NCBI GenBank assembly: GCA_028875875.1
Contig: JAGWUV010000012.1
Coordinates: 1 to 64,000 of the forward strand
From: Bacteroidota bacterium
GTDB lineage: Bacteria; Bacteroidota; Bacteroidia; Chitinophagales; Chitinophagaceae
DNA length: 64,000 bases
Reading direction: 5' to 3'
Position 1 is the first letter of the stretch. Every line of letters begins with the position of its first letter. Made by a program: the position numbers and the translations under genes. Positions 1 to 64,000 of the stretch are shown piece after piece. The notes below the pieces were generated by a model that saw only the letters and a program-made list of their open reading frames with translations, was not told where the DNA came from and ran no database searches.

Positions 1-26
1 CCATTGTTTATATGCTTATTTTTCAT
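1..26 (-). CDS. start of a downstream gene, probably capsule/exopolysaccharide assembly
   Basis: An ATG at 26-24 on the minus strand opens a frame (MKNKHINN) that runs off the left edge of the window. It lies about 10 nt behind the stop codon of the Wza-like gene, so the two are probably cotranscribed. In Bacteroidota the gene after a Wza-like lipoprotein is very often a Wzc-like tyrosine autokinase, but only eight codons are visible and the product cannot be identified. Confidence 0.35.
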
Positions 27-36
27 GTGGTGTAGT

Positions 37-819
37 TTAATAGTATCTACCAATGATGAATATTACTAATGATAAACCGGAAAAGAATACTGGTAATAAT
101 GCAGTAGTACGAGACACACTGGATACTTTATTTTTATTAGCTTCTACATATACTACATCATTTGGCATCAGGTAATAATACGGTGAGCTTAGAAAATCTT
201 TTGAATTAAGATTAATGCGTCTAACATCTTTTGCACCATTTATATCTCTAATGAGTAGTACATTATCTTTTCTTCCATAAATAGTTATATCACCTGCCAA
301 TCCTAAAGCTTTTAATAAAGTAATTTTTTCATTTGGAACGGTAATCACTGTTGGATGGCCTACTTCGCCTATCACTGTTACTTCATAATTCATGTGCCGT
401 ATATTCACTATTGGGTCAACCAGTAATCGCTTATCAGTGATCGATTTTGTAATATTATCTTTTAGTTCTTTTTTAGTTAAGCCTTCTGCCTTAATATTAC
501 CGAGTATTGGTAGCTGAATAAATCCGTCTCCGTCTACAAGATAACCTGCGGCCTGTGTTGTAATGCCTGTAGGTGTAGAGGTACTAATTATATGTCCGTT
601 TGTTGTATTAAATATGGCAGAAGCATCCTGGTTAAGGCTGTTAATTGAGATACTAAGAATATCTTTTTTTTGTATCAATGCTTCTGAAGGTCTTGTTCCT
701 TCTACCAAAATGGTATCAGCAGCATTATTAAAATAAGTTGTTTTCTGTGTATTGATACAAGCATAGGGAATCGTTATAACTAATAGGAATACCAATAAAT
801 TTGTTATCTTCCTTCTCAT
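37..819 (-). CDS. Wza-like polysaccharide biosynthesis/export lipoprotein
   Basis: 260 aa outer-membrane polysaccharide export protein of the Wza/Poly_export family. The N-terminus is a signal sequence ending in an Ala-Cys lipobox (Cys21), followed by the YFNN stretch often found at the mature N-terminus of Bacteroidota members. Residues about 45-135 form the export domain (IQKKDILSISI, then GYLVDGDGFIQLPILGNIKA). About 140-225 is a SLBB-like part, and the C-terminus ends in a hydrophobic helix (LLPVFFSGLSLVIFIIG) that could cross the outer membrane. The family forms the outer-membrane channel for capsule or exopolysaccharide. It is probably the first gene of an operon that continues out of the window. 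Confidence 0.85.
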   Translation of the reverse strand: MRRKITNLLVFLLVITIPYACINTQKTTYFNNAADTILVEGTRPSEALIQKKDILSISINSLNQDASAIFNTTNGHIISTSTPTGITTQAAGYLVDGDGFIQLPILGNIKAEGLTKKELKDNITKSITDKRLLVDPIVNIRHMNYEVTVIGEVGHPTVITVPNEKITLLKALGLAGDITIYGRKDNVLLIRDINGAKDVRRINLNSKDFLSSPYYYLMPNDVVYVEANKNKVSSVSRTTALLPVFFSGLSLVIFIIGRYY

Positions 820-1219
820 AATTCAGGCATATAAAATTGAGTAATGCTGCTTCTGCAGAACTATTGTAAGGCGGGACTTTGTATGAAGCAATGTTCCTGG
901 AAGCAGTTGTATTTAGTGGGATAAAGCTACTATCACGGGATAAGTTTTCTTCTGACGCTGATCAGAAGAATCAATGATTCTAATCAGTAGGAAAAATAGT
1001 AATTACTTGAAACGTCCTGTATACTTTGCTTTCAGTGTGAAATAAAATTCCGAACCACTTATTTTATTCTCTTAAATGAATGACTTCAGTCAGACGAAAC
1101 ATTAATTAAGATCATGAAGCATGATAAACTCCAACTATTAAATTATTGTTTTGAAGAAGTAATGAATAATTAATAAAGTAATTAAAATAGTTTTTTATGA
1201 TTTATAGTTAAATAACTAT
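820..1219. other. intergenic region with one small hairpin
   Basis: 400 bp without a convincing reading frame. It separates the Wza-like gene, which is transcribed leftward from here, from the end of the histidine kinase gene. A 9-bp perfect inverted repeat (947-955 with 962-970, six-base loop) is visible. It has no T-tract, so it may be a regulatory hairpin or chance. The promoter for the Wza-like gene should lie here, but I see no clear box. Confidence 0.5.
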
Positions 1220-4168
1220 TTATAGCGGTATCTGCACAATTAATTTACAACCATTTTCCGGCGAAGATTCTATCTCAAGTTTTCCGGAAAACAATTCAAC
1301 TCGTCGCTTAATGTTTGCTAATCCAATTCCCTTTTTCATGGTAGATATATCAAATCCAACACCATTATCAGCAATTGTTAGAATTAGTTTCCCATCATAT
1401 TTAACTACATCTATTGAAATAGAAGAGGCTTCCGCATGTTTAAATATATTTCGTAGTTGCTCCTGTAATATCCTGTACAAATTCAATTGAAGATCTCTTT
1501 TGATCGGCAGCTCATTTACTTCTTTTTCAATGTGCAAAGAAACTTCACACCTGTTCTCAAATTGAAATGAGGTTAATAATATCTTCAGTGTATCTTCCAG
1601 TTTAGTGTCATCGAAGAAAGCCGGGGCAAGCCTGTGAGAAATATTACGTATCTCATCATATGCCTGGTTAATATATTCACGGCATTGATGAAACCATTGA
1701 GGACTTTTCTCAGTTAATGTGGGTTTAAGCATTTCAAGACTTATCTGTGAAGCAACGAGAATTTGGCAAACATTGTCATGTAAATCGCCTCCTATCTCAT
1801 ACCTCTCATCCTCCTGTGCTTTGATAATTGCGTTTGTTAATTGGTTTTGCAACAATATCTTTTCTGTTACATCTCTTTCTATCGCTATCCAATGTGTAAA
1901 CCATCCTTTTTCATCAGCTACAGGGCTCACAGAAAAGTTAATCCAAAACTCTTCTCCATTCTTTTTATAATTAATGGTTGTGATCTCACATGATTCCCAT
2001 TTTCTAATCGCCTCACTTAATTTCTTTAATTCTCCTTTATCTGATTTAGGCCCTTGCAGAATACGTGGTGTGTTACCAATTATTTCTTCAGCTGTATATC
2101 CTGTCATCCTGGTAAATGCCTCATTAACGTAAACAATCTTAGGGCCAGGTTCATCAAATGGTTCTGCTTCGGTTATTAAAACAGCATCATTTGTATTTGT
2201 AATTACAGATTCAAGCAGTTTTAAATGATGTTCTTCACTTTTTCGTTTAGTAATATCCTGCATAGCACCCACCATTCTTATTGCTCTTCCTTCATTATCC
2301 CTGATCACAAAACCTTTATCTAATACATAAGCATAGGTGCCATCTGCTTTTAAATACCTATACTCATCTGTCCAATTAGTGGCTCTACTTTCAATCACTG
2401 AAGAAATTCCTGTGTGCACTCGTTGCACATCATCAGGATGAATAAAGGCATCCCATGCATTTTCAAGTGTATTTACTGCAGAGATAGAATGGCCGAAATT
2501 ATTTTGAAAACCTTCGCCCCTATATAACGTTCCTTTCGCCAAATCCCAATCCCAAATACTGTCTGAAGTTGCCTTTTTTACGTATTTATAACGTTCATTA
2601 AACAGCATCAATTCCTTTTCAGCTGTTGTTTGTGCTGTAACATCAATCACTGTTGATATCATCAGATTCTGCTCGTATAATGGGATGTTCTTTGCATTTA
2701 CAATTCTTTTCTCCCCTTTTTGTGTAGTAATGGTAATCCCTTCCCAATTCATTTTAGATGGATCACCGCTTTGAATATCTTTAATGATTCTCTCTTTTAT
2801 TTCTTTTCTATAGGGTTCATCAGGGTACACTTTTTCAAAAAATGAAGCAACATCAGTAAGCTCTTCCTGTGGCCATCCATAAATATCACTGAAAGTTTTA
2901 TTCATTATGGTAGCAGTGCCTTCATCTATTTTATTTACTGCAATACCAATGGGTAAATTATCTAGCGCTGTTTCTATAAATATATTTCTTTGCTGTAAAT
3001 CATTTTGTGCTCTTTTTTGTTCGGTGATGTCATAAACAGATCCAATCAAATGAGTGCAACAACCATTGGCATTAAATACCGGTGTAACTGTTACAATTCC
3101 AATTTTTGTACCTGTAGGATAAGGCGTTTCTTCCTCCCATACAATCTTAGTTTTGTTTTCAATCGATTTTTTATAATTCGATAACACAAAACTTAATGAA
3201 GGTTCAGGAATTACATCTTCAACATATTTATTCATTACCTGTTCGGCGGTAAGCCCTGTTGCTGTTAGAAAAGCCTGGTTAAATGAAATGAATTTATATC
3301 TTTTATTATCTTCTACCTGCAATGAAAACAAGATATCGCTAACTGTATTATAGATAAGAGAAAGTTGTTGTTCGCTTGAAAATAATTTTTGCTCATTTTC
3401 TTTAATCTGATCTAAATATTTTTCTTCTTCTGTAACATCCCTGCAAACAACAAGCATACAATCCCTATCCTGGAAATTCATCCTGTAACCCGTTATTTCA
3501 GCTCGAATTAATGTGCCATCTTTTTTGAAGTGATTACTTACTCCGAAATCAAAAACCTTACTATTTGTTTCCAGTTTTTTTAAAAGTGCTTCTTTTTCAG
3601 GAATCTCATGTTTGGGCCTGTAATCCATGATAGTCATCTTCAAAAATTCTTCCCTGCTATAACCATAATGCTGGATGGCCGTTTCATTTACCTCGAGAAT
3701 TTGATAGGAATTAAGATCGTATATCCACATCGGTAACGGGCTCTTGTGAAAGAGTAATTTATAGCGCTGTTCAGATGCTGCTTTCTCTTTCTCGGCCTCA
3801 ATTTTTTCTGTAATATCTTCAAATACACCAAACAGTTTAATAGCATTTCCATTTTCATCTTTAATCAATTTCCCTTTAGAAATGATATGCTTGATGTTGT
3901 TATTCTTTGTGATAAATCTCTTTTCAATACTGTATTCTTTGCCAGTATTAATGGTATTCTGCATTTGCTGAATAGCTCTTTCCCTATCATCAGGATGAAT
4001 AACTGACAGTCCATGTTCAAAGGTTACAACGAATTCCTGGGGTTCATACTCACAGATTCTAAAAACACCATCAGACCAGTATAATGAGTTATTGGTAAGG
4101 TCTAACTCCCATGTGCCGAATTTTGAAAGCATCTCGGCCTGTGCAAGCAAATATTTTTCTTTGTTCAT
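1220..4168 (-). CDS. multi-PAS sensor histidine kinase (NarL/DesK type)
   Basis: 982 aa soluble sensor kinase. About six PAS domains follow each other (roughly 10-122, 133-250, 268-390, 400-515, 525-645, 650-775), several ending in the PAC-like DIT signature. The sixth resembles a LOV domain but has NTPRILQG at 699-706, where a photoactive LOV domain has the flavin-binding Cys. The kinase core is of the HisKA_3/HATPase type: His797 in DLHDNVCQ, an N-box near 901-912 (LQEQLRNIFKHA) and a G1 box DNGVGFD at 934-940. No transmembrane segment is seen, so it should sense a cytoplasmic signal. No response regulator is adjacent, making it an orphan kinase. The ligand is unknown. Confidence 0.9.
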   Translation of the reverse strand: MNKEKYLLAQAEMLSKFGTWELDLTNNSLYWSDGVFRICEYEPQEFVVTFEHGLSVIHPDDRERAIQQMQNTINTGKEYSIEKRFITKNNNIKHIISKGKLIKDENGNAIKLFGVFEDITEKIEAEKEKAASEQRYKLLFHKSPLPMWIYDLNSYQILEVNETAIQHYGYSREEFLKMTIMDYRPKHEIPEKEALLKKLETNSKVFDFGVSNHFKKDGTLIRAEITGYRMNFQDRDCMLVVCRDVTEEEKYLDQIKENEQKLFSSEQQLSLIYNTVSDILFSLQVEDNKRYKFISFNQAFLTATGLTAEQVMNKYVEDVIPEPSLSFVLSNYKKSIENKTKIVWEEETPYPTGTKIGIVTVTPVFNANGCCTHLIGSVYDITEQKRAQNDLQQRNIFIETALDNLPIGIAVNKIDEGTATIMNKTFSDIYGWPQEELTDVASFFEKVYPDEPYRKEIKERIIKDIQSGDPSKMNWEGITITTQKGEKRIVNAKNIPLYEQNLMISTVIDVTAQTTAEKELMLFNERYKYVKKATSDSIWDWDLAKGTLYRGEGFQNNFGHSISAVNTLENAWDAFIHPDDVQRVHTGISSVIESRATNWTDEYRYLKADGTYAYVLDKGFVIRDNEGRAIRMVGAMQDITKRKSEEHHLKLLESVITNTNDAVLITEAEPFDEPGPKIVYVNEAFTRMTGYTAEEIIGNTPRILQGPKSDKGELKKLSEAIRKWESCEITTINYKKNGEEFWINFSVSPVADEKGWFTHWIAIERDVTEKILLQNQLTNAIIKAQEDERYEIGGDLHDNVCQILVASQISLEMLKPTLTEKSPQWFHQCREYINQAYDEIRNISHRLAPAFFDDTKLEDTLKILLTSFQFENRCEVSLHIEKEVNELPIKRDLQLNLYRILQEQLRNIFKHAEASSISIDVVKYDGKLILTIADNGVGFDISTMKKGIGLANIKRRVELFSGKLEIESSPENGCKLIVQIPL

Positions 4169-4567
4169 ACCAAAGTAAGAAGTTTGCGTATTTGGATCAA
4201 AGGATAACTAACGTATATAAATGTAACCCCTTTTTACTTTTAAAGCTAACAATGTAGTGAGAATATTAGCAGAATAAAATGCTCATTTCTTTTGTAGAAA
4301 TAATGAAGAAAAAAAATGGACTTCCATTTTTTTTATAAGGATAACTGAATTTATTTTATCCAATAAAATTTTGATTAGAAGAATGCCAGACTAGACTACG
4401 CATAAGTTCTTTCACATAGGAGAATAGCTTTTTCTAAGGCTGATGATTTTATTGTAATAATATTGATTTCTTTTGTAAAAGCTAGCTTTTACAAAAGATT
4501 AGAATAACACAAGTGTGGTGGTAGTAAGAAAAACAATTATTAGTTTAGGATTAATAATTGTAAGAAT
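4169..4567. other. intergenic region between the histidine kinase and lgt
   Basis: About 400 AT-rich bases without a gene. They carry the promoter region of the histidine kinase and the 3' region of lgt, which is on the same strand. The only strong structure is a 30-bp perfect palindrome at 4469-4498, listed separately. Confidence 0.6.
4469..4498. repeat. 30-bp perfect palindrome
   Basis: The half-site TCTTTTGTAAAAGCT is followed immediately by its exact reverse complement, centred on GCTAGC. It lies about 70 nt behind the lgt stop codon and about 300 nt ahead of the histidine kinase start. It could act as a terminator for lgt, although no T-run follows the stem on that strand, or as a dimeric-regulator operator. 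The palindrome itself is certain; its function is not. Confidence 0.6.
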
Positions 4568-5866
4568 TCATACAGCCTTCACTTTTTTCTTACTATAAAA
4601 ATAAAATATTATTCCTCCAATAACCAGTAAAGTAGATATAAGTTCCGCCTGTGTAGGGTGCATAAAACCCCAGTGATATTTAGTATTTACACGAATCTTT
4701 TCAATAAAAAATCTTTCCACTCCATTCATAATTAAATAAATCGCAAATAATTGTCCGGGTATGGTGAATTTTTTACGCATACGCCACAGTATCAAAAAAA
4801 GGATGCTACACATTACCGTTTCGTAAAAAGCCGTAGGAAAAACACCAACTGGTAAATAATGACAAAATGCTCCTGTACACCCACTGAACGCTACTCCTTC
4901 ATTAATAACATTATGCGGATAATTATAAGCAAAAAGCCATTTGGGTAAGCCTAAAAAAGGCTCCACATGTTGATACTGAATACTTTCAAAAGTGGCAAAC
5001 TGTTTACTAAAAAAGTCTTGGTTGGCATGAAGTGCTGCATTGAATTGGTCTGTAGTAGCCGCAACCAAGTGCCCTTGCGCATCGCTGATAAAAGCACTGT
5101 TTAAAATTCCCCAATCACCATCACCTGCCATATGACAACCAACTCTTCCAATGGCATACGCCAGCATTAACGTTGGTGCCATAGCATCGCATAAATGAAT
5201 GAATGGGATATTATGTTTCCTGGCATAATAATAAATAGCTATTGCTGCACAAATTAATCCACCATAAAATGTAAGACCACTAAAAGAGATTAATGCACCA
5301 ACTGGATCTTTTACAAAATCATCCCAATTCTCAAGATTATGAAAAATCTTAGCACCCAAGAAACCAAAAATGGCCGCATAAATAACTACATCACCTACCC
5401 GATCATGTGGCCATACTCTAATAGTATGTTCTTGCGGTTTTGCTAATTTCTGTCTGTTCTTTTCCCACCATTTCAAACCCATAAAACCCAATCCTAATAT
5501 TATGCCCATCAAAGGGTTTCCCTGTGCCGATAAAATAAATGATTGAGGGTCGTTCAGGGCATCTGGTATAGTAAATGCACCAACGATTTTAAAGCCAAGA
5601 ATAAAGCCCAATATGAAGTTGGTGGCAAGATCTCCTGCCGTTGCAGGTGTGCCAATTAATATTTTCTGTTCTGTAAAAGAAAATAAGCCTTGTACTTGTT
5701 TTCTTTTGAGTTCTTGCGTCAACACCCATGCAGATGCGATGAAAGCCATGGCCACACAAAAACCGAATGTATTGATCAGCTTTAAAAAATTCCATTCAAC
5801 ACCAAAAAAGTCCTGAAATAAATAATATAAGTTGGGATACATAAAACGAACTGTATTAAGGTACAA
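4568..5866 (-). CDS. lgt: prolipoprotein diacylglyceryl transferase (Lgt family)
   Basis: 432 aa polytopic inner-membrane enzyme that transfers diacylglycerol from phosphatidylglycerol to the lipobox Cys of prolipoproteins. It shows the Lgt signature region FSGLTFYGGLICA followed by LAYAIGRVGCHMAGDGDWG, and a C-terminal PTAFYETVMC...RFFIEKIRVN block that matches the family's conserved Arg/Glu-rich end. It is longer than the classical enzyme (about 270-290 aa) because of a long N-terminal part and a loop around residues 255-320, as in other Bacteroidota homologues. It lies downstream of a bacilliredoxin gene with a terminator between them, so it is probably transcribed on its own. Confidence 0.88.
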   Translation of the reverse strand: MYLNTVRFMYPNLYYLFQDFFGVEWNFLKLINTFGFCVAMAFIASAWVLTQELKRKQVQGLFSFTEQKILIGTPATAGDLATNFILGFILGFKIVGAFTIPDALNDPQSFILSAQGNPLMGIILGLGFMGLKWWEKNRQKLAKPQEHTIRVWPHDRVGDVVIYAAIFGFLGAKIFHNLENWDDFVKDPVGALISFSGLTFYGGLICAAIAIYYYARKHNIPFIHLCDAMAPTLMLAYAIGRVGCHMAGDGDWGILNSAFISDAQGHLVAATTDQFNAALHANQDFFSKQFATFESIQYQHVEPFLGLPKWLFAYNYPHNVINEGVAFSGCTGAFCHYLPVGVFPTAFYETVMCSILFLILWRMRKKFTIPGQLFAIYLIMNGVERFFIEKIRVNTKYHWGFMHPTQAELISTLLVIGGIIFYFYSKKKVKAV

Positions 5867-5931
5867 TGAGGTTGCAATGATACTTACAATTTATCATTCG
5901 GCTATGCTATACATCCATAAAAGCGCAATAA

Positions 5932-5959
5932 AAAAGTTCTGCAGGATTGCAGAACTTTT
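5932..5959 (-). terminator. Rho-independent terminator of the bacilliredoxin gene
   Basis: A 12-bp stem (AAAAGTTCTGCA and its complement) with a 4-nt loop, followed on the minus strand by T-rich sequence. It lies about 40 nt behind the bacilliredoxin stop codon. Confidence 0.75.
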
Positions 5960-5999
5960 CTTACTAACACATCTATATACAAAAATCCCAAGAAAAAAA

Positions 6000-6416
6000 T
6001 TAGTTGCAGAATTTGTCGAACTCGCTGATCAGGTGCTGCGCAATTACTTGTGCAGGCCTTCCTTCAATCTGATGTCTTTCTACCATGCTTACCAATTGCC
6101 CGTCTTTAAATAAAGCAATGGAAGGAGATGAAGGAGGATAAGGTAATAAATGTTCTCTAACTTTTTGTACAGCTGCAGTATCGAAGCCGGCAAAGCTGGT
6201 TGCTAACCTGTCGGGACGTTTACTGGCATTGTGAACAGCCATCAAAACACCTGGTCTGCAGGTACCTGCTGCGCAACCGCATACAGAATTGATCACTACC
6301 AATGTAGTTCCTTTCTGTGCTAAAGTATTATCCACTTCTTCAGGAGTTAACATTTCTTCAAAACCGCTCTCTGTAAGCTCAGCCTTCATGGGCATTACTA
6401 TTTCTGCTGGATACAT
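6000..6416 (-). CDS. BrxA/BrxB-family bacilliredoxin
   Basis: 138 aa thioredoxin-fold protein of the YphP/YqiW (BrxA/BrxB) family. The diagnostic CGC motif is Cys46-Gly-Cys48 in VINSVCGCAAGTCRPG, with a further Cys53. In Firmicutes these proteins remove bacillithiol from oxidised protein thiols. Many Bacteroidota carry the family as well, where the partner thiol may be bacillithiol or another low-molecular-weight thiol. It is transcribed divergently from the hsp20 gene and ends in a good terminator. The length fits the family. Confidence 0.88.
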   Translation of the reverse strand: MYPAEIVMPMKAELTESGFEEMLTPEEVDNTLAQKGTTLVVINSVCGCAAGTCRPGVLMAVHNASKRPDRLATSFAGFDTAAVQKVREHLLPYPPSSPSIALFKDGQLVSMVERHQIEGRPAQVIAQHLISEFDKFCN

Positions 6417-6497
6417 TTTCGTTCAATTTTTATTTGAGCTACAAAAATAATTCAAATTCGGGTGTAGGAAATCATTTAAAAGACGACAGAGTGACTT

Positions 6498-6538
6498 TTT
6501 TCGACAATCGAAAATGTCAATATAGCACAACTTGTGCT
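6498..6538. promoter_or_regulatory. two small inverted repeats in the brx/hsp20 divergent region
   Basis: TTTTCGA-caa-TCGAAAA (6498-6514) and AGCACAA-c-TTGTGCT (6524-6538) lie side by side in the space between the divergent bacilliredoxin and hsp20 genes. Such symmetric sites often bind dimeric regulators. They do not match CIRCE. A role in heat or redox control of hsp20 is inference. Confidence 0.4.
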
Positions 6539-6635
6539 TAAAAACAGTAATAGTGACCTATAAAAAGCCATGGTACAGGTTTTGACTTCCATTCTTCAAA
6601 TTCAAACATTCAGTAAAAAACAAAAATTTAATACT

Positions 6636-7064
6636 ATGACTATTGTAAAACACAACCCCGCAAAAAATTTTACAAGCTTATTCGATGAATTATTCAACAA
6701 TTTTCCTGCAACCTGGGGAAGGGATGTTGAGACTGGATTTTCAGTGCCTGTTAATATTTATGAAAGCAATGACGCGTATCATCTGGAACTGAATGCTCCT
6801 GGTCGCAACAAGGAAGATTTTAAAATTAATATTGAAAATGGGTTGCTTACCATCAGCTTTGAGAAAAAAGAGGAACTGGAGCAAAAAGATCTGAAAACTT
6901 TACGCCGCGAGTTCAGCTATCTTAATTTCAAGCGCAGCTTTACAATTGATGATAAGATTAATTCTGAGGGCATTACTGCAAAATACGAGAATGGTATATT
7001 AAAACTGTTCCTACCTAAAAAGGAAGAAGTAAAGCCCGCTACAAAGCAGATTAATATTTTATAA
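6636..7064 (+). CDS. Hsp20/alpha-crystallin small heat-shock protein
   Basis: 142 aa from the preferred ATG at 6636; an upstream in-frame ATG at 6570 would add 22 residues unlike the family. The alpha-crystallin domain runs from about residue 35 to 132 (VPVNIYESNDAYHLELNAPG, then the A-x-x-x-N-G-[IV]-L motif at AKYENGILKLFLPKK). It is an ATP-independent holdase that keeps denatured proteins soluble. It is a single gene with its own terminator, divergent from the bacilliredoxin. Two inverted repeats upstream suggest stress regulation. Confidence 0.93.
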   Translation: MTIVKHNPAKNFTSLFDELFNNFPATWGRDVETGFSVPVNIYESNDAYHLELNAPGRNKEDFKINIENGLLTISFEKKEELEQKDLKTLRREFSYLNFKRSFTIDDKINSEGITAKYENGILKLFLPKKEEVKPATKQINIL

Positions 7065-7095
7065 ACATATTTCATAAGCAGTTGGTTTTGGTTAA

Positions 7096-7122
7096 CACCC
7101 TGTGTTTCTACACGGGGTTTTT
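7096..7122 (+). terminator. terminator of hsp20
   Basis: The stem CCCTGTG/CACGGGG (one G-U pair) with a 6-nt loop is followed by a run of Ts, about 30 nt behind the hsp20 stop codon. Confidence 0.75.
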
Positions 7123-7153
7123 TATTATAAATTGCCATCAAAAGTTGAAGTAA

Positions 7154-8029
7154 ATGAATAGGAAAAGGTTAGTCTTGAGTTTTCTTTTTTTGCTCGCCAT
7201 GCAATTTATGCTACACTCTCAGGTACCAAAAGAAAACGCATTATTATGGAAAATTACCGGGCCGAGCAATCCCTCGCAGTCATCGTATCTGTTTGGTACA
7301 TTTCATTTATTATGTGCTTCGGATTTTTCTTTACCCGATACATTGATTTCTTTATTGCATCAATGCCGCCAGGTATATTTTGAGCTGAAGCTGGATGACC
7401 CCTCAATGACAACAAGCATGATGCAATCCATTACCATGAAAAACGGGCAAAAGTTAAATGATCTACTACCTCCTGCAACTTTTGATTCGGCGGCTAAGAT
7501 CTTTCAGCAAAAAACTAATATTCCCATAAGCTTCGTTGCTTCCTATAAGCCGTTCGTTTTATCCTCTATGCTTTATCCGGCTATGCTGGGCTGCGTACCC
7601 ATTTCGGTAGAAATGGAAATTTTGAATAAGGCAAAGAAAGATTCAGTTTCTGTAATGGGATTAGAGAAAGTAGAAGACCAGATGAGTGTGTTTGATAGCA
7701 TACCTTATACCGTTCAGGCGAAACAGTGGGCAAAGTCTTTATTAGGTTTTGATCAATCTGTCGCAGATATGAAAAAGATGATCTCCACATACAAGTCTAA
7801 AAATATTGATGCTATTCAAAAAGAAGTTGAAACGGATACTGAATTCTCTGCTTACGAAAATGTTTTATTAAGAAAAAGAAATGCCAAATGGGTTCCGCTT
7901 CTAAAAATTGCAATGGATACAAAACCTACATTCATTGCAGTAGGGGCAGGCCATTTAGGTGGAGAGTATGGTGTGATAAATCTGCTGAGAAAGCAGGGCT
8001 ATACAGTAACGCCGGTGATGTACAAATAA
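7154..8029 (+). CDS. TraB/GumN family protein, exported
   Basis: 291 aa. A signal peptide (MNRKRLVLSFLFLLAMQFML) is followed by the TraB/GumN/TIKI fold. The N-terminal GTFHLLCASDF carries the GTxH motif and the C-terminal FIAVGAGHLGGEYGVINLLRKQGY carries the conserved GxxH motif, the metal-binding ends of the family. TIKI relatives are metalloproteases; the bacterial members are poorly characterised. It is monocistronic, converging on the PKD protein gene with a shared bidirectional terminator. Periplasmic or surface location is inferred from the signal peptide. Confidence 0.88.
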   Translation: MNRKRLVLSFLFLLAMQFMLHSQVPKENALLWKITGPSNPSQSSYLFGTFHLLCASDFSLPDTLISLLHQCRQVYFELKLDDPSMTTSMMQSITMKNGQKLNDLLPPATFDSAAKIFQQKTNIPISFVASYKPFVLSSMLYPAMLGCVPISVEMEILNKAKKDSVSVMGLEKVEDQMSVFDSIPYTVQAKQWAKSLLGFDQSVADMKKMISTYKSKNIDAIQKEVETDTEFSAYENVLLRKRNAKWVPLLKIAMDTKPTFIAVGAGHLGGEYGVINLLRKQGYTVTPVMYK

Positions 8030-8035
8030 TAAAAA

Positions 8036-8060
8036 AGCGGAGTTGAATACTCCGCTTGGT
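8036..8060. terminator. bidirectional terminator between convergent genes
   Basis: AGCGGAGT / ACTCCGCT form an 8-bp stem (8036-8043 with 8049-8056). A T-rich tail follows on the plus strand, and six Ts follow on the minus strand, so it can serve both the TraB/GumN gene and the PKD gene. Confidence 0.8.
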
Positions 8061-8088
8061 TTTAGATCCTTCTGTTTGCAAATTACTC

Positions 8089-10281
8089 TTAGCGAGATTT
8101 TACCAGGATATTGGATCCTATTCTTTGCCCGTTACCATTAAATACTTCAACAAAGTAGGTTCCGGGAACTAAGTTCTGTGTGGCTATTGTTATAATAGCT
8201 TGGGTATTACTATTGGCTGCCTGTGTTTTTTCGAATAAGATTCTTCCGTTTCTGTCTGCTACTTTTACAAGAACCATTCCCAGTTGTGTTGTGGTAGTTT
8301 GTACATTGATTTGTGCAAAGCTTACAGCTGGATTGGGGTAGGTGCTAATATGCACATCTGTTGGTGTTGATGATGGATTGGTAGACATACTCCCCCTCAC
8401 CTGCTGGCCATTGATAAGCGATACTACTTTACTTACACTGACCTCACAGCCATGATCTGAGATTGCTTTTAACTTCACAACAGTAGACACAGCGTTGTTG
8501 GCAAATGCATGAGAAGGTGCTAAAAAGGAAGAAACCTGGCCATCCCCAAAATTCCATTCATAATGTATATTACCACTTGTTATAGAGGAATTGTTATTGA
8601 ATGAAAGCGTTATGCTGTTATCTGAGTAGCTGATCATTCTTGAAGAAAAGTCCGCTACAGGAGAAGGATTCACCACAAGGCTTTTCACCAGCGTATCTTT
8701 ACAACTATTATTAGTAGCACTTACAATTAATTGTATGGTATAAGTACCGGGTGTATTAAATGTTCTTGTTGGATTAACCTGTGTTGAAGTAATCCCTCCG
8801 CTCAAATCCCAATTATAATGCAAGCTGCTATTGGTGGAAGAAGATTCATTGGTAAATACAAAAGAGTTGTTTTTAAAACATTGAATAGAAGCAGGATTGA
8901 TTACAAAGGCTGCTTTGGCAGCATCAATGTTTACTACTTGTGTTGCTGAGTCTTTACAGCCATGATCAGAGGATACTATTAGCTTAACATTGTATTTTCC
9001 ATTGTTACTGTAGCTATAAGTAGGATTGTTATCTGTGCTGCTGTTCACACCTTCTCCAAACATCCACACGTAATTCATATTACCTGATGATATAGCCGAT
9101 TGGTTCGTAAACGCGAAAGCGTTATTTTTCAAGCATTGGCTATTGTTATTAACAGAGAACGCGGCTGTTGGTGAAGGATAAACTGTTAATGTTTTGTATA
9201 AAGTATCATTACAAACATCACCTGCCATCCTTACAACCAATCTAGCTGTATAAGTGCCGGGAGCTGCATATGTTCTTTCAGGATTGATTTCTGAAGATGT
9301 AGTTCCATCTCCAAGATCCCAGTTGAAGCTGTACGCTCCATGAGCTGAAGATTCATTGGTAAAGATGAAATGATTACCAGAAAAACATTGCAGGGATGTT
9401 GGGTTTACCACAAAGGCGGCTGTTGAACCAGAAACTTCTACTGTTTGATTGCTTGTGCTGCTGCAACCAGAACCTGCGCTAGAGGTTACCGTAAGTTTTA
9501 CGGCATACACGCCTGTTTGGTCAAATGTTTTCATGGGATTCGCATCTTCAGATGTAGTTCCATCTCCAAAATCCCAATGATAAGAAAGATTCCCATTACC
9601 GCTAGATGCATTGGTGAATATAAACTGGTTATTTTTTTTGCATTGTTGGGTTCCATTTACAGAAAAAGATGCTGTAGGAGGAACACAATCTGTATTATAA
9701 GCTGTTACTTTAGTGACGCTATCTGCACATCCAAAATCACTGGTTACCTTCAACTTAACAGTATAGTTTCCTGCACTCGCATAGGTTACTGTTGGGTTAA
9801 TCAAAGTAGAAGAAGTATTGTTTCCAAGATCCCAATAGTAATTCATTGATCCGCTTTGGATGGTAGAGGTACTGATGTAGGTAAAGCTTTGTCCATTCAA
9901 CGTGCCGCTAAGTGTTTTGAAGTCAACCTCAGGCACAGGCATTACATCAATGAACTTTTCAACAAATGAATAGTCGTTCCCATTTCTAACTTCCAGGTGG
10001 ATTCTAAAATTGCCTGCATAGCTGTAAGACTTTACCGGATTGGCATCCGTAGAAGAAGTGCCGTCACCAAAGTCCCAGAAATAAGTGATCCCAGTTCCTG
10101 TGCTGGATTGATTATTCAATGCAAAACTGTTCCCTTTCAAGCATTGTTTGCTCGCATTAATTGTAAATGAAGCTGTTAAAGTACCTGGATCATTCGAGGG
10201 ACTCGCTGAACATAATTTCCCGCTTACAAGTAACAAAAGCAGGGTTGATACTCTTAAGGTAAGGGTGTAAAAATTCTTCAT
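8089..10281 (-). CDS. secreted PKD-repeat protein with T9SS sorting domain
   Basis: 730 aa. After a signal peptide (first 26 residues) come seven PKD-type beta-sandwich repeats of about 80-90 residues, recognisable by the repeated WDFGDGT/WDLGDGTTS cores followed by NP-x-x-x-Y-x-x-x-G-x-Y-x-V-x-L. The last about 75 residues (STYPNPAVSFAQINV ... GTYFVEVFNGNGQRIGSNILVKS) are a type A T9SS C-terminal sorting domain. The protein should therefore cross the outer membrane by type IX secretion and stay on the surface or be released. PKD repeats mediate protein or carbohydrate contacts. No catalytic domain is present, so an adhesin or structural role is likely. Confidence 0.93.
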   Translation of the reverse strand: MKNFYTLTLRVSTLLLLLVSGKLCSASPSNDPGTLTASFTINASKQCLKGNSFALNNQSSTGTGITYFWDFGDGTSSTDANPVKSYSYAGNFRIHLEVRNGNDYSFVEKFIDVMPVPEVDFKTLSGTLNGQSFTYISTSTIQSGSMNYYWDLGNNTSSTLINPTVTYASAGNYTVKLKVTSDFGCADSVTKVTAYNTDCVPPTASFSVNGTQQCKKNNQFIFTNASSGNGNLSYHWDFGDGTTSEDANPMKTFDQTGVYAVKLTVTSSAGSGCSSTSNQTVEVSGSTAAFVVNPTSLQCFSGNHFIFTNESSAHGAYSFNWDLGDGTTSSEINPERTYAAPGTYTARLVVRMAGDVCNDTLYKTLTVYPSPTAAFSVNNNSQCLKNNAFAFTNQSAISSGNMNYVWMFGEGVNSSTDNNPTYSYSNNGKYNVKLIVSSDHGCKDSATQVVNIDAAKAAFVINPASIQCFKNNSFVFTNESSSTNSSLHYNWDLSGGITSTQVNPTRTFNTPGTYTIQLIVSATNNSCKDTLVKSLVVNPSPVADFSSRMISYSDNSITLSFNNNSSITSGNIHYEWNFGDGQVSSFLAPSHAFANNAVSTVVKLKAISDHGCEVSVSKVVSLINGQQVRGSMSTNPSSTPTDVHISTYPNPAVSFAQINVQTTTTQLGMVLVKVADRNGRILFEKTQAANSNTQAIITIATQNLVPGTYFVEVFNGNGQRIGSNILVKSR

Positions 10282-10699
10282 GAATCGGATATTTTGGATC
10301 GTAATGGTTTTAAAAAGGGATATTGGTAGAGACTGAAAACAAGTAGCTAACTGATTGATAATCAGTTATAAAGATTAACTTATTCTCCTTAAAAATTGAT
10401 TATTGAAACTGCTTAAACAGCTTTCGAAAGAATTACTCTTATGTATTTGAGCATCATTCAGTTGGCTCAAAAATTTAAGTACATAAACGTACTTTTCAGT
10501 GGCAGTGATGAAGTACATAGGATTGATTTTAAAAACTTAGGATAAATAAACTACATAGAGTAGTAAATTCACGACAAAGTAAATCATTTTTTAAATCAAA
10601 CCAAAGTTTTTTTAAAAATTTCGTTAAAATAAGTTAGAATAATAAAAAAAGCCTTTGGATGACCAAAGGCTTGCTCTTGAGATTTTTAGAATGATTTGC
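10282..10699. other. intergenic region upstream of the PKD gene
   Basis: About 420 AT-rich bases between the PKD gene start and the end of the TPR gene on the same strand. They contain the terminator at 10644-10670, and presumably the PKD promoter nearer 10282. No gene is seen. Confidence 0.6.
10644..10670 (-). terminator. terminator of the gyrA-TPR transcript
   Basis: GCCTTTGG / CCAAAGGC stem (10651-10658 with 10663-10670) followed on the minus strand by seven Ts, about 30 nt behind the TPR protein stop codon. Confidence 0.85.
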
Positions 10700-12067
10700 T
10701 TATTGATTATGCAACGAATCGTAGAGTTTATATTTAGCATCGTAAGCATCATATGCTTTAGGATCTTTTACTTTTACTTTATCTCTCTTGTATAGATAAA
10801 GGTTAGCTAAAAAATCAACGGTCTTGTTCGTAATATTTTTTTCACTTCCTGTTTTTTCAGTTTTGCTTTTCAAAGTACTGTAACATTTTTCCAACCATTC
10901 GATGGAGCTATCCGCCGCATCCAGCATGGGTTTTTCATTATCCTGGTTTATTTTCTTTAAAGCATCAACTTGTGGAGCTAATTGTGCAGTTAAAGCTGCT
11001 TTTTTCTTGGGATCCTTTATAGCTGCTTTCTGAGCATTTAGTTCCTGCAAAGCTTTAATATTAGCACGATTCCTATCATCCCATGTATTAAAATCATTAT
11101 AATACAAAACGCCTGCGTTAAATGCAGCAATGGCTACAGTTGTATCTTTTGTATAAGCCATTTTGAATGCTGTAATAGCTTTATCTTGGTAAACAGCTTG
11201 CTGTGCACTGTCTAATTTGTCTTTTTCTTCTTGTGGAATATGAGCAAACATGTCAGCAAAAGTGAGATAGCCTTTTGCGTTTAAAGTTCCGGCTGCATTT
11301 TGTTTGTCAAACAGGTCGGATTTTTCTTTGAGGGTAAAGTTTTTATTTACATAGTCTGTTTCATACTCATCCCAGTCCTCATTAGGATATACCTCTTTGG
11401 CTATTGCCAGGTATTTATCGAAAGCGGCTTTATCTTTTTTATTGGAGTTGGTGATCAGGATAAATTTATAAACATCTTCAAAGCCCTGGCCTTTTGCTTT
11501 AGCATCTGCAAGGCGGCTGTAATAATGATACGCTTCGTCCATTTTCTTAGAATTTTGCAAAGCATATGCTGTATAAAGAATAGCAGTAGTATCAAATGCA
11601 GCTTTGTTAGAAGCCCACTGGTGGGAGAAGATAATATCACTATATTCTACTGCAAATTTGAAATAATAAGCCGCGGAATCCCATTTCTTATTATTGAATT
11701 CATTTACGCCATATCCAAACGTAGTTTGATACACTGCAAAAGGAATGTCCTGGCCTCCATTGTCTTTAACCATCTTCATTTCCTTGTCCAGTTCCATGTA
11801 CTTTTTGAAAGCAGTATCCACAACAGTTTCAAGATTGCCATACTGATGCTTGGTCTTATCATCTTTGTACAAAGCAGAATAAACTTTAGCTTTCCAGTAC
11901 CAGGTCTCGGCTTTGCCCTGGGCCTTCGGATCAGCGGCTAATTTATCAATCTCCTTTTTGGCATTTTCGAACTGGTTCAGCATTACAGATGCCTGAACTT
12001 TTTTATAATCCTGTGCATGTGCCATTAGTCCTGTTCCCAGTATGGCTAAAAACAAAAGCTTCTTCAT
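10700..12067 (-). CDS. exported tetratricopeptide-repeat-like protein
   Basis: 455 aa with a signal peptide (MKKLLFLAILGTGLMAHAQ) and a helical, Lys/Ala/Asp-rich body. TPR-like patterns recur, for example AETWYWKAKVYSALYKD, WDSAAYYFKFAVEY and AFNAGVLYYNDF. No catalytic motif is visible. It starts 14 nt behind gyrA and shares its transcript and terminator; linkage of a periplasmic TPR protein with gyrA recurs in related genomes as I recall. The function is unknown; a scaffold role in the periplasm is inference. Confidence 0.8.
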   Translation of the reverse strand: MKKLLFLAILGTGLMAHAQDYKKVQASVMLNQFENAKKEIDKLAADPKAQGKAETWYWKAKVYSALYKDDKTKHQYGNLETVVDTAFKKYMELDKEMKMVKDNGGQDIPFAVYQTTFGYGVNEFNNKKWDSAAYYFKFAVEYSDIIFSHQWASNKAAFDTTAILYTAYALQNSKKMDEAYHYYSRLADAKAKGQGFEDVYKFILITNSNKKDKAAFDKYLAIAKEVYPNEDWDEYETDYVNKNFTLKEKSDLFDKQNAAGTLNAKGYLTFADMFAHIPQEEKDKLDSAQQAVYQDKAITAFKMAYTKDTTVAIAAFNAGVLYYNDFNTWDDRNRANIKALQELNAQKAAIKDPKKKAALTAQLAPQVDALKKINQDNEKPMLDAADSSIEWLEKCYSTLKSKTEKTGSEKNITNKTVDFLANLYLYKRDKVKVKDPKAYDAYDAKYKLYDSLHNQ

Positions 12068-12081
12068 AAAGAGAAATTTAA

Positions 12082-14778
12082 TTATTGATTTTCTGTGTTT
12101 GAATTTATGTTTCCTGAATCGTTAGTGTTTTCTCCATCACCTTCGGGGATATCATTGCTGCCCTCTACCTGCTCTGCTGAAATTTCTTCTTCCACCTGTT
12201 CTTCAATTTTTGAAATTGCGGCGATCTCGTCTCCTTCGTCCAGCCTGATCAGTATAACACCCTGTGTTGCCCTTCCTGCTTCTTTAATAGTAGCTACTGA
12301 AGTTCTAAGAGTGATTCCCGATTTACAGGTAATGATAAGGTCTTCTTTTTCTGTAACATCCAAAATGCCTACTAATCCACCTGTTTTCTCAGTTACATTG
12401 ATTGTTTTAACTCCTTTACCGCCGCGGTTAGTGATGCGGTACACATCCTCTCCATCAGCATCTATAACTTTAGTTCTTTTCCCAAATCCTTTCTCACTTA
12501 CAACAAGAACGGTTTTGGTACTCATTTCTTCTTTATTCAGGCATATCATACCCACTACTTCATCTTTCTCATCATCTACTTCAATACCGGTTACACCAAT
12601 AGCGCCACGACCTGTAGGTCTTGCTTTTTCTTCAGGGAAACGAATGGCCCTTCCGCTCTTAACAGCCATCATAATTTCACTGTTTCCATCTGTCATCTTT
12701 GCCACCAACAATTCATCTCCTTCCACGATCGTAATAGCATTTACACCATTTGCACGTGGGCGGGAAAAATCTTCTAGCGATGTTTTCTTGATGACTCCTT
12801 TTTTAGTACAAAGAACAATATAATGACTTTGAACGTATTCTTTATCGGCCAGGTTCCGCACATCAATGATGGCTCTTACTTTATCATCGCCGGGTAATTG
12901 AATTAAGTTTTGAATGGCCCTGCCTTTACCCTGTTTCTCACCTTCGGGAATTTCATACACTTTCAGCCAATAACATCTTCCCTTTTCTGTGAAGAATAAC
13001 ATAGTGTCGTGGGTAGACGCAACGAATAAATGTTCTACATAATCTTCCTCTCTCGTTTTGCTTCCAATGGCACCACGACCACCACGGCGCTGTTGCCTGT
13101 ATTCTGTTGCTGATGTTCTTTTAATGTATCCCAAATGTGAGATAGTGATCACAACATCTTCTTCTTCAATAAGATCTTCAATACTTATTTCATCTGCCAG
13201 GTATTGAATTTCACTCTTTCTGGCATCGCCAAATTTCTCTTTTACTTCGATCAATTCTTTTTTAATCAGGTCATATCGAAGGTCTTCACTGGCCAATAGA
13301 TCTTTCAATCTCGCAATGGTAACCATCAATTCATTGAACTCTTCAATAATCTTCTCACGTTCCATGCCGGTAAGGCGTTGTAAACGTAATTCGAGAATGG
13401 CCTGTGCCTGTTTTTCAGACAAGCCTATGCCCTGTTGGTAATGTGTGGCAGCCAATTCATTAAATAAAGATGCCGGAAGGAACCAATTATCTGTAACACT
13501 TTTTTCAATCAACGCTTTCTTGGCTTCATCGGGTGTAGCACTGTTCCTGATGATATCAATAGCCGCATCCAAATGATCTTTGTCTGCAATTACCTTTAAA
13601 TAACCTTCCAACAAGTGTGCTCTTTCCTCAGCCTTCCGTAATTCGTACTGCGTACGCCTGATCACCACATCCATTCTAAATTCAATGAACTCACTGATCA
13701 GGTCTTTCAGATTCAGAATTTTAGGCCTTCCCTTACTCAGAGCAACGTTGTTAATACCGTAACTGGTTTGTAATTCAGTGTATTTGAATAATTGATTAAC
13801 CACTACTTGTGCCACTGCGTCACGCTTCAGATCTAAAACAATCCTTGTACCCTCCCGTTTGTTACTTTCGTTATTAACGTGAGCAATTCCTTCAATTGTT
13901 TTATCGTTCACCAACTGGCCGATACGGTCGGTTAAAGTATCACGGTTTACCTGGTAAGGCACTTCAGTAATGATCACTTGCTCTCTTCCGCTGGCCTTGG
14001 TATCAATGTGATATTTTCCACGCACCACCACCCGGCCTCTACCGGTAAGCAATCCCTGCCTTACGCCTTCCATACCAAAAATGATACCACCTGTAGGAAA
14101 ATCTGGCGCCTTTACATATTTCATCAAATCTTCAATACTAATCTCTTTATTGTCTATGTAAGCAATGCAGCCATCTATCACCTCTCCCAGGTTATGCGGC
14201 ATCATGTTAGTGGCCATACCCACAGCAATACCGCTGGAGCCATTCACTAATAACTGTGGAATTCGCGTTGGCAGAACTGTAGGTTCTTTTAAACTATCAT
14301 CAAAGTTTAGTTGAAAATCTACTGTCTCCTTCTCTATATCTTCAAGCATTGCTTCTGCAAAGCGCTGTAAACGTACCTCGGTATAACGCATGGCCGCAGG
14401 AGGATCACCATCCTGGTTACCGAAGTTACCCTGGCCATCTACCAGCGTATTGCGCATCGTCCATTCCTGGGCCATACGTACCAGCGTATCATAAATGGCA
14501 CTATCTCCGTGAGGATGGTATTTACCCATAACCTCACCCACAATACGGGCAGATTTTTTGTAGGGTTTGTTATATGTGTTCCCCAATTCATGCATTGCAT
14601 ACAAAACGCGGCGGTGAACGGGTTTGAAGCCATCTCTTACATCAGGAAGGGCACGACCTACGATAACCGACATCGAATAATCGATATAAGCGGTTTTCAT
14701 TTGCTCTTCAATATTTACCTGAATAATACGGTCGTTATCGTTGGTTTGTTCGGGCAGTAGATTGTTGTTTTCTTCCAT
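12082..14778 (-). CDS. gyrA: DNA gyrase subunit A
   Basis: 898 aa type IIA topoisomerase A subunit, which breaks and rejoins DNA during ATP-driven negative supercoiling with GyrB. The N-terminus carries the winged-helix breakage-reunion domain ([24 protein letters not shown]). Arg131-Tyr132 in AAMRYTE is the catalytic pair. The quinolone region reads [10 protein letters not shown] with Ser93 and Asp97, the susceptible-type residues. The C-terminal half is the six-bladed beta-pinwheel, with the GyrA-box QRRGGRG separating gyrase from topoisomerase IV. An acidic tail ends the protein. gyrB is not in the window. Confidence 0.97.
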
Positions 14779-14984
14779 CTAAATGATCCTGTTTTAAGAA
14801 AGTATTTTTGTGGTTGGCGAAGATAATTTTTAGTAGCCGAATAACCTTGAAATGACGTTCATTTTTCGTGCCTTTTATCCACATTTTACAAGTATTTGAG
14901 AAGAATTTAACTGAAACAAAAAAGAATGTTTTTCCGTGCAATTTTTTGTAAAGCTGCAAACGGGCAACCCTCTTCCGTTTGAGT

Positions 14985-14992
14985 TATATTTG
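14985..14992 (+). promoter_or_regulatory. candidate -7 box of the saccharopine dehydrogenase-like gene
   Basis: TATATTTG fits the Bacteroidota -7 consensus TAnnTTTG and ends 4 nt before the ATG, which would give a nearly leaderless mRNA. No good TTG is found at the -33 position, so this is tentative. Confidence 0.35.
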
Positions 14993-14996
14993 GTAG

Positions 14997-16490
14997 ATGA
15001 AAAACATATTGTTACTGGGAGCCGGGAAATCAGCTACCGTACTGATAGATTACCTGAAAGATTTAATAACAAAAAGGCATTGGACGCTTACTGTGGCTGA
15101 TGCCAACCTTTCTATGGCCCAGGCAAAAGTGGGTACACTTCCTCATGCTCAGGCTGTGCAGTTTGTAGCAGAGGAAACAGAAAAAAGGCAGGCACTGATT
15201 AAAAAAGCTGATATAGTAATTTCCATGCTTCCTCCTGCTTTACATTATATGGTTGCGTTGGATTGTATCCACTTCAAAAAAAACTTACTTACGGCATCTT
15301 ATACAGACGAAACGATCAAGAAACATGCTACGGAAATAAAAGAGAAGGAACTTTTGTTTTTGTATGAAATGGGATTAGATCCGGGCATCGATCACATGAG
15401 TGCCATGCAGTTGATACACCGGATAAAGCGGGAAGGCGGCATGATCACTTCTTTTGCATCGCATTGCGGTGGACTTATTGCTCCTGAAAGCGATGACAAT
15501 CCCTGGCATTATAAGATCAGCTGGAATCCTAAAAACATTATACTGGCCGGCAAAGCCGGGGCTGTTTATAAAAAAAATGGAGCCATTGTTAAAGTACCGT
15601 ACGAGTCACTTTTCAATGCTAACAATCTTGTACAAACCAATGATGGTGAACTTTATGCCTTCTACCCCAACAGGGATTCTTTGCAGTATATGCCACTTTA
15701 CGGGTTGGATGATACTAACAGTTTTATGAGAACCACTTTACGGCATCCTGACTTTAGTTTTGGCTGGAAAAACATTGTGGATTTGCATTTAACGAATGAA
15801 GCTAAAGTGTATCAAACTGATGGAATGAGCATTGCAGATTTCTTCAAGTTACATTTTAAAAAATATGGCTTTGAGGATTGGCTTAACCAGATGTTGCTGA
15901 GCAGATTATCATTTGCTAAGGAAATGATGGAGAAATTAGCGGCGTTAATTAATGCTGAAGATGAAGCCGGGGATGCAATGGATAAGGAAATGATGATGGT
16001 GGATGAAGAAGGAAAATTAAACAACGTACACATTGATGATGTGAAAAACAAGGCAGCTGAAACTGCTGCATACCAAATGCATGAAGCTAATTTAGGGTTG
16101 AAACAATTGTTCTTCCTGGGTATGAATGATGATACACTTATCAATAAAGGCTTATGCAGTGCGGCTGATGTGTTGCAATTCATCCTTGAAAATAAACTGG
16201 CATTGCAACCTGGAGATAAAGACATGATCGTTATGCTGCATGAGATAGTTTATGAATTAGACGGCGATGAAAAGAAGGTAAGCAGCCTTCTGAAGCTAAT
16301 TGGTGAAAATGATATTAGAACAGCTATGGCTACAACAGTAGGCTTACCGTTGGGTATTGCCGCTAAATTGATCTTGGAGAATGAGATTCATGAAAAAGGA
16401 TTACTCATCCCCACACTACCGTCAATTTACGAACCCGTTTTGAAGGAATTGACGCAACATGGTATCCAATTCAAGGAATCAAATACATAA
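14997..16490 (+). CDS. saccharopine dehydrogenase-like NAD(P)-dependent oxidoreductase
   Basis: 497 aa. The Rossmann N-terminus begins at once (NILLLGAGKSATVLIDYL). The catalytic/C-terminal region contains LYEMGLDPGIDHMSAM and FASHCGGLIAPESDDNPWHYKISWNP, which match the glutamate-forming saccharopine reductase (Lys9) group. Eukaryotic Lys9 acts in lysine synthesis, while bacterial homologues are usually tied to lysine or carbon metabolism of uncertain direction. It is monocistronic, convergent with the DUF1080 gene and followed by a strong shared terminator. The substrate cannot be fixed from sequence alone. Confidence 0.88.
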   Translation: MKNILLLGAGKSATVLIDYLKDLITKRHWTLTVADANLSMAQAKVGTLPHAQAVQFVAEETEKRQALIKKADIVISMLPPALHYMVALDCIHFKKNLLTASYTDETIKKHATEIKEKELLFLYEMGLDPGIDHMSAMQLIHRIKREGGMITSFASHCGGLIAPESDDNPWHYKISWNPKNIILAGKAGAVYKKNGAIVKVPYESLFNANNLVQTNDGELYAFYPNRDSLQYMPLYGLDDTNSFMRTTLRHPDFSFGWKNIVDLHLTNEAKVYQTDGMSIADFFKLHFKKYGFEDWLNQMLLSRLSFAKEMMEKLAALINAEDEAGDAMDKEMMMVDEEGKLNNVHIDDVKNKAAETAAYQMHEANLGLKQLFFLGMNDDTLINKGLCSAADVLQFILENKLALQPGDKDMIVMLHEIVYELDGDEKKVSSLLKLIGENDIRTAMATTVGLPLGIAAKLILENEIHEKGLLIPTLPSIYEPVLKELTQHGIQFKESNT

Positions 16491-16521
16491 AGAAAGCCCG
16501 CTTGAAAGCGGGCTTTCTTTA
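16491..16521. terminator. bidirectional terminator
   Basis: A 12-bp perfect stem (16491-16502 with 16507-16518, arm AGAAAGCCCGCT) with a 4-nt loop lies just behind the stop codon of the saccharopine dehydrogenase-like gene and just behind the convergent DUF1080 gene. Confidence 0.85.
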
Positions 16522-16537
16522 TGTTAGTTTCTTATTG

Positions 16538-17332
16538 TTACAGTTCTCTTACCCAAATATTTCTGAAACTGATAGGTTCACTTTTATCACCATGGGCCTG
16601 CAGTTTAATGGGGCAAGCTCCATGTTTATGATATTCCGGGGTTCCGATCCATCTTGTTTCGCCTTTCAATTCCGTATTGTTTTGTACAAGGATGCCATTT
16701 TGAAAAACGGTTACTCTAGCCGGGCTTTTCAAGCTACCATCTTCATTAAAACGTGGAGCCGTCCAGATAATATCGTAGCTCTGCCATTCACCTGCTTTAC
16801 GGCAGGCATTCACCAATGGAGGAAATTGTTTATACACACTACCACACTGGCCGTTTACATATGTTTTATTAGTGTAGTTGTCCAATATCTGAATTTCATA
16901 ACCGGCATCTCCGGAACCTGTAGAAGCTAAGAACAAACCACTGTTACCCCTTGCCTGTCCTTCTCCGGTAATGGTTGCAGGTATTTTGAATTCGAGGTGA
17001 AGCTGATAATCGGTAAAGCTTTTTTTGGTTTGAATATTACCTGCATTCTTATTCACCATCATAGAACCATCTTTATTGATGATCCATGTGGCCATTTGAT
17101 CAGGATGACTCGTAAGTACCCATTCATTTAAACTTTTCCCGTTAAATAAAACATAAGCATCAGCTGGTGGCTCGCTGGTTTTAACAGCAGCATCTACTTT
17201 TTTAGGAACAGGGCTCCACACCTCTGTTTTAGCAGCCTGTTGTTCGGGGGTTTCTGTTGACTGCTTTTCCTGTGCAGCTAACAGGCCAACACAAAAGAAG
17301 GAAGCGATACTTACAAACATTTTCTTTTTCAT
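16538..17332 (-). CDS. DUF1080 (3-keto-disaccharide hydrolase-like) secreted protein
   Basis: 264 aa with a signal peptide (MKKKMFVSIASFFCVGLLAAQ) and a DUF1080 lectin-like jelly roll from about residue 58: YVLFNGKSLNEWV, DYQLHLEFKIP, GNSGLFLAS and the final ISFRNIWVREL are family landmarks. The family includes secreted sugar hydrolases, some acting on 3-keto-glycosides. It lies 22 nt behind a Gfo/Idh/MocA oxidoreductase with a Tat signal. That pairing fits a 3-keto-sugar route in which one enzyme oxidises and the other cleaves, but the substrate is unknown. Confidence 0.9.
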   Translation of the reverse strand: MKKKMFVSIASFFCVGLLAAQEKQSTETPEQQAAKTEVWSPVPKKVDAAVKTSEPPADAYVLFNGKSLNEWVLTSHPDQMATWIINKDGSMMVNKNAGNIQTKKSFTDYQLHLEFKIPATITGEGQARGNSGLFLASTGSGDAGYEIQILDNYTNKTYVNGQCGSVYKQFPPLVNACRKAGEWQSYDIIWTAPRFNEDGSLKSPARVTVFQNGILVQNNTELKGETRWIGTPEYHKHGACPIKLQAHGDKSEPISFRNIWVREL

Positions 17333-17354
17333 AGCAAACTATATTTATTGAAGG

Positions 17355-18686
17355 TTATACTTGTGGCAAACTGTATCCGTTATGGTATTGTTTGGTAAAA
17401 TATTCTTTATTAATGGCATTGTCTGTAAACTTTTGCTGAGTCGGATCCCATGCAACACGTTGTCCGCTTCTGAAACTGATATTACCCATTTGTGCAACCG
17501 TTGCTACATGAGCTGCGTCTTGTATCGAGCAATGTAAATCTTCTTTCCGGCCGCTACGTATTACTTCTACAAAATTTTTCATATGCAGTTCCAGACCATT
17601 ATCCATCACTTTTTCAAAAGGCTTGGCTACTTTGTGAGCACTTTGTCTTTCCTCCAGCACTTCCCATCCACCCCGGTATAAAACGAGTGTACCGTTATTG
17701 CCGATGAATGCAATACCATGATCTTTTCCGTAAGAACCATTATCAATACCCATAGCATGATCCCATACCAGGTTGAATTTATCGAATTCGTATAAAGCTG
17801 TTAATGTATCAGGTGTTTCCTGTGCAAGATCTGGATAGGCAAATTTACCACCTAATGCAGCTACTGTTTTAGGAACGGAAGCATTCATACCCAATAAGGC
17901 ATAATCTAATAAATGTACGCCCCAGTCTGTCATCAACCCGCCGGCGTAATCCCAGAACCAGCGGAAATCAAAGTGAAAACGACTTGGATTGAATGCTCGT
18001 GTTGGTGCTGGGCCCAGCCATTGTTTATAATCTACGCCAGCGGGAGCCGGACGATCAGGCACAACTGGCTGTGGTTTCATCCAGCCCTGGTAACACCATA
18101 CTTTTACAGTTCTTATGTTACCCAACGCTCCTGTGTTTATGAAATCAACTGCATTTTTAAAATGTTGCTGGCTACGTTGCCATTGGCCCACCTGAACAGT
18201 TCTGTTATATCTTTTCTGAGCAGCTACCATCAGGTTACATTCGCCGATGCTGTTGCCACATGGTTTTTCAACATATACATCTTTTCCTGCCTCACAGGCA
18301 TGTATCATTTGCAACGCATGCCAATGATCCGGTGTACCGATGATCACAGCATCAATATTTTTATTCTCAAGTATTTTCCTATAGTCATCATATGTTTTAA
18401 CTTTTGCAGGATCGACATTCTTACCCGGAAGCTCTTTCATTCGCTTAGCCAGCACATTACTGTCAATATCACACAAACCCACAAGGTTGATACCTGGTTG
18501 TTTAATAAGGGCACTTGTATCACTCCACCCCATTCCATTAATTCCGATGGCTGCCACATTCAATTGGTCAGAAGGAGATATTTTTTTTATAACAGATGCT
18601 ATTGCTTTTTGCTGTAATGAGGAAGCTAATACCGTTCCCGCTAGCGCAAATGAAGTTTGCTGAAGAAACTTTCGGCGTGAATTCAT
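17355..18686 (-). CDS. Gfo/Idh/MocA family oxidoreductase with Tat signal
   Basis: 443 aa. A twin-arginine signal (NSRRKFLQQTSFALAGTVLASS) precedes an NAD(P)-binding Rossmann domain (VAAIGINGMGW, VDAVIIGTPDHWHALQ) with the family's catalytic-region motif VEKPCGNS. The C-terminal alpha/beta domain has DYAGGLMTDWGVHLLDYAL, typical of Bacteroidota glycoside-oxidising members. Tat export fits a cofactor-loaded enzyme folded in the cytoplasm. It leads the DUF1080 gene and starts 39 nt behind rnr, so it may be the tail of the long lpxK-rnr transcript. Confidence 0.92.
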   Translation of the reverse strand: MNSRRKFLQQTSFALAGTVLASSLQQKAIASVIKKISPSDQLNVAAIGINGMGWSDTSALIKQPGINLVGLCDIDSNVLAKRMKELPGKNVDPAKVKTYDDYRKILENKNIDAVIIGTPDHWHALQMIHACEAGKDVYVEKPCGNSIGECNLMVAAQKRYNRTVQVGQWQRSQQHFKNAVDFINTGALGNIRTVKVWCYQGWMKPQPVVPDRPAPAGVDYKQWLGPAPTRAFNPSRFHFDFRWFWDYAGGLMTDWGVHLLDYALLGMNASVPKTVAALGGKFAYPDLAQETPDTLTALYEFDKFNLVWDHAMGIDNGSYGKDHGIAFIGNNGTLVLYRGGWEVLEERQSAHKVAKPFEKVMDNGLELHMKNFVEVIRSGRKEDLHCSIQDAAHVATVAQMGNISFRSGQRVAWDPTQQKFTDNAINKEYFTKQYHNGYSLPQV

Positions 18687-18725
18687 AATAACAAGCTTTT
18701 TCGTGAAAATAACGAAATATATTTT

Positions 18726-20753
18726 CTACTTTCTTTTTGATTTTCCTTTTTTTCTGCTACTTCCTTTTTCCTCTTTCTTTTCGCCGTTGCCGCCTAATAT
18801 CCATTCATAATCTAACTGGCGCTTTTCAAGATTAGCAGCTACTACTTTAATGGCCACCTTATCACCCATTTTAAATTGCCTGCCGCTTCTCTTACCTACC
18901 AAACTGTAATCACTTTCGATCAAGCGAAAGTCATCATAATCACTCAGGCTGATCACACTTACCAAACCTTCGCATTTATGTTCAATGGTTTCTACCCAAA
19001 AGCCAAAACTAGCTACACCGCTCACCACGCCTTCAAACACTTCCCCCAGCCTGCTTTTCATAAACTCTACCTGCTTATATTTATTACCTGCACGTTCACA
19101 CTCCATAGCGGCCCTTTCTCTTTCACTGCAATGCTTGCATTTCTCTTCCATTTTTTTGTCCATCACAGGCTTGCTGAGTAAAATACTTTGCAACACACGA
19201 TGTACAAGCACATCTGGATAACGGCGGATGGGTGATGTAAAATGGCAGTAATATTCAAATGCCAAACCGTAGTGCCCGATGTTTTGCGTTGTATAAGCAG
19301 CTTTTGCCATTGTTCTGATACCTAATTGTTCCAAAACATGTTGCTCGGGTTTGCCCTGTACATCCTCCAGCATTTGGTTAAAGCTTGAGGCAATTTTTTC
19401 GGGAGAAGATATGTCGAAACGATGGCCGTATTTACGTGCAAATTCAATGAATGGTCTTAGCTTTTCTTCATCAGGCTGATCATGCACACGATAAGGGAAA
19501 GGAATTAGTTTATTATTCAATTCAATCTTCGATACATTCTCTGCTACCGTTCTGTTGGCCAATAACATTAGTTCTTCAATTAACTGGTGTGCTTCTTTAC
19601 TTTCCTTCACAACAATACCAACAGGCTTACCCTGTTCATCCAGTTTAAATCTTACTTCCTGTGAAGAAAAATTGATGGCTCCTTTTTTAAAACGTTGCTT
19701 GCGTAACCGTTGAGCTATATCATTCAGCAGTAATATTTCATCCAGGTATTTCCCTTCTTTCTTTTCAATGATCTCCTGAACATCTTCATAAGTAAAACGA
19801 TGATCGGAATGAATCACGGTTCGGCCAAGCCAATATTGTTTCACTTCCGCTTTCGGCGTGATTTGGAAGATGGCTGAAAAGGTAAATTTGTCTTCATGCG
19901 GACGTAATGAGCACAATTCATTGGAAATCTTTTCAGGCAACATGGGATTTACCCTGTCTGGTAAATACACAGAAGTAGCACGTTTGTAAGCTTCTTCATC
20001 TAAGGCAGTCTCCGGCTCTACGTAATAACTTACATCCGCAATATGCACGCCAATTTCGAAGCTTCCGTTTTGAAGGGGGCGAAACGAAATAGCATCATCA
20101 AAATCTTTCGCATCAACAGGATCGATCGTAAAGGTTAAGATATCCCTGCAATCTTTTCTTCTTTTGATCTCTGCAGTATCCAATGTAGCAGGCAGCTGAG
20201 CAGTTTCATCCAACACTGCTTTTTCAAAAAACAAAGGGAACCCGTTTTCCGCAAGCAATTCTTTCATTGCAGCATCATTCTCATCTTCAGATTTTATGAT
20301 GCTTATAATTTCACCTACCGGTTTTTTATCATCTTTATCCCATCTCACCAATCTTGCAACCACCCGTTCTTTATGCTTTGCCCCATTAAGTTTGTTCAAG
20401 GGAATGAAAAGGTCGGGCATGGGTTTATCTGTATCTGGTATAAAGAAAGCGAAGTTGGTAGAAAGCTGTAAATGACCAATAAACTCAGTTTGCTTGCGTT
20501 GCAATACTTCAGTTACTCGGCCTTCTTTCCTGCCTGTTGTAAAACTTTCTTTCACCACTTTTACCCGAACAGTATCTCCGTTTAATGCCGTATTAAAATC
20601 ACCCGGCCTTACTAAAATATCGCCGCTTCCATCGGATATTAATACATAGCCAATACCACTTCTGGTTACTTCTAAAATACCCGTAGTGCTAAGTGCAGGC
20701 CCTGTATTTTTTGTGGTAGTATTTTTTTTCTGTTTTGTTTTTTTCTTATTCAT
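18726..20753 (-). CDS. rnr: ribonuclease R
   Basis: 675 aa 3'-5' exoribonuclease that degrades structured RNA. A Lys-rich N-terminal tail leads into cold-shock/OB domains (about 25-170). The RNB catalytic domain follows, with RDILTFTIDPVDAKDFDDAIS carrying the metal-binding Asp cluster. Later YCHFTSPIRRYPDVLVHR marks the end of RNB, and an S1 domain begins about residue 575 (GEVFEGVVSGVASFGFWVE). The C-terminus is again basic. Its start overlaps the lpxK stop by 4 nt (ATGA type), showing translational coupling. Confidence 0.95.
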   Translation of the reverse strand: MNKKKTKQKKNTTTKNTGPALSTTGILEVTRSGIGYVLISDGSGDILVRPGDFNTALNGDTVRVKVVKESFTTGRKEGRVTEVLQRKQTEFIGHLQLSTNFAFFIPDTDKPMPDLFIPLNKLNGAKHKERVVARLVRWDKDDKKPVGEIISIIKSEDENDAAMKELLAENGFPLFFEKAVLDETAQLPATLDTAEIKRRKDCRDILTFTIDPVDAKDFDDAISFRPLQNGSFEIGVHIADVSYYVEPETALDEEAYKRATSVYLPDRVNPMLPEKISNELCSLRPHEDKFTFSAIFQITPKAEVKQYWLGRTVIHSDHRFTYEDVQEIIEKKEGKYLDEILLLNDIAQRLRKQRFKKGAINFSSQEVRFKLDEQGKPVGIVVKESKEAHQLIEELMLLANRTVAENVSKIELNNKLIPFPYRVHDQPDEEKLRPFIEFARKYGHRFDISSPEKIASSFNQMLEDVQGKPEQHVLEQLGIRTMAKAAYTTQNIGHYGLAFEYYCHFTSPIRRYPDVLVHRVLQSILLSKPVMDKKMEEKCKHCSERERAAMECERAGNKYKQVEFMKSRLGEVFEGVVSGVASFGFWVETIEHKCEGLVSVISLSDYDDFRLIESDYSLVGKRSGRQFKMGDKVAIKVVAANLEKRQLDYEWILGGNGEKKEEKGSSRKKGKSKRK

Positions 20754-21835
20754 TTTCCTGACGGATTAAAGGTGAAGTGTTGAATGAACGACAAAACAAT
20801 TTTATTGAATTGCTCTGCTTCATCAAATAAAAAGCGATGTCGAATAGGGAGAACATAAAGGGGAAGATCGTTCAGTACATCACTAAACTTAGTTAAACGT
20901 ACGGCATCTTTTTCTGTAGTGAGGATAAACTTTTGCTGTGCTTCTATGCCTTCGAACCTGCTGCGTATTTCGTTGAGATCGTCTATACTGAAGATATGAT
21001 GGTCGCTATAATCTTTCTGGTAATAGGTTTTAGAGTTTTGAAGTAAATATTCTTTTAATGGTTTAGGATTGGCAATTCCACAAACCAGTAAAATTTCATC
21101 AGAAGTAGTAACTATTCTTTTTTCTTTACGAACGATGTGATAAGGAATTCCATATTCAATTGTGGTAAAGAAAACTTTTTGTGAAGGAAGTGGATTTAAT
21201 GAACGAATGATCTTTTGTTTTCTTTCAAAACTCAGTTCTGACGGGCATTTAGTAACAATTATAATATTAGCTCTTCGGGCCGAATGCCATTCATCTCTCA
21301 GATCGCCGGCAGGCAGAAAAAAATCTTGCGTGTACAGGTTACTGAAATCGGTTAATAGAATATTGAATCCGGCTTTCACTTCCCTATGCTGAAAAGCATC
21401 GTCTAAAATGATTGTTTGCAGATCTGGATGGTCATGAAGCAATTGTGGAATGGCCACCAGTCTTTCTTCACCAACAGCTACTGCAATTTCAGGATATTTA
21501 ATATGAAACTGCATCGGTTCATCTCCTATTTCCAATGCCGTAGTATTATTATTGGCTAAAGCATAACCCTTGGTTTTTCTTTTATAACCACGACTTAGGG
21601 TAGCAATTTTGTAATGCGGCTGAAGTAATTCGATAAGATATTCTACCATGGGAGATTTGCCTGTACCACCAACAGCAAGGTTACCAACACAAATCAGCGG
21701 GAAATTAAATTCTGCATAACGCAAATAGCCTTTGTTATATAAACGGTTTCGAATGAAAATGATCAATCCGTATAACAAGGCAAAGGGCAATAATAAAACA
21801 CGGAAAGATTTTAAAAAGATGGAATTAAAATTCAT
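20750..21835 (-). CDS. lpxK: tetraacyldisaccharide 4'-kinase
   Basis: 361 aa membrane-associated kinase that phosphorylates the lipid A disaccharide precursor at the 4' position. An N-terminal hydrophobic helix (FRVLLLPFALLYGLIIF) precedes the LpxK P-loop (VGNLAVGGTGKSPMVEYL). ATLSRGYKRKTKGY, GDEPMQFH and ILDDAFQHR follow in the usual order. Its start overlaps the upstream folate gene by 11 nt and its stop overlaps rnr by 4 nt, so it is inside a coupled operon. It implies that this organism makes lipid A. Confidence 0.94.
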   Translation of the reverse strand: MNFNSIFLKSFRVLLLPFALLYGLIIFIRNRLYNKGYLRYAEFNFPLICVGNLAVGGTGKSPMVEYLIELLQPHYKIATLSRGYKRKTKGYALANNNTTALEIGDEPMQFHIKYPEIAVAVGEERLVAIPQLLHDHPDLQTIILDDAFQHREVKAGFNILLTDFSNLYTQDFFLPAGDLRDEWHSARRANIIIVTKCPSELSFERKQKIIRSLNPLPSQKVFFTTIEYGIPYHIVRKEKRIVTTSDEILLVCGIANPKPLKEYLLQNSKTYYQKDYSDHHIFSIDDLNEIRSRFEGIEAQQKFILTTEKDAVRLTKFSDVLNDLPLYVLPIRHRFLFDEAEQFNKIVLSFIQHFTFNPSGK

Positions 21836-22391
21836 AAATACGTTGAGGCGTAATGCAATAATTTAAAGGTACATCAAAATGGTTAGTATCTTTTATTTTT
21901 TGAACGGGATCGAAATATGAAACTCCGATCTTTATCACGTCTTTGCGACACTTAGTAAGGTAACGGTCGTAAAAGCCTTTCCCAAAGCCAACCCTGTAAC
22001 CTTCTTCATCATAAATGAGTAAAGGAACAAGAACTATATCAATTTCTTTCGGATCAGCTTCTTTACCAGTTTTAGGTTCTAAGATACCCACAGCATTGGT
22101 TGTATACTCGGTCGCATCATCAACAATGATGGCTTTCATCTCACAGGTTTTCAAGTTACCAACAGGATAAGCGATCTGAACCTGGTACATATGTTCGAGG
22201 TACGATGAAATAATATGTGTATTCGGCTCACTCATGTTGGCCATGGGCCAGTAAGAAAAAAGAAGGTGAATATTATCAAAACTTAACTGCTGAAACTGGA
22301 TCAGTAAAAGGTCGTCCCATTTCATTTTGTCTTTAAACGAAATAGCATTTCTCATTTCTTTATATTCTTGCCGGAGTTGTTGCTTTGTCAT
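21825..22391 (-). CDS. 5-formyltetrahydrofolate cyclo-ligase
   Basis: 188 aa enzyme converting 5-formyl-THF and ATP into 5,10-methenyl-THF. It shows the N-terminal KQQLRQEYKEMRNAIS pattern, the mid-region SYWPMANMSEPNT and the C-terminal signature VGFGKGFYDRYL. It overlaps bioD by 4 nt upstream and lpxK by 11 nt downstream. The family is variously named FthC, YgfA or MTHFS. Confidence 0.92.
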   Translation of the reverse strand: MTKQQLRQEYKEMRNAISFKDKMKWDDLLLIQFQQLSFDNIHLLFSYWPMANMSEPNTHIISSYLEHMYQVQIAYPVGNLKTCEMKAIIVDDATEYTTNAVGILEPKTGKEADPKEIDIVLVPLLIYDEEGYRVGFGKGFYDRYLTKCRKDVIKIGVSYFDPVQKIKDTNHFDVPLNYCITPQRIYEF

Positions 22392-23026
22392 AGGTGTTGC
22401 ATCAGTGAGGGCCGGATTAATTGAGCCTGTTGCAAAACTGATTCTCGTGTAACAGTTTGTAATAATGGCACGCTGGCAATTTTAGACAGCCCGCTCCAAT
22501 GTACAATTTCCTGTTCATAATCCATATAGTGATCATTAAAAATCCATCCGATCACATCAATATTTCTTTGCTTGCAAACCGCTGCTGTTAACAAAGAATG
22601 GTTGATGCTGCCAAGATAATTACGGCTTACTAAAATTACTTTAGCATGCAATTTTTCAATCAGATCTATAACAAACTCATTCTCATTTAAGGGAACAAGC
22701 AATCCTCCTGCACCTTCGATAATGATTCTTGAATTGGAAGAAGAGAGTGAAGAAAATGAATTGGCTATAATATCAAGATTTATAGAAATATTTTCCTCCC
22801 TTGCCGATATATGTGGCGATGCGGGAAGTTGCAACTTATAAACCTCCTTATGAAATGTTGAAACTGTATTGGTAATTAAATTTGCTACCGTTAAAGCATC
22901 AGTTCCCGTATCAAAGCCTGCCTGAATAGGCTTCCAGTAATCAGCTTGTAAAGCTTCGGTTACAATAGCACTCACAATAGTTTTTCCAACATCGGTTCCT
23001 ATTCCTGTAATAAATATCGGTTGCAT
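22388..23026 (-). CDS. bioD: dethiobiotin synthase
   Basis: 212 aa ATP-dependent carboxylase that closes the ureido ring of dethiobiotin. The P-loop FITGIGTDVGKT at the N-terminus, YWKPIQAG with the catalytic Lys, and IIEGAGGLLVPLNE are diagnostic. It is slightly shorter than the usual 220-240 aa but complete. It stands apart from other bio genes, between rsmD and the 5-formyl-THF cyclo-ligase gene. Confidence 0.93.
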   Translation of the reverse strand: MQPIFITGIGTDVGKTIVSAIVTEALQADYWKPIQAGFDTGTDALTVANLITNTVSTFHKEVYKLQLPASPHISAREENISINLDIIANSFSSLSSSNSRIIIEGAGGLLVPLNENEFVIDLIEKLHAKVILVSRNYLGSINHSLLTAAVCKQRNIDVIGWIFNDHYMDYEQEIVHWSGLSKIASVPLLQTVTRESVLQQAQLIRPSLMQHL

Positions 23027-23052
23027 AACAAATTTCTCTATGACGAATAAAA

Positions 23053-23604
23053 CTACTCTTCGCTGTCGGTGTTAACGAAAAAAGAGAACAAGGTAGTTCC
23101 GTAATTTCTTACAAAACTGAAACCTTCAAATTTCTCATAACTGTTACGGGGTGTATGTTCCAACACAAAAAAACCACCTGGGGAAATAATTTTTTTTGAT
23201 ACAATGATGCGGGGAAGATCATCTATTGTTCCTAACGCATAAGGTGGTCCTGCGAAAATAAAATCAAACTGGCCTGATGCAGTTGACAAATAAGTGAATA
23301 CATCCATTTTAAGAATATGGTAGTTTTCCATACCCAGTATTTCAGCATTTTTTTTAATGAATGCATGCATTACGGCATCTTTCTCAACAATTGTAAGATC
23401 TGCTGCCCCTCTTGATGCCAGTTCATAACTAATACATCCCGTACCTCCAAATAAGTCTAATGTTTTAATTCCTTCAAAACTCATCCTGTTCTGAAGAATA
23501 TTAAATAAACCTTCTTTTGCTATATCTGTAGTGGGCCTTGTATGTGGCATTTTGGCCGGAGGATTAATTCTTCTACCTCCCCATTTTCCTGAAATAATCC
23601 TCAT
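23053..23604 (-). CDS. rsmD: RsmD-family 16S rRNA (guanine-N2)-methyltransferase
   Basis: 183 aa. MRIISGKWGGRRI with RPTTDIAKEGLFNIL is the RsmD N-terminus, and DLFGGTGCISYELASRGA is the SAM-binding motif I. E. coli RsmD methylates G966 of 16S rRNA. Motif IV, normally DPP[FY], reads AGPPYAL here, with Gly (codon GGA on the minus strand at about 23249) in place of the Asp. The Asp helps position the target amino group in this class, so this is notable. It overlaps DUF3822 by 4 nt. Confidence 0.9.
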   Translation of the reverse strand: MRIISGKWGGRRINPPAKMPHTRPTTDIAKEGLFNILQNRMSFEGIKTLDLFGGTGCISYELASRGAADLTIVEKDAVMHAFIKKNAEILGMENYHILKMDVFTYLSTASGQFDFIFAGPPYALGTIDDLPRIIVSKKIISPGGFFVLEHTPRNSYEKFEGFSFVRNYGTTLFSFFVNTDSEE

Positions 23605-24449
23605 ACCACCAGGTTCATGAATGGTGAAAAATAATGTGTTGGATATAAATGTGCCTGTGCTTTAACAGATCCTTCCATTGGGACTGATTCAAAGGATACA
23701 TGACTAAATATTTTTTTTATATATTCTACATAGTGTGATTTGGCATCCACTATCCCTGATAATTCTACTTTGGTTTCTTCCACCGGTAAATTAAACTGCT
23801 GCACAATGCTTAAAAGGTAGTACAGCATATCATCCGGCGACTGAAAACAATAGGATTGTACCAATTGCAACATGCTTTTGTTAATTGCAACTACGATCAT
23901 CCTGTTATAATAGAAAATCACTTTTAAGAAGGTCCCTGTTATTTTATCGTGCGGAGATAAAAGATTTTCTATTAAAGATGAATAGATATGCCTCGCTGTT
24001 ACCATGATCAGGTTACTGTTAACCATTTCATTCAACGATTTACTGATGCGGAACACATTGGCAATGGGAGGTTCAATATTAACGTTATCGTATTTCATTA
24101 CATGGTGTGTATTATCACCGTGTAATGCCGCCATATAAGTTTCTCCACTGGAAGTAGTGAACTTGTCAGCCGGAAGCAGCACCACTTCGTTACTATGAAA
24201 AAACAACCGTGTATCATTAAAGCTCCTTTCCAGAATTGAGGACAATGTTCTTACCTGGTAAAAAACATCATACCAGTCGTTTGCACTACTGTCAAATTCA
24301 AATAATTCAAAAGCTCCTACCTGCGATCTTCCCGCCATTTTTACCATGATGGCCATGTGTGTATCACTCACATCTATCACCAACTGATCGTTGCTGAAAG
24401 GAGAATGCACTTCCATTTCACCATAAATACTAATATTCTTTTTAACCAT
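23601..24449 (-). CDS. DUF3822 family protein
   Basis: 282 aa, no signal peptide. It matches the Bacteroidota-specific DUF3822 family in length, in its two-fold actin/sugar-kinase-like alternation of beta and helix segments (YDVFYQVRTLSSILERSFNDTRLFFHSNEVVLLPADKF) and in its position directly before rsmD. The function is unknown. It is the first gene of the eight-gene minus-strand run ending at DUF1080. The 4-nt overlap with rsmD suggests coupled translation. Confidence 0.8.
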   Translation of the reverse strand: MVKKNISIYGEMEVHSPFSNDQLVIDVSDTHMAIMVKMAGRSQVGAFELFEFDSSANDWYDVFYQVRTLSSILERSFNDTRLFFHSNEVVLLPADKFTTSSGETYMAALHGDNTHHVMKYDNVNIEPPIANVFRISKSLNEMVNSNLIMVTARHIYSSLIENLLSPHDKITGTFLKVIFYYNRMIVVAINKSMLQLVQSYCFQSPDDMLYYLLSIVQQFNLPVEETKVELSGIVDAKSHYVEYIKKIFSHVSFESVPMEGSVKAQAHLYPTHYFSPFMNLVV

Positions 24450-24522
24450 TTCTCAAATATAACACGCAATAATAAATAATTATCACCTTGCTATCAAAGT
24501 ATTACATGCTGTTGTCTTTTCT

Positions 24523-24530
24523 TAGTTTTG
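24523..24530 (+). promoter_or_regulatory. candidate -7 box of the MATE gene
   Basis: TAGTTTTG fits the Bacteroidota TAnnTTTG consensus and ends 7 nt before the ATG. A -33 TTG at the right distance is not obvious. Confidence 0.35.
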
Positions 24531-24537
24531 CAGGCTT

Positions 24538-25896
24538 ATGACCTCAGCTGCACCTTCAACAGATTTTCGTGTTGCCATAACGAACAAGCAAATCCTGCAA
24601 ATAGCCTTGCCTATTACAGTGGCCATTATTGTTCCGCAGTTAAACTTCATTACCAATAATATTTTTTTGGGTGGATTGGGCCAGGAGCCGCTGGCTGTTG
24701 CGGGCATTACAGGTGTATATTATCTCATTTTTGCAGTGATCGGTATTGGTTTGAATAATGGGTTACAAGCTCTGATAGCAAGGCGTGCCGGTGAAAATAA
24801 GATCGATGCGATTGGTAACCTCTTTTCCCAGGGCATACGCATAGGTTTTGTGATGTCTTTATTGGGAATTATTATAACATGGTTCCTCGCCCCTTTTGTA
24901 TTAAGATGGTCGTTAACCAATCCACTTCACGTAAAAATGGCAGTTTCTTTTTTACGTATCCGCATTTTTGGATTGATTTTTTTATATCTCTACCAGATGC
25001 GTAATGCTTTGCTGGTAGGCACCAATCAAAGCAAATTGCTGATCTGGGGAACCGCTTCTGAAGCTATTACCAATATTTTTTTTGATTATGTGTTAATCTA
25101 CGGCAAGCTCGGTTTTCCTCAAATGGGTTTCAACGGAGCTGCTTATGCATCGATCATCGCAGAAGGCATGGGCTTGCTCATCATTTTTGTAGTGATTCGC
25201 TGGAAGAAAATCGATCAACACCTCCAACTCTTTAAAAACTGGAGTTACGATGCAGGAAATGCAAAACTTATTCTTACTATTTCTGCACCGCTGATCGCAC
25301 AACATGCCATCAGCATCATTAGCTGGGAATTCTTTTACATTCTTATCGAACACCACGGTGCACAGGCTTTGGCCATTTCCAATACTATGAGAAATATCTT
25401 TGGTTTCTTCGGATGTTTTACCTGGGCTTTTGCGGCTACAACCAATACAATGGTTAGCAATATTATAGGACAAGGATTACATCACAGGGTACATGAACTG
25501 ATCTATAAGATCATCCGGCTCTCATTGCTATTTGCTGCCAGCGTATGTATTGTGATCAATCTTTTTCCAACTATATTTTTATCTATCTATGGACAGGGTG
25601 ATGATTTTATACAGGCAGCAATACCAGTACTGCGTATTGTTTCAACTGCATTGGTGCTAATGTCAATTTCTACCATTTGGTTAAATGCTGTAACCGGAAC
25701 CGGCTATTCAAAAATGAACCTGTTCACTGAATTTATGTCCATCACTTGTTATTGCATTTACGTATACATCGTTTTAGAAAAGCTGCAATTATCTATCGTT
25801 TGGGGATGGGGCAGCGAATGGATATACTGGACAGTAATGTTTATTCCTTCCTGGTTATTCATGCAAAGCGGAAAATGGAAAGAAAAGAAAATATAA
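24538..25896 (+). CDS. MATE family efflux transporter
   Basis: 452 aa with 12 predicted membrane helices in two six-helix halves. The N-terminal half has QIALPITVAIIVPQLNFITNNIFLG and the second half LILTISAPLIAQHAISIISWEFFY, the MATE pattern of a cation/drug antiporter. The substrate is not predictable. It is monocistronic and divergent from the DUF3822 operon. Confidence 0.92.
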   Translation: MTSAAPSTDFRVAITNKQILQIALPITVAIIVPQLNFITNNIFLGGLGQEPLAVAGITGVYYLIFAVIGIGLNNGLQALIARRAGENKIDAIGNLFSQGIRIGFVMSLLGIIITWFLAPFVLRWSLTNPLHVKMAVSFLRIRIFGLIFLYLYQMRNALLVGTNQSKLLIWGTASEAITNIFFDYVLIYGKLGFPQMGFNGAAYASIIAEGMGLLIIFVVIRWKKIDQHLQLFKNWSYDAGNAKLILTISAPLIAQHAISIISWEFFYILIEHHGAQALAISNTMRNIFGFFGCFTWAFAATTNTMVSNIIGQGLHHRVHELIYKIIRLSLLFAASVCIVINLFPTIFLSIYGQGDDFIQAAIPVLRIVSTALVLMSISTIWLNAVTGTGYSKMNLFTEFMSITCYCIYVYIVLEKLQLSIVWGWGSEWIYWTVMFIPSWLFMQSGKWKEKKI

Positions 25897-25967
25897 GTTG
25901 CCAGGCTGGGGGCTAGCATAGCATCGTCCCTTGCGTCGCACTCTTGTACTGTGACAACATCAGGCAG

Positions 25968-26720
25968 CTATTCCATTGACTCCAGCATTTTCTGGCCTTC
26001 AGCTTTTAGTGCAGCATCATCTGGTGTTCTGATGGGAAGTTTTACAAGTTTGCCTAAAACTTCCATCTCCTGGGTAGGACGGCTATTTTCTTTATACGCT
26101 TTAGCAAGCATCAGGTAATTCAACGCAAAGTAAGGGGCTAATTTCCTGCATCTCTCCATGTAATCAATAGCACTGTCTAAAGATGCTTCTGGCAAACCAC
26201 CAAATAAAGCTTTTACCGCAAGCCTTTTTGCCCAGTTCAGTGTAATCATTTCATAATGCCATCTCCCTTCAATAAAATTAGCCATCGCATGATTGGGATT
26301 GATTTGTAAAGCCTTATCTGCATTAACTTTTATATCTCTTACATAAGCTACAACCTTCTTGTTATCTGTTTCCACTTCTGTCATCTTTCCGCTGGCCAAG
26401 GCTAAGGCATAATAGGCATCGGCACTATTACTATCGGCATTAACTGCTCTTTGTGCATAAGCAATCGCAGATTCAAACGTAAGTCGTTTATCATTTTTTA
26501 TGGGTAAACGTTCCCCGGTAGAACAACTTAACTCAGTTGCTTTCACTAAAGCCTTGATATTGTTTGGCTCGTTAACCAGTATCTGCTTGTATTTGGCCAG
26601 TGCTTCTGTTTCTTTCAATTGTCGTTCCAGGTTATCTGCTTCCTTAAAAAGAAGAGAGGACTCCTGGGCGCTAACAAAAATTACTAGTAAAGAAAATAAG
26701 GCTGTAACGATAATTTTCAT
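25968..26720 (-). CDS. exported TPR-type protein
   Basis: 250 aa with an N-terminal signal (MKIIVTALFSLLVIFVSAQ) and TPR-like helices throughout: LKETEALAKYKQILVNEPNNIKAL, AIAYAQRAVNADSNSADAYYALALA and NADKALQINPNHAMANFIEG. It ends with a helical segment about remaining members being grouped at the C-terminus (PTQEMEVLGKLVKLPIR). No catalytic residues are seen. It is the last gene of the trxB-folB transcript, 28 nt behind folB. Function unknown. Confidence 0.8.
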   Translation of the reverse strand: MKIIVTALFSLLVIFVSAQESSLLFKEADNLERQLKETEALAKYKQILVNEPNNIKALVKATELSCSTGERLPIKNDKRLTFESAIAYAQRAVNADSNSADAYYALALASGKMTEVETDNKKVVAYVRDIKVNADKALQINPNHAMANFIEGRWHYEMITLNWAKRLAVKALFGGLPEASLDSAIDYMERCRKLAPYFALNYLMLAKAYKENSRPTQEMEVLGKLVKLPIRTPDDAALKAEGQKMLESME

Positions 26721-26748
26721 GAAAGAATAAGTTTAACTGATGTTGAGA

Positions 26749-27108
26749 TTACCTGCTTACTGTAAAACTAACGCCTACGGTACCGCGAAAATCTTTAATT
26801 GGGGGATTTAACTTTTTAATAGAAACAGATACTTTTTCTGCTAAAGAAAACCGGGCAATGATTTGCCCGGCAATATCCATTACAACAGTTTCCAGCAAAG
26901 GCGTTGCCATACTCATTCTTTGCTGTACCAATTGAAAAACATCTACATAGTTAATAGTGTTTTCAATGTTACTGATAACACCATCAGATGGCTGATAATC
27001 TACACTTACATTCACCTCAAACTCATTTCCATTGATCTTTTCATGTTCATATAAACCATGATACGCAAAGAAGATAACATTGTGCAGATGTATACTCAGC
27101 ATATGCAA
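26749..27108 (-). CDS. folB: dihydroneopterin aldolase
   Basis: 119 aa enzyme of folate synthesis, cleaving 7,8-dihydroneopterin to 6-hydroxymethyl-dihydropterin. FFAYHGLYEHEKINGNEFEVNV is the FolB signature, with the conserved Tyr and His. The central NYVDVFQLVQ and the C-terminal KLNPPIKDFRGTVGVSF match the family. It lies 4 nt behind trxB. An ATG two codons downstream is an equally possible start. Confidence 0.93.
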   Translation of the reverse strand: MHMLSIHLHNVIFFAYHGLYEHEKINGNEFEVNVSVDYQPSDGVISNIENTINYVDVFQLVQQRMSMATPLLETVVMDIAGQIIARFSLAEKVSVSIKKLNPPIKDFRGTVGVSFTVSR

Positions 27109-27112
27109 CTAT

Positions 27113-28060
27113 TTAAACGATTCCCTTAGCACTGAGATAGCGTTCTGCATCCAGGGCAGCCATACAGCCACTGCCTGCTGCGGTTACAGCCTGGCGGTAG
27201 TTTTTATCCTGAACGTCACCTGCTGCAAATACACCTTCAACATTGGTTTTCGAAGTTCCCGGAATGGTTTTAATATAGCCTGTTTCATCCATATCAATCC
27301 AGCCCTGGAAAATATCGCTATTAGGCTTATGTCCGATAGCTACGAAGAAACCGCTAATGGGTACTTCTACCGATTCATTGGTTTGTGTGTTTTTGATGCG
27401 AACACCTTCTACTTTATGCTCACCTAACACTTCATCGGTTACACTGTTCCAGTATACTTTAATATTGGGTGCATTTAAAACCCTGTCTTGCATTACTTTG
27501 CTGGCCCTCATTTGATCTCTTCTTACGATCATGAGAACGGTAGAACAAAGCTTAGAAAGATATAATGCTTCTTCAGCAGCAGTATCTCCTGCTCCTACAA
27601 TGGCAACCTCTTTCCCACGGAAGAAAAAGCCATCGCAAACAGCACAGGCACTTACACCAAAGCCATTCAGTCTTTGCTCGCTTTCAATACCCAGCCATTT
27701 TGCTGATGCACCGGTACAAATGATCACCGCATCAGCTTCAATTAATTTTTCATCATCGATCCAAACCTTGTAAGGCTGCTGTGAAAAATCAACTTTTGTA
27801 GCAAGTCCATAACGTATATCTGCACCCATACGGGCTGCTTGTTTTTCAAAGTGAACCATCATTTCAGGACCTTGAACACCATCGGGAAAACCGGGATAGT
27901 TTTCTACTTCCGTGGTAATAGTTAATTGCCCTCCGGGTTGAATGCCCTGGTATAAAACGGGTTTCATATTGGCCCGGGCAGCATAAATGGCTGCTGTATA
28001 ACCTGCAGGCCCCGAACCTATTATCAGTACATGAACTCTTTCTGTTGTTTCGTTACTCAT
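27113..28060 (-). CDS. trxB: thioredoxin-disulfide reductase
   Basis: 315 aa FAD/NADPH enzyme that reduces thioredoxin. It has the FAD motif VLIIGSGPAGYTAAIYAARA, the redox-active CAVC in SACAVCDGFF, the NADPH motif VAIVGAGDTAAEEA and the C-terminal FAD motif GVFAAGDVQDKNYRQAVTA. Length and order match the low-molecular-weight class. It is the first gene of a trxB-folB-TPR transcript and lies below the terminator of the sigma factor gene. Confidence 0.96.
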   Translation of the reverse strand: MSNETTERVHVLIIGSGPAGYTAAIYAARANMKPVLYQGIQPGGQLTITTEVENYPGFPDGVQGPEMMVHFEKQAARMGADIRYGLATKVDFSQQPYKVWIDDEKLIEADAVIICTGASAKWLGIESEQRLNGFGVSACAVCDGFFFRGKEVAIVGAGDTAAEEALYLSKLCSTVLMIVRRDQMRASKVMQDRVLNAPNIKVYWNSVTDEVLGEHKVEGVRIKNTQTNESVEVPISGFFVAIGHKPNSDIFQGWIDMDETGYIKTIPGTSKTNVEGVFAAGDVQDKNYRQAVTAAGSGCMAALDAERYLSAKGIV

Positions 28061-28165
28061 CTTTTTCTTTTTTATTGATAGACGAACAAAATTATTAATC
28101 CCTTACAGAATAACCGCTTTGATTGTTCACAAAATAATGTTGTATTGGGGATAATCATCATAAAG

Positions 28166-28197
28166 AAAGCCCTTTGACTTTTACATCAAAGGGCTTT
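28166..28197 (-). terminator. terminator of the primary sigma factor gene
   Basis: A 12-bp perfect stem (AAAGCCCTTTGA and complement, 28166-28177 with 28186-28197) lies about 25 nt behind the sigma factor stop codon. T-rich sequence follows on the minus strand. Confidence 0.8.
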
Positions 28198-28220
28198 ACA
28201 ACTTTACCTTTAAATCCTTA

Positions 28221-29078
28221 CTATCCCAAATATGCTTTCAAAGCGTTGCTGTATCTTGCTTTCTGCAAACGCTTGATGGCTCTTTCCTTGATCTGGCGGA
28301 TACGTTCTTTGGTAAGATCATATTTCTGACCTATTTGTTCAATGGTTACACCATTTTCACCATCTAAACCAAAATACGCATTAACGATCTCTGCCTCACG
28401 GGGGCTAAGTGATTTCAACACACGGCGTATTTCCTCACGCAGTGAATCTTTCATCACATCTTCATCTGTGTCATCGCTTCCTTCCAACAGATCTCCCATG
28501 GCTACATCTTCTGCTTCATGCACAGGGGCATCCAAAGAAGTATGACGTGTGTTGCTTTGGAAAATGTTGTTAATTTCTGTTTCACTCATTTCCAAAATCT
28601 CACTTAATTCTTCAGTAGAAGGCTCTCTTTCATGCTCCTGCTCAAAAGCCATGTAAGCTTTATTGGCTTTATTATAGGTGCCAATTTTGTTTTGTGGCAA
28701 ACGTACCAAACGACCCTGCTCTGCCAAAGCTTGTAAGATAGACTGGCGAATCCACCATACAGCGTAAGAAATAAACTTAAAACCTTTTGTTTCATCAAAG
28801 CGTTGTGCCGCCTTAATCAGGCCGAGATTTCCCTCGTTGATGAGGTCACTAAGTGATAAACCCTGGTGCTGGTACTGTTTAGCTACCGATACAACGAAAC
28901 GCAGGTTGGCCTGCACCAGTTTGTCGAGCGCTCTCTGATTACCCATCTTGATCTTCTGTGCCAATGTTGTTTCCTCTTCGGGAGTGATCATCGGAATCTT
29001 TGAAATTTCCTGCAGATACTTTTCTACGGCTTGAGAATCTCTGTTGGTAATCTGGGTTGCAATTTTGAGCTGCCTCAT
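28221..29078 (-). CDS. rpoD: primary RNA polymerase sigma factor (RpoD/SigA)
   Basis: 285 aa, the short form usual for Bacteroidota because it lacks most of region 1.1. Region 1.2 is SQAVEKYLQEISKIPMIT. Region 2 has LVQANLRFVVSVAKQYQHQGL and FDETKGFKFISYAVWWIRQSI (the -10 melting region). Region 3 is NKANKAYMAFEQEHEREPS, and region 4 has the helix-turn-helix TIEQIGQKYDLTKERIRQIK. It directs recognition of the TAnnTTTG/TTG promoters of this phylum. It is monocistronic with its own terminator. Confidence 0.95.
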   Translation of the reverse strand: MRQLKIATQITNRDSQAVEKYLQEISKIPMITPEEETTLAQKIKMGNQRALDKLVQANLRFVVSVAKQYQHQGLSLSDLINEGNLGLIKAAQRFDETKGFKFISYAVWWIRQSILQALAEQGRLVRLPQNKIGTYNKANKAYMAFEQEHEREPSTEELSEILEMSETEINNIFQSNTRHTSLDAPVHEAEDVAMGDLLEGSDDTDEDVMKDSLREEIRRVLKSLSPREAEIVNAYFGLDGENGVTIEQIGQKYDLTKERIRQIKERAIKRLQKARYSNALKAYLG

Positions 29079-29177
29079 AGTGTATTGTTCAATTTAAATA
29101 ACGACGTTAAGATGCAAAAAGTTGTGCAATTGATGCAATAGCCGTGTTAAAAGTTATCCTCTTTTTATCAAGGCGTG

Positions 29178-29185
29178 CAAAGTTA
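29178..29185 (-). promoter_or_regulatory. candidate -7 box of rpoD
   Basis: Read on the minus strand, TAACTTTG matches TAnnTTTG, about 100 nt upstream of the rpoD start. No convincing TTG at -33 is seen, so the call is weak. Confidence 0.3.
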
Positions 29186-29366
29186 CGCTTTAACAACCGA
29201 TTCTCATAGCTTTTCAGCAGGTTTATTATCAAATTCGTAAGATTTCCGTTAGCCGGCAGTCGTTTTTCATAGCATCGCCTGTTGTGTCACTCACTTCAAC
29301 GTTCCGAACCAGCGCTTCTATCAATAGAAAAAACAACCAATTTCCATATCCCTTATCTTCGCACCC

Positions 29367-30389
29367 ATGCAAGCAACGATCGATTTTCGTTCAGACACAG
29401 TCACCCGTCCTACGCCTGCCATGTTAGAGGCAATGTTTAGCGCCCCTCTTGGAGATGATGTTTTTGGCGAAGACCCAACCGTGAACAAATTGGAAAATAA
29501 GTTGGCCACAATGTTCGGAAAAGAAGCCGGATTGTTCTGCCCCAGCGGCACCATGACCAACCAAATTGCCATTAAAGCCCACACACAACCCGGCGACGAA
29601 GTGATCTGCGACTCTCTTTCACATATTTACCAGTACGAAGGCGGAGGAATTGCTTTTAATAGCGGATGTTCAGTTCGTTTATTACAGGGTAACCGCGGCC
29701 GCATTAAAGCCGAGCAGGTGGTAGCTGCCATTAATCCCGATGATATTCATAAACCGGTTAGCACCCTTGTATCATTGGAAAATACGGCTAACCGTGGTGG
29801 TGGCAGCTGCTATGATTTTACTGATATACAAGCTATTAGGGAAGTTTGCTCTGAAAATAATTTAAAACTACATTTAGACGGTGCCCGTATATTCAATGCT
29901 CTTGTGGCAAAAAATGAAACACCGCTCCAGTACGGCGAAGTATTCGATACCATTTCCATCTGCCTGAGCAAAGGTTTGGGTACTCCGGTGGGAAGTGTAC
30001 TGGTTGGCCCGGCTGATTTTATCAAAAAATCAAGAAGGATCAGGAAAGTGTTTGGCGGAGGAATGCGGCAGGCAGGTATTTTGGCTGCAGCCGGTATTTA
30101 TGCCTTGGATAATCATGTAGACAGGCTGAAAGAAGATCATCTTCACGCTTCCCGGATTGCTGCAACGTTGGCTGAAAAAGATTTTGTGGGTGAGATATTG
30201 CCAGTAGAGACCAACATCATCATTTTTGAAGTAAAAGACAAATTTTCGGCTGCCCAGTTTGCTGCAAAAATGAAAGAAGAAAATATTTTAATGATCGCAA
30301 TCTCTCCTACTATGGTGAGAATTGTGGTTCACCTAGATATAACACCAGAAATGGTGCAGCGAACCATCGAAGCGATCCAAAAATTATAA
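29367..30389 (+). CDS. ltaE: low-specificity threonine aldolase-type PLP enzyme
   Basis: 340 aa fold-type I PLP enzyme of the beta-eliminating-lyase/threonine aldolase group. IDFRSDTVTRPTPAMLEAM is the classic N-terminus. ALFCPSGTMTNQIAI-like and HLDGARIFNA (the PLP-pyridine Asp) follow, and ISICLSKGLGTPVGSVLVG holds the Schiff-base Lys. It should cleave L-threonine/allo-threonine to glycine and acetaldehyde. A TATCTTCGC stretch just upstream of the ATG resembles the phylum's -7 box. Single gene or co-transcribed with pgi, 59 nt downstream. Confidence 0.9.
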   Translation: MQATIDFRSDTVTRPTPAMLEAMFSAPLGDDVFGEDPTVNKLENKLATMFGKEAGLFCPSGTMTNQIAIKAHTQPGDEVICDSLSHIYQYEGGGIAFNSGCSVRLLQGNRGRIKAEQVVAAINPDDIHKPVSTLVSLENTANRGGGSCYDFTDIQAIREVCSENNLKLHLDGARIFNALVAKNETPLQYGEVFDTISICLSKGLGTPVGSVLVGPADFIKKSRRIRKVFGGGMRQAGILAAAGIYALDNHVDRLKEDHLHASRIAATLAEKDFVGEILPVETNIIIFEVKDKFSAAQFAAKMKEENILMIAISPTMVRIVVHLDITPEMVQRTIEAIQKL

Positions 30390-30448
30390 AGCAGGGTTAC
30401 CTTTTTAACCTCAAACCGTATTAACAGATAGTCATAAAGTTCAATCGA

Positions 30449-32107
30449 ATGTTACCTAAAATAAACCCCACCAACACACAAGCCTGGATACTTTTAAAAA
30501 AGCATTACGAAGAAGAAATGAGCCGCAAACACATGAAAGATTTGTTTGCAGCTGATGCAGAGCGTTTTTCAAAGTTCTCATTACCCTTTCAGGATATTGT
30601 TTTCGATTATTCAAAAAACATCATCAATCAAAAAACCTTGCAGTTATTACTTCAGCTGGCTGAAGATTGCCAGGTGAAAGAAGCGATACATGCTATGTTC
30701 GCAGGGCTGAAGATCAATGAAACAGAACATCGCTCCGTATTGCATGTGGCATTAAGAAATTTCTCTGACACTCCTATCCTTGTTGATGGCAAAGATGTGA
30801 TGCCTTTGGTAAGAAAAGTGTTGAACCACATGAAAGGTTTTTGCGAACAAGTGCACACAGGGCAATGGAAAGGCTACACAGGGAAACCCATAAAATACAT
30901 CGTAAATATAGGTATCGGAGGAAGTGACCTGGGACCGGTAATGGTTACTGAAGCTTTAAAACCTTATTGGGTAGAGGGTATCCAATCATATTTTGTTAGC
31001 AATGTTGATGGTACACATATAGCAGAAACTTTGAAAAAAGTAAGTGCAGAGGAAACACTATTCCTTGTTGCGTCAAAAACATTCACTACACAGGAAACTA
31101 TGACCAACGCTCATACTGCAAGGAATTGGTTCCTGGAACACGCTAAAGATGAATCACACATTGCCAAACATTTTATTGCGTTAAGCACAAACGAAAAAGA
31201 AGTGGTGAAGTTTGGAATTGATAAGGCAAATATGTTTGAGTTTTGGGATTGGGTTGGTGGAAGATATTCTCTGTGGAGTGCCATAGGCTTGTCTATTGCT
31301 TTAACAATAGGTTATAATAATTTTTCAGAATTGCTGAAAGGTGCATTTGCAATAGATGAACATTTCAAGTCAGAAAAACCGGCTAAGAACATCCCTATAT
31401 TGATGGCGTTGATCGGTATCTGGTACACGAATTTCTTCGGTGCACAAAGTGAAGCTATCCTGCCTTACGATCAATACTTGCATCGCTTTGCAGCTTATTT
31501 CCAACAAGGCAATATGGAAAGTAATGGAAAGAGTGTAGATCGCAGCGGCAACCCTGTAAATTATGCAACAGGACCTGTGATTTGGGGTGAACCGGGCACC
31601 AACGGCCAACATGCTTTCTATCAATTAATTCACCAGGGAACATTACTAATTCCTTGCGATTTTATTGCTCCTGCCATCAGTCATAACCCTATCGGCGATC
31701 ATCATGTAAAACTTCTGTCTAACTTCTTCGCTCAAACAGAAGCTTTGATGAATGGCAAAACAGAAGCAGAAGTGAAAGCTGAGTTTGTTGCAGCAGGAAA
31801 GAGCGATGAAGAAATTAAAAAACTCACGCCGTTCAAAGTATTTGAAGGCAATAAGCCTACTAATTCTCTTCTTGTAAAACAAATCACGCCCTATTCTTTA
31901 GGAAGTCTGATCGCTTTGTATGAACACAAGATTTTTGTACAAGGTGTGATATGGAACATATTCAGCTTTGATCAGTGGGGCGTTGAACTAGGTAAGCAGC
32001 TGGCTAATAAAATACTGCCTGAGTTAACAAGCGAGGATACAGTAAGCAGCCATGATGCTTCAACAAACGGATTAATTAATGCGTATAAACAATTCAGGAA
32101 AGCTTAA
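30449..32107 (+). CDS. pgi: glucose-6-phosphate isomerase
   Basis: 552 aa glycolytic isomerase of the long, dimeric class. Signature blocks are [33 protein letters not shown], the catalytic Glu in [32 protein letters not shown] with the catalytic His, and the C-terminal [13 protein letters not shown] with the catalytic Lys. It is followed after 4 nt by a GNAT acetyltransferase gene, so the two are probably cotranscribed. Confidence 0.97.
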
Positions 32108-32111
32108 TTAA

Positions 32112-32603
32112 ATGAGCAGCGGTATTATTATTCGTGAAATAGCACGGGGAGATAATGCAGCCCTTGCAAAGATCATTCGCAGTAGCTTAGAGGAGTTCAA
32201 TGCCAATAAACCTGGTACTGTTTATTTTGATGATTCAACTGATCATTTGTTTGAATTATTTCAATCGACGCCGGGAAGCCAATATTTTGTTGCGCTTCAA
32301 GATGGGATATTGTTGGGCGGTGCCGGCATTTTCCCCACACAAGGATTGGATGAAGATACTTGTGAGCTGGTGAAAATGTATTTGAGTAAAGATGCTCGTG
32401 GAAAGGGATTGGGAAGAAAAATGATAGATACTTGTTTGCTGGCTGCAAAAGAAAAAGGATTCAGGAAAATGTATCTTGAAACCATGCCTGAATTGAGAAA
32501 AGCGGTAACTGTATATGAAAAATTCGGCTTCAGTTATTTAAACGCACCGTTAGGTAATACTGGTCATTCAGGATGTGACATTTGGATGTTGAAAGTATTA
32601 TAG
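32112..32603 (+). CDS. GNAT family N-acetyltransferase
   Basis: 163 aa GCN5-type acetyltransferase. The acetyl-CoA binding loop is in motif A at KMYLSKDARGKGLGRKMIDTCL, with the R-G-x-G-x-G/A pattern. Motif B follows at KMYLETMPELRKAVTVYEKFGF. The N-terminus (IIIREIARGDNAALAKIIRSSLEEF) fits the PhnO/RimI-like shape. The substrate is unknown. It is coupled to pgi (4 nt gap), though this may be only a shared transcript. Confidence 0.88.
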   Translation: MSSGIIIREIARGDNAALAKIIRSSLEEFNANKPGTVYFDDSTDHLFELFQSTPGSQYFVALQDGILLGGAGIFPTQGLDEDTCELVKMYLSKDARGKGLGRKMIDTCLLAAKEKGFRKMYLETMPELRKAVTVYEKFGFSYLNAPLGNTGHSGCDIWMLKVL

Positions 32604-32632
32604 AAAATATCTTAGATAGATCGTAAAATAAT

Positions 32633-32660
32633 AAAAGCCACTTTTCAAGGTGGCTTTTAT
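32633..32660. terminator. bidirectional terminator between GNAT and DUF3276 genes
   Basis: AAAAGCCAC / GTGGCTTTT (32633-32641 with 32650-32658) form a 9-bp stem with A- and T-rich flanks between two convergent genes. Confidence 0.75.
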
Positions 32661-32678
32661 GTTATCAGTTAGTTTTAA

Positions 32679-33089
32679 TTACCATTTATCAACTTCTTCA
32701 CTTGCACCGTTATCTACACTACTAACAGAAGTTTTTTCAACAATGATAGTAGTACTTTCCTCAGCAACGATTACATCTTCAGGACCTTCTGCTTCACTGT
32801 ATTCATGATTGAAAGCATCGAAATCAAAATCTGGCATCAAATCTGTTTTTACATAATCAACAGCTTCGTTTAACGCTTTAATGAACTTATTGAAGTCTTC
32901 TTTATACAAGAAGATTTTATGCCTATCGTAACCATTATCATCAAAACGTTTTCTGCTTTCTGTAATGGTCAGGTAATAATCATTACCACGTGTTGCCCTT
33001 ACATCAAAAAAGTAAGTTCTTCTTTTTCCAGCCCTGATGCGTTTGCTGTAAACACTTTCCATTTTCTTATCGTTGTTCTCGTACGCCAC
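32679..33089 (-). CDS. DUF3276 / PUR-like nucleic-acid-binding protein
   Basis: 136 aa. The core at about 10-95 (VYSKRIRAGKRRTYFFDVRATRGNDYYLTITESRKR, then HKIFLYKEDFNKFIKALNEAVDYV) matches DUF3276, the bacterial homologue of PUR-alpha, which binds single-stranded DNA or RNA. The remaining tail is acidic (DFDFDAFNHEYSEAEGPED). Its role in Bacteroidota is not settled; regulation through nucleic-acid binding is inference. Monocistronic, with a terminator shared with the GNAT gene. Confidence 0.85.
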   Translation of the reverse strand: MAYENNDKKMESVYSKRIRAGKRRTYFFDVRATRGNDYYLTITESRKRFDDNGYDRHKIFLYKEDFNKFIKALNEAVDYVKTDLMPDFDFDAFNHEYSEAEGPEDVIVAEESTTIIVEKTSVSSVDNGASEEVDKW

Positions 33090-33200
33090 AGTTAATTTGA
33101 TTTTGGTTATTTGATGTTTTTTTTATGAGTAGCAAATATAGTATTGTTTCGGAATTGCCAAAATTTTAGCAAAGAACTTTCAAAAAATCTAATTGGAATA

Positions 33201-35108
33201 TCATGCGTTGTTTTCAGCGATCCCGTCTTTAGACAATTGCAGCTGGTATAATGTTGCATAGTAACCATTTTGCCGTAGTAATGCTTCATGTGTTCCCTCC
33301 TCAATAATTCGGCCTTCTTCCAGCACTATAATTTTATCAAATCGAAAGGCTGAGAATATACGGTGGGTGATGATTATAGCTGTTTTATCATGGAGAAAAC
33401 GGTATAAGTTCTGGACAATTTCTCTTTCTGTTTTTGCATCTACGGCACTTAAGCAATCATCGAAAACAACAATTTCAGGATTTTTTAATAATGCCCGAGC
33501 AATGGAAATTCTTTGTTTTTGGCCGCCACTCAAGGTAACGCCACGCTCTCCTATCATGGTATCGTATCCCTTGTCAAATCCAATGATCTCTTTATGAACA
33601 CTTGCAAAACTAGCCGCCTGTTGAATGGCATCATGGTTGGCTTTACCATCCTTCATACCAAAAGCAATGTTGTTACTAACGCTGTCACTGAATAAAAAAA
33701 CATCCTGTGGTACATAACTAATTTGCTCACGCAAATCTTTGAGCAAAATGTTTTGTACATCCTTTCCTCCAATTGTTATATTTCCCTTATCGGGGTTATA
33801 AAAATGAAGCAACAATTGAACAATGGTAGATTTTCCACTTCCAGTTTTACCAAGGATCAGCACTTTTTGTCCTTTTTGAATACGAAGTGAAAAATCTTTC
33901 AATGCATTGATTCCTGTATGCGGGTAAGTGAAACTGATATTACTAAAATGAATATCACCGCCTAACCTGCAATTATCTAATCCTTCTTTATCTTGAATGG
34001 AAGGAGTGGTTTGCAAAAATTCATTCAATCTTTTTTGTGAGGCAGAAGCACGTTGTATCATACTCGCTGTCCAACCGATGGCACTCACAGGGAAAGTGAG
34101 CATATTAATATAAATAACGAATTCAGTTATCGTACCTGCACTAACATTGTATTGATGATTTACAAGGTACCAGCCTCCAATAGCTATGGTTAACAAAGTA
34201 CTTAAGCCAATGAGTAAAGCCATAGAAGGAAAATAAACGGCTTCAACTTTTGCAAGGCTTACCGCATTCTTCTTGTACGATTCACTGTTGTTCGCAAAAA
34301 ATCCGAGCATAGCTTTTTCCTGTACAAATGATTTAATTACCCTGATACCTGAATAAGATTCCTGAGCAGTGGTGGTAAGATCAGATAGCAAAGCCTGGAT
34401 CTTTTCACTTTTTTTATTGATGATTGTGTTTACATAGTAGATTGTGAAAGCAAGGATAGGCAGCGGGGAAAGCACTAATAAGGTTAAACGCCAGTTTTCA
34501 TTTAGCATGAAATATAAACTAAAGCCAATGGTAGCAGCAAGGTTAATAAAGTACATTAAAGCCGGGCCGGTATACATTCTAACGCGGCTCACATCTTCAG
34601 TGATTCGGTTCATCAGGTCTCCGGTACTATGTGTTTTGTAGAATGCGGTATCTAATTGCTGATAGTGGTTAAATATTTCATTTTTTTGGTCGAATTCAAT
34701 GTGGCGACTCATTACAATGATCGTTTGCCGCATCAGGAACATAAAAAAGCCTCCCAGCAGTGCAAGCACTAATAATGTGAGACCGCAGAGAATTACATTT
34801 TCTCCAAAAGTATTTTGCTTGGACTCTATGGTGTTAATGAATTTCCTGACTAAAATATCATAATTAGCCTCTCTCCTTTGTTCCTGGGCAGTTGATACAG
34901 GCGATGTGGTTTTACGAATAGCATGTTCAACTTTATCTACTACATAACCTGAGATTTGCGGACTTAAGATGCGGAAGTAGTTTGACAAGACAATGAATAA
35001 CATACCCAGTAATAAACGGGTACGGTATTTCCAGAAATATTTATTTATGGCTGATAAATGCTGCATAGGCAGCAAAGATAACAGCAAGTGGTTGCATTTG
35101 TTTACCAC
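33201..35108 (-). CDS. MsbA-like ABC exporter (fused permease and ATPase)
   Basis: 635 aa half-transporter with six membrane helices in residues about 30-330, then the ATPase domain. Walker A is ILGKTGSGKST, the signature is TLSGGQKQR and Walker B is PEIVVFDDCLSAVDAKTE. The residue after the Walker B Asp is Asp, not the usual catalytic Glu, and the D-loop reads SAVD, as in the degenerate site of heterodimeric exporters. An ATG at 35066 (MQHLSAINKYFWKYR) gives the more usual family N-terminus; the ATG at 35108 is 3 nt behind the CBS gene and would add 14 residues. Lipid, drug or peptide export is possible. Confidence 0.9.
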   Translation of the reverse strand: MVNKCNHLLLSLLPMQHLSAINKYFWKYRTRLLLGMLFIVLSNYFRILSPQISGYVVDKVEHAIRKTTSPVSTAQEQRREANYDILVRKFINTIESKQNTFGENVILCGLTLLVLALLGGFFMFLMRQTIIVMSRHIEFDQKNEIFNHYQQLDTAFYKTHSTGDLMNRITEDVSRVRMYTGPALMYFINLAATIGFSLYFMLNENWRLTLLVLSPLPILAFTIYYVNTIINKKSEKIQALLSDLTTTAQESYSGIRVIKSFVQEKAMLGFFANNSESYKKNAVSLAKVEAVYFPSMALLIGLSTLLTIAIGGWYLVNHQYNVSAGTITEFVIYINMLTFPVSAIGWTASMIQRASASQKRLNEFLQTTPSIQDKEGLDNCRLGGDIHFSNISFTYPHTGINALKDFSLRIQKGQKVLILGKTGSGKSTIVQLLLHFYNPDKGNITIGGKDVQNILLKDLREQISYVPQDVFLFSDSVSNNIAFGMKDGKANHDAIQQAASFASVHKEIIGFDKGYDTMIGERGVTLSGGQKQRISIARALLKNPEIVVFDDCLSAVDAKTEREIVQNLYRFLHDKTAIIITHRIFSAFRFDKIIVLEEGRIIEEGTHEALLRQNGYYATLYQLQLSKDGIAENNA

Positions 35109-35111
35109 ATA

Positions 35112-35546
35112 TCAAGATGAGTGGATATAACTCTGCAATTGCTCAATTGTTTCCTTTTGCGAGTGTATAGTTTCGTAAATAACATCGTTGATGGAGATGA
35201 TACCACACAGCTCATCGTGCTGGTCGAATACAGGAAGGTAACGAATGTTATTATCGCTCATAATATGCATACAGGTTTCAATAGAAGACTCCGGTGTGAT
35301 TCTAGGTAAACCTGTACTCATAATTTCAACAACCTTAGTTTCCTGGGAGGATTTACCCATGAGAATAACCTTTCGGGCATAATCTCTTTCAGTTAATAAT
35401 CCCATATAATGGTTACTTTCTTTTACTACCACTGAGCCAATATTTTTATCTGCCATCAAATGAAGCGCATCTAAAACGGTAGTAGAGGTGTCTACTGAAA
35501 TAACATTACTGCCTTTTCTGAGAAGTATATGAGCTACTTTTTTCAT
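35112..35546 (-). CDS. tandem CBS domain protein
   Basis: 144 aa with two CBS domains, about 5-65 (NVISVDTSTTVLDALHLMADKNIGSVVV) and 75-135 (STGLPRITPESSIETCMHIMSDNNIRYLPVFD). Each ends in a GIISINDV/GLLTERDYA type motif. Such stand-alone proteins usually sense adenine nucleotides and bind partners. The ABC exporter gene starts 3 nt behind it, so the two are cotranscribed and might work together, but no evidence of contact is in the sequence. Confidence 0.9.
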   Translation of the reverse strand: MKKVAHILLRKGSNVISVDTSTTVLDALHLMADKNIGSVVVKESNHYMGLLTERDYARKVILMGKSSQETKVVEIMSTGLPRITPESSIETCMHIMSDNNIRYLPVFDQHDELCGIISINDVIYETIHSQKETIEQLQSYIHSS

Positions 35547-35626
35547 TTTGAAGATTTAAGTGAGTGATAAGATACTAAGATTTCAGAAAATATTTAAAAG
35601 AAAAGTGAAGCTGTTTGATAATTTTT

Positions 35627-35657
35627 TTGGAAGATAAAATTTGGCACCTTTATTTTG
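35627..35657 (+). promoter_or_regulatory. promoter of tRNA-Ser
   Basis: TTG (35627-35629), a 20-nt spacer, then TTATTTTG (35650-35657), ending 5 nt before the tRNA 5' end. Spacing and sequence fit the Bacteroidota TTG/TAnnTTTG promoter with one mismatch. Confidence 0.5.
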
Positions 35658-35662
35658 CACCC

Positions 35663-35750
<88 letters not shown>

Positions 35751-35772
35751 GCACCCAATCAAATTATTCAAA

Positions 35773-35808
35773 AAGGCTGTAAATCGTATGATTTACAGCC
35801 TTTTTTGT
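35773..35808. terminator. terminator behind tRNA-Ser
   Basis: A 13-bp perfect stem (35773-35785 with 35790-35802, arm AAGGCTGTAAATC) with a 4-nt loop and a run of Ts, about 20 nt behind the tRNA CCA end. Confidence 0.85.
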
Positions 35809-35860
35809 TTTCTGCGCTATTCAAACACTTGCATTAAATCGCATCTCTGAGGGGGTAAAA

Positions 35861-35897
35861 TCGGGTACCCGAAAAAGTTCAAGCCACGGGTATCCGA
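35861..35897. repeat. paired CGGGTAYCCGA sites upstream of the integrase
   Basis: TCGGGTACCCGA (35861-35872, a perfect palindrome) and CGGGTATCCGA (35887-35897) lie one after the other, 100-140 nt before the integrase gene. Their spacing and symmetry resemble arm-type integrase or excisionase binding sites. Function is inferred. Confidence 0.5.
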
Positions 35898-35997
35898 ATT
35901 TCAAGGAAACACTTGTCCCATAAGGAGTTTAGGAAATGAACATCTTGTTCAGCGTTGCACGCAAATCTATTTTTATAACCAATAAAGGTGCACCACT

Positions 35998-37248
35998 ATG
36001 AATGCGAAAGTATCTGTACTCTTTTATGCAAGAAGAGCAAAAAAAACAACTGATGGGTTAATTCCCATCTATCAGAGAATTACAGTAGATGGCAAAAGAA
36101 TTGAGGTAAGTACCAAACGATATGTAGAATCCAACAAGTGGTCTGTCGAGCAAGGTCGTATGAAAGGCAATACCACTGAGGCTAGGTCCTTAAACACATA
36201 CCTTGAAATGTTGAAAGCAAAAGTGTATGAATACCAAAAAGAAATTATTCAGGAGGGTTTAGAAATATCATTCGATACCATGCGATCCAAAGTTTTGGGC
36301 ACCTCCGAAAACAAACGAATGCTCATCACCATCTTCCAGGATCATAATAATAAAGTAGAAGCATTACTGGGTGATGAATTCGCTCCGGGCACCTTAGAAA
36401 GATATAAAACATCACTCAAGCATACGCAGGATTTCCTGCAGTGGAAATATAAAATCTCGGATATTGATATTAAGCAAATAGACCACGCCTTCATTTGTGA
36501 TTATGAGTTTTACTTAAGAAGTGAACGTAAATGCAATAACAATACAGCCGTTAAATACATCAAGAACTTTGGCAAGATCATTCGTCTTTGCATGGCCAAC
36601 GGATGGCTGGATAAAAATCCTTTCGTAAACTACAAAGCCAAAGTGAAGGAAGTAGAAAGAGTATTCCTCACCTGGGATGAAATCATCGCTGTTCAGGAGA
36701 AAGTATTTACATCAGAACGACTCAACCTCGTAAAGGATATTTTCCTTTTCAGTTGTTATACAGGGCTCGCTTATATTGATGTGAAACAACTCACCCATAA
36801 AAACATATCCATCGGTATTGATGGTGAAAGATGGATTTTTAAGAACAGGCAAAAAACAGAAACCCGCTCCAGCATTCCACTCCTGCCCCCTGCCATGGCA
36901 ATCATTAATAAGTATAAAGATCACCCGCAATGCCTGATCGAAGAGAAGCTTTTACCGGTACTAAGTAATCAAAAGATGAACAGCTATTTAAAAGAAATAG
37001 CAGATGCTTGCGGAATCAATAAAGAACTAACCTTTCACATAGCACGTCACACATTTGCAACTACTGTAACCCTTACCAATGGTGTACCTATTGAAAGTGT
37101 AAGTAAAATGCTGGGTCATAAAAATCTCCGTACTACCCAGCACTATGCTAAAATCCTCGATCGTAAAGTGAGTGATGATATGCTTCTGCTCAAAGAAAAG
37201 CTCTCCGCCCTCCATCAGCAAGCCTCCAAAAAAGCAGCAGGGGAATAA
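35998..37248 (+). CDS. tyrosine recombinase (site-specific integrase)
   Basis: 416 aa phage-type integrase of the Bacteroidota family. An N-terminal arm-binding region is followed by a SAM-like core-binding domain (about 105-205) and the catalytic domain (about 225-400). Visible catalytic residues are His347 and Arg350 in HIARHTF, His374 in MLGHKN, and Tyr383 in TTQHYAKI. The first catalytic Arg is replaced: the site reads TGLAYID with Ala258, similar to IntDOT, where this position is also not Arg. It is placed to integrate at the adjacent tRNA-Ser. Confidence 0.93.
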   Translation: MNAKVSVLFYARRAKKTTDGLIPIYQRITVDGKRIEVSTKRYVESNKWSVEQGRMKGNTTEARSLNTYLEMLKAKVYEYQKEIIQEGLEISFDTMRSKVLGTSENKRMLITIFQDHNNKVEALLGDEFAPGTLERYKTSLKHTQDFLQWKYKISDIDIKQIDHAFICDYEFYLRSERKCNNNTAVKYIKNFGKIIRLCMANGWLDKNPFVNYKAKVKEVERVFLTWDEIIAVQEKVFTSERLNLVKDIFLFSCYTGLAYIDVKQLTHKNISIGIDGERWIFKNRQKTETRSSIPLLPPAMAIINKYKDHPQCLIEEKLLPVLSNQKMNSYLKEIADACGINKELTFHIARHTFATTVTLTNGVPIESVSKMLGHKNLRTTQHYAKILDRKVSDDMLLLKEKLSALHQQASKKAAGE

Positions 37249-37374
37249 TACCCCCTGCTTTGTTGATTAAAATTGAAGCCTTTTATACAATTCTGTAAAC
37301 ATTTAAATGTTTATTTCTATATATTGCCGCCCCTCCCCATCAGAATTGTAATTAGAAAACTGCAAAGATTGACT

Positions 37375-38616
37375 ATGCCTATGAATAAATCTTTGGAGCG
37401 GCTTTGTTGCGTCATTACGGAAATAGTGAGCCCTGCACCCGGTCATTCAACCAATGAGGAGGAATACCTGCTGCATTGTCGTGCCCTGATTGAAGAGGAA
37501 TGTAACGGCATCAAAAACTTCCTGGTAGAAGAAGTTGTTCACCAGGCTCGTAAAGAACGGGTACTGGAGTTGCTCATTCAGCATTACCAGTCTTCCTTAA
37601 TTCATTTGATTGATACCGTTGCCGCATGGGATACACAAAAGGATGCAAACGCTTCAGCACTCAAATCATTCCTTTTATTAAAGCTGGATGATATCCTTTC
37701 ACATATCCGCTGCCGTTACGCCAGGTATTTCAATCTGAATGAAAAGGTTCCGTTGCAGTATTTACAGTTGCACAAGCAGCAGTTAGCAGCTAAAACAAAG
37801 CAGTTGCAAAAACACCTGCAGAAGCTGGGCTTAGCGGCAGAACTGGTCACCATTGTACTGCAACCATTGCAAACTTTGATCAGTGGTAAATCGCATAACA
37901 GCACGTATCGTGATCTCTCCTATTTTAAAATGATGCTGGAAGAATTACTAAGCTTCACGGCAGAAGCTTCCTGCGATAAGCTTTGTTTCGAATTTTGCCA
38001 GGTACTTATTTACATCAACTTCAATGCACATCGCTTCATTAATTATTATATCGAGCATATGTTTAAGGCCATCAATTATGATGATATGCCTGCTAAACTG
38101 GAAACCTATTCACTGCAACTAAAAGCACTCAACCAGCTTTTAACCAAACCCAATGCAGAGTTGATAACGGGCAGCATCTCCGTAAAACAGGCTTTGCAGC
38201 AATGGTTGCAGGAAGAAGTGATATGGCTGGAGAAGAGAGCGCAGTACACTTTATTTCCGCATCGGGTGCCATCGATAGTGAATGATGAACCTGCCTTGCC
38301 TAAACAAAAAATCGCTACTACCCTTTCTGTGGATGACCTGGCTTGCTTTATCAAACTGTTGGTAGAGTCGGGTATCATAGCCAATAAAACAGATACTGAA
38401 CTCATCACTATTATCTCTCAAACCTTCTCTACCCGTAAAACGGAAAACATTGCATATAAAAGCCTCTACAATAAATACCATAGCATCAATCCAAAATCTC
38501 CGGCCATGGTGAAGGACCTGCTCTTTAAAATGATCGATACATTAAGAAAGCTTTCTTTATTCTTTATAATGCTCCCACAATTCGTGCCGGTCGATATAGC
38601 TGTTGATCTCCTGTAA
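37375..38616 (+). CDS. RteC-like mobile-element protein
   Basis: About 413 aa from the ATG at 37375, preferred over one at 37273 that would add an unlike hydrophobic leader. It is rich in helices and Gln/Leu. The C-terminal part SVDDLACFIKLLVESGIIANKTDTELITIISQTFSTRKTENIAYKSLYNKYHSIN resembles the tail of RteC-type regulators and of hypothetical proteins that sit beside integrases in Bacteroidota elements. RteC in CTnDOT activates excision genes. Identity is only partial, and the call rests on this tail and on the position behind the integrase. Confidence 0.5.
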   Translation: MPMNKSLERLCCVITEIVSPAPGHSTNEEEYLLHCRALIEEECNGIKNFLVEEVVHQARKERVLELLIQHYQSSLIHLIDTVAAWDTQKDANASALKSFLLLKLDDILSHIRCRYARYFNLNEKVPLQYLQLHKQQLAAKTKQLQKHLQKLGLAAELVTIVLQPLQTLISGKSHNSTYRDLSYFKMMLEELLSFTAEASCDKLCFEFCQVLIYINFNAHRFINYYIEHMFKAINYDDMPAKLETYSLQLKALNQLLTKPNAELITGSISVKQALQQWLQEEVIWLEKRAQYTLFPHRVPSIVNDEPALPKQKIATTLSVDDLACFIKLLVESGIIANKTDTELITIISQTFSTRKTENIAYKSLYNKYHSINPKSPAMVKDLLFKMIDTLRKLSLFFIMLPQFVPVDIAVDLL

Positions 38617-38778
38617 ATAGTGCATAGAAAAGCCCGGATACCTCAACCAGTTCCGGGCTTCTGTTTCTAATAAATCTTGCAGTGTATTAAAACCCTGTAG
38701 TGAAAGCAGTTGCTTTAATGATTCACTCCAGGGCAAATCATGTACCGGTGTTTGTAATATGTCTGGTGTTTGATTCAT
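38557..38778 (-). CDS. orphan RNA polymerase alpha-CTD-like mini-protein
   Basis: 73 aa, almost all of it a helix-hairpin-helix fold like the C-terminal domain of RNA polymerase alpha. PVHDLPWSESLKQLLSLQGF aligns with the alpha-CTD start (PV-DL...LK). NTLQDLLETEARNWLRYPGFS matches the part ending in LL-x-x-P-x-[LF]-G-x-x-S, and HYLQEINSYI matches the last helix. The gene is on the opposite strand and its last 60 bp overlap the tail of the RteC-like gene. It could act as a nucleic-acid or polymerase-binding module. No such stand-alone protein is known to me from this class of island. Confidence 0.6.
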   Translation of the reverse strand: MNQTPDILQTPVHDLPWSESLKQLLSLQGFNTLQDLLETEARNWLRYPGFSMHYLQEINSYIDRHELWEHYKE

Positions 38779-38936
38779 GATGATGTATCCTCAAAAAAGT
38801 TCATTACTGCACTTCTCACACAAAAATAAATTTTTATTCAAATGCTTGCAAATAGTGCATTCTATTGGGGTGGCACAACCCCTGCCACTGTTTTAAAATG
38901 ATGTAATCAGCTTGGTTTGCAATCAAAATAAAGCCT

Positions 38937-39206
38937 ATGTCCGTTAACATCATTACACAGGAAGATCTGCTTGAATTCAGGATCAAATTACTGGAAGACA
39001 TCCGCAATTTACTCCACACCAAACCGGCCAAACCCAAGCAATGGCTTAAATCATCCGAAGTAAGAAAACTCTTGCAGATCTCTCCGGGTACTTTGCAAAA
39101 TCTTCGTATCAATGGTACACTTTCCTACACCAAAATCGGCAGCATCATTTACTATAACTACGATGATATCGAAGCGCTGCTCGAAGGCACCAAAGCCAGG
39201 AACTAA
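38937..39206 (+). CDS. excisionase-like helix-turn-helix protein
   Basis: 89 aa. A short helical N-terminus is followed by a MerR/HTH_17-type domain: QWLKSSEVRKLLQISPGTLQNLRINGTLSYTKIGSIIYYNYDDIEALL. The pattern of deciding helix, NLR/R-x-x-G-x-L and IGxxxYYxxxDI is typical of excisionase-like DNA-binding proteins in Bacteroidota elements. It probably controls excision or the genes next to it. It has its own ATG at 38937. Confidence 0.82.
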   Translation: MSVNIITQEDLLEFRIKLLEDIRNLLHTKPAKPKQWLKSSEVRKLLQISPGTLQNLRINGTLSYTKIGSIIYYNYDDIEALLEGTKARN

Positions 39207-39261
39207 ACAGTTGATCCTTATTCATCCAAAGACCAAAAACTAAAACCCAAAGGCCATTATT

Positions 39262-40233
39262 TTGAACTACATCAAACTACTCGCTGCATTCTTCGATAAG
39301 GTAGCTGCCGATGACAGGCTCAATCCTACGCATATCAGTATGTATGTGTCGCTCTTCCAGTTCTGGAATGCCAGCCGCTTCCAGAATCCTATCAGCATTT
39401 CCCGCGGGGAATTAATGAGGGTGAGTAAGATCAGTGCAAAAGCCACCTATCATAAATGCATGAGGGAATTGCATGAGTTCGGTTATGTAAGGTATCAGCC
39501 TTCTTACAATCCTTTTAAAGGTAGCCTGGTTTACCTGTTCAGTTTGCAGTCGGGTGATGAACAGGTATTGGAGAGCAGCCAGACTACTGCTGATACTGGT
39601 ACTGAACCGCTGGGGCTTGACCATACTAATAATTGGACTGGTACTGAACAGGCACAAGATCGCAGCTATACCAAAAAACAGTCAGGTACTGAACAAGCAC
39701 TAGTAGCACACCGTACTAAAATCGAAACAGGTTCTGAACAAGCACAAGAGCCTTATATAAACAGTATAAATAGTATAAACAAAACATATAGTGTGTGTGA
39801 GCACACACACGAGCACAACAATGATTTTTTACAAAAAAATTTTAAAAGCGACCTACCCTCCCCCTGCGGGGAGGGCAAGGGAGGGGCCGTAGAAACAAGA
39901 AAAGAAAAAAGTTGCGCTAAAAAAGAAAAGAAGGCGGAGAGGAATTTTATGGCACCGGGTTTACAGGAGGTAGTGGATTATTTTCTGCTGAAAGAATATT
40001 CTTCACTCGAAGCAGAAAAGTTCTTCAACTACTTCCAAAGCAATGGCTGGCTGGTGGGGGGTAAAACCAAAATGATCAACTGGCAGGCGGCTGCCCGCAA
40101 CTGGATACTTAACATTCCTAAGTTTTCAGCCACTATACCTAAAAGTTCAACTCCCGTTCCTAAAGGTGATCGGGTATTGAATGCAAAACAGTTGCACGCT
40201 TCCACTGAAAAAGAATACAATGAGCCTCTATGA
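39262..40233 (+). CDS. replication-initiator/DnaD-like protein of the island
   Basis: 323 aa with a TTG start (NYIKLLAAFFDKVAADDRLNPTHISMYVSLFQFWN is the natural N-terminus and no ATG fits). The first 95 residues form a winged-helix (SRGELMRVSKISAKATYHKCMRELHEFGYVRY). The middle has imperfect repeats of TGTEQAQ/SGTEQAL/TGSEQAQ. A DnaD-like C-terminal part (VVDYFLLKEYSSLEAEKFFNYFQSNGWLVGG) follows. A REP-like palindrome lies inside the linker. It overlaps the DnaC-like gene by 14 nt. Together they may form the island's replication initiator and helicase loader. Confidence 0.65.
   Translation: MNYIKLLAAFFDKVAADDRLNPTHISMYVSLFQFWNASRFQNPISISRGELMRVSKISAKATYHKCMRELHEFGYVRYQPSYNPFKGSLVYLFSLQSGDEQVLESSQTTADTGTEPLGLDHTNNWTGTEQAQDRSYTKKQSGTEQALVAHRTKIETGSEQAQEPYINSINSINKTYSVCEHTHEHNNDFLQKNFKSDLPSPCGEGKGGAVETRKEKSCAKKEKKAERNFMAPGLQEVVDYFLLKEYSSLEAEKFFNYFQSNGWLVGGKTKMINWQAAARNWILNIPKFSATIPKSSTPVPKGDRVLNAKQLHASTEKEYNEPL
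39855..39887. repeat. REP-like palindromic sequence inside a coding region
   Basis: A 33-bp GC-rich stretch with CTCCCCCTGCGGGGAG and a following AGGGAGGGG, a pattern of short interspersed palindromes common in Bacteroidota. It lies in the linker of the initiator-like protein and is read in frame as PSPCGEGKGG. Confidence 0.6.
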
Positions 40234-40888
40234 ATTGCACATGGCTTCTCCGGCTACTGCTACGAATGGTTCCGGTACGGGTACCATTCAGTGCCGCTAC
40301 AACTATGTAGAGGCATGGCAATGGCTGCAACAGAAAGGCCGGGAAACTTTTGGGAATGGTTTTCTTTTACATGAGGAAGATAAAGCGCCTATCCTGCTCC
40401 TGCTATGCTGGTTTCTTCGTGATGAAATAGCAGCGCCGCAGTTGGGCATAAGCTTACAGAAAGGCATACTCTTAACCGGACCGGTGGGCTGTGGTAAAAC
40501 AGCTCTCATGAAACTGATGCAGTATATCACTCAGCAACCTTTTATCATCAAGCCTTGCCGGGATATTGCTTTTGAGTTCATGGATGAAGGTTTCTCTACT
40601 ATCCTTAAATACAGTCGTGGCTTATCTGGCCAGCCCCGGGTATTTTGCTTTGATGATCTGGGCGTAGAAAGCAGCTTGAAATACTATGGCAATGAATGCA
40701 ATGTACTGGCAGAAGTATTGCTTTCGCGGTACGATCTGTTCATTGCTCATGGTTTGCTTACGCACATTACCACCAACCTGTCTGCCGGGGAAATAGAACA
40801 GGCCTACGGCAACCGTATCCGTAGCCGTATGCGGGAACAGTTTAACCTCGTTGCGTTTGATAAAGAGGCGGTGGATAAAAGAAGATAA
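40220..40888 (+). CDS. DnaC-like AAA+ ATPase (helicase loader)
   Basis: 222 aa from the ATG at 40220; a longer frame from 40181 adds 13 residues inside the previous gene. Walker A is ILLTGPVGCGKTALMKL, Walker B is RVFCFDDLGVES, and the sensor-like LTHITTNLSAGEIEQAYGNRIRSRMREQF ends with the arginine-finger type RIRSRM. These match DnaC/IstB-like ATPases. The gene overlaps the initiator-like gene by 14 nt, so the two are coupled. A role in loading a helicase on the island's replication origin is inference. Confidence 0.75.
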   Translation: MSLYELHMASPATATNGSGTGTIQCRYNYVEAWQWLQQKGRETFGNGFLLHEEDKAPILLLLCWFLRDEIAAPQLGISLQKGILLTGPVGCGKTALMKLMQYITQQPFIIKPCRDIAFEFMDEGFSTILKYSRGLSGQPRVFCFDDLGVESSLKYYGNECNVLAEVLLSRYDLFIAHGLLTHITTNLSAGEIEQAYGNRIRSRMREQFNLVAFDKEAVDKRR

Positions 40889-40991
40889 CGTGGATAAAAT
40901 GTTCTTCATCGTGCACAATTATATTCTAAATATTATTAAATTTACCCAATTAAAAAAGCGGGGGCAACGCTATACAAACTGCATAGAGTTT

Positions 40992-41243
40992 ATGAATATT
41001 TTCAACATCGGTCTCAACTTTAGTATCGGAGACAGGGTTTTATTTAATCCGGAAAAAGTAGAAATTTTTAAGAGTGAGACTAGTGCAGATAATCCCGACA
41101 TAAGAAAATATCAGGAGTTAGTTTTAGCAGGTATTGATCAGATTGGCATTGTAAAGGAACCTGGTGAAGATCTTACTTGGGTAACCTATCCGGATGGTTG
41201 GGAATTACCTGTACCTACAAAATATCTGTTAGCGGCACCCTAA
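40992..41243 (+). CDS. small hypothetical protein
   Basis: 83 aa from the ATG at 40992; the frame opens earlier at 40851, but that part overlaps the DnaC-like gene. The text FSIGDRVLFNPEKVEIFK ... GIVKEPGEDLTWVTYPDGWELPVPTKYLL has two Gly-turn beta segments, suggesting a small SH3/KOW-like barrel. No family is recognised. It lies 27 nt upstream of the XRE regulator. Confidence 0.6.
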   Translation: MNIFNIGLNFSIGDRVLFNPEKVEIFKSETSADNPDIRKYQELVLAGIDQIGIVKEPGEDLTWVTYPDGWELPVPTKYLLAAP

Positions 41244-41270
41244 ACTGCCGCTTTAAAATAATTACGTTAT

Positions 41271-41510
41271 ATGGAACTTAAATCAGCACCGTCTGAAAAA
41301 CACATACATGAGTTCCGGGAATCAATCGGACAAAAAATCCGGGAACTGAGAGAAAAAAAAGGCTATAGCCAGGATGCACTTGCTGAAATCATGCAGGTGC
41401 ATCGTTCTACTATATCCAAAGTAGAAACAGGCAAGTTTGCGATCACTGTTGATTATCTGATAAAGTTTGGCTGGTACCTTGATTTTGACATTGAGTTTAA
41501 TATCAAATAG
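41271..41510 (+). CDS. XRE-family HTH regulator (probable controller protein)
   Basis: 79 aa single helix-turn-helix: QKIRELREKKGYSQDALAEIMQVHRSTISKVETGKFAITVDYLIKFGWYL. The position just ahead of vsr and the methyltransferase fits a controller (C) protein of a restriction-modification system, which times nuclease expression after methylation. A perfect TGTGTTAACACA palindrome before the methyltransferase gene is a plausible target. The control role is inferred from context. Confidence 0.8.
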   Translation: MELKSAPSEKHIHEFRESIGQKIRELREKKGYSQDALAEIMQVHRSTISKVETGKFAITVDYLIKFGWYLDFDIEFNIK

Positions 41511-41523
41511 GAAGTGTAGTAAT

Positions 41524-41952
41524 ATGGCAGATGTTCATTCAAAAGAAACCAGAAGTTACAATATGAGCCGGATCAGATCCAGGGATACAAAACCTGAATT
41601 GCTGGTCAGGAAATATTTGTTTGCCAATGGTTTCAGATATAGGCTGCATGTAAAAGATTTGCCAGGTAAACCGGATATTGTGCTTCCAAAATACCACACT
41701 GTAATATTTGTCAATGGTTGCTTCTGGCATGGTCATGAAAATTGTAAATATTTTGTAATGCCCAAGACAAAAACAGAATGGTGGCAAAAAAAAATTGAAA
41801 GAAATAAGGAACTGGATATTGAAAATGAAAAAAAACTGAAGGGCTTGGGATGGCGTGTAATTAATTTATTTGAATGCCAGTTAAAGAAAAACAAAATAGA
41901 GCTTACATTAAAACAATTGCTGGATAAACTAACAATGAATACCAGTTTTTAG
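41524..41952 (+). CDS. vsr: very-short-patch mismatch repair endonuclease (Vsr)
   Basis: 142 aa from the ATG at 41524, 13 nt behind the regulator; an upstream start at 41467 would overlap it. MADVHSKETRSYNMSRIRSRDTKPELL matches the Vsr N-terminus. GKPDIVLPKY holds the catalytic Asp, and IFVNGCFWHGHENC with LFECQL match the Zn/His-bearing region. Vsr nicks at T:G mismatches left by deamination of 5-methylcytosine, so it repairs the mutations caused by the cytosine methyltransferase encoded next. This is a supporting member of the defence operon. Confidence 0.93.
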   Translation: MADVHSKETRSYNMSRIRSRDTKPELLVRKYLFANGFRYRLHVKDLPGKPDIVLPKYHTVIFVNGCFWHGHENCKYFVMPKTKTEWWQKKIERNKELDIENEKKLKGLGWRVINLFECQLKKNKIELTLKQLLDKLTMNTSF

Positions 41953-42044
41953 TATTGTGACATAATCTTTTCTGGAAATTGATAAGATTATACACCTATG
42001 TGAAATAAAAGCTAACAGATTTAAGTTTATCAGGTATAGTTTTA

Positions 42045-42056
42045 TGTGTTAACACA
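42045..42056. promoter_or_regulatory. candidate operator TGTGTTAACACA
   Basis: A perfect 12-bp palindrome 10 nt before the methyltransferase ATG, right behind a TAGTTTTA sequence that resembles a -7 box (42037-42044). A weaker CACctatGTG symmetry lies near 41993. Binding by the XRE regulator would cover the transcription start, but this is inference. Confidence 0.5.
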
Positions 42057-42066
42057 CCTAGGATAA

Positions 42067-43317
42067 ATGACAATGAATTATATAGACCTCTTTGCCGGTG
42101 CCGGCGGACTTTCTGAAGGATTTATTCGTGCAGGGTTTAATCCTGTTGCCCATGTTGAAATGGATGAAGCTGCTTGTTATTCACTAAAAACTCGCGTTGC
42201 CTATCATTATCTTAAGGCCAATAATAAATTTAAACACTATGCAGATTACCTGAGGGGAGATATCAACAGATCTGAACTTTATGAATTAATTCCAGATTCT
42301 ATTATAGACAGTGTTATTAACCTTTCAATAGGCGCAGATAATAATGAGAAAATTCATCGTTTGATTCAGAAGCAATTAGGAGATAAAGAAGTCGATCTGA
42401 TTATCGGTGGCCCTCCCTGTCAGGCTTACTCGTTGGTTGGCCGTGCAAGAAGTGAAAACAATATGAATGGAGATCCCAGGAACTACCTGTATGTTCAATA
42501 TGCCAAATACCTTGAGAAGTATAGGCCAAAAATGTTTGTATTTGAAAATGTCCTTGGCTTAAAATCTGCAAAAGGAGGTTTGTATTTAAAGAATATGGAA
42601 AAACTCTTTTTAAAGAAGGGTTATAAGATGGAATTGTTTACCGTTGAAGCAAATCAGTTTGGTGTTCTTCAAAACCGAAAACGTGTGATAATAATTGGAT
42701 GGAAGAACGATTTTATACCTAACATTCCCAACTTGGAAAGTATTAATGAATACTCTTCATTTCAGGTAGGTGAAATATTTTCGGATTTACCATTTTTAGC
42801 AGCAGGAGAAGGTGTTGATAAATACCAGCATTATAGCAACAAGGCTAGTAAATATCTTGTACAAAATCACATGAGAAATGGCATAGATGTGCTGACTCAG
42901 CATATTGCTAGGCCTCATACAAAGCAGGATAAAGAAATTTATAGAATTGCAGTAAATAAATGGGAAAAGGAAAAAAAGCGGCTCGACTATAATGACCTTC
43001 CTGAACGTTTGAAAACTCATAAAAACAGACATTCGTTTTTTGACCGCTTTAAAGTAGTTGCTCCTGATCTGAATTATTCACAGACAGTGGTTGCGCATAT
43101 TGCAAAAGATGGGCACTACTACATTCATCCGGATATTGAACAGAATCGGTCAATTAGTGTGAGAGAAGCAGCTCGGTTACAATCTTTTCCAGATGATTAT
43201 TATTTTGAAGGTGTAAAAGAAACTGCTAACAGAACAGCAGCTTTTAAACAAATTGGAAATGCTGTGCCGCCACTAATGGCACAAGCATTAGCAAAGACAA
43301 TCAGCCAATTCTTTTAA
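42067..43317 (+). CDS. dcm: DNA C5-cytosine methyltransferase
   Basis: 416 aa. Motif I is YIDLFAGAGGLSEGFIRAGF, motif IV with the catalytic Cys is IIGGPPCQAYSLVGRA, motif VI is FVFENVLGL, motif VIII is NQFGVLQNRKRVIIIGW and motif X is AFKQIGNAVPPLMAQALA. All key motifs are intact. An insertion after motif II-III (about 45-115) differs from small type II enzymes, and the target-recognition part between motifs VIII and IX decides specificity, which is unknown. It overlaps the DUF3883 gene by 1 nt. It likely marks self DNA for the downstream nucleases. Confidence 0.93.
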   Translation: MTMNYIDLFAGAGGLSEGFIRAGFNPVAHVEMDEAACYSLKTRVAYHYLKANNKFKHYADYLRGDINRSELYELIPDSIIDSVINLSIGADNNEKIHRLIQKQLGDKEVDLIIGGPPCQAYSLVGRARSENNMNGDPRNYLYVQYAKYLEKYRPKMFVFENVLGLKSAKGGLYLKNMEKLFLKKGYKMELFTVEANQFGVLQNRKRVIIIGWKNDFIPNIPNLESINEYSSFQVGEIFSDLPFLAAGEGVDKYQHYSNKASKYLVQNHMRNGIDVLTQHIARPHTKQDKEIYRIAVNKWEKEKKRLDYNDLPERLKTHKNRHSFFDRFKVVAPDLNYSQTVVAHIAKDGHYYIHPDIEQNRSISVREAARLQSFPDDYYFEGVKETANRTAAFKQIGNAVPPLMAQALAKTISQFF

Positions 43318-44096
43318 TGGAACCAACACACAAACTAACCCTTTACATTTCATACTACTTGTCAAGATTCAATAACGAAGCTCTTGATAATCTAGGTTAT
43401 ACTACATGGAATAACGCATTTGAGGACATAGGGAAAAGGCTAAATGTTAAGCCTCATTCTGTAAAAAATTGGAGAGATGAATTTGACCCATTATTTGGTC
43501 ATCGTGCAGGCTGGTACCAAAGGCCAATGAGCCCAAGTCGAGTTAAAGTTGTACAGGCGCTTGAAGATTTAAATGAATCCCAAATTAGAGGTATTGCAAC
43601 TGATATATTAACTGGGAAAATTAAATCAGACCCTGAGGAAGTGGAACAGCTACTTTCGATAGTTACAGATGATACAAAAGATAAGATTCCCCGAAAATTT
43701 ATTTTGAGAGCACCAACGGGCAAAGCGGCTGAAAATTATTTTATTCAATATTACAAAGAAACATTTAACCCAATAAAAGGCACTTTGATCGACTGCAGAG
43801 ATTTAGGATGCGGCTATGACTTTAAAATCGAATCAAATGGTTCAAAGACTTATATTGAAGTTAAAGGATTGGCTGATTTTTCAGGTGGGGTTTTGTTTAC
43901 CGATAAGGAATGGCAAGTAGCAACCGAAAAAGGAGAAGATTTCTTTTTGTGTATTATAAAAAATGTCAACGAAAATCCTGAAATCAATTTTATTCAAAAT
44001 CCAGCTTTTAAAATAAAGCCAAAGAAAAATATTTATACAACAATTCAAATAAATTGGAGTGTAACTGAAAAAGACTTAAACACGCTCAATGCTTGA
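43317..44096 (+). CDS. DUF3883-type PD-(D/E)XK protein of the defence operon
   Basis: 259 aa. The N-terminal half (about 1-110, with NAFEDIGKRLNVKPHSVKNWRDEFDP) looks like a DNA-binding helical domain. The C-terminal half is the DUF3883 fold: GKAAENYFIQYYKE, LGCGYDFKI and TYIEVKGLADFSGG provide the D...ExK pattern of PD-(D/E)XK nucleases. It could be the restriction nuclease or its specificity part. It overlaps the GHKL ATPase gene by 8 nt and the methyltransferase by 1 nt, so it is translated with them. Confidence 0.8.
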   Translation: MEPTHKLTLYISYYLSRFNNEALDNLGYTTWNNAFEDIGKRLNVKPHSVKNWRDEFDPLFGHRAGWYQRPMSPSRVKVVQALEDLNESQIRGIATDILTGKIKSDPEEVEQLLSIVTDDTKDKIPRKFILRAPTGKAAENYFIQYYKETFNPIKGTLIDCRDLGCGYDFKIESNGSKTYIEVKGLADFSGGVLFTDKEWQVATEKGEDFFLCIIKNVNENPEINFIQNPAFKIKPKKNIYTTIQINWSVTEKDLNTLNA

Positions 44097-45543
44097 TTAT
44101 TCGAAATACCAAATCGCTGCTGCCGACCCCGAACCATCTTCAATGATTGAAACATTCAGGGCTATTGGTTATAGTTTACAAACAGCTGTTGCAGATATAA
44201 TTGATAATTCTATTTCTGCTAATGCTAAAAATATCTGGATTGATTTTGAATGGAAAGGAGCTGCAACATGGCTGTCAATTAAAGATGACGGGATAGGTAT
44301 GTCCTCAGATCAAATAATACAGGCAATGCGGCCAGGCAGCAAAAACCCAAACGAAGAACGTTCAGTTAAAGATTTGGGCCGCTTTGGTTTGGGTTTAAAA
44401 ACAGCTTCATTTTCACAATGCAGAAAGTTATCGGTTGTTTCTAAAAGAACAGATACTACCCCCTCCTTTTGGACATGGGATTTGGACTTTGTAAAAGATT
44501 CACATGCATGGAATCTCATTCAGTATTTACCCGATCAGTTTAATAATAGTTTGAAGGACATGCCATCCGGAACAGTAATTATCTGGAACGACCTGGATAG
44601 GCTGGTTAAAAACTTAAATGAAAACGATAAAAATGCTTTAGATAAATTCATGAAAGAAATGGATGATGTGAAAAAGCATTTGGCAATGGTATTTCATCGT
44701 TTCATTGAATCCAAAAGAGTAAAACTAATTTTTCAGAATCGTGAAATTGAACCATGGGATCCTTTTTTAATCGACCATTCTGCTACACAAAAATTTCCTG
44801 AAGATCCCTTGCTTAATAATAAAATTCGTGTGCGGGGATTTGTTTTACCACACAAATCTAAACTCACTGAGCAGGTCTTCGAAGTTGCAAAAGGTACTAA
44901 AGGCTGGAACGCACAGCAGGGTTTCTATATTTACAGAAATGAACGTTTATTGGTGGCCGGTGATTGGTTAGGAATGTTCAGAAAAGAAGAACATTACAAA
45001 CTGGCAAGAATTCAGATAGATCTTCCCAACAACATGGATGCAGAGTGGCAGATTGATATAAAAAAGTCAATTGCCCGCCCCCCTTTTTCATTAACAGATC
45101 AACTGAAGGCATACGCAGTTTCCGTTAGAAATCAGGCCGTCGAAGTATACAGGCACAAAGGAAAAATATTGCAAAGAAAATTCGCGAATGTGCAATTTCA
45201 GCCTGTATGGCTTGAAAAAATAAGGCATGGAAAACGATTTTTTGAAGTCAACAGAGAACACCCTGTTATTCAGTCCCTGATAAATTCGTCTGACATTAAT
45301 CAGTTGCTGCGCCTCATTGAAGAAACTGTACCCGTTCCATTGATTACTATAAGAGAAAGCGAACAGCCTGAATTACAAGGTCAGCCATTTGAGGAATCAG
45401 ATCAGGAACCCGTGAAAAAACTGATGAAGGAAATGTATCATCAGTTAATAACAAATGGGAGGTCAGATGAACAGGCTAAGTCAATAATTTTAAATATAGA
45501 ACCATTCAATTTATATCCTCATTTCGCAGAATATTTAAATTAG
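44089..45543 (+). CDS. GHKL ATPase (MORC/MutL-like) of the defence operon
   Basis: 484 aa. The Hsp90/MutL/MORC-type ATP site is clear: N-box AVADIIDNSISANA with Asp36 and Asn40, G1 DDGIGM at 66-71, G2 GRFGLGLKTAS at 97-107. The part behind 230 resembles the transducer domain (VRGFVLPHKS, GFYIYRNERLLVAGDWLG). Iyer, Abhiman and Aravind described such MORC-like ATPases in bacterial restriction-modification operons, where ATP binding is thought to drive DNA clamping. It overlaps the upstream gene by 8 nt and is 3 nt from the Z1 gene. Confidence 0.88.
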   Translation: MLDYSKYQIAAADPEPSSMIETFRAIGYSLQTAVADIIDNSISANAKNIWIDFEWKGAATWLSIKDDGIGMSSDQIIQAMRPGSKNPNEERSVKDLGRFGLGLKTASFSQCRKLSVVSKRTDTTPSFWTWDLDFVKDSHAWNLIQYLPDQFNNSLKDMPSGTVIIWNDLDRLVKNLNENDKNALDKFMKEMDDVKKHLAMVFHRFIESKRVKLIFQNREIEPWDPFLIDHSATQKFPEDPLLNNKIRVRGFVLPHKSKLTEQVFEVAKGTKGWNAQQGFYIYRNERLLVAGDWLGMFRKEEHYKLARIQIDLPNNMDAEWQIDIKKSIARPPFSLTDQLKAYAVSVRNQAVEVYRHKGKILQRKFANVQFQPVWLEKIRHGKRFFEVNREHPVIQSLINSSDINQLLRLIEETVPVPLITIRESEQPELQGQPFEESDQEPVKKLMKEMYHQLITNGRSDEQAKSIILNIEPFNLYPHFAEYLN

Positions 45544-45546
45544 GAA

Positions 45547-48300
45547 ATGATGCTTCAGAATGCTATCCGAACAATTAGAACACTTTTACCTTCATCGGGT
45601 TTTGTAACCCCGGAACAAATAGAAGAGGCAGTAAATACTATACTCGTAATACCTCAGTATTCCAATATTGACAGGCAGTTATTGATAAGAGAAGTACAGG
45701 CATTATATAACATACGGATAGAAGATTTTAGGATTATAGAAGTGCATGAAAGACGAAGGCCATGGTTGTCCGAAAGGAAAAGTTCTGTAACATGGTCTTT
45801 TTGGAACAGATACAGAGATTACCTGGAGATTGAAAAGAATTTTTCACCGGAGGTATTAAACAAAGCAGACCGGCTCACAGACCAGATCCTGGATGCCTTA
45901 TTTGATCCTTCTATGAATGGAAGGATCGATAAAAGAGGATTGGTCGTAGGTCAGGTGCAATCAGGTAAAACCTCAAATTATACCGGCCTGATTTGTAAAG
46001 CCGCAGATGCAGGATATAAACTAATTATTGTTTTAGCGGGCATACATAATAATCTAAGAAGTCAGACGCAGCTTAGATTAGACGAAGGTTTTTTAGGTTT
46101 CGACACACAGCATCAAAGGGCTTTTAACCAGAATAATTTATGGATTGGTGTTGGTAATATTAACCGGGGTATAATTGCTCATTCTCTCACTTCCAGTATG
46201 GAAAGAGGAGATTTTACAGCTGGTGCAGCGAATGCACTTGGCCTGAACTTTAATACAAATGAACCAATCATTGCCGTAGTTAAAAAGAATGCCAGTGTTC
46301 TAAACAGACTATTACAATGGCTATTGGCACAATCTCATGAGGCAGCAGATGGTAGCCGTGTCATAGGGAATAAGTCTCTTCTTATGATTGATGATGAAGC
46401 GGATAACGCATCTATTAATACCAGGCCGGTCGATGATGGAGCGACGAGGATAAATGAGTTAATAAGAAATATTTTAAGGTTATTTGATAAAAGCGGATAC
46501 GTCGGTTATACAGCAACTCCGTTTGCTAATATTTTTATTCCGCTGACAGATGACGATTTATTTCCAAGAGACTTTATAATAAATCTGCCTGCGCCATCCA
46601 ATTACATTGGCCCGGAAAAAGTATTCGGCTTTGATTTAATAGAAGATGATGATGATTCTGATTCAGTATTGCCGATTGTCAGCCGAATAGATGATTTCCA
46701 AACTCTTATTCCAAATGGTCATCAGAGAAATGATACACCTCCGGCCTCAGTACCTGATTCTCTCAGATTAGCTGTAAAATGCTTTATACTTACCTGTGCA
46801 GTTAGAAGACTAAGGGGGCAGGTGAACGTTCACAACTCTATGCTGGTTCACGTAAGCAGATTTATAAATTGGCAGAGGGATATCAAAAACCTGGTGGAAA
46901 GTGTTTTTGATTTTTACAAGCGTGGTATTGAATTTAATATACCTGCAATTTTGGAAGAGCTTCGTATTGCTTTTGAAGAAGATACAGATAACTATAAGTC
47001 ATACAGAACAACCTCTCAGCAGATTATAAATAGCAGCCTGTCAGATATAGATACTGGTATTCAGATTCATACATGGTCTGAGGTTTTACCTTTATTAAAT
47101 GATGCTGCTTCGAGAATTATTGTACGTGAAATCAATGGTGGCTCAGGAGATGTCTTAAATTATTATGATCATACAAACGGTCTTTCTGTAATTGCAATCG
47201 GAGGCGATAAATTATCCAGGGGATTAACATTGGAAGGTCTTTCGGTAAGTTATTATTTACGGGCATCAAGAATGTATGATACCTTAATGCAAATGGGAAG
47301 ATGGTTTGGGTATCGCCCGGGTTATGTTGATTTGTGCAGGTTATTTATCAGTCGCGAACTGAACGAATGGTTTTGTCACATTACACTTGCATCGCAGCAA
47401 CTAAGGGATGAATTTGATTATATGTCTGATGTTGCCAGTAGTACGCCAGACCAGTATGCCTTGAGAGTAAGAACTCATCCGGGCGTACTTCAAATTTCAG
47501 CATCCAATAAAATTCGTCGGGCAGTAGAAGTTCAGGTATCATGGTCAGGAAGATTAGTTGAATCGTATGAGTTATCAAAAAACAGTCTGATCATTGAAAA
47601 GAATATAAGAGCTGCAGTACAGATGATCAATCAAATGGGAAATAACTATGAATCAGGCAGAAATTTTTATCTGTGGCGGAGCGTCAATCTTAGTCTTATC
47701 AAGGTATTCCTGCGTGGTTTTGAAACATACGATAATTTAAAATCTGCATCACCCGCTAATTTGCTTCGCTTTATTGAATTAAATGAAAGGTATAATGAAT
47801 TAAGTAATTGGTCTGTAGGTATCATATCCAAAGAAAGGACAGCTAAACGATACAATGTAAATAATTTGAATATTGGATTAATTAAAAGAACACAGGACAG
47901 AGATAAATCCAATAATGAATTGTACTATATCAGGAAATCACATATTATAAGTCCTGCTGATGAATTTATTGATTTAACAGAAGATGAAATCCGGAATTCT
48001 TTAGTTCGGACAGAGCAGCTTTGGAGAGAAGCAGGAAAAGTGGGGACTCCTGTTCATCCTTCCGGGGAAGTGGTAAGAAATACTGTGAGAAAACCCAATA
48101 GACCATTGCTGCTTTTATACTTTCTGGATGGAGAAGAAAGCGCCGCTTTACAGATTCAAATACCTGTTGTTGGTTATGCAATAAGCTTTCCCGCAAATGA
48201 CCGCGATGATTCAGTCAGCTTTGCAATAAATGAACAATTACTAAATCAGTTTAACCAACAGGACGAAACAGAAATAACTCAGGAAGACGATGAAGATTAA
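45547..48300 (+). CDS. Z1-domain helicase-like ATPase of the defence operon
   Basis: 917 aa. The Z1 domain family is recognised by the P-loop GLVVGQVQSGKTSNYTGL (Walker A, residues 131-148), Walker B LLMIDDEADNAS, GYTATPFANIFIP, IAIGGDKLSRGLTLEGLS and QMGRWFGYRPGYVDLCRL, which form a superfamily-2 helicase-like core. Such proteins are found with MORC-like ATPases and PD-(D/E)XK nucleases in restriction-type operons. It starts with ATG ATG at 45547/45550, 3 nt behind the ATPase stop. Its last 11 nt overlap the DUF4420 gene. Translocation along DNA is inferred. Confidence 0.92.
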   Translation: MMLQNAIRTIRTLLPSSGFVTPEQIEEAVNTILVIPQYSNIDRQLLIREVQALYNIRIEDFRIIEVHERRRPWLSERKSSVTWSFWNRYRDYLEIEKNFSPEVLNKADRLTDQILDALFDPSMNGRIDKRGLVVGQVQSGKTSNYTGLICKAADAGYKLIIVLAGIHNNLRSQTQLRLDEGFLGFDTQHQRAFNQNNLWIGVGNINRGIIAHSLTSSMERGDFTAGAANALGLNFNTNEPIIAVVKKNASVLNRLLQWLLAQSHEAADGSRVIGNKSLLMIDDEADNASINTRPVDDGATRINELIRNILRLFDKSGYVGYTATPFANIFIPLTDDDLFPRDFIINLPAPSNYIGPEKVFGFDLIEDDDDSDSVLPIVSRIDDFQTLIPNGHQRNDTPPASVPDSLRLAVKCFILTCAVRRLRGQVNVHNSMLVHVSRFINWQRDIKNLVESVFDFYKRGIEFNIPAILEELRIAFEEDTDNYKSYRTTSQQIINSSLSDIDTGIQIHTWSEVLPLLNDAASRIIVREINGGSGDVLNYYDHTNGLSVIAIGGDKLSRGLTLEGLSVSYYLRASRMYDTLMQMGRWFGYRPGYVDLCRLFISRELNEWFCHITLASQQLRDEFDYMSDVASSTPDQYALRVRTHPGVLQISASNKIRRAVEVQVSWSGRLVESYELSKNSLIIEKNIRAAVQMINQMGNNYESGRNFYLWRSVNLSLIKVFLRGFETYDNLKSASPANLLRFIELNERYNELSNWSVGIISKERTAKRYNVNNLNIGLIKRTQDRDKSNNELYYIRKSHIISPADEFIDLTEDEIRNSLVRTEQLWREAGKVGTPVHPSGEVVRNTVRKPNRPLLLLYFLDGEESAALQIQIPVVGYAISFPANDRDDSVSFAINEQLLNQFNQQDETEITQEDDED

Positions 48301-49282
48301 TGAAATTTGGAATGAAATAGAAAATGATAAATCATTAGCAAACGGACTTTTGCTAAGAAGATATTCGGCAGAAGTTAATCCGGATATATATGTTGCGTTG
48401 CGTCAGCCTGAAAATGTACGTTGTCTGGCGATAAGACTTTCGGGTGAAAGTAACCCTGATCTTTCTTTGTACAGTGATTTGAAAGATATTGATCTTGAAA
48501 TTATACCCGATGAAAAGAATGCTCCGGCCTTTTATCTGTTGATAGTACTAAAAACTAAACAGCATGATGATGTTTTTGCAACACTTTGCGAAGATTTAAT
48601 AAATCGGATTAAAGCCTTTACTATCGAAAAAATAATGTTAAAAGAGTTATTTATTCGTCTGGAAAAATGGAAGTCCCTTTTCAGCAAAGCTTCACAATCA
48701 GGCCTTTCAATGTCTGAGCAGCTCGGTTTATATGGTGAGCTTTATTTTTTGAAAAAATTAATTCTTTCCGGCACATCGGCAATTCGTGGTATTACGTCAT
48801 GGATTGGCCCTGAAAAACAGCCAAAGGACTTTCAGTTAGAAGATTGGGCGGTAGAAGTAAAAACCTCTGCAGGTAAAAACCATCAGAAAATACAGATCAG
48901 TAGTGAAAGACAATTAGATACGAGTAACCTGTCAAATCTTTTTTTGTTTCATCTCTCACTCGAAGGGCAGCAACAAAATGGAGAAACTTTGAATGAGATA
49001 ATTCAATCTTTAAATACTATTCTTGACCAGGATTCTTATAGCAGAAACCTATTATCGGTAAAGTTGTTGGAAGCTGGTTACTTTAGTTATCATTCAGGCT
49101 TGTATGAGTCAATTGGTTACCGGATCAGAAAGGAAACTTATTATAAGGTTAAAGATAATTTCCCTCGGATTGTGGAAAGGGATCTTCGTAATGGTGTAGG
49201 CGATGTTCAGTACACGATAATCCTTTCTGACTATAGCACTTATGTTGTGAATGAAAATTTTGTGTTTGATTTAATTAAATAA
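48290..49282 (+). CDS. DUF4420 PD-(D/E)XK protein of the defence operon
   Basis: 330 aa. The nuclease-like core is in the second half: GLYGELYFLKKLI, then DFQLEDWAVEVKTSAGKNHQKIQIS, which gives the D...ExK pattern of PD-(D/E)XK enzymes. This family almost always sits next to Z1 and AIPR genes. It overlaps the Z1 gene by 11 nt and is 1 nt from the AIPR gene. With the DUF3883 protein this makes two putative nucleases in one operon. Activity has not been shown here. Confidence 0.85.
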   Translation: MKINEIWNEIENDKSLANGLLLRRYSAEVNPDIYVALRQPENVRCLAIRLSGESNPDLSLYSDLKDIDLEIIPDEKNAPAFYLLIVLKTKQHDDVFATLCEDLINRIKAFTIEKIMLKELFIRLEKWKSLFSKASQSGLSMSEQLGLYGELYFLKKLILSGTSAIRGITSWIGPEKQPKDFQLEDWAVEVKTSAGKNHQKIQISSERQLDTSNLSNLFLFHLSLEGQQQNGETLNEIIQSLNTILDQDSYSRNLLSVKLLEAGYFSYHSGLYESIGYRIRKETYYKVKDNFPRIVERDLRNGVGDVQYTIILSDYSTYVVNENFVFDLIK

Positions 49283-49283
49283 A

Positions 49284-51629
49284 ATGGCTGAGAATACTGA
49301 TAATATTGAGCTTAAAAAGTTTTATGTAAATCTTCAGCAGGACATCCGGACAGATCAATTGTCCGATGAAGAAGGTGGAACGCTTGAGCAGTTATTTACG
49401 CAATATGCAGGTAATTTTTTATCAGGCTCTGGTGAAGTTGAAAATATTAGGGTTGCATATGATGAGAAGATTCTGAAAACAGGTGTTCAGCACAAAATCA
49501 ATGCATACGCATTATCTGATAATTACGAAACACTTGATCTTATCATAACAGTATATAATGGCACAGATGAAGTATCTGTTGTCTCTAAAGCTGAAATAGA
49601 TAAGGCGTCTAAAAGAGTTTCGAATTTTTTTAAAAATGCTGTTTACAAGGATTATGTGAATGAAATTGAAGAGTCCTCTGAAATCTTTCAGTTAGCTGCA
49701 TCTTTGGCAGAATATAAGGATATCAAAGATTCTTTGGTTAGAGTCAACCTTCTGATTCTTACAGATGGCCTGTATATGGGTGAGCCTCCGGTTAGTCATT
49801 CTATTTCAGGGTATCCTGTTTTCTTTAAAGTTGTAGACATAAACTACTTGTATAATATTTCTGAAAAATCACATATCCCTATTGAAATTGATTTTAAATC
49901 TGATGGTTTTAAAATTCCATGCATTAAATCACCTTCTGTTAATGAGGAATACCAGTCTTATTTGGCAATTATTCCAGGAGATGCTTTGGTAAATATTTAC
50001 GAGCGTTTTGGTTCACGTTTACTGGAACAAAATGTTCGTTCATTTTTACAGTTCACAGGCAAGGTCAACAATGGTATAAGGCAAACGATTTTAAATGAGC
50101 CGCATATGTTTCTTGCTTTTAACAATGGTATCGCTGCAACAGCTGATTCTCTTGAACTGGAAAATTCTGAGGATGGTCTCGGGGTATACATTAATAGCGT
50201 TAAAGATCTTCAAATAGTAAATGGTGGTCAGACAACAGCCTCAATTTATTATACCTGGAAAAAAGACAAACGAAACGTATCAAATGTTTTTGTCCAGGTA
50301 AAGTTATCTGTAGTAAAAAACAAGGAAAATTTCAGCAGTATAGTTAGTCGTATATCAGAATATGCGAATACTCAAAATAAAGTTTCTGTTTCTGATTTAA
50401 GTTCTAACAGACCATTTCATATCGAAATGGAAAAACTATCACGTAATATTTGGGCACCACCTGCTGAAGGCTATTCTGTACAAACAAGGTGGTTTTACGA
50501 AAGAGCGAGAGGCCAGTATAAAAATGCCAGAAAAAAGGAAGAATATTCAAAGTCTAAGGTAAAAGCTTTTGATTTAAAGAATCCCAAAAATCAAATGTTT
50601 ACTAAAGAAGACCTTGCCAAATATATAAATTCATATGAAGAAGTTACCGATGCAAAAAAGATCATTATTGGCCCACATTTCGTAGTAAAAGGGAATCAAA
50701 AGAACTATGTTCAGTTTATGAATCATAACCTTCCGGGAAAAATAGATAGTGTATATTTTGAGGATCTTATAGCTAAAGCAATTCTTTTTCGGGCTGCTGA
50801 GAAAAAATATGGTGTTAAACCAAATTCAATTGGTGACATGCGTTATGTGACTGTTCCTTACACTATAGCTTATCTGAATTATAAAATAAAATCCAAGCTG
50901 GATTTGTACAAAATCTGGAAGGCTCAGAATATTTCAGAAAATTTAAAAGTGCTGCTTTTTGATCTGATGATTGAAGTGGAAAATTTCATAAAAAACAATG
51001 CTCCCAGGTCTTTATACGGAGAATGGGCGAAGAAAGAGGAATGCTGGCTTGAGCTTAAGAAGCAGGAGTTCAATATAAACTATGAATTAATTAAAACTGA
51101 TCTTGAAACAGCCAGTTCAAATATTTCAAGAAGAAGAATCAACATAGAGGATAATGCCCATTTGCAGATAGCAGAAGATGAGCAGAAAATAAAGTCTATA
51201 CCCTCAAAGATTTGGCAGGCCATAGAGGAATGGGGTAAAACAACTGAAATGCTTTCTGTTCAGCAACAGAATCTTGCCTGGAATCTTTCTGTTAAAGTAA
51301 AATCTTTTTCTAAATTGACTGACTATGAAAGGATAAGTGGATGTAAAATTTTAGATATCGTAATTGAAAACGCATCAGATCTGTTGGAAGATGTTGATGA
51401 AATAAACGAGTCTATCAATACCCCCTCTCAAAATACCACTCCCCCAGAAATAACTCTTGATGTTATAAAAAAAATGGTCGATTGGGATAGAAAAAATAAA
51501 AGACTAAAACCTCATCATTTCAGGTTAATGTTCGATATAGTTAATGGTAAAGAAGAGCTTACAGAACAAAACAAAAAATATTGCCTAATGAATTACAATT
51601 TTATCTCAAAATATGGGTTTAAAATCTGA
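49284..51629 (+). CDS. AIPR family protein (phage-resistance associated)
   Basis: 781 aa. The AIPR core is at about 270-390: FLAFNNGIAATADSL, the hallmark DLQIVNGGQTTASIYY, and NVFVQVKLSVVKNKE ... RISEYANTQNKVSVSDL. The family was first linked to abortive infection by phages, and its members accompany Z1/DUF4420 modules. It is the last gene of the operon. Its biochemical role is unknown; it may bind nucleic acid or act as effector. The C-terminal 250 residues are helical without a known domain. Confidence 0.88.
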   Translation: MAENTDNIELKKFYVNLQQDIRTDQLSDEEGGTLEQLFTQYAGNFLSGSGEVENIRVAYDEKILKTGVQHKINAYALSDNYETLDLIITVYNGTDEVSVVSKAEIDKASKRVSNFFKNAVYKDYVNEIEESSEIFQLAASLAEYKDIKDSLVRVNLLILTDGLYMGEPPVSHSISGYPVFFKVVDINYLYNISEKSHIPIEIDFKSDGFKIPCIKSPSVNEEYQSYLAIIPGDALVNIYERFGSRLLEQNVRSFLQFTGKVNNGIRQTILNEPHMFLAFNNGIAATADSLELENSEDGLGVYINSVKDLQIVNGGQTTASIYYTWKKDKRNVSNVFVQVKLSVVKNKENFSSIVSRISEYANTQNKVSVSDLSSNRPFHIEMEKLSRNIWAPPAEGYSVQTRWFYERARGQYKNARKKEEYSKSKVKAFDLKNPKNQMFTKEDLAKYINSYEEVTDAKKIIIGPHFVVKGNQKNYVQFMNHNLPGKIDSVYFEDLIAKAILFRAAEKKYGVKPNSIGDMRYVTVPYTIAYLNYKIKSKLDLYKIWKAQNISENLKVLLFDLMIEVENFIKNNAPRSLYGEWAKKEECWLELKKQEFNINYELIKTDLETASSNISRRRINIEDNAHLQIAEDEQKIKSIPSKIWQAIEEWGKTTEMLSVQQQNLAWNLSVKVKSFSKLTDYERISGCKILDIVIENASDLLEDVDEINESINTPSQNTTPPEITLDVIKKMVDWDRKNKRLKPHHFRLMFDIVNGKEELTEQNKKYCLMNYNFISKYGFKI

Positions 51630-51711
51630 ATTATAAAAAGCCCTGACAGCCACTCATCAATTCCACTAACCTATTAATAAAATATATCCTATATTCAATT
51701 AAAAATCCTGC

Positions 51712-52425
51712 ATGTTCGAATACAACAAAAAATATCCTCCTTTCCAAATCTATACCACTTGGCTCTCCATTGGCGAATTGCATATATTCTACGAGAAAGA
51801 CCTGGTTTTACTATGGGGCTGTTATGGTGATCTGGTTACAAACGATGTAAAATGTATCGAACTGGAGACTACTTTCGACATGCTGAGCGATCTTCTGGAC
51901 ATTGCATGCAGGGAATATGAAGAGGATACGCAGGAAGTGATACGGGTAATTGCCAATACCATGGCCAATTGTAAAGACGAGGAATGTACCGTGATCGATA
52001 TTGGCGAATTGGGCGGCTTGAATATTGAAGACCAGATTTTTGCTCTTACCCTTTTATTCGAATCACTGGAACCGAAAGACCTCGAGTTAAAAGAGCATGG
52101 CGAAGAACCGGAAGCCAACGAGGAATCAGAAGAAACCGATGATGAACCGGAACAACCACGGTATGCCATTTCCGGCTTATTCCCAAACAAAAATCTTCTT
52201 CCCTCTTTCTATGATTACGAGAACCCGGAGAGGCCAATTGACAAGCCCCTCCTTTACAACCAACTCTTAGCCATTCGTTTCTACTTTTACCTACTCTGTA
52301 AAGCGGCCATGCCCGATAACCAGGCCAGGCATTATTCCGGCCTCACTGATACCTTGATCTATACCCTTTCTGAAATCCAATACAATGCATTGGATGGATT
52401 CAATGATGAAGAGGAAGAAGAATGA
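51712..52425 (+). CDS. hypothetical acidic protein
   Basis: 237 aa, not recognised. It is soluble and very acidic, with a Glu-rich linker at about 125-145 (EEPEANEESEETDDEPEQP) and a tail DEEEEE. The parts outside look folded (FQIYTTWLSIGELHIFYEKDLVLLWGCYGDL and LLYNQLLAIRFYFYLLCKAAMPDNQARHYSGL). It begins 82 nt behind the AIPR gene and may belong to the same island cargo, but nothing ties it to defence. Confidence 0.7.
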   Translation: MFEYNKKYPPFQIYTTWLSIGELHIFYEKDLVLLWGCYGDLVTNDVKCIELETTFDMLSDLLDIACREYEEDTQEVIRVIANTMANCKDEECTVIDIGELGGLNIEDQIFALTLLFESLEPKDLELKEHGEEPEANEESEETDDEPEQPRYAISGLFPNKNLLPSFYDYENPERPIDKPLLYNQLLAIRFYFYLLCKAAMPDNQARHYSGLTDTLIYTLSEIQYNALDGFNDEEEEE

Positions 52426-52462
52426 TTAGAAATATAACTGTAAGGAAGGTTATAATTATTTA

Positions 52463-53020
52463 TTACTTATCACCTGCTCTTTCATTCAATTCTTTATAGG
52501 CAAGTATAATTTCTGTAAGCTGTGTATTGCTCTTATGCAGTAACATAGAATTGTAAATTGCTGTACCCTCAACAATAGCAAGCCCATCTTCTTTTATTAA
52601 AGAACCATCATTATAAGAATAAAACCAAATATCAAATTTTCTTTTCCTGGCATACTGGCGTGCATCTGTACTGTCGCATACATACACAGCAACATTATCT
52701 ATTTTGGTAAAGAATAAATTCATTACACTTGAAATAGTAGCCCCCACTCTATCATCACCGGGAGCCAAATCTGGGTCTCCTTCAATAGCATCAATATTAA
52801 ACGAAAAAACAGGACAGGTAATGTGCTGATAATCTTGAAACATGTAACTATAATCCAGGAAATAAATCTTGTATATTATTCCTGCATCAGTTATAAACTC
52901 AAAAGAGTATTCATCATTTTCCAGTAATTGATAAGGGCTTAACAAAATTGAATTTTTCTTTAATGTCAGCAATTTTGCCCCCTTTTTGGATATGTTCACG
53001 AATAGCTTTTTTATCCTCAA
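52463..53020 (-). CDS. DUF6169 family protein
   Basis: 185 aa as an open frame. The region from ILLSPYQLLENDEYSFEFITDAGIIYKIYF on, with DDRVGATISSVMNLFFTKIDNVAVYVCDSTDARQYARKRKFDIWFYSY, matches DUF6169, a Bacteroidota family of unknown function. The start is uncertain: the first 107 nt overlap the partner gene below in another frame, and there is no internal ATG near the family N-terminus, so a TTG about residue 27 may be used. Confidence 0.7.
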   Translation of the reverse strand: MRIKKLFVNISKKGAKLLTLKKNSILLSPYQLLENDEYSFEFITDAGIIYKIYFLDYSYMFQDYQHITCPVFSFNIDAIEGDPDLAPGDDRVGATISSVMNLFFTKIDNVAVYVCDSTDARQYARKRKFDIWFYSYNDGSLIKEDGLAIVEGTAIYNSMLLHKSNTQLTEIILAYKELNERAGDK

Positions 53021-53087
53021 TCATTTTCTTGAAGATGGCAGCACCCTTGGAGCTTGTAGAAGTGATTATGTTCTCTTTGTTTTTCAT
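52914..53087 (-). CDS. small partner protein upstream of DUF6169
   Basis: 57 aa (MKNKENIITSTSSKGAA... ending KFNFVKPLSITGK) from the ATG at 53087-53085. It is basic, with Lys/Glu-rich helices. It lies directly before the DUF6169 gene, overlapping its open frame, and short proteins of this kind precede DUF6169 in other Bacteroidota as I recall. A two-gene unit resembling a toxin-antitoxin pair is conceivable but unproven. Confidence 0.55.
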   Translation of the reverse strand: MKNKENIITSTSSKGAAIFKKMIEDKKAIREHIQKGGKIADIKEKFNFVKPLSITGK

Positions 53088-53869
53088 GAACAACACAAAA
53101 ATAGCTAAATTCCTTACTAAAATAAAAGCAATACTAAAATTACCAATACTCAAAACTAATAAAATTAGTACCAATGCAGTCTAACGTATTGATAAGTAAT
53201 GGTTAATTAAATCAACAATTAAACAAAAAAGTCGGGGAAAACCTAGTCTTTTGCCAATCGGGGGCACCCCCAGGCCCCAAAACTTTCACTGCTATACTGG
53301 ATAAAAAAAAGCAGTCTTACAAACCCCGCACCAATACTGGCAACCTGCCCCGGTGGGCATTGTGAAGATGGTAAAACTGCTGAGTAAAAATAATGCTATT
53401 GCCCAACTTTTCAAATCTCATTGTCTAAAAACACAATTCTGAATATAGGCTGGTTACCCACAAAATGTTCCTGCACGTTTATTGTAGGCCGCTCAATTCT
53501 AAGCTAAAAGCTGCTGTTGCCATACTAGAAGTATTTTGCTAATTCAGAGTGATAAAAAAGATATTAATTGTATTTAATACTTCACTCCTCCAAATCCCAT
53601 CCTAAAAATTAGATTCCCCCTTAAATATTTGTCTTTCTTCGCTAATAAATTATATTAAATAGGATTGACGCAATGAGGATATATCTTAAGTCTAAATAAT
53701 TGCTTTAGCGGCGGTATAAGGATGATATCGAGTAATTATTAAACTCCCAAAACAACATTTATTACTAATTAATCTCAAAGACATGTCCTATTTTATGTAC
53801 TTTTTGTAAAGTTTACTTGTCTTTTAGAAATGTTTACTTATCTTTACGGCAACTAAACAATTTTAAAAT
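53088..53869. other. intergenic region, no gene seen
   Basis: About 780 bp between divergent genes. No convincing frame exists. It holds a stretch (53316-53345, CACCAATACTGGCAACCTG) that weakly resembles sequence behind the heptamer array at 58700. It also contains the diverged repeat at 53608-53690. Its right end carries the promoter region of the membrane-protein gene at 53870. Confidence 0.55.
53608..53690 (+). repeat. dispersed repeat, copy 1 (copy 2 at 63331-63420)
   Basis: The common core reads TTAAATATTTGTCTTTCTTC here and CTAAATATTTGTTTTCCTTC in copy 2. A matching ATATTNNATANGATTGACGCA segment follows in both. Both copies lie 60-180 nt ahead of a small membrane-protein gene and point the same way, so this may be an old duplication or a shared promoter region. 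Confidence 0.6.
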
Positions 53870-54265
53870 ATGGAACAATCGAAAAAACACACACAGTGGA
53901 ACTCTATTATTTTCGCCCTCGTCCACGGAGCCACCTATTTGCCGGCAGTATGGCTGTTAAAGCATTATGTATTTGGGCAATTTGTTTCGGTAATTATTGC
54001 TATAGTGCCGATTATTACTTTCTCCATTTTTATTTTTAAACTAATCAAAGCCTTTTCGGTATTGGACGAAGTGAAGCAACGGGTACAACTGGAAGCCGTT
54101 GTAATCGGCTTTTCATTGACAGCAATGTTGATGATGATCTTGTTTTTGCTAAGTCTGCGTAATATATCGAACGCCGGCTGGTTTGGCTATGGGGATCTGG
54201 TGTGTTATTGCTGGATATTTTATTTTGTTGGTTGGTTCATTTCGAAAAAAAAATACGGAATATGA
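53870..54265 (+). CDS. small integral membrane protein
   Basis: 131 aa with four predicted membrane helices (IIFALVHGATYLPAVWLL, VSVIIAIVPIITFSIFIFKL, AVVIGFSLTAMLMMILFLL, CYCWIFYFVGWFIS). No family is recognised. Its stop overlaps the ATG of an HTH regulator (ATGA), a pair arrangement seen often in bacteria where the regulator controls or responds to the membrane partner. Function unknown. Confidence 0.78.
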   Translation: MEQSKKHTQWNSIIFALVHGATYLPAVWLLKHYVFGQFVSVIIAIVPIITFSIFIFKLIKAFSVLDEVKQRVQLEAVVIGFSLTAMLMMILFLLSLRNISNAGWFGYGDLVCYCWIFYFVGWFISKKKYGI

Positions 54266-54462
54266 AAAACACTATAAAGGTTGAACGTGCTAAGAAAAAC
54301 TGGACACAGGAAGATCTTGCTGGGAAAATCGGAATTTCGAGACAATCTGTTAACGCTATTGAAACAGGAAAGTTTATTCCCTCTACAGTTTTGGCTTTAA
54401 AAATGGCGAAAGTTTTCGGCACAAATGTTGAATCAATTTTTCAACTTGAAAAACAAGATTAA
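54262..54462 (+). CDS. XRE-family transcriptional regulator
   Basis: 66 aa from the ATG at 54262. The frame opens earlier at 54202, but that part overlaps the membrane-protein gene. NTIKVERAKKNWTQEDLAGKIGISRQSVNAIETGKFIPSTVLALKMAKVFGTNVESIFQL is a classic short Cro/CI-like HTH of the YozG type. It is translationally coupled to the upstream membrane protein by a 4-nt overlap. It probably regulates that two-gene unit. Confidence 0.88.
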   Translation: MKNTIKVERAKKNWTQEDLAGKIGISRQSVNAIETGKFIPSTVLALKMAKVFGTNVESIFQLEKQD

Positions 54463-54704
54463 GACTGATATCTTAACCGCTAATACGAGCATTGGCAAAA
54501 TACAGACGGACGGAAGCCGTGTCGTATCATTTGTTTCTAGTAGCATCAGCGTCTGCGGGACGGATCGGCCCAAGCGTTAAAATATATTTTCAATTTTTGT
54601 AACTTTAACCAATACCGGTCCGGGCAGACGTTTTTCAAATGCCGCCACAAAACGCCAAGCCCTATCCGCTAGCTCTAAGCAAAAAAATATATAAAACTTG
54701 ACAA
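54463..54704. other. intergenic, long imperfect inverted repeat (attC-like look)
   Basis: No gene. It begins with CCGCTAATACGAGCATTGGC and ends with CGCCAAGCCCTATCCGCTAGC, giving partly complementary ends about 200 nt apart, with GC-rich stretches (CAGACGGACGG, GCAGACG) between. Such structured spacers occur behind small orphan genes in Bacteroidota. A relation to integron attC sites is only a visual impression. Confidence 0.35.
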
Positions 54705-54953
54705 ATGAAAAATTTAATTATTTATTATTTTTTAATTTTTGTGCCATTGTTTTTATTAATCAACTTGGCAAAAAATAATTATTTGACAAGTGGGCAATTT
54801 GTTGCACTATTATTTTTTTATACATTTATTTATCGGACTTTGACAGACTATTATCGACTAAAAAGTAAAGATATTGTTGACAGAAAAGACTTTTGGAAAA
54901 TTTTAGTGCCCGGGTCTAGACTAAAATATTTTCGTGACTTATATTTCATTTAA
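54705..54953 (+). CDS. small membrane protein
   Basis: 82 aa with two predicted hydrophobic helices (LIIYYFLIFVPLFLLINL and FVALLFFYTFIYRTL) and a basic C-terminal part (RKDFWKILVPGSRLKYFRDLY). No family is recognised. It stands alone between repeat-rich spacers. Confidence 0.65.
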   Translation: MKNLIIYYFLIFVPLFLLINLAKNNYLTSGQFVALLFFYTFIYRTLTDYYRLKSKDIVDRKDFWKILVPGSRLKYFRDLYFI

Positions 54954-55064
54954 AAAGTTTGCTGACAAAAAAGTATGAAGAAAGCCCAAACCCTACAGCT
55001 ACCAAAAGCATTTGCTTTACCGCTCGCCGCAACTGATTCAACACGCTAAAATTTTCATATATAA

Positions 55065-55613
55065 ATGGTAGCTATTGAAAAATATAAAGAGCTTATCACT
55101 TTGGGGTTGGACAAAAGGTTAGAAAGACTCAAAGGTGGAATTATCTTTGACGAATTTGATCCGGCGGTTGATAATGATAGAATTTTTCGGAATCGCTTAA
55201 ACAGATTCATTAAAAGGAAAAACACTGAAGGTCTTGAACGAATGTTACAAGATCTAATTCGAGATTTTGAGTTCAATTATGATCAGAAATTTGCAGAGGT
55301 TTTGTTTCAGGTATCCGGCTGTAAAATCGTACCTATCCCTTCTCAACCCAAAGCTTTTTCCACAAAAAGGCAAGTTCATATTAAATATTCAGGTAAAAAG
55401 GAAAATTGCTTAACATGCGTTTCTATTGAATTGCCAACGGGCAGCGGTTCTATCTATTGTATTAGAGGAAAAAATCCTGTACTGACAGCTGATTGGTTAG
55501 ACAGTCAAACTATTGAAATTCGGGTTCCAAGCGTACGTGAAGAAGTCAAAAGGGTCGAAATTGTTAAAATGTACAGTGAAACCATCCATATCCTTTACAA
55601 AGAAATATGTTAA
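55065..55613 (+). CDS. hypothetical protein
   Basis: 182 aa, soluble, not recognised. The N-terminal half is helical and charged (KYKELITLGLDKRLERLKGGIIFDEFDPAVDNDRIFRNRLNRF). The C-terminal half is beta-rich (SGKKENCLTCVSIELPTGSGSIYCIRGKNPVLTADWL). No signal peptide. It has a clear ATG at 55065, and codon use looks normal. Confidence 0.65.
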   Translation: MVAIEKYKELITLGLDKRLERLKGGIIFDEFDPAVDNDRIFRNRLNRFIKRKNTEGLERMLQDLIRDFEFNYDQKFAEVLFQVSGCKIVPIPSQPKAFSTKRQVHIKYSGKKENCLTCVSIELPTGSGSIYCIRGKNPVLTADWLDSQTIEIRVPSVREEVKRVEIVKMYSETIHILYKEIC

Positions 55614-56087
55614 TTGCTTTAATGCGGCTAACAAAGCATTTCAACGATGGTAGGTCGCCGAACAACGTTCGTCATCACCACTAAGAAAATTGAGCATACC
55701 TTTCCCAACCCGTCTAATTCTTTCGACTATTTCATAAATAAAACCGGATTACTCACAACATACTATTTTAACCAACAAAACGCCATTATTAAATTTTCCT
55801 CATAATGCGAAGCCTGCTCTATCATTTAACATCTAACCCCCATCACTTATACCGTACAACGTATAACGTACAACGTACAACTTATCCCCCCTTTCCTCCG
55901 GGTACCAGCTCCCAAGCATAGAAACCTTACTATCTCTTAAGTAGAATAAATTATATTTTAATTAAAATACATTCCCAATCCTTAAATAAAATAAATTTGA
56001 AATACTTTATACGCTTGGCTTAATGCTCTTTTTATCATAAAATTTCACAGGAATGGCTCAAGCCGGCCAGCACTAAAAGATGAGATT
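55614..56087. other. intergenic with repeat element copy A
   Basis: About 470 bp without a gene. Its middle is the 94-bp element plus five heptamers described separately. The rest is AT-rich and shows no frame. Confidence 0.6.
55754..55882 (+). repeat. 94-bp element copy A with 5 TAYAACK heptamers
   Basis: 55754-55847 matches 58500-58593 without gaps, with four mismatches by eye. It is directly followed by five 7-bp units (TATACCG TACAACG ...) at 55848-55882. The same element in copy B carries 15 units. Confidence 0.85.
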
Positions 56088-56432
56088 ATGGAAAAGACCA
56101 ACATATTTCAAAAAGCACTACTGGTAATTTCAGTGCTGTTTCTTATTGCAAGCCTCATTTTTACCAGGTACAAGCATTTTTTAGAGATCGGGTTCTATTT
56201 GCCTGTAGCAATTTTTATGTTCCATAGTTTTATTAATTTTTTTCAATTGCTAAATGGTCCTTTAAAAGTAATATGGATAGCATGTATTGCTGGAGAGATA
56301 GCAGTAATTGTTTCACTTCTGATTTTTCCAGCCTATAAAGTGAGTGATACGGCAACCATACTTATACTGATATTTTCAATTACTTATAATAAAATTATAA
56401 AAAGAAGAAGGAGTGAAATCGCAAAAGCCTAA
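56088..56432 (+). CDS. small membrane protein
   Basis: 114 aa with about four hydrophobic segments (ALLVISVLFLIASLIF, YLPVAIFMFHSFINFF, VIWIACIAGEIAVIVSLLIF, TATILILIFSITY) and a basic end (KRRRSEI). Not recognised. It is the first of several small membrane-protein genes between 56088 and 58430. Confidence 0.65.
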   Translation: MEKTNIFQKALLVISVLFLIASLIFTRYKHFLEIGFYLPVAIFMFHSFINFFQLLNGPLKVIWIACIAGEIAVIVSLLIFPAYKVSDTATILILIFSITYNKIIKRRRSEIAKA

Positions 56433-56682
56433 GATTAAAAAAAGTATATTGGCCTTGTAGAATTGGTTTATATGCTTTCCCTTGTTTGACAAAATAATTT
56501 ATTTTTTCTCAGACCTCAACCAAACTACTCAACCAAGCGCACTATACAGTTTATTCCCTTAAATATGTTTAATATGATAAGAATATCTTTTGGCACAATT
56601 GAATTAGTTACCTGAAAAGTTTTTAACTGTACATAAGTATAGTAATATACATACTAATCATTTGTTGCGGAAAATTCATTCG

Positions 56683-57129
56683 ATGGCCACCTATCAACTT
56701 ACATTGGTTTCAAAAAGAAATTCGATTGTACTGTGTACACTATCGATCATATTTTATGTATTTGCACTGATTCAAATGACAACTCTACATACAAATGATA
56801 TTCATAAACAATTAATGCTCGTATTAACTATTTCTCTGTTCATTAACTTGTTATGGAAAAAATTTGCCACCGCCGTAATTGTACTCACTCTCGACCAAAA
56901 ATCAATTGAATTGAAATGGATAAAACAATTTCCATTCATAGAGCAGCCAGATAAGAAAATAGATAAAAATGAAATTATCAGTGTTAAAAACAGTATTAAA
57001 ACACCATTTACTTCCATCGAGCTTAGCCTTTCTAACGGAGAACAACTTAAGTTAAAATGTATTAATTGGTCAAAATTTGATACGCTAAGCAGTGTAAAAG
57101 ATGAATTAAAACAAAAGAATTACAAATAA
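56683..57129 (+). CDS. two-helix membrane protein with PH-like tail
   Basis: 148 aa from the ATG at 56683 (an upstream TTG at 56662 adds seven residues). Two hydrophobic helices (IVLCTLSIIFYVFALIQM, LMLVLTISLFINLLW) are followed by a beta-rich domain (AVIVLTLDQKSIELKWIKQFPFIEQPDKKID ... IELSLSNGEQLKLKC) that resembles bacterial PH-like domains. Similar layout to the gene at 57993. Function unknown. Confidence 0.65.
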   Translation: MATYQLTLVSKRNSIVLCTLSIIFYVFALIQMTTLHTNDIHKQLMLVLTISLFINLLWKKFATAVIVLTLDQKSIELKWIKQFPFIEQPDKKIDKNEIISVKNSIKTPFTSIELSLSNGEQLKLKCINWSKFDTLSSVKDELKQKNYK

Positions 57130-57164
57130 AACTGCCATCATTTCAATCAACTCCAAAATCACTG

Positions 57165-57410
57165 ATGATGAATGAAAATATAAAAACTAAATCCTCCTGG
57201 ATACAAAGGCCTTCCAAAAAGCAGATGATTGCAACCAATATAGCTTGGGTTATAGGAGGTAGTTTTCTAATTCTGGCTCTTACTAATTTTTTCCAGGTCT
57301 CAGTATTCAAATCAAAGAACTTTGGGCCTTTCTTCATGATCATCCTCGCTACAACCACAGAAATAAGAGTAACCTATAATCATTTTAAAAATAAAAGCCC
57401 TGATAAATGA
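57165..57410 (+). CDS. small membrane protein
   Basis: 81 aa with two hydrophobic helices (ATNIAWVIGGSFLILAL and FGPFFMIILATTTEIRV) and basic ends. It starts 35 nt behind the previous gene. Not recognised; it is probably part of the same small-membrane-protein cluster. Confidence 0.55.
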   Translation: MMNENIKTKSSWIQRPSKKQMIATNIAWVIGGSFLILALTNFFQVSVFKSKNFGPFFMIILATTTEIRVTYNHFKNKSPDK

Positions 57411-57525
57411 AACGGTATTCGTAAGTAGAGATCAATCACCACAAATGAGAACCACACTTCTTAGTTGCATAAGCAAGTGTAATATTGTTAAAACCGCCTC
57501 AACATAAACTTTCCAACTATACAAT

Positions 57526-57948
57526 ATGGGTACACTCGTAATTAAAAGAAAAAAAGCTATTGTAGATTTTCTGGATCGCTATTCCATTTATATTGACAAG
57601 AAATTTAACCAAACAATAGCAGCCAACCAGGTTGTAAAAATTACATTTACCGATACTGAAGAACATACATTACATTTTAGTAAGAGAGTGCAACGCAGTG
57701 CAGAATTCAGCTTTACTGGAGATTCCGAAAATACTTTTGAAGTAGGCCCAAATACGATGCATAAAGTTTTAATAGGCGCTATCATTCTTTGCGGGTTATT
57801 GTTGATAACGAAAAGTCTTTTTCTAACTGACACAACCCACCACAAAAAAATAGTTTCAATAGCTTCTACCATGATCACTATTACTTATCTCTTTTCAATT
57901 ATTATCCTGTCAGTCAGGAAAAATTGTTTCAATGTTAGAAGGATATAA
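57526..57948 (+). CDS. two-helix membrane protein with soluble N-terminal domain
   Basis: 140 aa. Residues 1-80 form a beta-rich soluble domain (LVIKRKKAIVDFLDRYSIYID ... VVKITFTDTEEHTLHFSKRVQ). Two hydrophobic helices (VLIGAIILCGLLLITKSLFL and IVSIASTMITITYLFSIIIL) follow. The layout is the reverse of its neighbours at 56683 and 57993. Not recognised. Confidence 0.6.
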   Translation: MGTLVIKRKKAIVDFLDRYSIYIDKKFNQTIAANQVVKITFTDTEEHTLHFSKRVQRSAEFSFTGDSENTFEVGPNTMHKVLIGAIILCGLLLITKSLFLTDTTHHKKIVSIASTMITITYLFSIIILSVRKNCFNVRRI

Positions 57949-57992
57949 AATACAGCAGTTGGAAGAAAACACTTAATAAAAAGAACCTTACA

Positions 57993-58430
57993 ATGAATGT
58001 GAAGTATTTTAATTTATACGATGGTGTCCTCGAATTCCATGCAAAAAAGCTGGTGATATTAGATAAGGCGAAACAGCATAGAACGATATTAATACTACTT
58101 TCTATAACCTCTCTAACTTTTGCTATATCCACATCGATAAAAGGATCTCGACACCATGATACTTTTGATTTGTATTTCGGCTTATGCTTAACGCTGATCT
58201 GGCTTTCAGGTATCTTATATCGTTGGAAGGATATCGTCAGTGTAGAAAATGAAATTTTTATTTCAGATGTAAAGCAGGTGAAATTTTCAACAGATAAATT
58301 AACCGGTTGCACAGTAGCAAAAATCAATACAAAAAATAATCGCCGTAGAAAAATCAAACTGGTTAATGAATACAATCAGGACTTTGAATTCAGGAACCTG
58401 TTAATGGAAAATGGAATAAATATAAAGTAG
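57993..58430 (+). CDS. two-helix membrane protein with PH-like tail
   Basis: 145 aa. A short N-terminal part is followed by two helices (TILILLSITSLTFAIS and FDLYFGLCLTLIWLSGILY) and a beta-rich tail (IVSVENEIFISDVKQVKFSTDKLTGCTVAKINTKNNRRRKIKL) like that of the gene at 56683. Not recognised. It is the last of the cluster of small membrane proteins. Confidence 0.6.
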   Translation: MNVKYFNLYDGVLEFHAKKLVILDKAKQHRTILILLSITSLTFAISTSIKGSRHHDTFDLYFGLCLTLIWLSGILYRWKDIVSVENEIFISDVKQVKFSTDKLTGCTVAKINTKNNRRRKIKLVNEYNQDFEFRNLLMENGINIK

Positions 58431-58816
58431 CTTATTAGCAGGAACTCTCTTTTCCGGTAACGTCTCCACTTAGTGACGTTCCGTAAATAAATCCTCACGC
58501 ACAACACACTATTTTAACCAACAAAACGCCATTATTAGATTTTCCACACAATGCGAAGCCTGCTCTATCATTTAACATCTAACCCCCATCACTTATAACG
58601 TACAACTTACAACGTACAACTTACAACGTATAACGTACAACGTATAACGTATAACTTACAACGTATAACTTACAACGTATAACGTACACCTTACAACTTA
58701 TCCCCCCACACCAATCTCGCCAACCTGCCCGCCAATCCACTTTTTATTCTTCAAAAGAACTATAATGTAAATATTATTTTACAAAAAGTCTATTTTTGTA
58801 AAATATACTTATCGTT
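58431..58816. other. intergenic with repeat element copy B
   Basis: About 390 bp holding the duplicated element and the long heptamer array described below. It is bounded by the promoter region of the hipB-like gene (TATTTTTGTAAAATATAC at 58791-58808 is TAnnTTTG-like). No gene. Confidence 0.6.
58500..58698 (+). repeat. 94-bp element copy B with 15 TAYAACK heptamers
   Basis: 58500-58593 is nearly identical to 55754-55847. From 58594 to 58698 there are 15 perfect-length 7-bp units of the type TA[CT]AAC[GT], mostly TATAACG and TACAACT/TACAACG in irregular order, with one TACACCT. Together with copy A it shows length variation of a tandem array on an otherwise conserved element. Confidence 0.9.
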
Positions 58817-59128
58817 ATGAAAAATAGCAAGCCTCAAATATTGCCTAGTACAGTCAAAATCCTTACAGGTTTGGGGGAAAATATCAAGCTGGCCCGTTTG
58901 CGACGGAAACTAAGCGCTGAGCAGGTAGCAGAAAGGGCAAACATTAGCCGGCCTACCCTGCTTTCAATTGAAAAAGGTATGCCCGGGGTTGCTATGGGAT
59001 CTTATGCACAGGTACTTTTTGTACTGAACCTGGAAAAGGATTTACTAAAAGTTGCAGCAGATGATACGCTTGGCAGAAAATTACAGGATGCAGAACTGAC
59101 AGTAAAAGAAAGGGCACCAAAAAAATAA
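58817..59128 (+). CDS. hipB: HipB-like HTH antitoxin
   Basis: 103 aa XRE-type protein. The helix-turn-helix is GENIKLARLRRKLSAEQVAERANISRPTLLSIEKGMPGVAMGSYAQVLFVLNLEKDLL, the arrangement found in HipB-type antitoxins. It is placed 8 nt before the HipA-like kinase and should bind it and repress the operon. A TAnnTTTG-like box is just upstream. Confidence 0.88.
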   Translation: MKNSKPQILPSTVKILTGLGENIKLARLRRKLSAEQVAERANISRPTLLSIEKGMPGVAMGSYAQVLFVLNLEKDLLKVAADDTLGRKLQDAELTVKERAPKK

Positions 59129-59136
59129 ATACAGCA

Positions 59137-60288
59137 ATGGCAGCAAACACAAAAAAAGAAATTCAGGTATATGCACATTGGTTGGGCTTACAAGAGCCGG
59201 CCTTAATGGGCGTACTTTCAGTGTCACCGGCAAAAGGCAAGGAATTTTTTTCATTTGAATATGCCAATGCCTGGCTAAAGTCTGGCTTTTCTCAAATGAT
59301 TGATCCCGATTTACAGCTATATGCTGGGGCATACTATCCACGGGATGATAAACCCAACTTTGGTATTTTTTTAGATTCATGCCCCGACAGGTGGGGAAGA
59401 GTGCTGATGCAACGAAGAGAAGCCGCTATAGCAAAGCAGGAAGAAAGGGGAGTAAAAAAATTATTGGAATCAGATTTTTTATTGGGAGTATATGACGGGC
59501 ACAGGATGGGCGCACTTCGTTTTAAATTAAATGACAAGGGTCCATTCTTAAACGACAATAGGGAAATGGCTGCCCCACCATGGGCATCATTAAGAGAACT
59601 GGAACAGGCAAGTTTCAAATTTGAAGAAGACAATACAGACGACCCGGAATATTTAAAATGGCTGAGCATGTTAATAGCACCGGGTTCTTCATTAGGCGGT
59701 GCCAGACCAAAAGCAAGTGTGATGGATGAACATAATAATTTATGGATTGCAAAGTTTCCAAGCAGGAACGATGATAAAGATGTAGCAGCCTGGGAAATGA
59801 TAATAAATCAACTGGCAACAACTGCAGGAATAAATATTGCTGAAGGAAAATTATTGCAGTTTAACAACAAGTATCGCACCTACCTTACAAAACGATTTGA
59901 CAGAACAACAACTGGCGAACGGGTTCATTTTGCATCAGCAATGACATTGCTTGGCCACATAGATGGCGATGATGCTTCTGGTGCAAGTTATTTGGAATTG
60001 ATGGAGTTTATCTCAAGGCATGGGGCAGCGGTAGAAAAGGATTTAGAAGAATTATGGAGGAGAATTGTATTTAGCATCTGTGTAAAAAATACAGACGACC
60101 ACCTGCGTAATCATGGCTTTCTGCTTACAGAAAAGGGATGGCTGCTTTCACCGGCATATGATATTAACCCCAATGAATATGGAAAGGGGTTAAGCCTTAA
60201 CATAACTGATGCCGATAACTCACTGGATGTAGATTTAGCCATGGAAGTAGCTGGATATTTTCGTCTATCAGATAAAAAAGCTGCTTAA
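59137..60288 (+). CDS. hipA: HipA-family toxin kinase, C-terminally truncated by an in-frame stop
   Basis: 383 aa up to TAA at 60286-60288. The N-terminal HipA domain has YYPRDDKPNFGIFLDSCPDRWGRVLMQRRE. The kinase core shows SSLGGARPKASV (the P-loop region), KNTDDHLRNHGF (catalytic Asp loop), and LSPAYDINP (the DFG-like Asp). Behind the stop, the same frame continues for 34 codons to TAA at 60391-60393, reading VTVVKGWKKVAANYKISKV and so on, which is the typical HipA C-terminal helix. So the natural gene would be 59137-60393. HipA phosphorylates a tRNA synthetase and halts translation. Loss of the tail may inactivate the toxin. Confidence 0.85.
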   Translation: MAANTKKEIQVYAHWLGLQEPALMGVLSVSPAKGKEFFSFEYANAWLKSGFSQMIDPDLQLYAGAYYPRDDKPNFGIFLDSCPDRWGRVLMQRREAAIAKQEERGVKKLLESDFLLGVYDGHRMGALRFKLNDKGPFLNDNREMAAPPWASLRELEQASFKFEEDNTDDPEYLKWLSMLIAPGSSLGGARPKASVMDEHNNLWIAKFPSRNDDKDVAAWEMIINQLATTAGINIAEGKLLQFNNKYRTYLTKRFDRTTTGERVHFASAMTLLGHIDGDDASGASYLELMEFISRHGAAVEKDLEELWRRIVFSICVKNTDDHLRNHGFLLTEKGWLLSPAYDINPNEYGKGLSLNITDADNSLDVDLAMEVAGYFRLSDKKAA

Positions 60289-60587
60289 ATAATAAACGAA
60301 ATCGTAACTGTTGTGAAAGGCTGGAAGAAAGTAGCCGCTAACTATAAAATTTCTAAGGTAGAACAAGAAAGGATGTCAGAAGCATTTATTTAATTAGCTG
60401 TGTTTCACCCTTTAATCGGATACTATCTGCTTCAGTGGACACATACTTTCAGTTAACACACCCGACAAAAGTGCGAACGTACAAAATGGGCACTGTTGCA
60501 CAGCTAAGATATACACCTGATAAAAATCTCACTCAATCTTTTACAAAGTATTGTGCCGCAATAAACAATCATCTAACATTCAAAACG

Positions 60588-60608
60588 TATAACGTATAAC
60601 GTATAACT
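60588..60608 (+). repeat. three-unit TAYAACK array, degraded copy C
   Basis: TATAACG TATAACG TATAACT at 60588-60608, preceded by CATCTAACATTCAAAACG, which resembles the end of the 94-bp element (CATCTAACCCCCATCACT). Confidence 0.6.
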
Positions 60609-60619
60609 CTCCTCCCCCG

Positions 60620-61420
60620 GATCCGGTAAAAAGGTGTTCGTCCTTCGTCGTCCGCAAGCATAACGCCAAACCATTGCAACAGCAGCAATCATTCAATGAA
60701 ACTTGTATGGCATTGCTGCCCTTGCAATGCCTTGCAGGTGCTCGGTTACACTTCATTGTCACGCTGAGCCTGTCGAAGTGCGGCAATGAAAATAATCCAC
60801 CCAAGCATGTTCAAAGTGTAACCTTCGCAGTTTCGCATCATGCTTGCAGTTCCTCCTCATCCCTCACGGCAGCTCCTGTGTCCTTCACGGCACTTCATTC
60901 GTCCATTCACTCATTCTTTCGCTCACTCCCTCATTTCAGTACCGTTCAGTCCACCCGCTGCCCATTTTTGTGCTCGCCGGTCGCCCCACTACGGCTGCGT
61001 TCATGAAGTGCTGCCCCACGCCGTTTCACTCAACACATGGCTTATTCGTACCTCATTGCGCCATGCAGCACTACATTCACTTGCTTAGTTCAGCCGCCTA
61101 CATAGCATAAATGAAAAACTACTCCGGCGGCCTCCTAAGTAGCCGCCATCGCAGCAGCCCTTTGGCTAAGCTTCTTTACGTTAACCCTAACAAAGGGCTG
61201 CCGCTTTACTGCCGTCCCCTCCGTGGGAGCTCGCAGCCGCCTCCGGGATGGCTTGCACGGTCGCCCACTCCCTTCACAATCCACCTTCCGGCGGCTATTC
61301 GGCTCGCTACGCTCCTGCCCTTCGTGCCTCCAGGTTTTCGGCACGCCAGGCTTTCTCTGGCCGCAGGCGCTTTTACCGGGGATTCAGTAAACGACAATGT
61401 TTTAATGGAATAATGTTCGA
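60620..61420. other. GC-rich non-coding block with inverted repeats
   Basis: Clearly more GC-rich than its flanks, with many codon-like words of C and G and no credible gene. Inverted repeats are frequent, such as GCAGCCCTTTG near 61152-61163 and CAAAGGGCTGC near 61192-61202. It may be a structured RNA, a mobile-element remnant or a transfer-origin-like region. None of these is shown. Confidence 0.45.
60757..60783. repeat. REP-like motif
   Basis: TGTCACGCTGAGCCTGTCGA at 60758-60777 with flanking CACTTC (60750-60755) and GAAGTG (60775-60780). This family of short palindromic interspersed sequences is frequent in many bacterial genomes. Confidence 0.6.
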
Positions 61421-61429
61421 TAGCTGATA

Positions 61430-61531
61430 TCACAGTACCACAACAGCTACATCAGGGAACCATCCCCGCCAAAGGGCAGTTTTTTTGGCGGGTGGCTTTT
61501 TTGGTTACTTTTTTTCCATAAAAAAAGTAAC
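61430..61531 (+). repeat. two-hairpin repeat element, copy 1
   Basis: CACAGTACCACAACAGC ... ATCAGGGAACC followed by a CCCGCCAAA/TTTGGCGGG stem (61465-61473 with 61484-61492), TGGCTTTTTTGG, and a second stem GTTACTTTTTTT/AAAAAAAGTAAC (61504-61515 with 61520-61531). Copy 2 at 62477-62580 has the same layout. Confidence 0.8.
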
Positions 61532-61544
61532 AAGAAACAAGCTC

Positions 61545-61760
61545 AAAAAGAAAAGCAAGTTAGGCGGCTTGCACAAACCCACCCACGGAAGGCCTGCAAA
61601 GAAATTCCGCCATAAACACAAACCCACGCTGCTTTTTATTGCTTAACAATTTCTCCCTTTCAACTAATTACCTATACACTTATCCGCCCTTCCTACCCTC
61701 CTTTATTGCGTTGCTTCTTTGCAGGCCTGCATCGCCGCCTGTTTCAATTGCTTTCTTTTT
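61545..61760. repeat. large imperfect inverted repeat
   Basis: The left arm (61545-61604) reads CAAAAAGAAAAGCAAG ... TAGGCGGC ... GGCCTGCAAAGAA, and the right arm (61714-61760) carries the complement TTCTTTGCAGGCCTGC ... GCCGCCT ... AATTGCTTTCTTTTT. About 110 nt separate the arms. It lies just upstream of the DUF6876 gene and could be a MITE-like remnant or a strong stem-loop. Confidence 0.55.
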
Positions 61761-61797
61761 TTCTCTTTTTTCTTTTAAAAATTAAAATGGTTTCATC

Positions 61798-62148
61798 ATG
61801 AGAAATGCAAATGATTTTTTCGGCTCACACAACGGAACTGTCCACTATTTTAGACACACGCTGTCCCATTTTTTGTACACGGATGCAGTCAATGAACTGG
61901 CAACAGAATGCGGTGCCTATTGGTTAATAGATCTGATCATTAGCCACCAGTGTAACCCTTTGGTAATGGCTGAATCCTTTCAGGTATGGCAATTGAAACG
62001 AGTGGAGAAAAATGCTTTCTATATCCTGTGTACGGATGGGAATGATAACAAGGTCACAAGCCAGGATATTCCCTACAGTGATTTCCCTTTCGATACTGTT
62101 ACGATCTGGTGCATTGATGGCATACTTTTATTCCCCTCCGAATATTAA
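61798..62148 (+). CDS. DUF6876 family protein
   Basis: 116 aa, soluble. HYFRHTLSHFLYTDAVNELATECGAYWLIDLIISHQ, QVWQLKRVEKNAFYILCTDGNDN and the C-terminal FDTVTIWCIDGILLFPSEY match the DUF6876 family, common in Bacteroidota mobile elements and without known function. The ATG at 61798 follows a T-rich, hairpin-rich leader. Confidence 0.68.
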   Translation: MRNANDFFGSHNGTVHYFRHTLSHFLYTDAVNELATECGAYWLIDLIISHQCNPLVMAESFQVWQLKRVEKNAFYILCTDGNDNKVTSQDIPYSDFPFDTVTIWCIDGILLFPSEY

Positions 62149-62476
62149 AGAGGCTATAAAAGACAATTCTTCCAATTTAATAAAACCTGGATACTGCATT
62201 TATTACCCGAAAGTGATTAGTTACGCTGTCAACCACATTGAAAACTGGGCATTAGCGGGTTCGGTTCCGACTTGTCGGAATTGAAAAAATGCCTAGCATA
62301 TTTTTTCAAAGAAGCCGGTGCAGACCATGTTTTCAATGTGACGGCCTCCCGGCCTGAGGGAAAGGATCGAAAATAAAATGGTAAGCAAATAATGATGATT
62401 CACTCACTAAAAATTTGCATAATGTGAGATTGCATCTGTAACAAACCATTGCTGATTTATGATCTGCTGCCCTTCA

Positions 62477-62580
62477 CCACAGTACTACAGCAGCTTAATC
62501 AGGGAACCTGTCCCGCCAAAGGGCAGTTTCTTTGGCGGGTGGCCTTTTTTCGTTCTTTTTTGGCCAAGCAAAAAAGAACA
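62477..62580 (+). repeat. two-hairpin repeat element, copy 2
   Basis: CACAGTACTACAGCAGC ... ATCAGGGAACC, then the 10-bp stem CCCGCCAAAG/CTTTGGCGGG (62512-62521 with 62530-62539), GGCCTTTTTTC, and the 11-bp stem GTTCTTTTTTG/CAAAAAAGAAC (62552-62562 with 62569-62579). The second stem differs in sequence from copy 1 yet keeps perfect pairing, so the fold is conserved through compensating changes. Confidence 0.8.
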
Positions 62581-62983
62581 TAATAAATATTATTATGCCA
62601 CCGCCTGGCGATCAGATAAACGCTAACTTCTACCCCTTTCTTTCAAGTATTCAGCAGTAAAACTCCCAACACGGAAAAGTAACTGTAAAGTTGTTATTTA
62701 AGTGAACAGAAGTAGAATAGAATTTTTTATACAACATAGCCAGAGAAGAAACTAAAATATCCTTTGCAAAATAATCAGCTAACTGTTAGCCTAAGGCGCC
62801 TGCAATAATAGCTTGCTTAGCTTTTGCCTGTGTTTTTTAAGAAAGCAAAGGTAGCTCCGGCAGCCAACGCACTCACCTAAAGGATAAGTGCTACGGGGAC
62901 AACCAAAAGACTACGGCATAAACACAAACCTACGCACTACTATTACTGAATAAGGCTATTATCTCCTATTGAAAAGCTTTTCC

Positions 62984-63012
62984 AATCCCCCCTTCGGGGG
63001 CTAGGGGGCTCT
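62984..63012. repeat. REP-like palindrome
   Basis: AATCCCCCCTTCGGGGG followed by CTAGGGGGCT, a short GC-rich palindrome of the kind scattered through Bacteroidota genomes. Confidence 0.55.
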
Positions 63013-63330
63013 CATTTATTTCCGTTTCCTTTTGGTGGCCCCGTTGCCTTCGCTGTGATGATGCTCATTAAAAAACACAGTTATGCAAAAGCAATTACGC
63101 ATCATTACACGCAGGCGCTTAGCCATTTGTCCCTTCAGCCAATTTTGGTTGCCGGTACCCGTTATTGGTTCCATAGCCCACAGCAAACACCTAAGGCGCC
63201 TGCCCATGCATTTTCAGTATGGTGGTACTAAAGTATATGCATTAAGCAAAATAGGCTGGTACATCCACTGCTATCCCTCCGGCCGCCGCCTGCTTTCCGC
63301 ACTACCTTTTTAGGGGGTAGTGTGATGAAA

Positions 63331-63420
63331 ATTAGATTATATTTCATCTAAATATTTGTTTTCCTTCGTTAATGAAATATATTTGATATGATTGACGCAG
63401 TAAAGTTGAATATATGCGTA
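63331..63420 (+). repeat. dispersed repeat, copy 2 (copy 1 at 53608-53690)
   Basis: Contains CTAAATATTTGTTTTCCTTC and GATATGATTGACGCAG, matching copy 1 with scattered substitutions. It precedes the membrane-protein gene at 63480 by about 60 nt. Confidence 0.6.
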
Positions 63421-63479
63421 AATGAATGCGTTGGCTGAAATGCAAACTGACCCAAACATTCGTAAAACAAAACAGATAG

Positions 63480-64000
63480 ATGGAAAAAAAATACATACAC
63501 CTAGGTTATTTCTTTTTGCTATTCATACCTTTAGTATTTTTGGGATTTTATAAAACCTATTTCATCCAATTCCCGACATTTAAGCATATCAAGCACAACT
63601 ACACTCATGTACATTTTGCTATTGCGACAGTTTGGGTTTTATTAATTATAGTTCAGCCATTTTTAATAGTCAATAGGAAAATTGCATGGCATAGAAAGTT
63701 AGGAAAATTGTCTTATATAATTTTCCCTTTATTAATTTTATCGTTTATTCCGTTGGTTATTAATAACTTAAATTCAGACAGTCCTAAAGATGCTTTTTTC
63801 CCTATTGGCGACGGAACATTGCTTGTGCTTTTTTATTCTTTAGCGATTTATTATCGTAAAAAAAGCACTGTGCATATGCGTTATATGATAGCAGCTGCTT
63901 TGGTATTATTTGGACCAACAGTTGGACGGATTTTACCAAATCTACTTGACTTTGGCAGAATTGCTACACAGAATATTCAGTTTGCTATCATACAAGCTAT
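63480..64000 (+). CDS. membrane protein, cut by the window end
   Basis: At least 173 codons from the ATG at 63480, open to the right edge. It has about five hydrophobic helices so far: LGYFFLLFIPLVFLGFY, HFAIATVWVLLIIVQPFLIV, KLSYIIFPLLILSFIPLVI, DGTLLVLFYSLAIYY and AAALVLFGPTVGRILP. His residues lie in HVHFAI and AWHRKLGKLSY. The layout resembles DUF2306/cytochrome b561-like membrane proteins of Bacteroidota, but that is a weak call. Whether it belongs to the island or the chromosome is unclear. Confidence 0.75.
   Translation, partial: MEKKYIHLGYFFLLFIPLVFLGFYKTYFIQFPTFKHIKHNYTHVHFAIATVWVLLIIVQPFLIVNRKIAWHRKLGKLSYIIFPLLILSFIPLVINNLNSDSPKDAFFPIGDGTLLVLFYSLAIYYRKKSTVHMRYMIAAALVLFGPTVGRILPNLLDFGRIATQNIQFAIIQA

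Follow-up and report, generated by a model that had tools for sequence, protein, structure and literature searches.

A stand-alone alpha-CTD-like protein family encoded beside an RteC-like gene in mobile elements of Bacteroidota

The island and its genes

The window analyzed here, i.e., the entire 64,000-nucleotide stretch of contig JAGWUV010000012.1 from a member of the Chitinophagaceae, harbors an island in which a tRNA-Ser is followed in order by genes for an integrase, an RteC-like protein, a small alpha-CTD-like protein, an excisionase (xis)-like protein, a protein of cluster C12 and an AAA ATPase. The relevant features are:

35663..35750, plus strand: tRNA-Ser (TGA), the likely integration site
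35998..37248, plus strand: tyrosine recombinase (integrase) beside the tRNA-Ser (PF00589/PF13102/PF17293)
37375..38616, plus strand: convergent RteC-like gene, supported by a family alignment (ORF 37273-38616)
38557..38778, minus strand: gene for a stand-alone alpha-CTD-like protein, ATG start, 73 aa (ORF and reciprocal profile matches to the rpoA CTD)
38821..38852, minus strand: putative Bacteroidota-type promoter, with TTTG (38852-38849), 20 nt and TATTTTTG (38828-38821)
38870..38888, unstranded: inverted repeat GTGGCA-N7-TGCCAC in the stretch separating the alpha-CTD-like and xis-like genes
38937..39206, plus strand: HTH_17/excisionase-like gene, divergent from the alpha-CTD-like gene (PF12728, E=4e-9)
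39262..40233, plus strand: element gene of cluster C12, conserved in related islands in its place behind the xis-like gene
40181..40888, plus strand: AAA ATPase gene of cluster C15 (PF00004, E=4.5e-5)

The putative RteC-like regulator gene thus sits upstream of the xis-like gene, a location that would be compatible with its activating the xis/excision operon. A gene similar to the latter also lies near the module in four other loci (L146, L151, L153 and L155), and a relative of the C12 gene adjoins a true RteC gene in L132. No repeat of the 3' end of the tRNA-Ser was detected in the 64-kb window. Further along, positions 41524-51629 carry the defense cargo of the island, comprising a Vsr endonuclease, a C5 methyltransferase and MzaB/C/D/E-like genes, as recognized by PADLOC.

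A previously unrecognized family of small proteins

The initial annotation of this DNA had placed an ATG-initiated ORF of 73 aa on the minus strand at 38778-38557, with a 60-bp overlap with the opposite-strand RteC-like ORF (37273-38616); both the position and, for the window copy, the overlap are confirmed. Relatives were collected by tblastn in the class and family and by profile searches in the order and phylum. This yielded a family of 14 strongly matching copies (the window, G344, G610, G689, G512, G594, G514, G692, G603, G471, G531, G1005 and two in G526), all of which are stand-alone ORFs of 72-77 aa. Among close-relative pairs drawn from G594, G514, G692, G603 and G531 the dN/dS of these genes is 0.09-0.27, comparable to the 0.13-0.17 of the RteC-like genes from the same genomes, which indicates that the close relatives are under purifying selection. 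Given these 14 homologous copies, their conserved linkage and the low dN/dS values, the ORF is more than a chance occurrence: it is a real gene and defines a family that had not been recognized previously.

The opposite reading, namely that the ORF is spurious, lies antisense to the neighboring gene and resembles a known domain by chance, draws on its shortness, its 60-bp overlap with another ORF and a single-sequence Pfam score below threshold. It has to contend with the 14 strong copies, the signature of purifying selection in close relatives, the constant linkage and the little or no overlap between the two genes in most relatives; its probability appears negligible, and for the family as a whole we reject it on the grounds of selection and linkage. 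The overlap itself is a local matter. The conserved part of the RteC-like protein ends at approximately 38553, and the ~20 codons that follow extend the ORF locally into the alpha-CTD-like gene; in relatives the spacing ranges from an overlap of a few bp to a gap of ~150 bp. Hence, an antisense overlap does not hold up as a shared feature and is confined to this copy.

No relatives were recovered from the IMG/VR viral contigs or the plasmids that we searched. The sole match in the genome-contig search, covering 27 residues in an alphaproteobacterial bin (L006), was treated as a chance hit. The predicted pI within the family ranges from 5.0 to 9.3 without a consistent basic charge; as the family and the rpoA CTDs cannot be told apart by net charge, we abandoned it as an argument. 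A further short alpha-CTD-like ORF of 72 aa is present in a same-class genome near an ECF-sigma-like gene (L162:1477-1695, minus strand).

Homology to the RNA polymerase alpha-CTD

The initial annotation had described the protein as little more than an alpha-CTD, a claim that stands at the level of profiles and not at that of the single sequence. On its own, the 73-aa ORF matches Pfam PF03118 (RNA_pol_A_CTD) with E=0.11 and 12.7 bits, short of the cut-off of 23.8, and the NCBIfam rpoA model with E=0.037; PF03118 matches two of the 11 family members tested (best E=0.019). When the host genome is searched with a profile of rpoA CTDs, only rpoA itself (3e-40) and the 73-aa ORF (0.0036) are recovered, and a family profile built without the window sequence finds this ORF as its single match there (1.1e-18). 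In reciprocal fashion, the family profile also picks up rpoA C-termini in many Bacteroidota genomes; across 398 genomes of the order, the further matches of a 13-member profile are rpoA C-termini and a few short stand-alone ORFs. Searched against the PDB, the same profile retrieves RNA polymerase alpha-CTDs (6wmp, E=1.3e-4; 1doq, 0.005), with the RAD51C N-terminal domain as the second match (E=0.0025). A direct hhalign comparison of the family with rpoA CTDs gives a probability of 96.3% and a score of 50 over 65 columns without gaps, as against scores of 12-15 for XRE, RteC and RteC-like profiles and of at most 15.5 for 30 column-shuffled alpha-CTD alignments (all controls, 10-15.5). Taken together, these profile comparisons indicate that the stand-alone protein is homologous to the rpoA CTD over its full length. 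The single-sequence AlphaFold model of the ORF is of low confidence (pLDDT 72, pTM 0.51), and a Foldseek search with it returned no significant match in the PDB; it places helices at residues 17-28, 33-44 and 52-64, which we take to be the expected sites of alpha-CTD helices 1, 2/3 and 4, respectively.

The RteC-like neighbor

Of the 396 genomes available for the taxonomic family, 77 carry the gene that the initial annotation had labeled RteC-like, and its label could not be sustained as a statement of homology. The RteC profile PF09357 has no match at these loci in the 17 genomes searched, and in six of the same 17 it exceeds its cut-off at other loci; an hhalign comparison of the family with true RteC gives P=0.1. 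Searches of Pfam, NCBIfam and the PDB produced no match of weight, and a single-sequence structure of an 82-residue C-terminal stretch found no significant match with Foldseek. The likeness to RteC is thus positional, or at best very remote in sequence terms, and as the protein has no recognized domain its role as a regulator is likewise assigned by position. It resembles the RteC of CTnDOT-type elements in being a likely regulator situated before an excisionase-like gene or among tra genes, and differs from it in length (~400 aa vs ~290 for RteC).

Linkage across mobile elements

All 14 strong copies adjoin an RteC-like gene in a tail-to-tail arrangement, with that gene being broken at one of the two loci in G526. 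They are located in integrase-bearing islands and in CTnDOT-like conjugative transposons, and the genes found next to them include those for integrases, xis-like proteins and TraE/F/G-type proteins. The search for the gene beside integrases in other Bacteroidota, suggested by the initial annotation, thus shows it conserved in the vicinity of both integrase and excisionase-like genes. Relative to the integrase, the module in L146 and L153 is inverted with respect to the window. The broken locus of G526 (L144:8834-9880) retains an intact alpha-CTD-like gene, whereas its RteC-like gene falls into two open frames, with an internal stop reported, and is a decaying module.

Once one close clade is set aside, identity among the RteC-like proteins is no more than ~15-40%, which implies that the linkage is old. 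The distance matrices of the two proteins are correlated (Mantel r=0.94, 13 pairs), and when the close clade is reduced to one copy the correlation is r=0.59 (p=0.006). The partner is present at 13 of the 71 RteC-like loci examined and lacking at the remaining 58, and hence the RteC-like proteins can do without it. On the RteC-like tree its presence is scattered (8 changes vs 11.3 when shuffled), as expected under repeated loss or gain. Several of the partner-less loci have a tra-side gene directly after the RteC-like gene.

In elements of the conjugative-transposon type, which have TraE/F-like neighbors (DUF4134, DUF4133), the alpha-CTD-like gene and a gene for a 77-aa XRE protein are transcribed divergently. 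Such a divergent XRE repressor gene flanks nine of the 14 strong copies, as well as the distant copy in L155, and 17 RteC-like loci without an alpha-CTD-like gene also lack this XRE gene in the stretch examined. Around seven conjugative-transposon copies, the surrounding 20 kb contain the palindrome GCGGYCT-N4-AGRCCGC exactly once, always between the XRE and alpha-CTD-like genes; it is a candidate operator. No XRE gene adjoins the window copy, the nearest one being at 41271. More distant stand-alone relatives occur in other regulatory settings: those of L112/L155 lie beside XRE and HTH_17 genes and have no RteC-like gene next to them, the RteC-like gene being ~13 kb away, and two others (L114:1459-1731, plus strand; L122:1447-1680, minus strand) lie immediately 3' of a gene for a CheY-like response regulator.

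Sequences upstream of the alpha-CTD-like gene

The Bacteroidota promoter consensus is TTTG-N17-23-TAnnTTTG. The element at 38821..38852 matches it exactly, and a scan of the 64-kb window on both strands finds the pattern only seven times; as the pattern was not found at the corresponding place before the genes of the relatives, this match carries little weight. The inverted repeat GTGGCA-N7-TGCCAC is a possible operator.

In four relatives a conserved, very stable hairpin of ~170 nt lies directly upstream of the alpha-CTD-like gene:

L144:10196-10372, minus strand: upstream hairpin
L146:7373-7548, plus strand: upstream hairpin
L153:9775-9935, plus strand: upstream hairpin
L154:9770-9942, plus strand: upstream hairpin

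The individual folds have energies of -59 to -72 kcal/mol with covarying pairs, and the hairpin has no match in Rfam. A covariance model built from it (R1) detects weaker, dispersed copies in several genomes, including that of the host (G000:C54:37976-38157); hence, the hairpin could be dispersed or mobile in nature rather than a leader of the gene.

Replacement of the DNA-binding residues

R265 and N268 are critical for DNA binding by the alpha-CTD (PMC11434276). In the family, the positions equivalent to E. coli R265, N268, C269, G296, K298 and S299 retain the E. coli residue in none of the 13 aligned members, whereas all 25 rpoA sequences compared keep it. The R265 position is occupied by G/S/E/N/D, N268 by D/E/Q or others, C269 by M/L/V or others, G296 by T/S/N and S299 by H/Y or others, while that of K298 is an invariant H (13/13). 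In effect, residues of the T-Y-H-H type replace the GKKS motif of the hairpin. We take C269, G296, K298, S299 and E302 to be further DNA-binding residues of the E. coli alpha-CTD; of these, E302 is kept in 13/13 members, as is the hydrophobic core. The family also departs from Bacteroidota rpoA at the sites equivalent to the 261 and 287 determinants of E. coli, with 261 being Pro in 11 of 13 members. Further, none of the strong members is linked to an alpha-NTD.

Discussion

These observations bear directly on the role suggested by the initial annotation, in which an isolated alpha-CTD may redirect the host RNA polymerase or bind UP elements and activators, considered here as a protein that binds UP elements or is incorporated into the polymerase. 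The homology to the alpha-CTD is what recommends it; nevertheless, UP-element binding appears unlikely as E302 is the one DNA contact to persist, every one of the 13 members having replaced the others, and service as a polymerase subunit is similarly unlikely in a protein that has no alpha-NTD to join by. Neither of these two roles is supported, and we accord them a very low probability. A decoy or bridge that mimics the activator-touched surface of the alpha-CTD, and thereby titrates activators away from the polymerase or bridges them to alter host or element transcription, would use the same homology in a different way. It accords with the regulatory neighborhoods of the family, including those of distant relatives that are immediate neighbors of a response-regulator gene, but sits poorly with the divergence of the 261 and 287 positions from the rpoA of Bacteroidota and with a linkage to element genes rather than to any particular host activator; we view it as a minor, though genuine, contender.

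The alpha-CTD is a member of the HhH/SAM-like superfold. Such an affiliation, together with the RAD51C match and the nearby integrase and xis-like genes in the window, L146 and L153, raises the alternative of a helix-hairpin-helix accessory of DNA transactions or recombination, for instance, a cofactor that assists the integrase and Xis in excision. This appears rather unlikely, given that the hairpin has lost its GKKS motif, that most conjugative-transposon copies are not adjacent to an integrase and that the family has no consistent basic charge.

The explanation we prefer, with middling confidence and on the strength of sequence comparisons, is that the family comprises alpha-CTD homologs that have lost the DNA-binding surface and probably function as protein–protein adaptors or antagonists within the regulatory module carried by integrative and conjugative elements (ICEs) of Chitinophagaceae and their relatives. 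The small protein would bind the RteC-like regulator, the XRE regulator or both, and this contact might tune transcription of the xis/excision operon in islands of the window type and of the tra operon in conjugative transposons. The RteC of CTnDOT controls excision and transfer genes (PMC1976400), and thus the position of the module fits a control of mobility. A more specific version, which we advance only tentatively, is that an alpha-CTD was captured and stripped of DNA binding to become an adaptor that links the XRE and RteC-like proteins to the polymerase or shields them from it. Were such a mimic or adaptor real, it would offer elements a new way of coupling their regulators to the host polymerase or of insulating them.

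The fold family is known, and the stand-alone proteins share with PF03118 nearly full-length similarity over the 65 ungapped columns, the retained core and E302 and agreeing positions of the predicted helices. They differ in being stand-alone, below the Pfam cut-off and encoded by mobile elements, and in the replacement of six DNA-binding residues, with an invariant His at the K298 position. As for the rteA/rteB/rteC system of CTnDOT, the likeness lies in regulators of excision and transfer that belong to a conjugative transposon of Bacteroidota carrying genes of the TraE/F/G type, and the difference in the XRE, alpha-CTD-like and RteC-like trio of the elements described here; the CTnDOT regulators named in PMC1976400 include no alpha-CTD-like protein. 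A literature search of limited coverage returned nothing relevant on stand-alone or mobile-element alpha-CTD proteins, and within that coverage the subfamily, its lost DNA face and its fixed place in the module are apparently undescribed. What emerges is a protein family tied by homology to the transcription machinery and placed in a presumed ICE regulatory module of Bacteroidota, with a trio of genes that is compact and can be tested in Chitinophagaceae amenable to culture. On the side of rpoA itself, we also observed a genome with two different rpoA genes in tandem (G1044, L131:673-2777).
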